From assembly GCA_021805245.1 (NCBI GenBank), contig JAJZFS010000011.1:1-33741 (forward strand): a stretch of DNA of 33,741 bases, read 5' to 3'. A program made the translations under genes and the position numbers. The DNA comes from Pseudomonadota bacterium (GTDB taxonomy: Bacteria > Pseudomonadota > Alphaproteobacteria > Micavibrionales > UBA2020). Below, in pieces: positions 1-33,741 of the stretch (the stretch's first letter is position 1; every line of letters starts with the position of its first letter). Below the pieces are notes generated by a model that had not been told where the DNA came from, made no database searches, and saw only the letters and a list, made by a program, of their open reading frames with translations.

Positions 1-200
1 AAGGCGATGGAGATTTTGAGGTCCGGATCGTTGTCGAGCAGCGCGGGCCTGGCGATCGCCGCATAGCGCAGACGGTCGAGCGCGTCCGCCGCGTTGGAAA
101 CGAGTTCGCGCAGGAAAATCTCGCGGTCGGTGTAAAGGGCATTGGCGACGATGTCGAGCAGACGTCCGACTTCGGCCTGAAATTGATGTTGTTCAGACAT
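1..200 (-). CDS. htpG: Chaperone protein HtpG (Hsp90 family), N-terminal part only
   Basis: Translating the minus strand from the ATG at 198-200 gives 66 residues that match the start of bacterial Hsp90: [18 protein letters not shown], then the ATP-binding helix [16 protein letters not shown]. The glutamate (E32), asparagine (N36) and aspartate (D39) of that helix are the nucleotide-binding and catalytic residues of the GHKL ATPase fold. HtpG is a cytosolic ATP-dependent chaperone dimer. The gene runs off the left edge, so only the first tenth is present. A strong ribosome site, GGAGGA, lies just upstream (201-210). The gene follows pdxH on the same strand with a 31-nt gap and may be co-transcribed with it. 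Confidence 0.93.
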
Positions 201-231
201 GGGGTCCTCCGTTTTTTAAATAGTTCCGTTC

Positions 232-828
232 TTAAGGGTTCAGGCGCGCCAGCGTCCAGCCGTCGCCGTCATCTTTCCGGCTGAACAGAAAGCGGTCGTG
301 CAGGCGGCCTTTGCCTTCCTGCCAAAACTCGATCTTCGCCGGCGTGACGCAAAAGCCCACCCAATGCGGCGGGCGCGGCACCTCCTGTCCCTCGAATTGC
401 TTTTCAAATTCGGCGACGCGGTCTTCCAGCTCCTTGCGGCTCGCCAGCGGGCGCGACTGCTGGCTCGCCCAGGCGCCGAGACGGCTCAAATAGTGCCGTG
501 ACTTGAAATAGGCATCCACCATCGGCGCGGCCATTTGCGCGGCCGCGCCTTCGACGCGCACCTGCCGGGTTTGCGATTTCCAGTGGAAGCACAGCGCGAC
601 GTTGGGGTTGTTGGTCAGCTCGCCGCCCTTGCGACTTTCCAGATTCGTGTAAAAGCAAAATCCGTTTTCGTCGACCCTTTTGAGCAAAACCATGCGCACG
701 GAAGGTTTGCCGTCCTTGCCGACGGTGGCCAGAGACATGGCGTCGGGGTCGACGGGCTCGGTTTTGTAGGCTTCCGCCATCCATTTCTTGAACAATTCGA
801 TCGGGTTCTCTTGCGGGCTGATTTCCAT
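232..828 (-). CDS. pdxH: Pyridoxamine 5'-phosphate oxidase
   Basis: This is a 198-residue PdxH. The FMN enzyme oxidises pyridoxamine or pyridoxine 5'-phosphate to pyridoxal 5'-phosphate, the last step of vitamin B6 synthesis and salvage. Family signatures are clear: SVRMVLLKRVDENGFCFYTN (FMN contacts), SRHYLSRLGAWASQQS in the middle, and the C-terminal RLHDR...GW...RLNP motif. The open frame extends upstream to 1023, but that N-terminal stretch is not PdxH-like. The ATG at 828 gives the expected MEISPQENPIELFKKWM start and lies about 19 nt inside a transcript from the promoter at 854-881. The ribosome site is weak (AAGAAG). htpG follows 31 nt downstream. Confidence 0.95.
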   Translation of the reverse strand: MEISPQENPIELFKKWMAEAYKTEPVDPDAMSLATVGKDGKPSVRMVLLKRVDENGFCFYTNLESRKGGELTNNPNVALCFHWKSQTRQVRVEGAAAQMAAPMVDAYFKSRHYLSRLGAWASQQSRPLASRKELEDRVAEFEKQFEGQEVPRPPHWVGFCVTPAKIEFWQEGKGRLHDRFLFSRKDDGDGWTLARLNP

Positions 829-853
829 GTCTTCTTTACGAACCTTGCAAAAA

Positions 854-881
854 ATTGTAGTCAAGTTTGTGTTGATGTAAA
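854..881 (-). promoter_or_regulatory. Predicted sigma70-type promoter for pdxH
   Basis: Read on the minus strand, TTTACA (876-881) and TACAAT (854-859) are separated by 16 nt. The predicted start near 847 would give a very short leader before the pdxH ATG at 828. It overlaps the divergent lipoprotein promoter. Prediction from sequence only. Confidence 0.5.
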
Positions 882-900
882 CGTGACTTGTGTTTAGATA
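872..900 (+). promoter_or_regulatory. Predicted sigma70-type promoter for the glycine-zipper lipoprotein
   Basis: TTGATG (872-877), a 17-nt spacer and TAGATA (895-900) resemble a sigma70 promoter. They would place the start near 907 and give a leader of about 55 nt to the ATG at 963. The -35 element shares bases with the pdxH -35 on the other strand, so polymerase binding at one may exclude the other. Confidence 0.5.
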
Positions 901-962
901 TATCAAGACGAAATTCAGAAATCCATAGGATGATCTGTTATTTTTAAGGAAAGGCAGAAAAT

Positions 963-1457
963 ATGAAAACGAAGATTTTAGTCCTCGCCGCCGTTGCCGC
1001 ACTTTCGCTGGCCGGTTGCGCACAAAACGGCCAACCGAACCAGTGGGGCATGGGCACCAAGCAAACCGTCGGCACTGCGGGCGGGGCGATCCTCGGCGGC
1101 TTCCTTGGCTCCAAGGTCGGCCATGGCGGCGGTCAGCTCTGGGCGACGGGCGCGGGCGCGCTTCTCGGCGCCTTCGCGGGCAGCGAGGTCGGCAAGTCGC
1201 TCGATCGGGCGGACATGGCTTATCACGAGCAGGCCGTGCAACAAGCCTATACGGCGCCTATGAACCAGACCATCACATGGAACAATCCGCAGTCCGGTCA
1301 CCATGGCTCGATCACGCCGATCCGTCAGGGCACGCAGGCTTCGACCGGCGAGACCTGCCGCGAGTTCAAGCAGGCGATCATGATCGACGGTCAGGCGCAA
1401 ACCGCCGTCAGCACCGCCTGCCAGAATGCGGACGGCACTTGGACGGTCGAGCGCTAA
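963..1457 (+). CDS. Glycine-zipper outer-membrane lipoprotein (17 kDa surface antigen-like)
   Basis: This 164-residue protein starts with a lipoprotein signal peptide: MKTK, a hydrophobic core, and lipobox LAGC with C19 as the predicted lipidated cysteine. Residues 35-80 are rich in GxxxG repeats (GTAGGAILGGFLGSKVG, then GAGALLGAFAGSEVG), the glycine-zipper 2TM pattern of the Rickettsia 17 kDa antigen and SlyB-like families. The C-terminal half has two cysteines (in GETCREF and TACQNADGTW) in the arrangement typical of these antigens and may form a disulfide. The role is probably structural, in the outer membrane. The ribosome site AAGGAAAGG lies at about 949-957. A bidirectional terminator follows at 1503-1540. 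It is transcribed divergently from pdxH. Confidence 0.85.
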   Translation: MKTKILVLAAVAALSLAGCAQNGQPNQWGMGTKQTVGTAGGAILGGFLGSKVGHGGGQLWATGAGALLGAFAGSEVGKSLDRADMAYHEQAVQQAYTAPMNQTITWNNPQSGHHGSITPIRQGTQASTGETCREFKQAIMIDGQAQTAVSTACQNADGTWTVER

Positions 1458-1502
1458 CCGCGCTGGGACGGCCGAGCGCTAACGCGTTCTTTAAGTCAGC
1501 TT

Positions 1503-1540
1503 AAAAAGCGGCTCCGAATTGTGTTTCGGGGCCGCTTTTT
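1503..1540. terminator. Bidirectional intrinsic terminator
   Basis: A 16-bp stem (1503-1518 with 1525-1540, one G-T wobble) has a 6-nt loop. It begins with five A and ends with five T, so it gives a U-run on either strand. It lies between the plus-strand lipoprotein gene and the convergent minus-strand IalB-like gene and can serve both. Confidence 0.9.
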
Positions 1541-1620
1541 CGTTTTATATGCACAACAGGCGCTCACGGGGCATGACCTCTTCGGGTCTGTTTCCTTCCA
1601 TCGTGCTTCTTGCCTGTTAT

Positions 1621-2178
1621 TTATTTTTTGCCGTGTTCTTCCGAGCAGGCGCGCATCATGGCGCGATAAGCGTCCGTGCTGCCTTTCAGGCTGTAGGTGT
1701 CGGTCGTCCGCGTGCCGCGGCTGGACGTTCCCTTGATGATCATCGTCTCGCCGGACTTGATCTCTTTCACCACGGCGTCGTCTTCCGTTTCGTCCTGCGT
1801 CCAGGCCATGGCGCCTTGCGTGAAGAGGGTGAAGGTCTTGTCTTTGACCTTGAGCGAGACGCGGCTGTCTTTTTGATAGGTGTAGCCGGCCGAAACGCTG
1901 ACGACGTGGTCCCCGCCGCCGTGCGGCCAGTGGGTCACGAAAAAGAAGACCTGCCCGCGGCTGGTGTAGTGGCCCTGCTCTTTCTGCGGCGGGGCGCTCA
2001 TAAAGCAGACAGGTCCGTTTTTTGCGTGATAACGGTAGACTTTCCACCCCTGATAGTGCGCGGTCAGGGTGAGGCTGTCCGTGCTTGCAAAAGCGGGTAC
2101 AGATGTTGCTATGGCTAGAAAAGCGCACATGATCGGCAGAAAAATTTTTCTCAACACGGACCCCCTGAGAAAAAACAT
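1621..2178 (-). CDS. Invasion-associated locus B (IalB) family secreted protein
   Basis: The predicted product has 185 residues. A signal peptide ends near SVPAFA-S, so it is exported. The mature part has the IalB-family pattern: W-x-VYRYHAKNGPVCFMSAPP, a VTHWPHGGG/VSVSAGYTY core, AWTQDETEDDAVVKEI, a GETMIIKG element with SSRGTRTTDTYSL, and a final RACSEEHGKK. Two cysteines (C58 and C178 from this start) probably pair. IalB was named in Bartonella; the family is widespread in alphaproteobacteria and its molecular role is unsettled. The start is uncertain. The ATG at 2178 has AGG 6 nt upstream, but a TATAAT overlaps that ATG, and GTG 2157 or TTG 2154 behind AGGGGG would give a more standard signal peptide. 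Confidence 0.8.
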   Translation of the reverse strand: MFFLRGSVLRKIFLPIMCAFLAIATSVPAFASTDSLTLTAHYQGWKVYRYHAKNGPVCFMSAPPQKEQGHYTSRGQVFFFVTHWPHGGGDHVVSVSAGYTYQKDSRVSLKVKDKTFTLFTQGAMAWTQDETEDDAVVKEIKSGETMIIKGTSSRGTRTTDTYSLKGSTDAYRAMMRACSEEHGKK

Positions 2179-2244
2179 TATATACCTGAATACCTTAGCT
2201 CTCTTGCCCTGTAAAGCCAACAGCCTGTTTTTTGCTGATTTTTC

Positions 2245-2272
2245 TTGACTTTACGGAACGATGGGCTATTTT
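2245..2272 (+). promoter_or_regulatory. Predicted promoter for rpmG
   Basis: TTGACT (2245-2250), a 16-nt spacer and TATTTT (2267-2272) precede rpmG by about 60 nt. The -35 is good and the -10 is weaker. Confidence 0.4.
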
Positions 2273-2330
2273 CTCGGCTTCTGGCGGGTTTTTGCTTCCG
2301 CCGCGATAAGGTTTATTAAGGAAAAATATC

Positions 2331-2501
2331 ATGGCTAAAAAAGGTCCCCGCGCGACGGTGAAGATGGAAAGCTCTGCAGGTACGGGCTACTGCTACTACA
2401 CCACCAAGAACTCGCGCAACACGACGGAAAAGCTGAAGCTGAAAAAATACGACCCCGTCAAACGCGAGCATGTCGAATTCGTCGAAGGCAAGATGAAGTA
2501 A
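2331..2501 (+). CDS. rpmG: 50S ribosomal protein L33
   Basis: This 56-residue L33 starts [20 protein letters not shown] and ends EFVEGKMK, the usual length and pattern in alphaproteobacteria. It sits in the large subunit near the tRNA exit site. Only one cysteine is present (GYCYYT) instead of the two CxxC pairs of zinc-binding L33, so this is the zinc-independent form. The ribosome site AAGGA lies at about 2318-2322, and the ATG follows AATATC. It appears to be a stand-alone gene with its own promoter at about 2245, separate from the main ribosomal-protein cluster. Confidence 0.95.
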
Positions 2502-2610
2502 CAGCTTTCTGCGCTTTTTCTTCCGCGCGAGCTTTACCCATTTTTAGAGTCTGTTTTTTTACACCGCCTTGGTTTAAGGCCGGCGTTGCATGACATTTAG
2601 GGGGGGGCAC

Positions 2611-2967
2611 ATGAAAAATGAATTCAATAAGTACGGGCAACGTTTGACCGAAGGCGAATATCAGGCCAAGTGCGTCGATCTTGCCGAAAAAAGCTACGGC
2701 AAGCCCGGATACGAGCGTGCGGAAATCGGGCTGATGATCGACCACAGGCTCGGCAAGGACTTTCCGTCGCAAAAGCGCGAAGCGCTGGTTGACGCCGTAC
2801 TGAGTGCGCGCCGCGCCATTCCGTTTCTGCTGGCGAAGGACAAACTGAAATCCGCTTTTGGCAAGGGCCCCAAAAAGCCCACGGGCGCGGCGCTGGCGCG
2901 TCATCTGGAGAAGAAGTGCGGCAAAGTGCTCGACAAGACGGACCTCGCGCAGTTTCTCGGCCTCTGA
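2611..2967 (+). CDS. Hypothetical protein, 118 residues
   Basis: I do not recognise this family. The start at 2611 follows a G-rich ribosome site (an eight-G run, then CAC); an upstream in-frame ATG at 2590 lacks one. The product is basic and probably soluble, without signal peptide or membrane segment. Visible parts are an N-terminal KNEFNKYGQRLTEGEYQAK, a central HRLGKDFPSQKREALVDAVLSARRAIPFLLAKD helix-like stretch, and a lysine-rich C-terminus with HLEKKCGKVLDKTDLAQFLGL. It lies about 110 nt after rpmG and converges with the GNAT gene, with 16 nt between stops. Codon use resembles its neighbours, which supports a real gene. Confidence 0.7.
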   Translation: MKNEFNKYGQRLTEGEYQAKCVDLAEKSYGKPGYERAEIGLMIDHRLGKDFPSQKREALVDAVLSARRAIPFLLAKDKLKSAFGKGPKKPTGAALARHLEKKCGKVLDKTDLAQFLGL

Positions 2968-2983
2968 TCTTTTTCCGCCTTTT

Positions 2984-3547
2984 TTAGGGTGTTTTCGGTG
3001 TTGCCGGCGCGGCCTTGCGCGGGCTTTGGCGCGGGGCGCTCGATGCCGGCGCTCCCAGCGACCGTTCCATGACCAGCACGGTGTTTTGCGGAACTTGCGC
3101 GCGGTCGCCGCCGTGCGCCGCGAGGGTGTCCGCGCTTTTTTTGTCGAACGCGTAACCGGCTTTGGTGAAGGCGTGGATGGAGGCGGTATTGCCCGCCAGA
3201 ATATGTACCTGCGTGGTTGTCTGGCCTTGCGCGCGCAGGAAGTCCTCGCGGGCCCTGATGAGATGTCCCGCGATGCCCTGGCCTCTGAACTCCGGATCGA
3301 CGATGATGCCGCCGCCGAAATTCTCCGTCGTGATGATTCCCGCGATTTTGCCGCCGGCGACGGCGAACCAGCCGCGGCCCTTTGACTGCGGATCGTGGCT
3401 TTCTTCTATGAGGCGCGCGGCGGCATTGTAGGGATGGCGCGGATCGTTTTTGGACATCGGGCTGTTTTCCGCGTTATTCAGGCGGCAAATATCATCGCAG
3501 TCTCCATCGCCTATTTCACGGATGACAGGTTTTTGAACATTGGACAT
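2984..3547 (-). CDS. GNAT-family N-acetyltransferase
   Basis: This 187-residue protein has the GNAT acetyl-CoA fold. Motif A is VDPEFRGQGIAGHLI (about residues 83-97), containing the R/Q-x-x-G-x-G/A pyrophosphate-binding loop. It is followed by NTASIHAFTKAGYAF (about 120-134), the usual final helix and strand. The acyl-acceptor substrate cannot be inferred. The last 25 residues are a proline/alanine/basic tail (APASSAPRQSPRKAAPATPKTP) outside the fold and are probably disordered. The start at 3547 has a weak GGTGAG ribosome site. It is a single gene, convergent with the hypothetical protein downstream. Confidence 0.85.
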   Translation of the reverse strand: MSNVQKPVIREIGDGDCDDICRLNNAENSPMSKNDPRHPYNAAARLIEESHDPQSKGRGWFAVAGGKIAGIITTENFGGGIIVDPEFRGQGIAGHLIRAREDFLRAQGQTTTQVHILAGNTASIHAFTKAGYAFDKKSADTLAAHGGDRAQVPQNTVLVMERSLGAPASSAPRQSPRKAAPATPKTP

Positions 3548-3624
3548 GTCTCACCCAAAGCCCTCTGGTTACAGCTTCAGGAAAGTGTAGCATGCATTTC
3601 CATATTTTTCAAATTGGGGGGAGC

Positions 3625-5184
3625 TTACTGAGACGTTTCGCCCGATTGCGGGGGCAGTTGTTCCCGTAGTGCTTCAAGGGTGTCGGTTGCGCGCCCCTGG
3701 CTGTCCACCGGTCTGGGGTGCGGCACGGTCACGGCAGCGCCGTCCGCGGGCTTGGGTGCAGCTGCCACGTTCGGCGGCGGGGCGTCGCCGATCTGTCCGA
3801 GGCCGGCGAAGAACACGCGGTTGCGTCCGCCTTCCTTGGCCTTGTAGACCTCTTCGTCAATGCGCTTGAGCATTTGTTCGAGGCGGAGCTCGCCCTGGCT
3901 CAGGTCAACCAGCATGCCGCCGATGCTGATGGTGACGTTGATGTCAAGCGGTTCCGACGGCGTGCCGACCTTGAAGGGTTCGGACGCGACGCCCTTGCGC
4001 AGACGTTCGGCGACCTGTATCGCCATGTCGAGGTTGATGTCCGGCAACACGACGATGAATTCTTCCCCGCCGTAACGCGCGACAAGGTCGAAGCCGCGCA
4101 AGCGCTGTTGCATGCGCTCGGCGAAGATCTTCAGTGTTTCGTCGCCGGCGGCGTGGCCGTAAGTGTCGTTGATGACCTTGAAGTGGTCGATGTCGACCAT
4201 CAACAGGCAAAAAGTTTTGCGCGCGTCGGTGGTTTTCTTGATCAGCTTTTCGAGGTGCGCCATCAGATAGCGGCGGTTGTAAAGGCCGGTCAGCGTGTCG
4301 GTGAGCGCCATCGACAAGCTGGCCTCGTAGTTGGCCTTCATGCGGTCCTGATAACGCTTGCGGCGGACCTGGGTACGCACCCGTGCCAGCATTTCGTTGC
4401 GGTCGATGGGGCGGAGGATGTAGTCGTAGGCGCCGATCTCGAGGCCGACGGCGACGCGTTTCATGTCGCTTTCCTCGCCGACGATAAGAATGGGAATGGC
4501 GCGCGTGCGTTCGTTGGAGCGCAGGTGGGAGCAAAGGCGCAGGCCGTCTTCCGTCGCGAGACTGAGGCTGACGACGATGATGTCGAAGATGCTCTGCTGG
4601 GCGAGGGAGATACCCTGTTCGCCCGAGCGCACTGGCGTGACCTCGTCATCGTCTGTCTTGAGCGTCTCGACGAATTTTTCGCTTTCAAACGCCTTGTCTT
4701 CGATGACCAGGACTTTCGCGCCTTCGTAGGATTCGTTGATGGCGGTGGTTTGCTGGCCGACGAGGCCAAACTTGTTGGCGGTGTTTTCGCGCACGCGCCA
4801 TTCGTCGACCGTCATCTTGAGACGCACCAGCGAGCGCACGCGCGCCATCAGCGCGACGTCGTTGACCGGCTTGCTCAGGAAATCGTCGGCGCCGGACTCG
4901 AGACCGCGCACGCGGTCGGTCGCATCGGTCAGGGCCGTCACCATCACGACGGGAATGTGCGCCGTCATGGGATTGTTCTTGAGATGATGGCAGGTTTCGA
5001 AACCGTCCATCCCCGGCATCATGACGTCGAGCAGAATAATATCCGGACTTTCAGACGCGGCCTTCTCAAGCGCCTCTGCGCCGCTTGATGCGGTGATGAC
5101 GTCGAAGTACTCGCCCGAGAGCTTGGCTTCGAGCAGTTTGACGTTGGGCAGAATGTCATCGACGATGAGGACGCGGGCTGTCAT
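3625..5184 (-). CDS. pleD: Response regulator and diguanylate cyclase PleD
   Basis: The 519-residue product has the PleD order REC-REC-GGDEF and would make cyclic di-GMP. The first receiver (1-120) keeps the acidic pair D9/D10, phospho-acceptor D53 (LLDVMMPGMDG), T83 and K105. In the second receiver (about 156-275) the acceptor position is Ser206 (VVSLSLATEDG), so it is probably a non-phosphorylated adaptor, as in Caulobacter PleD. The cyclase domain has DIDHFKVINDTYGH, the GGEEF active site (372-376) and an RxxD product-inhibition site (R363-D366). About 59 residues after the domain form a proline/alanine-rich tail that Caulobacter PleD lacks. It lies 30 nt downstream of divK, with AAGGAG 11 nt before the ATG. 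Confidence 0.95.
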   Translation of the reverse strand: MTARVLIVDDILPNVKLLEAKLSGEYFDVITASSGAEALEKAASESPDIILLDVMMPGMDGFETCHHLKNNPMTAHIPVVMVTALTDATDRVRGLESGADDFLSKPVNDVALMARVRSLVRLKMTVDEWRVRENTANKFGLVGQQTTAINESYEGAKVLVIEDKAFESEKFVETLKTDDDEVTPVRSGEQGISLAQQSIFDIIVVSLSLATEDGLRLCSHLRSNERTRAIPILIVGEESDMKRVAVGLEIGAYDYILRPIDRNEMLARVRTQVRRKRYQDRMKANYEASLSMALTDTLTGLYNRRYLMAHLEKLIKKTTDARKTFCLLMVDIDHFKVINDTYGHAAGDETLKIFAERMQQRLRGFDLVARYGGEEFIVVLPDINLDMAIQVAERLRKGVASEPFKVGTPSEPLDINVTISIGGMLVDLSQGELRLEQMLKRIDEEVYKAKEGGRNRVFFAGLGQIGDAPPPNVAAAPKPADGAAVTVPHPRPVDSQGRATDTLEALREQLPPQSGETSQ

Positions 5185-5214
5185 AAATAAGGAAACTCCT
5201 TCAGTCTTACGATC

Positions 5215-5598
5215 TTATCCCGCAGCTTGCGGTCTATCCAGATACTTTTGCACAATTTTTATAAATTCTCCGATGGAAATGGGTTTGGAAATATAATCCT
5301 CGCATCCGCCCTTGCGGATCTTTTCCTCGTCGCCCTTCATAGCGAAAGCGGTCACCGCCACCACAGGAATGTGTTTCAGATCTTCTTCGGCTTTCAGCCA
5401 CTTGGTGACTTCGAGTCCCGAGACTTCCGGCAACTGAATGTCCATAAGAATGAGATTGGGTTTGTGCTCCCGCGCCAATTCCAGAACATGGCTGCCGTCG
5501 CGTGTCGAAAAGGTTTCGTAGCCGTTGGCGCTCAGGAGGTCTTCGAACAGTTTCATATTCAGTTCGTTGTCCTCGACGATCAGAACCCTGTTTTTCAT
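5215..5598 (-). CDS. divK: Single-domain response regulator DivK
   Basis: This 127-residue stand-alone receiver has acidic residues E9/D10, phospho-acceptor D53 in [19 protein letters not shown], the conserved threonine in [12 protein letters not shown], and the lysine in YISKPIS. The sequence after D53 is almost diagnostic for DivK. In Caulobacter, DivK is phosphorylated by DivJ and dephosphorylated by PleC, and it acts through DivL and CckA to lower CtrA activity. The same signalling is inferred here from conservation and from the divK-pleD operon arrangement. The ribosome site AGAGGA lies about 9 nt before the ATG. No DivJ, PleC or CckA gene lies in the window. Confidence 0.95.
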
Positions 5599-5693
5599 GA
5601 CGCGTATCCTCTCGTACCCTTATAGCAAGCTCATCTTAATGAAGAATGAATGAAAAGTTAACCTTCTTTCAGCACAAAGATAAAAGGCTGCGG

Positions 5694-6539
5694 CTATCGG
5701 CAGGGCACGGCAGGGAGGGGCGCAAGCGCGATCAGGCGTTGCGCGACGGCGAAGTTTTTATAATGCACGACCACATGGCTGACGACGCCGTTGCTGCCGA
5801 GAATCATGTCCATTTCGTAGGCCGGCGTGCTTGTCCATTTGTCTTTGAGCGGAAAAATGGCGATGCGGACGTGCCACGCTTGTGGCGCCAATAGTTTTGC
5901 GTCGATATATTTGTTCGAGTCCGCGATTTTTTTCCGCTCGGCCGCGGTTTCCTTTTTGCCGATGAAGACGCTTGTCTCCGCCGCGCCCGCGGCGTCCGTG
6001 CCGTCGAACAGCACGGCGTTGAAAAAATGTTCGCCCGCCTCGGCGTGACGAATGATGGCAATCGTATGCGCCACCGGCAAAAAATATCCCTTGGGCAGGG
6101 CATACTGCGTGCCGTCGGGGAGCGTGTAAACGGCGTTGCCCGTGCCGTCCGCCGCGCGCGTGACGCTGCCGCCGATCTGCTGGTCGGTTTTGCCGTTTTC
6201 CTGATGCTGGGCGTTGAAGCTGAAATGTTTGCCGTCTTTGCTCTCGAAGGCGGCGTAGCGCGCGGCGTCGTTCACGCTTGCGCCGGAGCTGTAATCGTAA
6301 TGGGTGGCGAGGCGCTGCTCGGTCGTCCAGGCGTGGCAGGAGTCGTCCTGTTCGTAATACATCTCGCCGCCCACGCCGGCGACGATGCTGTTCGGCGCGG
6401 TGGAAACCAGATTCATGGTGTAAATCGCCTTGTAAAGGGCGATGTGCGGCATTTCCGGTTTTGCCGCCGCCTGCGCCGGAAGCAGCGTGGCGGCGAGGAG
6501 CGCTCCGCCTAAAAAAAAGAATTTTTCTTTACCTAACAT
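5694..6539 (-). CDS. eipB: EipB-like periplasmic envelope-integrity protein (DUF1849)
   Basis: The 281-residue product has a signal peptide (MLGKEKFFFLGGALLAATLLPAQAAA). The body matches the EipB/DUF1849 family: HIALYKAIYTMNLVST near the mature start, GVGGEMYYEQDDSCHAWTTEQR, and a C-terminal Y-E-M-D-M-I-L...GVVSHVVVHYKNFAVAQRL ending in VPCR. The two cysteines, C68 and C280, are placed like the disulfide pair of Brucella EipB, a periplasmic beta-spiral protein needed for cell-envelope stability. The start lacks a clear Shine-Dalgarno site (CGGGCAAAGCAT precedes the ATG). It is divergent from the TPR-methyltransferase. The symbol rests on family resemblance only. Confidence 0.8.
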   Translation of the reverse strand: MLGKEKFFFLGGALLAATLLPAQAAAKPEMPHIALYKAIYTMNLVSTAPNSIVAGVGGEMYYEQDDSCHAWTTEQRLATHYDYSSGASVNDAARYAAFESKDGKHFSFNAQHQENGKTDQQIGGSVTRAADGTGNAVYTLPDGTQYALPKGYFLPVAHTIAIIRHAEAGEHFFNAVLFDGTDAAGAAETSVFIGKKETAAERKKIADSNKYIDAKLLAPQAWHVRIAIFPLKDKWTSTPAYEMDMILGSNGVVSHVVVHYKNFAVAQRLIALAPLPAVPCR

Positions 6540-6650
6540 ATGCTTTGCCCGACACTGCTGTCCTGAAACAGTGTAATCGATTTATAGCTTTAAAAACAGT
6601 GGTGCATGCGTTTATTATGGGATGGGCAGCAAACCGGAAGGAGACCGCCT
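6540..6650. promoter_or_regulatory. Divergent intergenic region with a short inverted repeat
   Basis: This 111-nt region separates eipB (-) from the TPR-methyltransferase (+). It holds an inverted repeat, ACACTG (6552-6557) and CAGTGT (6569-6574) with an 11-nt spacer. A further CAGTG lies at about 6597. It could be an operator or a small hairpin. I could not assign confident promoter elements. Confidence 0.25.
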
Positions 6651-8537
6651 TTGACAGAGAAAACATCCGCCGCAGCCGTAGAGGAGAGCGCGGCATCGCT
6701 TTGTGCCCGCGCCGAAGAATGCCTGCAGCGGAAGGACTATGCCGCCGCGCGGCAATATCTGGACCGGTCGCTGGCGCGCGAAAAGACCAAGGAGGCCTTC
6801 CGCATGCGCGGTTTTGTCGCCGCCATGGACAGGGATCAGGAGAAGGCGCTGGAGATGATCGACGAGGCGCTGGAGATCGACGAGGAAGACCCCGAGACCG
6901 TCTGCACGCTGGGCGACGTCTATGCCGCCATGGACCGGCCGATGCAGGCGTTCGGTTATTACATGCTGGCGATGCAGATGGCGCCGCAGGAGCTGAAGTA
7001 CAAGCGGAGGTTTCTGCTGATCGCTCCCGCCGCCGCCGTCAGGGAATACAACGGGCCGCTGGCGAACGCCGTGATGGCGTGCATCGATACGCCCGGTCTG
7101 AACTGCGCGCCTCTCAACGGCCCGTGGTATGCGCTGCTGGAGACCGACCCGCGGTTTCACGGCATCGTGACGGGGCGCGCTTTTCACCCCGACAAGTTCG
7201 CCGCGCTCAAGGATTTCGGCATATTTCTTTCGCCTTACTTCCGCGCCGGACTGAAGGGGAAACTCACTGTGCCCTGGCCGGCGTTCGAGCGGCTTCTGAC
7301 GGCGCTGCGCGGCCGGTTGCTGGCGGCGCCGGACGATCCCGCGGCGCTGCCGGCGCTGGACGAGCGGCAGCGCCTGTCGCTGGCTGCGGATGTGGCGACC
7401 TATTGCTTTTCCGTCGAATACATTATCGACGCGCCGGATGCGGAGAAGGAAAAAGCCGCGGCGCTGCGCGCGCGCATCGAGGGGGCGGGCGATATCGCCG
7501 CGCTGAAGAACGAGATCGCTGTTTATGCCTGCTATGCGCCGCTTTATGCGCTGGCCAACGCCGCCGCAATCGAAAAAGTGCTGGGTGACGATTCCGCTCT
7601 CAAAGGACTGGTCGCGCAGCAGATCACCGGCTGGCGGCTGCTGCGGGAAAAGGCCGCGACGATCACGGCGCTCACAAAGATCGAGGACGATGTATCAGGC
7701 AAGGTGCGCGCGCAATATGAGGCGTTTCCCTATCCGGCGTGGGAAGAACTGTTCGACGTGCCGCTGATTTACGAATCCTGCGCGCAAGACCTGCACAAAG
7801 AGGGCGTGCGTGTACTGGTGGCGGGCTGCGGCACGGGACACGAAGCGCTCTGGATCGCGCATACGCTGCCGCAAGCGGAAGTGCTGGCCGTCGATCTCTC
7901 CCGCACCAGCCTCGCCTATGCCGAGATCAAGCGGGAAGACTACGGCACCCGGAACATCACGTTCCAGCAGGCGGATATCCTGCAACTCGGCGGCATCGGC
8001 AGGACTTTCGACTTGATTTCCTGCGGCGGCGTGCTGCACCATATGGCCGATCCGCTGGCGGGCTGGCGGGTGCTGACGGGTCTGCTCGCGCCCGGCGGAC
8101 TGATGCGCATCGGCCTTTACAGCGAGAAGGCCCGGCGCCATATCGTGGAGGCCATCAAGGTCATCGCCCAAAAGGGCTACCCCGCCACGCCGGACGGCAT
8201 ACGCGCCTTCCGCCGCGCCGCGCCGCAACTCCTGCCGGAAGATGCGTATGCGGATATCATGAAGGCGCAGGATTACTATAACATGTCGATGTGCCGCGAC
8301 CTGTTGTTCCACGTGCAGGAACACCGCTTCGACATCCCGCAGATCAAAGCCGCGCTCGATACGCTGGGGCTGGAATTTGTGCGGATGGCGGAGATTGTGG
8401 CCCTGGCCCGGTACCGCACGCTCTATCCGGACGATCGCGAAGGCACGAACATCGACAACTGGGACGCGTTCGAAAAAGAATATCCGGATACGTTCACCGG
8501 CATGTACCAGTTCTGGTGCCGCAAGAAGGAAGGCTAG
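6651..8537 (+). CDS. TPR-repeat protein fused to a SAM-dependent methyltransferase
   Basis: The product has 628 residues from a TTG start. TTG 6651 has GGAAGGAG ending 7 nt upstream; the in-frame ATG at 6606 has no ribosome site. Residues about 15-115 are alpha-helical repeats of TPR type (CLQRKDYAAARQYLDRSL; EKALEMIDEALEIDEEDPET). A helical middle region follows. Near residue 353 comes YEAFPYPAWEE, a motif often seen before this methyltransferase type. The class I methyltransferase domain has the SAM loop VAGCGTGHEALWIA (about 389-402), the acidic AVDLS at the end of strand 2, and GGVLHHMADP. The substrate is unknown. The stop codon overlaps that of the convergent HD gene. It appears to be monocistronic. 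Confidence 0.85.
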   Translation: MTEKTSAAAVEESAASLCARAEECLQRKDYAAARQYLDRSLAREKTKEAFRMRGFVAAMDRDQEKALEMIDEALEIDEEDPETVCTLGDVYAAMDRPMQAFGYYMLAMQMAPQELKYKRRFLLIAPAAAVREYNGPLANAVMACIDTPGLNCAPLNGPWYALLETDPRFHGIVTGRAFHPDKFAALKDFGIFLSPYFRAGLKGKLTVPWPAFERLLTALRGRLLAAPDDPAALPALDERQRLSLAADVATYCFSVEYIIDAPDAEKEKAAALRARIEGAGDIAALKNEIAVYACYAPLYALANAAAIEKVLGDDSALKGLVAQQITGWRLLREKAATITALTKIEDDVSGKVRAQYEAFPYPAWEELFDVPLIYESCAQDLHKEGVRVLVAGCGTGHEALWIAHTLPQAEVLAVDLSRTSLAYAEIKREDYGTRNITFQQADILQLGGIGRTFDLISCGGVLHHMADPLAGWRVLTGLLAPGGLMRIGLYSEKARRHIVEAIKVIAQKGYPATPDGIRAFRRAAPQLLPEDAYADIMKAQDYYNMSMCRDLLFHVQEHRFDIPQIKAALDTLGLEFVRMAEIVALARYRTLYPDDREGTNIDNWDAFEKEYPDTFTGMYQFWCRKKEG

Positions 8538-9127
8538 GCCGCCGCGCTTTCGGCCTGTTCGGCAAGAATGGAAAAGCGGTCGAGCATCTCCTGCTTGGCG
8601 GTGTTGGGCGCCATCTGTTCCAGCGTCCAGCCGCTCACCGGCAGCGGCGGCGGGCCGAAGAGCTTGCGGCTTTCGGCATGCGAGAATCCGGCGATCTGCG
8701 TCGCTTCGAGATAGGCGGAGATTCTGTCGGCGCGCTTGATGAACTTCTTGAGCTGCGGCGAGATGACCGCCGGCAGGCCGAAGCGGATATGGATGGCCTG
8801 CATCAGCTTGTCTTCGAAGGCGCGGTAATCGAGTCCGAGCGCGTTTTTGAAAGGCGAGATCATGTCGCCCGCAACGTATTCCGAAGCGTCGTGCAAAAGC
8901 GCCGCGAGCAGCCATGTCTTGTCGGCCGCGGGCTCCAGCGTGTGGCATATTTTTTCAACCAGCACGGAATGCTGCGCTACGGAAAAGGAATGTTCGCCGG
9001 TCGTCTGTCCGTTCCAGCGCGCGACTCTGGAAAGCCCGTGGGCAATGTCTTCAATTTCAATGTCAACGGCGGCGGGATTGATCAGGTCGAGCCTGCGTCC
9101 GCTCAACATTCTTTGCCAGGCGCGCAT
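8534..9127 (-). CDS. HD-domain phosphohydrolase (YfbR-like)
   Basis: This 197-residue protein has the metal-binding HD signature: H46 (GEHSFSVAQHS), H79-D80 (LLHDASEYVAGD) and a distal aspartate (RADRISAYLEATQ, D134). This pattern, with an N-terminal IEDIAHGLSRVARWNGQT segment, resembles YfbR-type 5'-deoxynucleotidases that hydrolyse nucleoside monophosphates. The precise substrate is not shown by the sequence. GGGAG lies about 10 nt before the ATG. The gene converges on the TPR-methyltransferase, and both stops sit in one CTAG tetranucleotide. It is divergent from ssb, leaving 89 nt between starts. Confidence 0.85.
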   Translation of the reverse strand: MRAWQRMLSGRRLDLINPAAVDIEIEDIAHGLSRVARWNGQTTGEHSFSVAQHSVLVEKICHTLEPAADKTWLLAALLHDASEYVAGDMISPFKNALGLDYRAFEDKLMQAIHIRFGLPAVISPQLKKFIKRADRISAYLEATQIAGFSHAESRKLFGPPPLPVSGWTLEQMAPNTAKQEMLDRFSILAEQAESAAA

Positions 9128-9216
9128 CCTTGGAAATCTCCCTTTTTAGAATCGCAAAAGCATGTTAAACATAAGGCGTTTTCAAACGCATTCGATGATG
9201 AAGGGAAAAAATTAAC

Positions 9217-9687
9217 ATGGCGGGCAGTGTAAATAAAGTGATTCTGGTAGGTAACCTTGGGCAGGATCCGGAGATCCGCTCGTTCCAGAACGGCGGCCGT
9301 GTCGCCAACCTCTCCATCGCCACCTCCGAGAACTGGAAGGACAAGGCGACCGGCGAGCGCAAGGAAAAAACCCAATGGCACCGCGTGGTCATCAAGAGCG
9401 AGCCGCTGATCGGCGTCGCCGAACGCTATCTCAAGAAAGGCTCCAAGGTTTACATCGAAGGCCAGCTCGAAACCCGCAAGTACACGGATAAAGACGGCAT
9501 CGACAAATATACGACCGAGGTCGTGCTGCCGCCGTTCCGCGGTGAACTGACCATGCTCGATGGCCGCAGCGGCTCCGCCGCCAACGATTTCGCCGAAGAA
9601 CCTGCTGCGTCTGCCGGCATGGCCGGCGGGGGCGGCTCGTTCGCGGCGGGCGGGCATAACGACATGGACGACGAGATCCCGTTCTGA
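9217..9687 (+). CDS. ssb: Single-stranded DNA-binding protein
   Basis: This 156-residue SSB has an N-terminal OB fold (about 4-112: [54 protein letters not shown]). A short glycine/alanine-rich linker follows, then the acidic tip DMDDEIPF that docks partner proteins such as exonucleases, RecO and PriA. SSB tetramers protect single-stranded DNA during replication, recombination and repair. The ribosome site AAGGGA is about 11 nt upstream. A membrane-protein gene follows after 15 nt on the same strand. I saw no obvious alphaproteobacterial LexA box (GTTC-N7-GTTC) upstream. Confidence 0.97.
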
Positions 9688-9702
9688 TTTAAGGGGGGCA
9701 GC

Positions 9703-10314
9703 GTGTCGTCCGAAAAAAATCGCCTCTCCCGTTTGTTTTTGTCGTTGTTTTATCTCAATATGGCGGCGTTGATCGTCAGCGCGGCGTGGCTTGTGTCCTT
9801 GTCGCTGGATGACGTTTTGTTTATTCCCTTCATCCTGGCGGTTCTGTCGCCGCTTTTTATTCCGCTTCTCGCCATTCCGGCGGGGATTTTTTCTCACTTT
9901 ATGGTAGCCTACGCCGCCGCCGGACAACGGAAGAAAGAAAGAGTGATGCTTTTTTGCAGCTTCGGCTACCTTGTCGCTCTCATAGCGGTGTGGTGCGCAC
10001 TCATGTTCAACTTCGTCGTGCACAGAATTCCCATTAGCGCGGCGAAGCCCGGCCTGTTGTGGGCGGAGGCGGTGTCCGTATCCCCGCTTTTGTGGTGGGC
10101 CAATAACGATAGAAAGAACGTTCTGACCATGGTGATGGTGCTGGCGGCGCAGGCCGGCATCATCGTGCTGTGCGGCGCTTTGCTGGCAATGCCTGTCCCG
10201 GTGTCATTTTGGCGGGTATTCTTTTTGATCGGCGGCACTGTGACGGCCGTGACGGCGGGGCGAATGTTTTATGAGGAAAAGTTTCTGCGCAAGCCGGATA
10301 ATGTGTCCTCCTAG
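9703..10314 (+). CDS. Polytopic inner-membrane protein, function unknown
   Basis: I do not recognise this 203-residue protein. It begins at GTG 9703, preceded by AAGGGGGG at a good distance. Hydrophobic stretches suggest about six transmembrane helices: roughly residues 10-32, 37-60, 80-105, 115-128 (weak), 140-162 and 168-186. Loops are short, with positive patches (GQRKKER, NNDRKN) that probably face the cytosol. It follows ssb by 15 nt, so it may share the ssb transcript, although no functional link is evident. The CtrA box begins 10 nt after its stop, and a terminator follows at 10398. Confidence 0.7.
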   Translation: MSSEKNRLSRLFLSLFYLNMAALIVSAAWLVSLSLDDVLFIPFILAVLSPLFIPLLAIPAGIFSHFMVAYAAAGQRKKERVMLFCSFGYLVALIAVWCALMFNFVVHRIPISAAKPGLLWAEAVSVSPLLWWANNDRKNVLTMVMVLAAQAGIIVLCGALLAMPVPVSFWRVFFLIGGTVTAVTAGRMFYEEKFLRKPDNVSS

Positions 10315-10323
10315 GACAGGGCG

Positions 10324-10338
10324 TTAACCGGACATTAA
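10324..10338. promoter_or_regulatory. CtrA-type binding box
   Basis: The sequence TTAA-CCGGACA-TTAA (with a following C) matches the full CtrA consensus TTAA-N7-TTAA(C) at every fixed position. I found no other match in the AT-rich intergenic stretches. It lies just after the membrane-protein stop and about 60 nt before a terminator, rather than directly in front of a gene. Binding is inferred from the motif only. Confidence 0.5.
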
Positions 10339-10397
10339 CTATTGGATGCTACCTTTAAATCAGGTTTCATCTGTGCCTCCTCGTGATAATCTTCCTT

Positions 10398-10423
10398 AAG
10401 CGCCCTTCGGGGCGTTTTTTTTT
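10398..10423 (+). terminator. Intrinsic terminator
   Basis: CGCCC-TTCG-GGGCG forms a stable UUCG tetraloop hairpin (10401-10414) followed by nine T. It would end the ssb and membrane-protein transcript, or a short RNA started at the CtrA box. Confidence 0.92.
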
Positions 10424-10502
10424 GGATCCGCCGCGCTTTTGCGCCTTTCTTAGCACCTAATGCTCTCTTTGGGGAAGATGCCTTTAGGTGTAGAGTGGCG
10501 GT

Positions 10503-11204
10503 ATGTCCGGTCGGGAATCAGCACAGAAAACGGTTATCGCCCTGCATGGCGCGGGAATGAATGCGAATGCGTGGAATTTGCTGGCGAAAGAACTGCCCTG
10601 CACGGCTTTATCCCTGCCGGGACACGGCATGACCACAGGGCCGCTGTTGCCGTCGGTCAAGGGCATGGCGGATTGGGTGCGCGCGCAGCTTGAGGACTAT
10701 CCGCCGCAATCCGTCGTTCTTCTCGGTCATTCGATGGGAGCGCTGGTGGCGCTGGAGGCGGCGCGGTCTGCTGCCGTCTGCGCGCTGGTGCTGATGGGCG
10801 CGGCGGCCGCCATGCCGGTCCATCCCGACCTTTTGAAGCAGGCGGCCGAGGCGCCGCCCGCGGCCGCCGACCTGATTCTCAAATGGGGCGTGTCGCGCAA
10901 TAGCCCCGAAACGGTTGAAATGCTGAAGAAACAGATGCAGCCGGAAACGCTGGCGAACGACCTTTTGGCCTGCAACGACTATGTTGCGGGAGAGGCGGCG
11001 TCGAAAGCTTGTTGTAAGCCGGCTTTGGTTATATCGGGATCGGACGACAAAATGGCAAAAGCTGCGGCGGCGCAAGCGCTGGCGGAGATGATGCCCAAGG
11101 GACGCTTTTGTTCCATCGACGGCTACGGACATATGCTGATGGTCGAGGATCCCGTTAAAACGGCACGCGAAATCAAAGGCTTCGTCGCGGGGCTGGAGGA
11201 TTAA
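10503..11204 (+). CDS. Alpha/beta-fold hydrolase
   Basis: This 233-residue protein has the alpha/beta-hydrolase layout. The oxyanion region is LHGAGMNANAW, the nucleophile elbow is GHSMG with S77, the acid is D181 or D182 (ISGSDDKM), and the catalytic histidine is H210 (GYGHMLMVEDP). It is a small cytosolic enzyme with no signal peptide. The sequence does not separate esterase, lipase, peptidase or BioH-like activities. The leader contains a 7-bp inverted repeat, CACCTAA (10454-10460) with TTAGGTG (10484-10490), that could fold just before the start. The ribosome site is weak. It lies between two terminators, together with the YdcH-like gene. Confidence 0.85.
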   Translation: MSGRESAQKTVIALHGAGMNANAWNLLAKELPCTALSLPGHGMTTGPLLPSVKGMADWVRAQLEDYPPQSVVLLGHSMGALVALEAARSAAVCALVLMGAAAAMPVHPDLLKQAAEAPPAAADLILKWGVSRNSPETVEMLKKQMQPETLANDLLACNDYVAGEAASKACCKPALVISGSDDKMAKAAAAQALAEMMPKGRFCSIDGYGHMLMVEDPVKTAREIKGFVAGLED

Positions 11205-11283
11205 ACTTTTGCTAAATCTTTCTTTAACTTTGCACTGGTAGAATAGTCAGAATAAGAAACACTGGAACATGGGAGACAAAAAT

Positions 11284-11475
11284 ATGCAGGCTTCTCATCT
11301 TAAATCCTTGAAAGACAAGCACGATCAACTGGAACGCAAAATTCACGCCGAGCGGACGCGCCCGTCCCACAGCGACGTCACGATCGAACGTCTGAAAAAA
11401 GAGAAGCTCAAGGTCAAGGAACTTATTGCGCGTATGGAGAATGCGCCGCCCGATGAAGCGCGGTCGGGCACCTAG
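11284..11475 (+). CDS. YdcH-like small protein (DUF465)
   Basis: The 63-residue product matches the YdcH/DUF465 pattern: MQASHLKSLKDKHDQLERKI, then ERTRPSHSDVTIERLKKEKLKVKELI. It is predicted to be one or two long charged helices, probably a helical hairpin. The function of the family is unknown. I chose ATG 11284 because GGGAGA lies 7 nt upstream; an in-frame ATG at 11269 has no ribosome site. A possible extended -10 (TGG-TAGAAT) ends at 11244, so it may have its own promoter. A strong terminator follows at 11518. Confidence 0.8.
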   Translation: MQASHLKSLKDKHDQLERKIHAERTRPSHSDVTIERLKKEKLKVKELIARMENAPPDEARSGT

Positions 11476-11517
11476 ATTGTGATTTTATTGCTCCGCTGAT
11501 GTGCGGGCAGTCGGATG

Positions 11518-11554
11518 AGTCAGGCGGCAATATCTGTTGCCGCCTGACTTTTTT
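11518..11554 (+). terminator. Intrinsic terminator after the YdcH-like gene
   Basis: A perfect 13-bp stem (11518-11530 with 11537-11549) with a 6-nt loop runs into a T-run. It lies between the YdcH-like gene and xth and would insulate them. Confidence 0.93.
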
Positions 11555-11592
11555 CTTATCCCTTTGAATGTCATTCAGGCAAGATAGGACTG

Positions 11593-12399
11593 ATGAAAAC
11601 CGCCACGATAAAAATTGCCACCTGGAACGTCAATTCGATCAATGCGCGCTTGCCGAACGTGCTCGCATGGCTGGAGGAGGCTGCGCCCGACGTTCTTTTG
11701 CTGCAGGAGCTGAAGACGACGGAAGATAAATTCCCGCGCATGGAGTTTTCCGCGGTGGGATATAACGCCGCAGTGTCCGGCCAAAAGGCGTGGAACGGCG
11801 TGGCCATTCTCGCGCGTGATAAAATCACCGATGTCAAAACGGGCTTGCCGGGCGACAAGAGCGACGAACAGGCGCGCTATATCGAGGCGACGGTTGCGGG
11901 CGTGCGCGTCGTGTCGATTTACCTGCCGAACGGCAACCCTGTCGACAGCGAAAAATATCCCTACAAACTCGCGTGGATGGACCGTTTGCGCGCCCATGCC
12001 GCGAACCTGCTTGCCGCCGAAAAACCCTTCGTCCTCGGCGGCGATTACAACATTATCCCCGAGGCGCGTGACTGTTACGATGCGAAAGGGTGGGAGGATG
12101 ATGCACTGTTCCGTCTTGAAAGCCGCCGCAAGTTCCGCGCCCTTTTGAACCTCGGCCTCACCGACGCCTTGCGCGTTGGCAACGACAAGGCGGCGCAATA
12201 TACGTTCTGGGACTATCAGGCGGGCGCCTGGCCGCAGAACCACGGCCTGCGCATCGACCATTTTCTGCTTTCGCCGCAAGCGGCGGACTTGCTGGAGGAT
12301 TGCACGATAGATTCGGCGCCGCGGGCCGAGGACAAAGCCTCCGACCATACGCCGGTGGTTCTGACGCTGCGTCCGCCGTCAGCGCTGCATAATATTTAA
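11593..12399 (+). CDS. xth: Exodeoxyribonuclease III (AP endonuclease)
   Basis: This 268-residue ExoIII-family enzyme cuts DNA at abasic sites and degrades 3' ends in base-excision repair. Active-site residues are in place: N12 (TWNVNSIN), E39 (LLQELK), Y110 (SIYLPNG), D151 and N153 (GGDYNIIP), and D251-H252 (ASDHTPVV). The length matches the family. The ATG at 11593 is preceded by AGGAC close to the start. The gene sits between the terminator at 11518-11554 and the ankyrin promoter at about 12463, so it is probably transcribed alone. No obvious terminator follows it. Confidence 0.95.
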   Translation: MKTATIKIATWNVNSINARLPNVLAWLEEAAPDVLLLQELKTTEDKFPRMEFSAVGYNAAVSGQKAWNGVAILARDKITDVKTGLPGDKSDEQARYIEATVAGVRVVSIYLPNGNPVDSEKYPYKLAWMDRLRAHAANLLAAEKPFVLGGDYNIIPEARDCYDAKGWEDDALFRLESRRKFRALLNLGLTDALRVGNDKAAQYTFWDYQAGAWPQNHGLRIDHFLLSPQAADLLEDCTIDSAPRAEDKASDHTPVVLTLRPPSALHNI

Positions 12400-12462
12400 C
12401 TTACTGATTTCAATTAATTTTTATAAAAAAGAAGGCGGCTTTGGGCTGTCCGCGCCCCGGTA

Positions 12463-12490
12463 TTGACATATATTTCCCAGGGGGTAACAT
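12463..12490 (+). promoter_or_regulatory. Strong sigma70-type promoter for the ankyrin gene pair
   Basis: A consensus TTGACA (12463-12468) is followed by 16 nt and TAACAT (12485-12490). The predicted leader is about 43 nt to the ATG at 12540. Confidence 0.65.
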
Positions 12491-12539
12491 ATTAACCTCT
12501 CTTTTTGACAACGGCTGCGGATAACAACGGAGTTTCTTG

Positions 12540-12998
12540 ATGCAAGGCACACCTGCGCAAGCCAGGAGCAATACGCCGTCCGATACCCTGAACGCCGCGC
12601 TCTGGGAGGAAGATGTCGATACGGCGCGCCGCCTTGCGCGCCGCCTGCCTGTCGAAGATTTGAACAAACCCGACAATTTCGACTGCCTGCCGATGACGCT
12701 GGCGGTGCTGCGCGGTCATCTTGATATTGTGAGCATTCTTCTGGAGCGGGGCGTCAGTCCGGAAACGCGCGAGGCCAGCGGCAAAACGCCGATGGACTGG
12801 GCCGTCGCCCAGCAGAACGAGTATGCGCTGGAGATGATGAAAACTTCCCTTGAAGACCGCCGCCGCCGCGCCGCGGAGGAGTTTCGCGCTGCCGCCGAAG
12901 CCGAAAAAGAATCGGTTCTCCATTCCGCCGCCGAAAACGTGCAGGACAGCTTGCGCGGCAAGGCTGTAAAGCGCCCGAAGGTCAGGTTCAAGCCGTGA
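12540..12998 (+). CDS. Ankyrin-repeat protein, first of a tandem pair
   Basis: The 152-residue product has about two ankyrin repeats in residues 15-100. The clear one is NFDCLPMTLAVLRGHLDIVSILLERGVSPETREASGKTPMDWAVAQ. An arginine/glutamate-rich helix (SLEDRRRRAAEEFRAAAEAEKES) follows. The protein ends in KRPKVRFKP. No signal peptide or membrane segment is seen, so it is probably a cytosolic protein-binding scaffold with unknown partners. The ATG at 12540 has GGAG 7 nt upstream. Its stop overlaps the GTG of the next ankyrin gene by 4 nt (GTGA), indicating translational coupling. Confidence 0.8.
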   Translation: MQGTPAQARSNTPSDTLNAALWEEDVDTARRLARRLPVEDLNKPDNFDCLPMTLAVLRGHLDIVSILLERGVSPETREASGKTPMDWAVAQQNEYALEMMKTSLEDRRRRAAEEFRAAAEAEKESVLHSAAENVQDSLRGKAVKRPKVRFKP

Positions 12999-13489
12999 GG
13001 GAAAATCAAAAGTCACTGTCGGAAAAACTCACCGCGGCGGTTGCCAGCGGCGACGTTGCGGCCATGTGCGACCTGATTGCCGCGGGCGCGGACGTCAACT
13101 GCCGCGACGCGCAAGGCTTCACGCCGCTGATGCTCGCGGCCTACAGCTGGGAAATCAGGGGCGATTTCAGGGAAGGCGTGCGCCTGTTGCTCGATGCCGG
13201 CGCCGGCGCCGACGCCGCCAATGTCAGCGGCCACACGGCGCTGATGCTCGCCTCCATCTACGGCCTGAAGGACATGGCGAAAATGCTGGTCGATAGCGGC
13301 GCCGATATGGACAAGAGGTCGTGTTCGGGTCTGTCCGCAGAAGACATGGCGCGGCAGAACGGGCATGCCGATATTGTGACCCTGCTGCAAAAGACGCGCG
13401 CAGAGCGCAGGTCTGCCTCGGCCGAGCGCGTCGCGGAATATCTCAAGGAACGCGCGCGGCATTACAAAAGGCCCGACTTCAAACCCTGA
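12995..13489 (+). CDS. Ankyrin-repeat protein, second of a tandem pair
   Basis: This 164-residue protein starts at GTG 12995 inside the end of the upstream ankyrin gene. It has about three ankyrin repeats: LTAAVASGDVAAMCDLIAAGADVN; GFTPLMLAA...LLLDAGAGAD; GHTALMLASIYGLKDMAKMLVDSGADMD, with a further partial repeat GLSAEDMARQNGHADIVTLLQ. A basic helix follows, and the C-terminus is HYKRPDFKP, like the KRPKVRFKP end of its neighbour. It is probably a cytosolic interaction module of unknown partner and is co-expressed with the first. Its stop is 13 nt from the end of the convergent obg gene. Confidence 0.85.
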   Translation: MRENQKSLSEKLTAAVASGDVAAMCDLIAAGADVNCRDAQGFTPLMLAAYSWEIRGDFREGVRLLLDAGAGADAANVSGHTALMLASIYGLKDMAKMLVDSGADMDKRSCSGLSAEDMARQNGHADIVTLLQKTRAERRSASAERVAEYLKERARHYKRPDFKP

Positions 13490-13502
13490 CATTTCAGCAG
13501 GT

Positions 13503-14543
13503 TCAAGCTTCGTCGAAGACGATGTCTTGCGCCGCGTGCGCGGCATCCTCTGCGCGCGTTTTGTCGATATGCTGCCAGAGCGCGTCCAGCACCGTCTCCA
13601 CGCCTTCGCCGCTGACGCTCGACATCACGAAAACTTTTTTGCGGATTTTTTGGGCGAGCGTTTTGCGCTGGTCTTCGGCGAGCTCCGGCCCGAGGGCGTC
13701 GGCTTTGGTGAGCGCGATCACCTCCGGCTTTTTGGCGAGGCCGCCGCCGTATTTTTTCAATTCATTGCGGATGGTTTTGTAAGCGCCGACGATATCGTCC
13801 TGCGTGGCATCAACCAGATGCAATAGTACGGATGTGCGCTCGACGTGGCCGAGGAAGCGTGTGCCGAGACCGGCGCCGGTATGCGCGCCTTCGATCAGTC
13901 CCGGAATGTCGGCTATGACGAATTCATGGTTGTGCACGCGCAGCACCCCGAGGTTGGGCGCGAGCGTGGTGAAGGGATAGTCCGCCACTTTCGGTTTTGC
14001 GCGCGTGACGACGGAGAGAAACGTCGATTTGCCGGCGTTGGGCAGGCCGACGATGCCGGCGTCGGCGATCAGTTTGAGGCGCAGCCATACGGCGCGCTCT
14101 TCGCCCGGCCAGCCGGGCAAAAACTTGCGCGGCGCGCGGTTGGTGGAGGATTTGTAATGCGCGTTGCCGAAGCCGCCGTCGCCGCCCTTGAGAAAAACGA
14201 TGCGCTGGCCGGGGCTGGTCATGTCGGCAAGGACGGTTTCCTTGTCTTCGTCGAGGATTACGGTGCCGACCGGCACCTTGACGACAAGATCTTCGCCGTC
14301 GCGCCCCGTGCGGTTGCTGCCTTCGCCGTGATGCCCCGTTTCGGCGCGGAAGTGCTGCGTGTAGCGGAAATCGATCAGCGTATTCAGGTTCGGCACGCAT
14401 TCGAAGATGATATGCCCGCCGCGCCCGCCGTTGCCGCCGTCGGGGCCGCCCATGTCGATGTACTTCTCGCGCCGGAAGGCGACGCAACCCGCGCCGCCCG
14501 TGCCGCTTTCAAGATATATCTTCGCTTCGTCGAGGAATTTCAT
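13503..14543 (-). CDS. obg: GTPase Obg/CgtA
   Basis: The 346-residue product is an Obg GTPase, an essential factor for 50S subunit assembly and stress signalling. The N-terminal glycine-rich Obg domain (about 1-157) has [22 protein letters not shown] and [16 protein letters not shown]. The G domain follows with P-loop GLPNAGKST (166-174), the [10 protein letters not shown] switch and the TKAD specificity loop. It lacks a long C-terminal OCT domain, as is common. The ATG at 14543 gives the canonical [14 protein letters not shown]; a TTG lies 12 nt upstream. No good Shine-Dalgarno is present, and an intrinsic terminator ends only 10 nt before the start. It lies downstream of rplU and rpmA. Confidence 0.95.
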
Positions 14544-14553
14544 GTCTTTGCCC

Positions 14554-14583
14554 AAAAAAAAGCCGGGGATAAATGTCCCCGGC
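14554..14583 (-). terminator. Intrinsic terminator between rpmA and obg
   Basis: On the minus strand an 8-bp perfect stem (14576-14583 with 14562-14569) and a 6-nt loop run directly into eight T (14554-14561). It would end rplU-rpmA transcripts. The obg ATG starts 10 nt after the T-run, so the structure also covers the obg initiation region. Confidence 0.85.
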
Positions 14584-14608
14584 CTTTTAAAATATTGTAT
14601 CGGCCTCT

Positions 14609-14875
14609 TTAAGCCGCCGTTTCGGCGGGGACGATCGACACGTACTGGCGGTCTTTCAAACCGCTATGGAATTTCACCGTGCCCGCGACTTTGGCGAACA
14701 GGGTGTGATCCTTGCCGATGCCGACGAACTTGCCGGGATGATATTGCGTGCCGCGCTGGCGGACGATGATGCCGCCGGCGTCGATTTCCTGGCTGCCGTA
14801 GACCTTCACGCCGAGGCGCTGGCCTTTCGAATCGCGTCCGTTTCTGGAACTGCCGCCGGTTTTATGGTGGGCCAT
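14609..14875 (-). CDS. rpmA: 50S ribosomal protein L27
   Basis: The 88-residue L27 has the family start [20 protein letters not shown] and the [15 protein letters not shown] core. Its N-terminal tail reaches the peptidyl-transferase centre. The N-terminus begins directly with the alanine form, without the cleavable extension of Firmicutes L27. It follows rplU by 14 nt and is co-transcribed with it, as in most bacteria. The terminator at 14554-14583 lies just downstream. Confidence 0.97.
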
Positions 14876-14889
14876 TGTTCTTTCTCCTA

Positions 14890-15201
14890 TTAACCTTTGA
14901 TGTCGGTAATCTTCAGCACCGTCAGATTCTGGCGGTGGCCGTTCTTGCGGCGGTAGTTTTGGCGGCGCTTCTTTTTGAAGATGATGATCTTCTCACCCTT
15001 CTTCTGGTCGAGAACCGTGGCCGAGACTTTCGCGCCGGAAACCGTCGGGGCGCCGACCTTGACCGTCGCGCCGTCGCAGACCATCAGCACGTGGTCGAGC
15101 GTGACCGCGCCGTCTTTGGGCTCGTCGAGCATTTCGACTTCGATAATATCGTCTTTGGCGACACGGTATTGCTTACCGCCGGTTTTAATGACTGCGTACA
15201 T
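14890..15201 (-). CDS. rplU: 50S ribosomal protein L21
   Basis: This is a 103-residue L21: [18 protein letters not shown] at the start and the signature [16 protein letters not shown] near the C-terminus, which contacts 23S rRNA. The frame extends to 15225, but ATG 15201 gives the canonical N-terminus. The weak ribosome site AAAGTGA is upstream. It is the first gene of the rplU-rpmA unit, driven by the promoter at 15267-15294. Confidence 0.97.
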
Positions 15202-15266
15202 GGTATTCACTTTCAAATGTTCCAACAGGGCCGATTCACCGAGGGGTGATTCCGCCCGAGGGTGGA

Positions 15267-15294
15267 AATATACCTTTTAAGCCTACTATGTCAA
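15267..15294 (-). promoter_or_regulatory. Promoter for rplU-rpmA
   Basis: On the minus strand, a consensus TTGACA (15289-15294), a 16-nt spacer and TATATT (15267-15272) give a strong sigma70-type promoter. The predicted start near 15260 leaves a leader of about 58 nt before rplU. Confidence 0.75.
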
Positions 15295-15322
15295 GAATTT
15301 CGTCAATATAAAGCGGAGCCAT

Positions 15323-15339
15323 CCCCTCCGCCGGAGGGG
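15323..15339. repeat. GC-rich intergenic palindrome
   Basis: CCCCTCC-GCC-GGAGGGG is a perfect 7-bp palindrome, followed by a G-rich tract with GGGGTGAG. It stands out in an otherwise AT-rich region. A similar element with GGGGGTGAG lies after tuf (20019-20043). It may be a REP-like repeat fragment. Confidence 0.4.
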
Positions 15340-15498
15340 GCGGAGAGAGGGGTGAGTGGTTATTTTGCTTAATTATAATATAATCAGGGCTCCGTATTTA
15401 ACTTAAGGAATAAAGACTCGTGCTTGTTATAGTATTATGAAAAATATAGGAATAATCATAAAATTAGCAATAAATGTCAAAAAAACGGCGACGAATCG
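15340..15498. other. AT-rich divergent intergenic DNA upstream of rpsL
   Basis: This stretch has no convincing gene. It is markedly AT-rich, with A-tracts and overlapping TATAAT-like words at 15374-15384 that lack a good -35. The A-tracts next to the rpsL promoter could act as an UP element for this strongly expressed operon. Confidence 0.4.
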
Positions 15499-15526
15499 TT
15501 GACGGAGGCGTTTTCCGTGTTATATT
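15499..15526 (+). promoter_or_regulatory. Promoter of the str operon (rpsL)
   Basis: TTGACG (15499-15504), a 16-nt spacer and TATATT (15521-15526) form a near-consensus promoter. The predicted start is near 15533, leaving a leader of about 255 nt before rpsL. It probably drives rpsL-rpsG-fusA-tuf and, by read-through, the S10 genes. Confidence 0.75.
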
Positions 15527-15532
15527 GCCCAC

Positions 15533-15787
15533 GCTCGTAAGGATGGACTGGTAGTAGGCCTTGGGCTTAAACGCAGTCCGGTTTTTAACCGATGCTTCCG
15601 CGGGAAAAGTGGAAGCGGGCTGATTTTAAATCAGGAGCCTGTCGTGCATTGCTGCATGGACGGGTTTTGTTTTCTCTAGATCCATCCGGACAGACAAGTG
15701 GATTTTTTATTTGCATGCATGACATGCGGATATGTGTTGAACGACATGCGAAGTTTCTTCGCGTAACAAAAGAGAAGGTATAGATAA
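15533..15787 (+). promoter_or_regulatory. Long structured 5' leader of rpsL
   Basis: Between the predicted start and the rpsL ATG, several hairpins can be drawn in series. They are GGACTG (15545-15550) with CAGTCC (15574-15579) enclosing an inner TAGGCC/GGCTTA stem; CGGTT-TTT-AACCG (15579-15591); GCTTCC (15594-15599) with GGAAGC (15611-15616); the palindrome CTGATTT-T-AAATCAG (15620-15634); TGCA-TTGC-TGCA at about 15646-15657; and GCGAAG-TTT-CTTCGC (15748-15762) next to the ribosome site. GACATGCG occurs twice (15721, 15743). I do not recognise a known RNA family. It may be an autoregulatory leader or a small RNA; folding and function are inferred. Confidence 0.45.
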
Positions 15788-16159
15788 ATGCCAACTTATA
15801 ACCAGCTCGTACGCAAAGGCCGTACACCGCAGGTGAAGAAAAAGAAAAACGCCGATCTGCAATCCAATCCGCAGAAGCGCGCTGTTTGCACGCGTGTCTA
15901 TACGACAACGCCGAAGAAACCGAACTCCGCGCTCCGCAAGGTCGCCCGCGTGCGTATGACCAACGGCCGCGAAGCCACATGCTACATCCCCGGCGTCGGC
16001 CACAACCTGCAGGAACACTCTGTCGTGCTGGTGCGCGGCGGCCGTGTGAAAGACTTGCCCGGTGTTCGTTACAAAATCATCCGCGGCGCGCTTGATACGC
16101 AGGGCGTCGATAAACGCAAACAGGCGCGCTCCCGTTATGGCGCGAAACGTCCGAAGTAA
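15788..16159 (+). CDS. rpsL: 30S ribosomal protein S12
   Basis: The 123-residue S12 is part of the decoding centre. It has the usual [12 protein letters not shown] start, [13 protein letters not shown] with K43, and VKDLPGVRY with K88 and D89. K43 and K88 are the wild-type residues whose substitution confers streptomycin resistance in other bacteria, so the allele looks drug-sensitive. D89 is the usual RimO methylthiolation site. The ribosome site AGAAGG is about 9 nt upstream. First gene of the str operon; rpsG follows after 24 nt. Confidence 0.98.
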
Positions 16160-16183
16160 GAGGCCAGAGAAAGGTATTTTATA

Positions 16184-16654
16184 ATGTCACGTCGTCACTC
16201 AGCCAAAAAACGCGAAATTCTGCCGGATCCGAAGTTCAACAACCTTGTTCTGGCGAAGTTCATGAACTGCATCATGGAATCGGGCAAGAAGTCGGTTGCC
16301 GAGCGCATCGTTTACGGTTCGCTCGACATCGTCGCGTCGAAGACGAAAATGGACCCGATCGTGTTCTTTCAGGAAGCGCTCGACAAAATCAAGCCGGCGG
16401 TCGAAGTGAAATCCCGTCGCGTGGGCGGCGCGACCTATCAGGTGCCCGTCGAAGTCCGTCCGGCGCGCGCGCAGGCCGTTGCCATGCGCTGGCTGAAGAC
16501 CTCAGCCGAGAAGCGCGGCGAAAAAACCATGGAACAAAAGCTTGCGGGCGAGCTGATGGACGCGCACAACGAGCGCGGCAGCGCGATCAAGAAACGTGAA
16601 GAAACGCATAAGATGGCCGAAGCCAACAAGGCTTTTGCTCACTTCCGCTGGTAA
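16184..16654 (+). CDS. rpsG: 30S ribosomal protein S7
   Basis: This 156-residue S7 has [19 protein letters not shown] at the start, the [19 protein letters not shown] beta-hairpin, and NKAFAHFRW at the end. S7 nucleates assembly of the 30S head and lines the E site. In E. coli S7 is the translational repressor of the str operon; whether it acts so here is unknown. GAAAGG precedes the ATG. It is co-transcribed between rpsL and fusA. Confidence 0.98.
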
Positions 16655-16678
16655 CGACAAGGGATATAGGAAACAAAA

Positions 16679-18760
<2,082 letters not shown>

Positions 18761-18770
18761 ACTTTAAACG

Positions 18771-18808
18771 GGGAACTACTTAATTCAACTTGAAAGGAAG
18801 GGAACTAC
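18771..18808 (+). repeat. Direct repeat in the tuf leader
   Basis: GGGAACTAC occurs at 18771-18779 and again at 18800-18808, just before the tuf ATG at 18813. It may be a small duplication of the initiation region or chance. Confidence 0.35.
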
Positions 18809-18812
18809 AAAA

Positions 18813-20003
18813 ATGGCTAAAGGGAAATTTGAAAGAAACAAACCGCACGTCAACATCGGCACCATCGGTCACGTCGACCACGGCAAGACCTCGCTGACGG
18901 CTGCGATCACCAAAGTTTTGGCTGAAACGGGCGGCGCGCAATATACCGCGTACGACCAGATCGACAAGACGCCGGAAGAACGCGCCCGCGGCATCACCAT
19001 TTCGACCGCGCACGTCGAATATGAAACGGCGAAACGCCACTACGCGCACGTCGACTGCCCCGGCCACGCCGACTATGTGAAGAACATGATCACCGGCGCC
19101 GCGCAGATGGATGGCGCGATCCTCGTCGTGTCCGCCGCCGACGGCCCGATGCCGCAAACGCGCGAGCACATCCTGCTCGCCCGTCAGGTCGGCGTTCCCG
19201 CGATCGTCGTGTTCCTGAACAAGTGCGACATGGTTGACGACGCCGAACTGCTCGAGCTCGTCGAAGTGGAAGTTCGCGACCTGCTCACGAAATACCAGTT
19301 CCCCGGCGACAAGATCCCGGTCATCAAGGGTTCCGCTCTCGCGGCCATCGAAGGCACGGACGACAAGCTCGGTAAGCAAGCAATCCTTGAATTGATGAAG
19401 GCCGTCGACGAATACATCCCGACCCCGGCCCGTCCGAAGGACAAGCCGTTCCTGATGCCGGTGGAAGACGTGTTCTCCATCTCCGGCCGCGGTACGGTTG
19501 TGACCGGTCGTGTCGAACAAGGCATCATCAAGGTCAACGAAGAAGTCGAAATCGTCGGCCTGCGTCCGACCATCAAGACGGTCGTGACCGGCGTTGAAAT
19601 GTTCCGCAAGCTGCTCGATCAGGGCGAGGCGGGCGACAACATCGGCGCGCTGCTGCGCGGCACGAAGCGCGACGAAGTCGAGCGCGGCCAGGTTCTGGCG
19701 GCTCCGGGTTCAATCAAGCCGCACACCAAGTTCAAGGCTGAGGCCTACGTCCTCACCAAGGACGAAGGCGGCCGCCACACGCCGTTCTTCACCAATTACC
19801 GCCCGCAGTTCTACTTCCGCACGACCGACGTGACGGGTGTGGTTCAGCTGCCGCAGGGCGTCGAGATGGTGATGCCCGGCGACAACATTACGATGGACGT
19901 CGAACTGATCGCTCCGATCGCGATGGACCAGGGTCTGCGCTTCGCTATCCGCGAAGGCGGCCGTACGGTCGGCGCGGGCGTCGTGGCGCAAGTCGTCGAA
20001 TAA
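18813..20003 (+). CDS. tuf: Elongation factor Tu
   Basis: This 396-residue EF-Tu delivers aminoacyl-tRNA to the ribosome. It has [10 protein letters not shown] (P-loop), the RGITI switch [32 protein letters not shown] and domain 2/3 motifs through the [10 protein letters not shown] end. Only one copy is in this window; many proteobacteria have a second elsewhere. The leader carries a repeated GGGAACTAC, and AAGGAAGG serves as the ribosome site. It is followed by a GC-rich hairpin and rpsJ. Confidence 0.98.
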
Positions 20004-20018
20004 CAGGTTCTCTTCCCG

Positions 20019-20043
20019 CCCTCCCGCCATAGTGGCGGGAGGG
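20019..20043. repeat. GC-rich hairpin between tuf and rpsJ
   Basis: A perfect 11-bp stem (20019-20029 with 20033-20043) has a TAG loop. No T-run follows on either strand, so it is not a standard terminator. It may be an RNA-processing or stabilising hairpin between the str and S10 blocks, or a REP-like element related to the one at 15323. Confidence 0.6.
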
Positions 20044-20076
20044 GGTGAGAGAAAGATTTAGGTAAGGGACTAAAAA

Positions 20077-20385
<309 letters not shown>

Positions 20386-20396
20386 GGAGAATGGTG

Positions 20397-20585
20397 ATGT
20401 ACTTGTCGGCTGATCTTATCCGCGAAACGAAGGCTTTGAACGCAAAGCACGACGCCGCGAACGACATGGCCGGTTTGTTTAACGAGATATCCAGGATCGC
20501 GGACAAGGTCTCCGATCCTGACCTGAAAGCGCAGCTTAAAGGGGTCGCTGCGACCGGACGGAAAAAACTGGAATTGATGAAGTAA
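20397..20585 (+). CDS. Unrecognised small protein inside the S10 operon
   Basis: This 62-residue ORF lies between rpsJ and rplC, where the standard operon has no gene. ATG 20397 has a strong AAGGAG 7-8 nt upstream that overlaps the rpsJ stop; ATG 20391 is too close to it. The protein is charged and helix-prone ([35 protein letters not shown], then [23 protein letters not shown]), with no cysteine, signal peptide or membrane segment. Codon use resembles neighbouring genes. rplC starts 20 nt after its stop, so it is embedded in the operon. I recognise no family. It might be a ribosome-associated or unrelated small protein; function is unknown. Confidence 0.65.
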
Positions 20586-20605
20586 CTGAAGCAAGGACAA
20601 AAACA

Positions 20606-21340
20606 ATGCGTACCGGATTGATTGCACAGAAACTTGGCATGTCCCGCGTTTTCGACGCGGACGGGAAGCACGTTCCCGTGACCGTCCTTAAAGTGGACAA
20701 CTGCCAGGTCGTCGCCGTGCAGACGAAAGAGAAGAACGGCTACACCGCGCTGCAACTCGGCGCCGGTGCCAAAAAAGCCACGCGCCTGACCAAGGCCGAG
20801 CGCGGCCACTTTGCGAAAGCCAAAGTCGAGCCGAAGCAAAAAGTCGTCGAATTCCGCGTGGATGACGACAAGGTTCTCGAAGTCGGCGCCGAACTCTGCG
20901 TTTCGCACTTCGTTGCCGGGCAATATGTCGACGTCACGGGCATGACGATCGGCCGCGGCTATCAGGGCGTTATGAAGCGCTGGAACTTCGGCGGTCTGCG
21001 CGCCACACACGGCGTGTCCGTGTCGCACCGCTCGCTTGGGTCCACCGGTATGCGTCAGGATCCGGGTCGCGTGTTCAAGAACAAGAAGATGCCCGGCCAT
21101 ATGGGCAACAAATCCCGTACGGTGCTCAATCTCCGTGTCGTTTCGGTCGAGCCCGAGCATGGCCTCGTGATGGTTGAGGGCGCGATCCCCGGTCACAAGG
21201 GCGCATGGCTGACCGTTCGCGATGCCGTCAAGAAAAAACTCCCCAAAGACGCGCCGACGCCGGCCGGCCTGAAGGGTAAAAAAGAAGCAGCTGCTCCGGC
21301 ATCGGCGGAAGCGCCTGCAGCGGATCAGAAGGAAGGTTAA
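20606..21340 (+). CDS. rplC: 50S ribosomal protein L3
   Basis: The 244-residue L3 starts [17 protein letters not shown] and has the conserved loop [28 protein letters not shown] that reaches the peptidyl-transferase centre. Gln151 is at the position methylated by PrmB in E. coli. The last 35 or so residues are an alanine/lysine-rich extension ([22 protein letters not shown]), absent from E. coli L3 and probably disordered. AAGGAC precedes the ATG; rplD starts 2 nt after the stop. Confidence 0.97.
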
Positions 21341-21342
21341 TC

Positions 21343-21960
21343 ATGAAAGTCGCCGTCAAAAGCCTCGATAACAAAAAAGTGGGCGATCTCGATCTCAACG
21401 ACGCCGTGTTCGGCCTGAAGCCGCGCGCCGACGTTTTGCATCGCATGGTCAACTGGCAGCTGGCGAAACGCCGCTCCGGCAACCATAAGACGAAAGACAT
21501 CTCCGAAGTGTCCGGCACGGGCAAGAAGGTTCACAGCCAGAAGGGCACCGGTCAGGCCCGCGCGGCCACGGCGCGTTCGACGCGTCACGTCGGCGGTGCG
21601 GTCATGTTCGGTCCTGTCGTGCGCAGCCACGCGATCGATATGCCGAAAAACTTCCGCAAGCTGGCTCTGCGCGTCGCGCTCTCTGCCAAGCAGGCCGAAG
21701 GCAAGCTGATCGTTCTCGACGCGGCCAAAGCCAAGTCGCACAAGACGAAGGAAATGGCCAAGGCGCTCGCCGCGCTCGGCCTCACTTCGGCGCTGATCGT
21801 CGATGAAACGATCGACCAGAACTTCATCCGCGCCGTCGGCAACATCCCGCTGATGGATGTGCTGCCGCAAAAAGGCATCAACGTATACGACATCCTGCGC
21901 CGCGACACGCTGGTGCTGACCAAGGATGCCGTCGCCCAACTGGAGGCCAGACTGAAATGA
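21343..21960 (+). CDS. rplD: 50S ribosomal protein L4
   Basis: The 205-residue L4 has the exit-tunnel loop [34 protein letters not shown] and a C-terminal globular domain. In E. coli L4 also represses the S10 operon, but I did not identify an equivalent S10 leader here. AAGG lies inside the end of rplC. Its stop overlaps the rplW start (ATGA). Confidence 0.97.
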
Positions 21961-22286
21961 CCAAAGCAGCCGCAAAGAAAAAGACAGATACGAAGCTCAC
22001 CGAGACGCTGTATCAGATGATCAAGTATCCGGTCATCACCGAAAAGGCGACCATGGGCTCGCAGTACAATCAGGTGACGTTCCGCGTGCCGCTGGAAGCC
22101 GACAAGGCCATCATCAAGGCCGCCGTGCAGGTCTTGTTCAAGGTGAAGGTCGTGAAAGTGAACACGTCCGTACAGAAGGGCAAGCTCAAGGTATTCAAGG
22201 GTCGCGCGGCGCTTCGCAGCGACACCAAAAAAGCCATCGTGACATTGGCCGAAGGCCAGTCGATCGATGTGACAACAGGCGTTTAA
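21957..22286 (+). CDS. rplW: 50S ribosomal protein L23
   Basis: The 109-residue L23 begins with a lysine-rich tail ([13 protein letters not shown]), followed by the L23 core: [39 protein letters not shown]. It lies at the tunnel exit and is the docking site for trigger factor and SRP. The start overlaps the rplD stop by 4 nt, suggesting translational coupling. Confidence 0.96.
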
Positions 22287-22296
22287 GGAGAAGACA

Positions 22297-23142
22297 ATGG
22301 CACTCAAATCATACCGTCCGACATCTCCCGGCATCCGTCAGATGGTGCGTGTCGACCGCAGCGAGCTGTGGAAAGGCAAGCCCGAGAAGGCGCTGATCGA
22401 TGGCAAGCATCACAGCGGCACCGGCCGCAACAACCACGGCCACATTACCGCGTGGCACCGTGGAGGCGGACACAAGCAGCGTTACCGCATCATCGACTTC
22501 AAGCGCCGCAAGCACGACGTTGAAGCTGTTGTCGAGCGCCTCGAGTACGATCCGAACCGCACGGCCTGGATCGCGCTGATCAAGTACAATGACGGCGAAA
22601 TCGCTTACATTCTCGCGCCGCACCGTTTGGCCAAAGGCGACAAGGTTATCTCCGGAGAGCGCGCGGACATTCTTCCCGGCAACGCTCTGCCGATCAAGAA
22701 CATCCCCGTCGGTACGCTGGTGCACAACGTCGAACTGACCCCCGGCAAGGGTGGCCAGATGGCGCGTTCCGCCGGCACGTCGGTGCAAATCGTCGGTCGC
22801 GACGGCGGCTATACGCAAATCAAGCTGGGCTCGGGCGAACTGCGCCTCGTGCGCGGCGATTGCATGGCGACCATCGGCACGGTTTCCAACGCCGATCACT
22901 CCAACGTGCAGATCGGCAAAGCCGGCCGCAAGCGCTGGATGGGCTGGCGCCCGCACAACCGCGGCGTCGTCATGAACCCGATCGACCACCCGCATGGTGG
23001 CGGCGAGGGCAAATCTTCCGGCGGCCGCCATCCGGTCACGCCGTGGGGCAAGCCCACCAAGGGCGCGAAGACGCGCAAGAACAAATCCACGGACAAATAT
23101 ATCTTGCGTCGCCGCAAGAATAAGCGTCTGGCAAAAGGTTAA
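22297..23142 (+). CDS. rplB: 50S ribosomal protein L2
   Basis: The 281-residue L2 has [30 protein letters not shown] near the N-terminus and the C-terminal [37 protein letters not shown] signature, including the conserved histidine linked to subunit association and peptidyl transfer. Length is normal. AAGGAGA precedes the ATG. rpsS follows after 15 nt. Confidence 0.98.
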
Positions 23143-23157
23143 TAGAGGAGATCAACA

Positions 23158-23454
23158 GTGGCACGTTCCGTAAAAAAAGGCCCGTTCATAGACGGCTATC
23201 TGCTGAAAAAGGCGGATAAGGCAAGGACATCCGGACGCAACGAGGTCATCAAGACCTGGTCGCGCCGGTCCACCATTCTGCCGCAATTCATCGGCCTGAC
23301 GTTCGGCGTTTACAATGGCCAGAAGTTCATCCCCGTGCTCGTCACGGACAATATGATCGGTCACAAACTGGGTGAATTCGCGCCGACGCGCCATTTCGTC
23401 GCACACACTGCTGCCGGCGCCGATAAGACAGCGACAGCGAAAGCAAAGGTGTAA
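23158..23454 (+). CDS. rpsS: 30S ribosomal protein S19
   Basis: This is a 98-residue S19 starting at [66 protein letters not shown]. It binds the 30S head together with S13. AGAGGAG precedes the GTG. The last 12 residues ([12 protein letters not shown]) form a small tail. Confidence 0.97.
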
Positions 23455-23457
23455 GCT

Positions 23458-23976
23458 ATGTCCAGGACAACAAACAAACCCCGCCGCGCCGAAACCGAAG
23501 CCATTGCCAAGGCGCGCTACATCAAGGGCAGTGAGCGCAAGCTGAACCTGCTGGCGGAAATGATCCGCGGCAAGCTCGCCTCGCGTGCGCTGATCGACCT
23601 GCAATTTTCGCGCAAGCGCATGGCGCTTGAAGTCATGAAGGTCCTCGAGTCCGCGATCGCCAATGCCGAAAACAACCATAACCTCGACGTCGACCGCTTG
23701 GTCGTGAAGTCGGCGACCGTCGGCAAGACGATGACAATGCGCCGCTTCCATGCGCGCGGCCGCGGCCGTTCCGCCGCCGTCGAAAAGCCCTTTGCCAACA
23801 TCACGATCGTTGTCGGCGAGGGCGGTGCGGAAAAACACACAACGAAGAAGGCCGCCGCTGAAGCGAAGCTGAAAGAGGGCGGTAAAGCGAAAACCAAAGG
23901 CGCCGCCAAAAAGACGGCAACGAAGAAACCCGCGGCGAAAAAGGCCGACGCAACCGAAACGAAAGCTGGAGAATAA
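23458..23976 (+). CDS. rplV: 50S ribosomal protein L22 with C-terminal extension
   Basis: L22 is normally about 110-127 residues; this one has 172. The core (about 12-122) is typical: [51 protein letters not shown], and the tunnel hairpin [12 protein letters not shown]. From about residue 125 it continues with a lysine/alanine/threonine-rich tail with repeated KKA/KKTA words, probably disordered and surface-exposed. It starts 3 nt after rpsS with AAGGTG as ribosome site. Confidence 0.96.
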
Positions 23977-23978
23977 GT

Positions 23979-24659
23979 ATGGGTCAGAAGATTAACCCGA
24001 TCGGGCTGAGACTGGGCATCAACCGCACGTGGGACAGCCGCTGGTATGCGGGCAAGGACTACGCGGTCAAGCTGCTGCAGGACATCAAGCTCCGTAACCA
24101 CGTTCTCGCTACGCTGAAAACGGCGGGCGTCGCGCGCGTCGTCATCGAACGCGCCGCGAACAAGACGGCCGTCACCATCCACACGGCGCGTCCGGGCGTG
24201 ATCATCGGCAAGAAAGGCTCCGATATTGAAAAACTCCGCCGCGATCTTTCCAAGATGACCGGCGGCGACGTGACCCTTAACATCGTCGAAATCCGCAAGC
24301 CGGAAATGGACGCGCAGCTGGTTGCCGATGGCATCGCCCAGCAGCTCGAGCGCCGCGTTTCGTTCCGCCGTGCCATGAAGCGCGCCGTGCAATCGGCCTT
24401 GCGTCTCGGCGCCGGCGGCATTCGCGTCAACTGCGCCGGTCGTCTGGCCGGTGCGGAAATTGCCCGCCGCGAGTGGTACCGCGAAGGGCGCGTGCCTTTG
24501 CACACACTGCGTGCTGACGTCGACTACGCTATTTCGCGCGCCAGCACGACTTACGGCATCATCGGTATCAAGGTCTGGATCTTCAAAGGCGAGATTCTTG
24601 CGCACGACCCGATGGCGCACGACAAGCGCCTGACCGACCAGCAACAGCAACGGGCATAA
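23979..24659 (+). CDS. rpsC: 30S ribosomal protein S3
   Basis: The 226-residue S3 has [24 protein letters not shown] at the start, the KH-domain GXXG loop in [17 protein letters not shown], and the C-terminal [36 protein letters not shown]. It lines the mRNA entry channel. The start follows rplV by 2 nt, with GGAG inside the end of rplV. Confidence 0.98.
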
Positions 24660-24689
24660 GCTTTTAAGAGAAAAAAAGGAATTACGGCC

Positions 24690-25097
24690 ATGATGTCACC
24701 AAAGAAAATGAAGTACAGGAAGCAGCACAAGGGGCGCATTCACGGGAAAGCGACCTCCGGCACCTACCTGTCCTACGGCGAATTCGGCCTGAAGGCGACC
24801 AGCCCTCAGCGTATCACCGCGCGCCAGATCGAAGCCGCGCGCCGCGCCATCAGCCGCTGCATCAAGCGCCAGGGCCGTTTGTGGATCCGCATTTTCCCGC
24901 AGATCCCCGTTTCGAAGAAGCCCCTCGAAGTGCGGATGGGCTCCGGTAAAGGGTCGCCCGAGTTTTATATCTCGCGCGTGAAGCCCGGCACAATCATGTT
25001 TGAACTGGACGGCGTGCCCCGCGCAGTCGCGGAAGAAGCGTTCTCTCTCGCTTCCGCCAAGCTGCCGATCAAAGTGCGTTTCGTGTCCCGCGACTAG
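24690..25097 (+). CDS. rplP: 50S ribosomal protein L16
   Basis: The 135-residue L16 begins [19 protein letters not shown], with AAGGA 9 nt upstream of ATG 24690; the adjacent ATG 24693 is possible. The core [35 protein letters not shown] is typical. L16 stabilises A-site tRNA. The arginine in VRMGSGKG is where YcfD-type hydroxylation occurs in E. coli. Confidence 0.97.
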
Positions 25098-25109
25098 GAA
25101 GAGAAGAAA

Positions 25110-25352
25110 ATGAAAACCGCAGATTTAAGAGCAAAAAGCCAAGACGAACTGCAGCAAAGCCTGATAGAGCTGCGCAAGGAGCAGTTCAACTTCCGGTTCC
25201 AGCAGAAGACCGGCAAGATCGAAGACACGTCGCGCATCCGCACGGTCCGCCGCGACATCGCCAAGATCAAGACGCTTTTGAACGAAAAGAAATCCGGCAC
25301 CGCCCCGTCCGCAAAACCCGCGAAGGCAGCCAAAAAGAAAGCTAAGGAGTAA
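25110..25352 (+). CDS. rpmC: 50S ribosomal protein L29 with C-terminal extension
   Basis: The core is a standard two-helix L29 ([49 protein letters not shown]). At 80 residues it is longer than the usual 60-67 because of the tail [21 protein letters not shown]29 sits at the tunnel exit beside L23. AGGAAGAG precedes the ATG. Confidence 0.95.
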
Positions 25353-25357
25353 GAAAC

Positions 25358-25705
25358 ATGCCACGTCGTGTACTTGAAGGCAAAGTCGTCAGCAATAAGT
25401 GCGACAAAACGGTAACGGTGCTGGTCGAGCGCCGCGTCAAGGATAGTGTTTACGGCAAGATCATCCGTCGTTCCGCGAAGTATGCGGCGCATGACGAGAC
25501 GAACCAGTGGAAGGTCGGCGATGTGGTGACGATCGAGGAATGCCGCCCGCTTTCCAAATCGAAAAATTGGCGCGTTGTCAGCGGTACCGCCACGGGCGAA
25601 AGCCAGGCGAAGACGGTTGATGATGCCGATCACGGCAAGAAATCCGTGAAGCGCGAACTTTCCGGCAAAAAAGCCGAAAAGGCCGCGGTGAAAAAAGAGA
25701 AGTAA
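25358..25705 (+). CDS. rpsQ: 30S ribosomal protein S17 with C-terminal extension
   Basis: Residues 1-78 form a normal S17 OB fold: [39 protein letters not shown]-like [25 protein letters not shown]. At 115 residues it carries a lysine-rich extension of about 35 residues ([24 protein letters not shown]). It binds the 16S rRNA 5' domain. AAGGAG precedes the ATG. Confidence 0.95.
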
Positions 25706-25733
25706 GAAGAGTTTATTTAGAAAGGTCAAAAAC

Positions 25734-26102
25734 ATGATACAGATGCAAACTAATCTGGATGTTGCCGACAATAGCGGCGCGCGCCGGGTCCAGTGCATCA
25801 AGGTGCTGGGCGGCTCACACCGCAGGACGGCCGGAATCGGCGACATCGTCGTCGTTTCGGTGAAGGACGCCATTCCGCGCGGCCGCGTCAAAAAAGGCAC
25901 CGTGCACAAAGCGGTTATCGTTCGCACCTCCACGCCGCTGAAGCGCGATGACGGCACGTCGATCCGCTTCGACCGCAACGCCGCCGTGCTGATCAACCAG
26001 GCGGGCGAGCCGGTCGGCACCCGTATCTTCGGGCCCGTCACCCGCGAACTGCGCGGCAAGAACTTCATGAAGATCATTTCTCTCGCGCCGGAGGTGCTGT
26101 GA
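25734..26102 (+). CDS. rplN: 50S ribosomal protein L14
   Basis: The 122-residue L14 is highly conserved: [74 protein letters not shown]. It forms bridge B8 with the 30S subunit and is where the silencing factor RsfS docks. AAAGG precedes the ATG. The stop shares a base with the rplX start (TGATG). Confidence 0.98.
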
Positions 26103-26422
26103 TGGCCGCTCAAAAATTCAAAATCAAGAAGGGCGACACTGTTATCGTCCTCACCGGCAAGGATAAAGGCAAGAAGGGCGAAGTGAAGCACGTCGACACG
26201 ACAATGGCGCGTGTCACGGTCGCGGGCGTCAATCAAGTGACCAAGCACCGCAAGCCTTCGCAATCCAACCCCGGCGGTCTCGAGAAGATCGAGAAGTCGT
26301 TGCATATCTCCAACGTCTCGCTTGTCGACCCGAAATCCGGCAAGCCGACCCGCGTCGGATATAAAACGGTCAGCGGCCGCAAGGTGCGCGTCGCGAAACG
26401 CTCCGGCGAGCAGATGGAATAG
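26102..26422 (+). CDS. rplX: 50S ribosomal protein L24
   Basis: The 106-residue L24 has the KOW motif [24 protein letters not shown] near its start. L24 initiates 50S assembly. I chose ATG 26102 ([12 protein letters not shown]), which has GGAGG 7 nt upstream inside rplN, over the adjacent GTG 26099. It is translationally coupled to rplN. Confidence 0.96.
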
Positions 26423-26433
26423 GTGAGGAAGCT

Positions 26434-26979
26434 ATGGTAGCGCGTCTTAAAAAAGAATATCTGGAAAAAATCAGGCCGGCGTTGAAGCGGGAGTTCGGAT
26501 TCGAGAACGACATGCAGATTCCACGTCTGGACAAGATCGTCATCAACATGGGCGTTGGCGAAAACGCCTCGGACAGCAAGAAGATCAACGGCGCCGTCGC
26601 CGACATGACGCTGATCGCCGGGCAAAAGCCGGTGGTCTTGCACGCCCGCAAGTCGATCGCGACCTTCAAACTGCGCGAAGGCGTGCCGATCGGCTGCAAG
26701 GTGACCTTGCGCGGCGAGCGTATGTACGAGTTCCTCGACCGCCTGATCACGATCGCCATGCCGCGTATCCGCGACTTCCGCGGCGTGTCGGACAAGAGTT
26801 TCGATGGCAACGGCAACTACGCTCTCGGCATCAAGGAACAGATCATTTTCCCCGAAATCAACTTCGACAAGGTCGATACGATCCGGGGCATGGACATCAT
26901 CATCTGCACCACGGCGGTGAACGATGATCACGCAAGAGCTTTGCTGAAGGCATTAAAAATGCCCTTCAGGATTCGTTAA
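26434..26979 (+). CDS. rplE: 50S ribosomal protein L5
   Basis: This 181-residue L5 has [37 protein letters not shown] and GLD-like [26 protein letters not shown]. It binds 5S rRNA with L18 and contacts P-site tRNA. GAGGAAG precedes the ATG. Length is normal. Confidence 0.97.
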
Positions 26980-26999
26980 TCAGGAAGGATTTTTCAAGT

Positions 27000-27305
27000 A
27001 TGGCTAAAACAAGTTCAGTCGAAAAAAACAACCGCCGCAAGAAGATGGTGAAGCAGTATGCCGCCAAGTGGGCGAAGCTTAAGGAAATCGCCAACGACGA
27101 ATCCCGTCCGGCGGACGAACGCTTCGCCGCGCGCCTGAAGATGGCGACGCTGCCGCGCAACTCGCACCCGACGCGCATCCGCAACCGTTGTGCGCTCACG
27201 GGCCGCGCCCGCGGCAACTACCGGAAATTCGGCATCTCGCGCCTGATGTTCCGCGAACTCGCGTCCATGGGGATGATCCCGGGCGTCACGAAATCAAGCT
27301 GGTAA
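27000..27305 (+). CDS. rpsN: 30S ribosomal protein S14 (zinc-independent form)
   Basis: The 101-residue S14 is the long C-minus type, with a single cysteine in [27 protein letters not shown] and no CxxC pairs, so it does not need zinc. It binds the 30S head. AGGAAGG lies upstream of the ATG. Confidence 0.97.
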
Positions 27306-27324
27306 GAGGAAAGGAGAAATACAC

Positions 27325-27720
27325 ATGGTAAACGATCCTCTTGGAGATTTGCTCACCCGCATCCGCAACGGCCAGATGGCGCGCCTGACCGCCGTCTCCA
27401 GCCCTGCGTCGAAGCACCGCATCAGCGTGCTCGAAGTGCTGAAGCGTGAAGGGTATATCCGCGATTACAGCGTGTCGAAGAAGGACAACGGCGCGGACGA
27501 GCTCAATGTCGAGCTGAAATATTCCGAAGGCCAGCCGGTGATCCGCAATATTGCGCGCATCTCCCGCCCCGGCCGCCGGGTTTATTCGAAGGTCGCGGAG
27601 GTTCCGCGCGTTTATAACGGTCTTGGTATTTCGATCCTCTCCACCTCGCGTGGCGTGATGTCCGACAAGGAAGCACGCGAAGCGCATGTGGGCGGCGAAC
27701 TGCTCTGCCGGGTCTTTTAA
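27325..27720 (+). CDS. rpsH: 30S ribosomal protein S8
   Basis: The 131-residue S8 has NDPLGDLLTRIRNGQMA at the start and ISILSTSRGVMSDKEAREAHVGGELLCRVF at the end. It binds the 16S central domain. In E. coli S8 is the translational repressor of the spc operon; whether that holds here is untested. AAAGGAG precedes the ATG. Confidence 0.97.
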   Translation: MVNDPLGDLLTRIRNGQMARLTAVSSPASKHRISVLEVLKREGYIRDYSVSKKDNGADELNVELKYSEGQPVIRNIARISRPGRRVYSKVAEVPRVYNGLGISILSTSRGVMSDKEAREAHVGGELLCRVF

Positions 27721-27737
27721 TCGAAGGGTATGTAGCC

Positions 27738-28271
27738 ATGTCAAGAATTGCAAAACACCCGATCAAAATCCCCGCCGGCGTCGACGTCAAGGTCGGTGGC
27801 GGGAAAATGGTCGTCAAGGGCAAAAAGGGCGAACTTACGCTCAATCTCGTCAGCGACGTTGCCGTCGAAGTCAAGGACGGCGCCGTTACCATCCGGCCGG
27901 TTTCCAAGGCACGTTTCTCCATGGATATGTGGGGCACGACGGCGTCCAACCTGCGTAACATGATGAAGGGTGTGACCGAAGGCTATTCCAAGAAGCTGCT
28001 CCTCGAAGGCGTCGGTTTCCGCGCCCAGATGAAGGGCAAGGATCTTGTGATGCAGATCGGTTTCAGCCACGAAGTCAACTACAAGACGCCGCAGGGCATC
28101 GAAATCAAGGCGCCGAAGCCGACGGAAATCGAAATCCACGGCATGGACAAGCAAAAAGTCGGTCAGGTCGCCGCCGAGATTTATCACATGAAGCCGCCGG
28201 AGCCATACAAAGGCAAGGGCTTCAGGTATGAAGGTCAAATCATCCGCCGCAAGGAAGGCAAGAAGAAGTAA
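27738..28271 (+). CDS. rplF: 50S ribosomal protein L6
   Basis: The 177-residue L6 has two repeated alpha/beta domains: SRIAKHPIKIPAGVDVKVGG at the start and YHMKPPEPYKGKGFRYEGQIIRRKEGKKK at the end. It lies near the factor-binding site below the L7/L12 stalk. GAAGGG precedes the ATG. Confidence 0.97.
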   Translation: MSRIAKHPIKIPAGVDVKVGGGKMVVKGKKGELTLNLVSDVAVEVKDGAVTIRPVSKARFSMDMWGTTASNLRNMMKGVTEGYSKKLLLEGVGFRAQMKGKDLVMQIGFSHEVNYKTPQGIEIKAPKPTEIEIHGMDKQKVGQVAAEIYHMKPPEPYKGKGFRYEGQIIRRKEGKKK

Positions 28272-28280
28272 GGTAAAGTC

Positions 28281-28643
28281 ATGAAAACAACGTCAAAACA
28301 ACGCCGCCAGTGGCGGGTCCGCAAGGCCGTCAGACACGCAACGGAGAAGAACAACCGTCTGCGTCTCAGCGTACACCGCTCCGCGCACCACATCTACGCG
28401 CAGGTCATCAACGACACGACCGGCACGACGCTGGCCGCCGCTTCGACGATGGATGCGGATTTGAAGAAGAGTCTGAAGAGCACGCACAATAAAGATGCCG
28501 CTGCCGCCGTCGGCAAGCTCGTCGCCGAGCGCGCCAAGAAAGCGGGTGTCGAAAAAGTCGCGTTCGACCGCGGCTCCTATATGTATCATGGCCGCGTCAA
28601 GGCTTTGGCCGAAGCGGCGCGCGAAGCCGGCTTATCGTTTTAA
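28281..28643 (+). CDS. rplR: 50S ribosomal protein L18
   Basis: The 120-residue L18 has [20 protein letters not shown], a [31 protein letters not shown] end and a basic N-terminus ([18 protein letters not shown]). With L5 it anchors 5S rRNA to the large subunit. AAGG precedes the ATG. Confidence 0.97.
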
Positions 28644-28655
28644 AGGAAGAGGAAA

Positions 28656-29213
28656 ATGGCAGAACCGAAGAAAAGAGAACACAAAGGCCGCGACCGCGAA
28701 GAAGGCTCTGAACTCCAAGAGCGCCTCGTCGCCGTCAACCGCGTTTCCAAGACGGTCAAGGGCGGCCGCCGCATGGGCTTCGCCGCCATCGTTGTCGTCG
28801 GTGACGGCCGCGGCCGCATCGGCGCCGGCGCCGGCAAGGCCCGCGAAGTTCCCGAAGCGATCAAAAAAGCCACCGATCAGGCGAAACGCCACATGGTGCG
28901 CGTTCCCCTGCGCGATGCGCGTACGCTGCATCACGATATCGAAGCGCGCTTCGGCGCCGGTCGCGTGCGCATGCGCGCCGCCCCGGCTGGTACCGGCATC
29001 ATCGCCGGCGGTCCGCTGCGTGCCGTGTTCGAAGTGCTCGGCGTTCACGACGTCGTGGCGAAGAACCTCGGTTCCCCCAACCCTTACAACATGGTGAAGG
29101 CCGCGCTTGAAGCGTTCAAAATCATGGAAAGCCCGCGCATGGTCGCCGGCCGCCGCGGCCGCCGCGTCAACGAAGTGCTGGGCCGCAAGAATGATGCGAA
29201 GGAGACTGCATAA
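28656..29213 (+). CDS. rpsE: 30S ribosomal protein S5
   Basis: The 185-residue S5 has [45 protein letters not shown] (the loop where spectinomycin-resistance changes occur) and [33 protein letters not shown]. It helps decoding accuracy and the mRNA entry helicase. AGGAAGAGG precedes the ATG. The stop shares a base with the rpmD start (TAATG). Confidence 0.97.
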
Positions 29214-29464
29214 TGGCTGAAGCAACGAAAAAAACCGCCGTGAAGAAGGCCGCGCCGAAAAAGGCTGGCGCCGAGAAGTCCGGCAAGAAAATAAAAGTCA
29301 CCCAAGTCGGCAGCCCGATCGGCCGCATTGACGTGCAGCAGGCGACGCTGATCGGTCTCGGCCTCAACAAGCGTCACCGCTCGAAGGTGCTGGAAGATAC
29401 GCCCGCCGTGCGCGGCATGATCAATGTCGTCAAACATCTCGTCGTCGTCGAAGACGCGGCGTAA
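29213..29464 (+). CDS. rpmD: 50S ribosomal protein L30 with N-terminal extension
   Basis: L30 is usually about 60 residues; this one has 83. The L30 core begins near residue 26 ([46 protein letters not shown]). It is preceded by a lysine/alanine-rich segment ([20 protein letters not shown]). The start overlaps the rpsE stop, and GGAGA lies 7-8 nt upstream, so the extended N-terminus looks genuine. Confidence 0.94.
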
Positions 29465-29489
29465 AGCTGAAGGATAAAGGAACAAAGCC

Positions 29490-30020
29490 ATGAAACTCAA
29501 CCAGCTCAAGGACAATCCCGGCGCGCGCAAGACCCGTATCACGGTCGGCCGCGGTATCGGTTCCGGCAAGGGCAAGACCTGCGGTCGCGGCGTCAAGGGC
29601 CAGAAAGCCCGCTCCGGCGTGGCGATCAAAGGCTTTGAAGGCGGTCAAATGCCGATGCTGCGCCGTATTCCGAAGCGCGGCTTCAATAATTATACGGCCA
29701 AATGCTATGCGGAGATCAATCTCGACGACCTGCAGGAAGCTGTGACATCCAAAAAGATTTCCGGTGCCAAGCCGATTGATCTTGCCATTTTGCTTGATGC
29801 GGGCGTTGTCCGCGGCGGTAAGGATGGTTTGCGCATTGTCGCCGGCCGTCAGCCTCTCAAAGCCAAGCTGGACATTGTCGTGACCGGCGCGACCAAAGGC
29901 GCTATTGCGGCGGTGGAAAAAGCCGGCGGCAAGATCGAGGTTTTGCCCGTAAAGGTCAACAAGCTCCTCAAGGGCAAGCCCGGCAAGAAAGAGCAAGCCA
30001 AAAAGGCTGCGAAGAAGTAA
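29490..30020 (+). CDS. rplO: 50S ribosomal protein L15
   Basis: The 176-residue L15 begins MKLNQLKDNPGARKTRITVGRGIGSGKGKTCGRGVKGQKAR and has the GFEGGQMPMLRRIPKRGF signature. It is longer than E. coli L15 (144 residues), largely through the basic end KPGKKEQAKKAAKK. AAAGGA precedes the ATG. A 169-nt gap follows before secY, with a promoter near its end. Confidence 0.96.
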   Translation: MKLNQLKDNPGARKTRITVGRGIGSGKGKTCGRGVKGQKARSGVAIKGFEGGQMPMLRRIPKRGFNNYTAKCYAEINLDDLQEAVTSKKISGAKPIDLAILLDAGVVRGGKDGLRIVAGRQPLKAKLDIVVTGATKGAIAAVEKAGGKIEVLPVKVNKLLKGKPGKKEQAKKAAKK

Positions 30021-30121
30021 CGTAAACCGCGTTCCGTAACATATCCTGCGGCGCGCGGCGGCGCGGCGCTTCTTTCCGTTGCGCCTTTAAAAAACCTGCG
30101 GCACGAGGGCAGTTATAGCTA

Positions 30122-30150
30122 TTGACCCGCTGATTTCATCGCCCTAGACT
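30122..30150 (+). promoter_or_regulatory. Internal promoter upstream of secY
   Basis: TTGACC (30122-30127), a 17-nt spacer and TAGACT (30145-30150) resemble a sigma70 promoter in the only long gap of the spc block. The start near 30157 would give a leader of about 33 nt to the secY GTG. A weak GC-rich hairpin (30065-30085) lies upstream. Confidence 0.5.
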
Positions 30151-30189
30151 TGAGCCCGATCGCGCCCATTCAAGAGGAGACCCGCCACA

Positions 30190-31539
30190 GTGTCATCTGA
30201 CATCGAACAATTCGCCTCCAACCTTAATTTTGCGGCTTTTTCTAAAGCGACGGAGCTGAAAAAGCGCCTGTGGTTTACGCTCACGGCGCTGCTGGTTTTC
30301 CGTCTTGGCACGTTCATTCCCCTGCCAGGGATCGACCCGCAGGTCTGGCAGGGCATCTTCCAGCAGCATTCCGGCGGCGTGCTCGACATGTTCAACATGT
30401 TCTCGGGCGGCGCGCTGAAGCGGATGTCGATCTTCGCACTCAATATCATGCCTTACATCTCGGCGTCGATTATCATGCAGATTCTGACGTCGATGCACCC
30501 GCAACTTGAAGCCCTGAAAAAAGAGGGCGCGACGGGGCAGCAGAAGATCAACCAGTACACCCGCTATTTCACCATCCTGCTGGCCGCGTTGCAGGGCTAC
30601 GGCCTTGCCGCCGCCCTCGAGCATATGCCCGGGCAGGGCGGCGTGTCGGCGGTGATCGATCCCGGCATCTTTTTCCGCATCACGACCGTCATCACCATCG
30701 TCGGCGGCACGATTTTCCTGATGTGGATCGGCGAGCAGATCACGGCGCGCGGTGTCGGCAACGGCCAGTCGCTGATCATCTTCGCCGGTATCGTCTCGCG
30801 CATCCCGGGCGCGGTCGGTGCGGTGCTGGCACTGGGCCAGCAGGGTGCGTTGTCGCCGCTCACCATCCTCGGCATGATCGTGATGGTGGTCGCTGTCGTC
30901 GCCTTTATCGTCTTCATGGAGCGCGCCTACCGGCGCATTATCCTGCAGTATCCGAAACGGATGGTCGGTAACCGCATGTCCGGCGGCGATTCGAGCCATA
31001 TGCCGCTGAAGCTCAATACCTCCGGCGTGATTCCGCCGATCTTCGCGTCTTCGCTGCTGCTACTGCCGATGACGTTCGTGAACTTTTCCGGTATAGGCAA
31101 AAGCAGCGAAATCATGGACTGGGTCGCACGCAACCTGCAGCACGGCCAGCCGCTCTTTATGGCCTCTTACGGCATACTGATTATTTTCTTTACGTTCTTT
31201 TACACGGCGATCGTCTTCAATCCCGACGAGACGGCGGACAACCTGCGCAAATACGGCGGGTTCATTCCGGGCTACCGTCCGGGACAGGCGACGGCGGATT
31301 ACATGGACTATGTACTGACCCGCATCACCGTCATCGGCTCGGCCTATCTTGTCCTTGTCTGCCTTCTGCCGGAGTTTTTGATGTCGAAGTTCAGCATGCC
31401 GTTCTACTTCGGCGGCACGAGCTTGCTGATTACCGTCGTCGTGATGATGGATACCGTGGCGCAGATCCATTCCCACCTGATCGCGCACCAGTATGAAGGT
31501 CTGATCAAGAAAACGAAATTGAGGGGGGCGCGGAAATGA
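30190..31539 (+). CDS. secY: Preprotein translocase subunit SecY
   Basis: The 449-residue SecY is the channel of the Sec translocon in the inner membrane. About ten hydrophobic segments are visible. The first is FTLTALLVFRLGTFIPLPGI, followed by the plug-region MFNMFSGGALKRMSIFALNIMPYISASIIMQ and the loop RMVGNRMSGGDSSHMPLKLNTSGVIPPIFASS. Start is GTG 30190 with AGAGGAG upstream. It has its own likely promoter. Its stop overlaps the adk ATG (ATGA). Confidence 0.97.
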   Translation: MSSDIEQFASNLNFAAFSKATELKKRLWFTLTALLVFRLGTFIPLPGIDPQVWQGIFQQHSGGVLDMFNMFSGGALKRMSIFALNIMPYISASIIMQILTSMHPQLEALKKEGATGQQKINQYTRYFTILLAALQGYGLAAALEHMPGQGGVSAVIDPGIFFRITTVITIVGGTIFLMWIGEQITARGVGNGQSLIIFAGIVSRIPGAVGAVLALGQQGALSPLTILGMIVMVVAVVAFIVFMERAYRRIILQYPKRMVGNRMSGGDSSHMPLKLNTSGVIPPIFASSLLLLPMTFVNFSGIGKSSEIMDWVARNLQHGQPLFMASYGILIIFFTFFYTAIVFNPDETADNLRKYGGFIPGYRPGQATADYMDYVLTRITVIGSAYLVLVCLLPEFLMSKFSMPFYFGGTSLLITVVVMMDTVAQIHSHLIAHQYEGLIKKTKLRGARK

Positions 31540-32228
31540 GAATCATTCTTTTAGGCCCGCCGGGTGCGGGCAAGGGCACGCAGGCGCGCGTTTTGACCGA
31601 GAAATACGGCATTCCGCAGATTGCCGCGGGCGACCTTTTCCGCGAGAACATCAAGAACAAGACCGCGCTGGGTCGGCAGGTGGAAGAGATTCTCAAAGCG
31701 GGCACGCTGGTGCCGGACGCCATCACCATCAAAATGATCGCCGAGCGGCTCGACCAGCCGGACTGCAAGAACGGCTTTATCCTCGACGGCTTTCCACGCA
31801 ACGTCGCGCAGGCCGAGGCGCTGGAAGAGATGCTGAAAAAGAAAGGCATCAAGCTCGATGCCGCGGTGCAGATGACGGTCGATGACGACGATCTGGTGGA
31901 ACGCATCTCCGGCCGGTTCACCTGCGGCGGTTGCGGCGAGGGCTATCACGACAAGTTCAAAAAGCCGCACGATCCGGAGACTTGTGATAAATGCGGCGCG
32001 AAAGACAAATTTACCCGCCGTCCCGACGATAACGAGGAGACGGTGCGCACCCGTCTCGACACTTACCACCAGCAGACCAAACCGATTCTCCCCTTCTACG
32101 AAGAGCGTGGATTATTGAAAACAGTCGACGGCATGGCGCCCATGAAGGATGTGACCGCCCAGATTTTGGCTCTTTTTCCGTCTAAAAAGACGCCGAATCA
32201 AGGCATTCAGGCCAAGAAAAACGGCTGA
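31536..32228 (+). CDS. adk: Adenylate kinase, zinc-LID type
   Basis: The 230-residue adenylate kinase (ATP + AMP to 2 ADP) has P-loop GPPGAGKGT (residues 7-15), the AMP-site GDLFRENI and DGFPRNVAQAE, and a LID with four cysteines (C130, C133, C150, C153) typical of structural zinc binding. It is the long form. The last 15 residues (KKTPNQGIQAKKNG) extend past the fold. The start overlaps the secY stop, giving coupling. Confidence 0.97.
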   Translation: MRIILLGPPGAGKGTQARVLTEKYGIPQIAAGDLFRENIKNKTALGRQVEEILKAGTLVPDAITIKMIAERLDQPDCKNGFILDGFPRNVAQAEALEEMLKKKGIKLDAAVQMTVDDDDLVERISGRFTCGGCGEGYHDKFKKPHDPETCDKCGAKDKFTRRPDDNEETVRTRLDTYHQQTKPILPFYEERGLLKTVDGMAPMKDVTAQILALFPSKKTPNQGIQAKKNG

Positions 32229-32294
32229 AAATTAACCTTTTATGCCAAATCGATGAAAAACCGCGCTTTCGCCTTCAATAAGGTAAATATACTG

Positions 32295-32322
32295 TTGACG
32301 TCTCTCGCTCTTCTCTTATAAT
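32295..32322 (+). promoter_or_regulatory. Promoter of the rpsM-rpsK-rpoA unit
   Basis: TTGACG (32295-32300), a 16-nt spacer and a perfect TATAAT (32317-32322) make this one of the strongest promoters in the window. The start near 32329 gives a leader of about 59 nt with a small CTCGC/GCGAG hairpin. It lets the alpha block be expressed apart from secY-adk. Confidence 0.8.
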
Positions 32323-32387
32323 GCGCCGACTCGCCTGCTCTTCAGCGTGCGAGATGTAATTTTTGTCCTGAATAAAGGAGTATCCGC

Positions 32388-32771
32388 GTGGCACGTATCG
32401 AAGGTGTCAATATCCCCACCGAAAAAGTTGTCGGCATTGCGCTGACCTATATCCATGGCATCGGCCGCACGACCGCCAAGAAGCTTCTTGAAACGGCGGG
32501 CGTACCTTGGGGCAAGCGCGTCAATGCGCTCTCCGAGGACGAGCTGAACCGCATCCGCGACGCGATCAAGGCAAGTTGCAAGGTCGAAGGCGAGCTGCGT
32601 CGAGAAATCGCGATGAGCATCAAGCGCCTGATGGATCTTGGCTGCTACCGCGGCCTGCGTCACCGCAAAGGCCTGCCTGTCCGCGGTCAGCGCACCAAGA
32701 CCAATGCGCGCACGCGCAAAGGCCCGCGCAAGACGATCGCCGGCAAGAAGATGGTCGCGGCGAAGAAATAA
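32388..32771 (+). CDS. rpsM: 30S ribosomal protein S13
   Basis: The 127-residue S13 starts at [64 protein letters not shown]. It lies in the 30S head and contacts L5 and the P-site tRNA. AAAGGAG precedes the GTG. It is the first gene after the strong promoter at 32295-32322. Confidence 0.97.
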
Positions 32772-32794
32772 AATTTTAGTGAAAGCAGAATAAA

Positions 32795-33202
32795 ATGGCT
32801 AAAGAGCAGAAAAAAACACCTCAAGTGGCGCGCGGCCGCAAAAAGGAACGTAAGAACGTCACCACCGGTACGGCGCACGTCAACTCCACGTTCAACAATA
32901 CCATCGTCACGATCACCGATGCGCAGGGCAACACGCTGGCCTGGTCCACCGCCGGCCATCAGGGATTCAAGGGCTCGCGCAAATCGACTCCTTATGCGGC
33001 GCAGATCGCTGCCGAAGATGCCGGCCGCAAGGCGCAGGAACATGGCGTCAAGACGCTCGAAGTTCTGGTCAAGGGTCCGGGGTCGGGCCGTGAATCGGCT
33101 CTGCGCGCACTGCAGTCCGTCGGCTTCACGATCAACTCGATCGTCGACATCACGCCGGTGCCGCACAACGGCTGCCGTCCGCGCAAGCGCCGCCGCGTTT
33201 AA
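32795..33202 (+). CDS. rpsK: 30S ribosomal protein S11
   Basis: The 135-residue S11 has [42 protein letters not shown] and the end [17 protein letters not shown]. It lies on the 30S platform near the E site. The N-terminal 20 residues are basic. The ribosome site is weak (GTGAAAG). rpoA follows after 54 nt. Confidence 0.98.
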
Positions 33203-33256
33203 GTTTTCTAACACCTGTTTCGTCATTCACGTATACCGTAAAAAGAGGGGCTGACC

Positions 33257-33741
33257 TTGATACAAAAAAATTGGCAAGAGCTTATCAAACCGAACAAGAT
33301 TGAAGTCACCACCGCAAAAGACCCCGCCCGCCACGGCACCGTCGTCGTCGAGCCGCTCGAGCGCGGCTATGGGCTGACGCTGGGCAACGCGCTGCGCCGC
33401 GTTCTGCTGTCCTCGCTGCAGGGTGCCGCCATCACCTCGATCAAGATCGATGGCGTGCTGCATGAGTTCTCTTCCATCGACGGCGTCCGCGAAGACGTCA
33501 CCGACATCATCCTTAACGTCAAGAACATCGCCCTGCGCATGCACGTCGAAGGCACGAAGAAGATCCATCTGCGCGCCGAAGGCCCGTGCGAAGTCAAGGC
33601 CGGCATGATCGAGACCACCGCCGACATCGAGATCACCAACCCCGATCTCGTTCTCTGCACCCTCGGCAACGGCGCCAAGCTGGAGATCGAATTCTCCGTC
33701 AGCACCGGCAAGGGCTACCGCCCCGCCGCGCAGAACCGCGC
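33257..33741 (+). CDS. rpoA: RNA polymerase alpha subunit, N-terminal part
   Basis: The visible 161 residues are the alpha N-terminal domain: [71 protein letters not shown]. This domain dimerises and nucleates core polymerase assembly. The canonical N-terminus begins at TTG 33257, preceded by GAGGGG at about 7 nt; I see no alternative ATG consistent with the family. The C-terminal domain lies beyond the window edge. Confidence 0.95.

Follow-up and report, generated by a model that had tools for sequence, protein, structure and literature searches.

The str-S10 cluster encodes much of the ribosome as well as elongation factors, and a few leader RNAs upstream of its genes have been described. 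The closest to the element reported here is the "rpsL motif" of 'Candidatus Pelagibacter ubique' (Meyer et al. 2009, PMC2704228). The accessible part of that paper describes it as a junction of three stems whose P1 is bulged, of unknown ligand, and restricts it to P. ubique and marine metagenomes. The motif heads a joined str-S10-spc cluster, with rpoC on one side and rpsL on the other, and combines a covarying stem and a loop of 3-10 nt with a near-invariant junction. Attenuators of rpsL transcription were reported in Listeria, Xanthomonas, Pseudomonas and Rickettsia, with no globally conserved feature according to the available text (Naville and Gautheret 2010, PMC2965389). To judge from its description, the Rickettsia attenuator resembles our element in being alphaproteobacterial and placed before rpsL. 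In the sources at hand, the alphaproteobacterial rpsL leaders previously described are these two, the first said to be confined to Pelagibacter, the second an attenuator without shared feature.

In E. coli, uL4 is the known regulator of the S10 operon and controls it through a structured leader that contains an intrinsic terminator, and the str operon has a uS7 site (PMC10931766, accessible part). Of the same general kind are the 20 ribosomal leader candidates found by covariation by Eckert and Weinberg (2020, PMC7247131), but Table 1 of that paper, as far as available, holds no str-operon leader: its 'rpsl' entry, after rplM in Bacteroidia, is taken for rpsI, and the entry restricted to Alphaproteobacteria is a leader for L2 upstream of rplB. 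Motif RLC-47-1 of Peptostreptococcaceae (PMC11109978, accessible part) also precedes rpsJ; it comes from another phylum and is likened to our element by position only. The available parts of PMC2864571 and PMC6429828 contain no rpsL or rpsJ leader motif, and the accessible literature, with most subscription journals outside the scope of the search, gave no description of our element beyond Pelagibacter.

We analysed a stretch of 33,741 nt, hereafter the window, from an alphaproteobacterium of the order Micavibrionales (contig JAJZFS010000011.1), in which rpsL is preceded by a structured leader. The conserved part of this leader, hereafter the core, is a hairpin with an internal loop, it occurs in 33 families and it is also found before rpsJ, in all of which it is unlike the Pelagibacter motif as described. 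The wording used for that motif fits, by description, the cores lying between rpoC and rpsL in one family with small genomes. The same rpoC-rpsL position is seen in other carriers, but not in the window, where a divergent rplU lies upstream. Compared by description only, the motif and the core may be the same element, and the core, probably a ribosomal-protein leader of the str-S10 operon, possibly extends the Pelagibacter motif. The E. coli S10 leader is also likened by description: in loci of the rpsJ type the core likewise precedes rpsJ. A position before rpsJ with an attenuator is true of Azospirillum-type loci and untrue of the window, and the core, unlike the E. coli leader, is mostly placed ahead of rpsL, with rpsJ about 4.3 kb further downstream. 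The E. coli uS7 site belongs to the same operon but is placed between rpsL and rpsG, whereas here the element precedes rpsL.

A structured leader precedes rpsL

The following features delimit the leader:

15499-15526, plus strand: sigma-70-type promoter-like site, TTGACG-16-TATATT, 10 of 12 matches, with TG ahead of the second hexamer
15772-15778, plus strand: putative ribosome-binding site GAGAAGG, read from the sequence
15788-16159, plus strand: rpsL (uS12), which heads the series rpsL-rpsG-fusA-tuf-rpsJ-rplC-rplD

All seven genes of this series scored above the NCBIfam cut-off, and the divergent upstream neighbour of the leader was confirmed by NCBIfam as rplU (L21). The intergenic gap between rpsL and rpsG (16160-16183) measures 24 nt. 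The rpsL leader transcript is expected to start near 15533. The segment 15533-15800 had a minimum free energy of -97.2 kcal/mol, versus -72.8 +/- 4.65 in 200 shuffles (z -5.25, none of the 200 as good), and its predicted fold contains more than six hairpins. A preliminary description of the locus had drawn at least six hairpins in a leader of about 255 nt (15533-15787) behind a near-consensus promoter, and these three claims held.

The same description could not match the leader to a known class, and indeed Rfam 15 at the gathering threshold gave no match in the window. A relaxed Rfam scan of 15226-15850 yielded one chance-level match, on the opposite strand (E 1.3); in seven further loci the only match was an SRP RNA outside the core, and locus L264 gave no match up to E 1. 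A tRNA-like reading of CTGATTTTAAATCAG was set aside after ARAGORN reported neither a tRNA nor a tmRNA for the window.

Between rplU and the rpsL promoter there is a GC-rich palindromic stretch (15312-15360), inside which a terminator-like site was noted on the minus strand (15332-15312). The 251 bases from 15230 to 15480 matched only themselves within the genome.

The first hairpin after the promoter is conserved and covaries

The core and its loop were delimited as follows:

15545-15579, plus strand: core hairpin (P2), lower stem 15545-15550/15574-15579, upper stem 15555-15560/15564-15569, pairs counted on alignments A1, A3, A4 and A5
15551-15554, plus strand: 5' side of the internal loop, GYNG, here GTAG, from alignments A1 and A4
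15570-15573, plus strand: 3' side of the internal loop, RACG, here AACG, from alignments A1 and A4

In the core, a six-pair lower stem is separated by a 4x4 internal loop (GYNG/RACG) from an upper stem whose length varies. In the window, covariance model R3 scored it at 44.2 bits (E 5.2e-9), the runner-up reaching 8.9 bits. Upstream sequences were gathered for all 45 of the 55 relatives in which rpsL could be located, and 35 of them contained the form GGATGGRYTGGYNGTAG...CTARACGCAGTYC after a promoter-like site. By eye, similar promoter-like sites likewise preceded the core in other leaders inspected.

Pairing was assessed on several alignments. For A1 (35 cores, 32 distinct, aligned with MAFFT), 93.5% of cells paired, against 15-47% in slid versions, and 50 cells showed double changes; none of 500 shuffles reached either value. 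The number of pairs with double changes was marginal, being reached by 28 of the 500. A4 was a model-free MAFFT alignment of 46 distinct cores, from the 55 of 70 loci that were judged, partly from a GGAT before the core, to lie outside the order of the window. It gave 91.5% paired cells versus 25-57% when slid, and 21 cells changed on both sides, two values that none of 500 shuffles reached, but its number of double-change pairs was not beyond chance (280 of 500) and its number of pair types was reached by 97 of 500. The patterns used to gather A1 and A4 fixed the letters around the loop, and for A4 also the first two bases of the lower stem; because pairs fixed in this way could not vary, the evidence from these two alignments comes only from the variable pairs.

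A3 (99 sources, 82 matches) and A5 (94 sources, 87 matches) were aligned to a model, so that their counts lean towards it, and each includes one row that is likely due to chance (L147; L045 472-503). A5 has 87 rows (84 distinct), eight sources without a match being dropped (L233, L235, L247, L249, L250, L254, L258 and L272). With this leaning, 93.2% of its cells paired (slid controls, 22-54%), double changes were seen at 10 of 12 pairs (reached by 3 of 500 shuffles) and 118 cells were doubly changed, versus 36.5 in shuffles. The inner pair of the lower stem, U-A, was C-G in four rows, A-U in two and unpaired in five. On this covariation, we take the hairpin structure of the core as real.

An alignment of relatives, searched for compensatory changes, had been advised in the preliminary description, and the first hairpin after the promoter does covary (A1, A4, A5). 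It is this hairpin that forms the conserved part, and not the one close to the ribosome site on which the stress had been laid. The latter, GCGAAG-TTT-CTTCGC, is present at 15749-15763, but it was dropped as a key element, since by eye it is kept in a single one, L003, among the 14 other rows of alignment A2.

The core was also considered as an rRNA mimic and rejected. A fuzzy strand search of E. coli 16S and 23S rRNA gave many weak pairs (for instance 16S 37/48 and 23S 1765/1782), and covariance models R1 and R3 run against the E. coli rRNA operon were not significant (best E 0.44 and 0.73), with no likeness of the core to the uL4 site of 23S rRNA.

Distribution of the core

The genome of the window holds a single copy of the core at E up to 1. 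Model R1 matched 70 of 142 genomes of the order. Among 385 genomes of the class, which we take to be Alphaproteobacteria, R2 matched 30 and R3 matched 59, with one copy each and from 33 families (counted as family labels), leaving 326 without an R3 match. The R2 search newly contributed 27 loci (three in genomes matched earlier), 26 at rpsL and one at rpsJ. The context of all 59 R3 matches was checked: 57 lie before rpsL and two (in G105 and G407) before rpsJ. Of the 59, 33 belong to the alignment from which R3 was built and 26 (25 at rpsL, one at rpsJ) do not; among these 26, at least G258 shares its core with row L160.

R3 is incomplete, since a loose form of the pattern was found in 17 of 56 rpsL upstream stretches from R2-negative genomes, nine of these having at least three pairs per stem and eight in all; it was absent from the other 39. 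In a sample of the phylum, 7 of 398 genomes matched, all within the class, a figure that says nothing firm about absence elsewhere because the share of the sample from outside the class is not shown.

A pattern scan of genome contigs returned at least 115 stretches, of which the 80 listed were examined. Among these 80, 70 precede rpsL (53) or rpsJ (17), nine come from records of other groups than Alphaproteobacteria in which none of the seven str/S10 genes sought was found, and one (L087) is at a contig end. Named carriers among the matches listed include Azospirillum, Reyranella, Defluviicoccus, Pelagibius, Ferruginivarius and Micavibrio. The core begins 152-298 nt before the gene in the 70 leaders (152-293 nt for rpsL); the leader of the window, which had first been described as long for rpsL, falls within this range, with its core 243 nt before the gene. 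In one family of 0.9-1.4 Mb genomes, the core was found between rpoC and rpsL in 14 of the 14 rpsL-bearing genomes (of 18).

Some record labels should be noted: L122, one of the 70, is labelled Actinobacteria, L143 is labelled Roseomonas, and the carrier Micavibrio UBA7657 (L108) stands under Bdellovibrionota in the NCBI taxonomy. Upstream of rpsL in genome G012, L010 contains a bacterial small SRP RNA (916-1014, minus strand; RF00169, 45.2 bits). By eye, L280, the rpsL leader of G128, seems to include a sequence resembling a tRNA, with CAT as anticodon and CCA at its end.

Gene order in carriers and the probable ligand

The str and S10 genes of carriers usually form one cluster. Among 66 carriers, 32 have the core with rpsL on the same contig as rpsJ, which without exception lies 3.0-4.6 kb downstream on the same strand. 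For 27 others rpsJ is on a different contig, with its upstream side at most 400 nt from the contig end in 22 and within 1.3 kb in three; one of these split carriers, G017, joins fusA-tuf-rpsJ. The search found no rpsJ in six of the 66, and G105 is of the rpsJ type. An exception may be G023, which has its core at rpsL and tuf ahead of rpsJ, with no fusA in the 620 nt before rpsJ: there the str and S10 operons may be apart.

In the 15 Azospirillum-type loci and in L084, the core lies between tuf and rpsJ, or directly before rpsJ with tuf upstream. In L084 tuf is immediately upstream of the core, and rpsL lies 4.4 kb upstream in all six Azospirillum loci that reach that far. The core of G407 precedes rpsJ behind another open reading frame, with tuf 1.3 kb upstream, and that of L121 precedes rpsJ with no str gene within 1.2 kb upstream.

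Because the core also stands before rpsJ, a single ligand for all copies, if it regulates the operon that encodes it, would come from the S10 part or beyond. From these positions, the S10 part is the probable source, and uL4 is our best guess, by analogy with E. coli. This argument is weakened by G023, since both operons may be apart there. A core shared before rpsL or rpsJ in 33 families would narrow the likely ligand to the genes common to both positions, and the question can be tested in cultured carriers such as Azospirillum.

A leader of the same kind could instead answer to uS7 (or uS12), the rpsJ copies being displaced leaders that still respond to these proteins. Indeed 57 of the 59 R3 copies adjoin rpsL, the possibly separate operons of G023 have the core at rpsL, and in E. 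coli the str operon is known to be repressed by S7 (PMC10931766, accessible part). However, the rpsJ-type loci have no str genes downstream of the core, and the E. coli S7 site lies between rpsL and rpsG, unlike here, where we judged the 24-nt gap too short for a control site of the E. coli S7 type. We regard this explanation as unlikely.

Terminator-like hairpins and a possible attenuation switch

Besides the core, the following elements were recognised in the leader of the window:

15532-15542, plus strand: possible antiterminator helix, 5' strands 15532-15534 and 15540-15542, from a consensus fold
15541-15547, plus strand: possible long-range closing helix P1, 5' strand GGATGGA, with a three-base overlap with the lower stem of the core
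15580-15590, plus strand: small hairpin P3 (GGTT...AACC), from the fold of 15 family members, two consensus pairs, no double change
15594-15616, plus strand: hairpin P4 (GCTTCCGC-GGGAAAA-GTGGAAGC), two pairs with double-sided changes
15620-15634, plus strand: hairpin P5, no double change
15638-15674, plus strand: intrinsic-terminator-like hairpin (15638-15664) followed by TTTTGTTTTC, read from the sequence and folded
15680-15708, plus strand: second terminator-like hairpin (ATCCA...TGGAT, then a T-run), predicted by folding, overlapping the 3' strand of P1
15681-15687, plus strand: possible 3' strand of P1, TCCATCC

The GGGAAAA of P4 did not vary in the 15 family members. For P1 (GGATGG/CCATCC), the score was 15.3 with the leader's own tail versus 10.5 with shuffled tails, within the order only, and variant strands gave a better fit with their own tail in no more than 8 of 12 cases, which argues weakly for this helix. 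The hairpin 15638-15664 was also found in relatives L088, L100, L118 and L125 (-16.0 to -17.5 kcal/mol); it was absent from the list of a stricter terminator scan of the window. The second terminator-like hairpin (15680-15708) was, by eye, absent from most rows of A2.

The consensus fold of the 15 family members pairs 15532-15534 with 15644-15646 and 15540-15542 with 15638-15640, that is, with the 5' arm of the terminator, with one-sided changes only. A related closing helix belongs to the minimum free energy structure predicted for a transcript ending at 15645, and is absent from that for a transcript ending at 15675. These folds suggest a candidate antiterminator/terminator switch in the leader of the window.

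Terminator-like hairpins are frequent in other carriers. Among the 70 leaders of the matches listed, 48 have a T-run-tailed hairpin of -9 kcal/mol or lower between core and gene, versus 9.0 of 70 after shuffling (single-base shuffles, four per leader), and 22 have none by this criterion, whose cut-off was our own choice; the 70 are not independent, 15 of the 17 rpsJ leaders being Azospirillum-type near relatives. In Azospirillum-type leaders, the terminator-like hairpin ends about 160 nt before rpsJ.

We think it reasonably probable that the core is a ribosomal-protein leader that acts in cis on the joined str-S10 operon by transcription attenuation. The computation shows the structure (by covariation), the gene association, the single copy and the enrichment in terminators, while the ligand and the switching are inferred. 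Of the three guesses made in the preliminary description, a ribosomal-protein regulatory element is thus backed by gene association, single copy, covariation and terminator-like hairpins; putative antitermination fits the terminator-like hairpins; and a small RNA does not explain the gene association.

Under attenuation, transcription would begin near 15533, and the first 50 nt or so would fold into the core, with its 4x4 internal loop as the putative protein-binding site. RNA polymerase would next make the putative terminator at 15638-15674, of which the hairpin and the T-run are visible. When a ribosomal protein from the S10 part (uL4 as the best guess) is in excess over its rRNA sites, it would bind the core and favour termination. 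When this protein is scarce, a competing helix with the 5' arm of the terminator, or the unbound complex, would permit read-through into rpsL, rpsG, fusA, tuf and the S10 genes. Such a leader would probably let the bacteria throttle their largest ribosomal-protein operon by early termination.

A more ambitious version, which we offer as tentative, is that the core, which Rfam lacks, is an alphaproteobacterial RNA switch for the joined str-S10 operon, working either by way of a protein of the S10 operon that recognises a loop unlike rRNA or as a built-in antiterminator on RNA polymerase, and that it keeps this job whether placed before rpsL or before rpsJ.

Antiterminator RNAs of the put type act on RNA polymerase without other factors. 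A core of this sort would act directly on the polymerase, which would then read through the attenuator with no ribosomal protein involved. The location of the core soon after a promoter-like site, and terminators that differ, by eye, between lineages, would agree with this. The likeness to put RNA, however, is conjectural, and the role of the polymerase is putative; we hold this mechanism to be improbable, and prefer a leader that responds to a ribosomal protein. A small RNA that is transcribed from the rpsL promoter, ends at the terminator and acts elsewhere, with rpsL as a mere neighbour, would suit the terminator-like hairpins in 48 of the 70 leaders of the matches listed and the second promoter-like site seen by eye after the structured part of some f3 leaders, but it is very improbable, given that all 59 R3 matches adjoin rpsL or rpsJ, the rpsJ positions included, and that the promoter scan lists no plus-strand site in the window after 15526.

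By eye, a hairpin similar to GCAACATCC...GGATGCTCTGC is seen in the rpsL leaders L021, L024, L026, L028-L031 and L034 of family f3 of the order, which also have another promoter-like site close to the gene. Most of these did not match the core pattern; two, L029 and L030, also carry the core.
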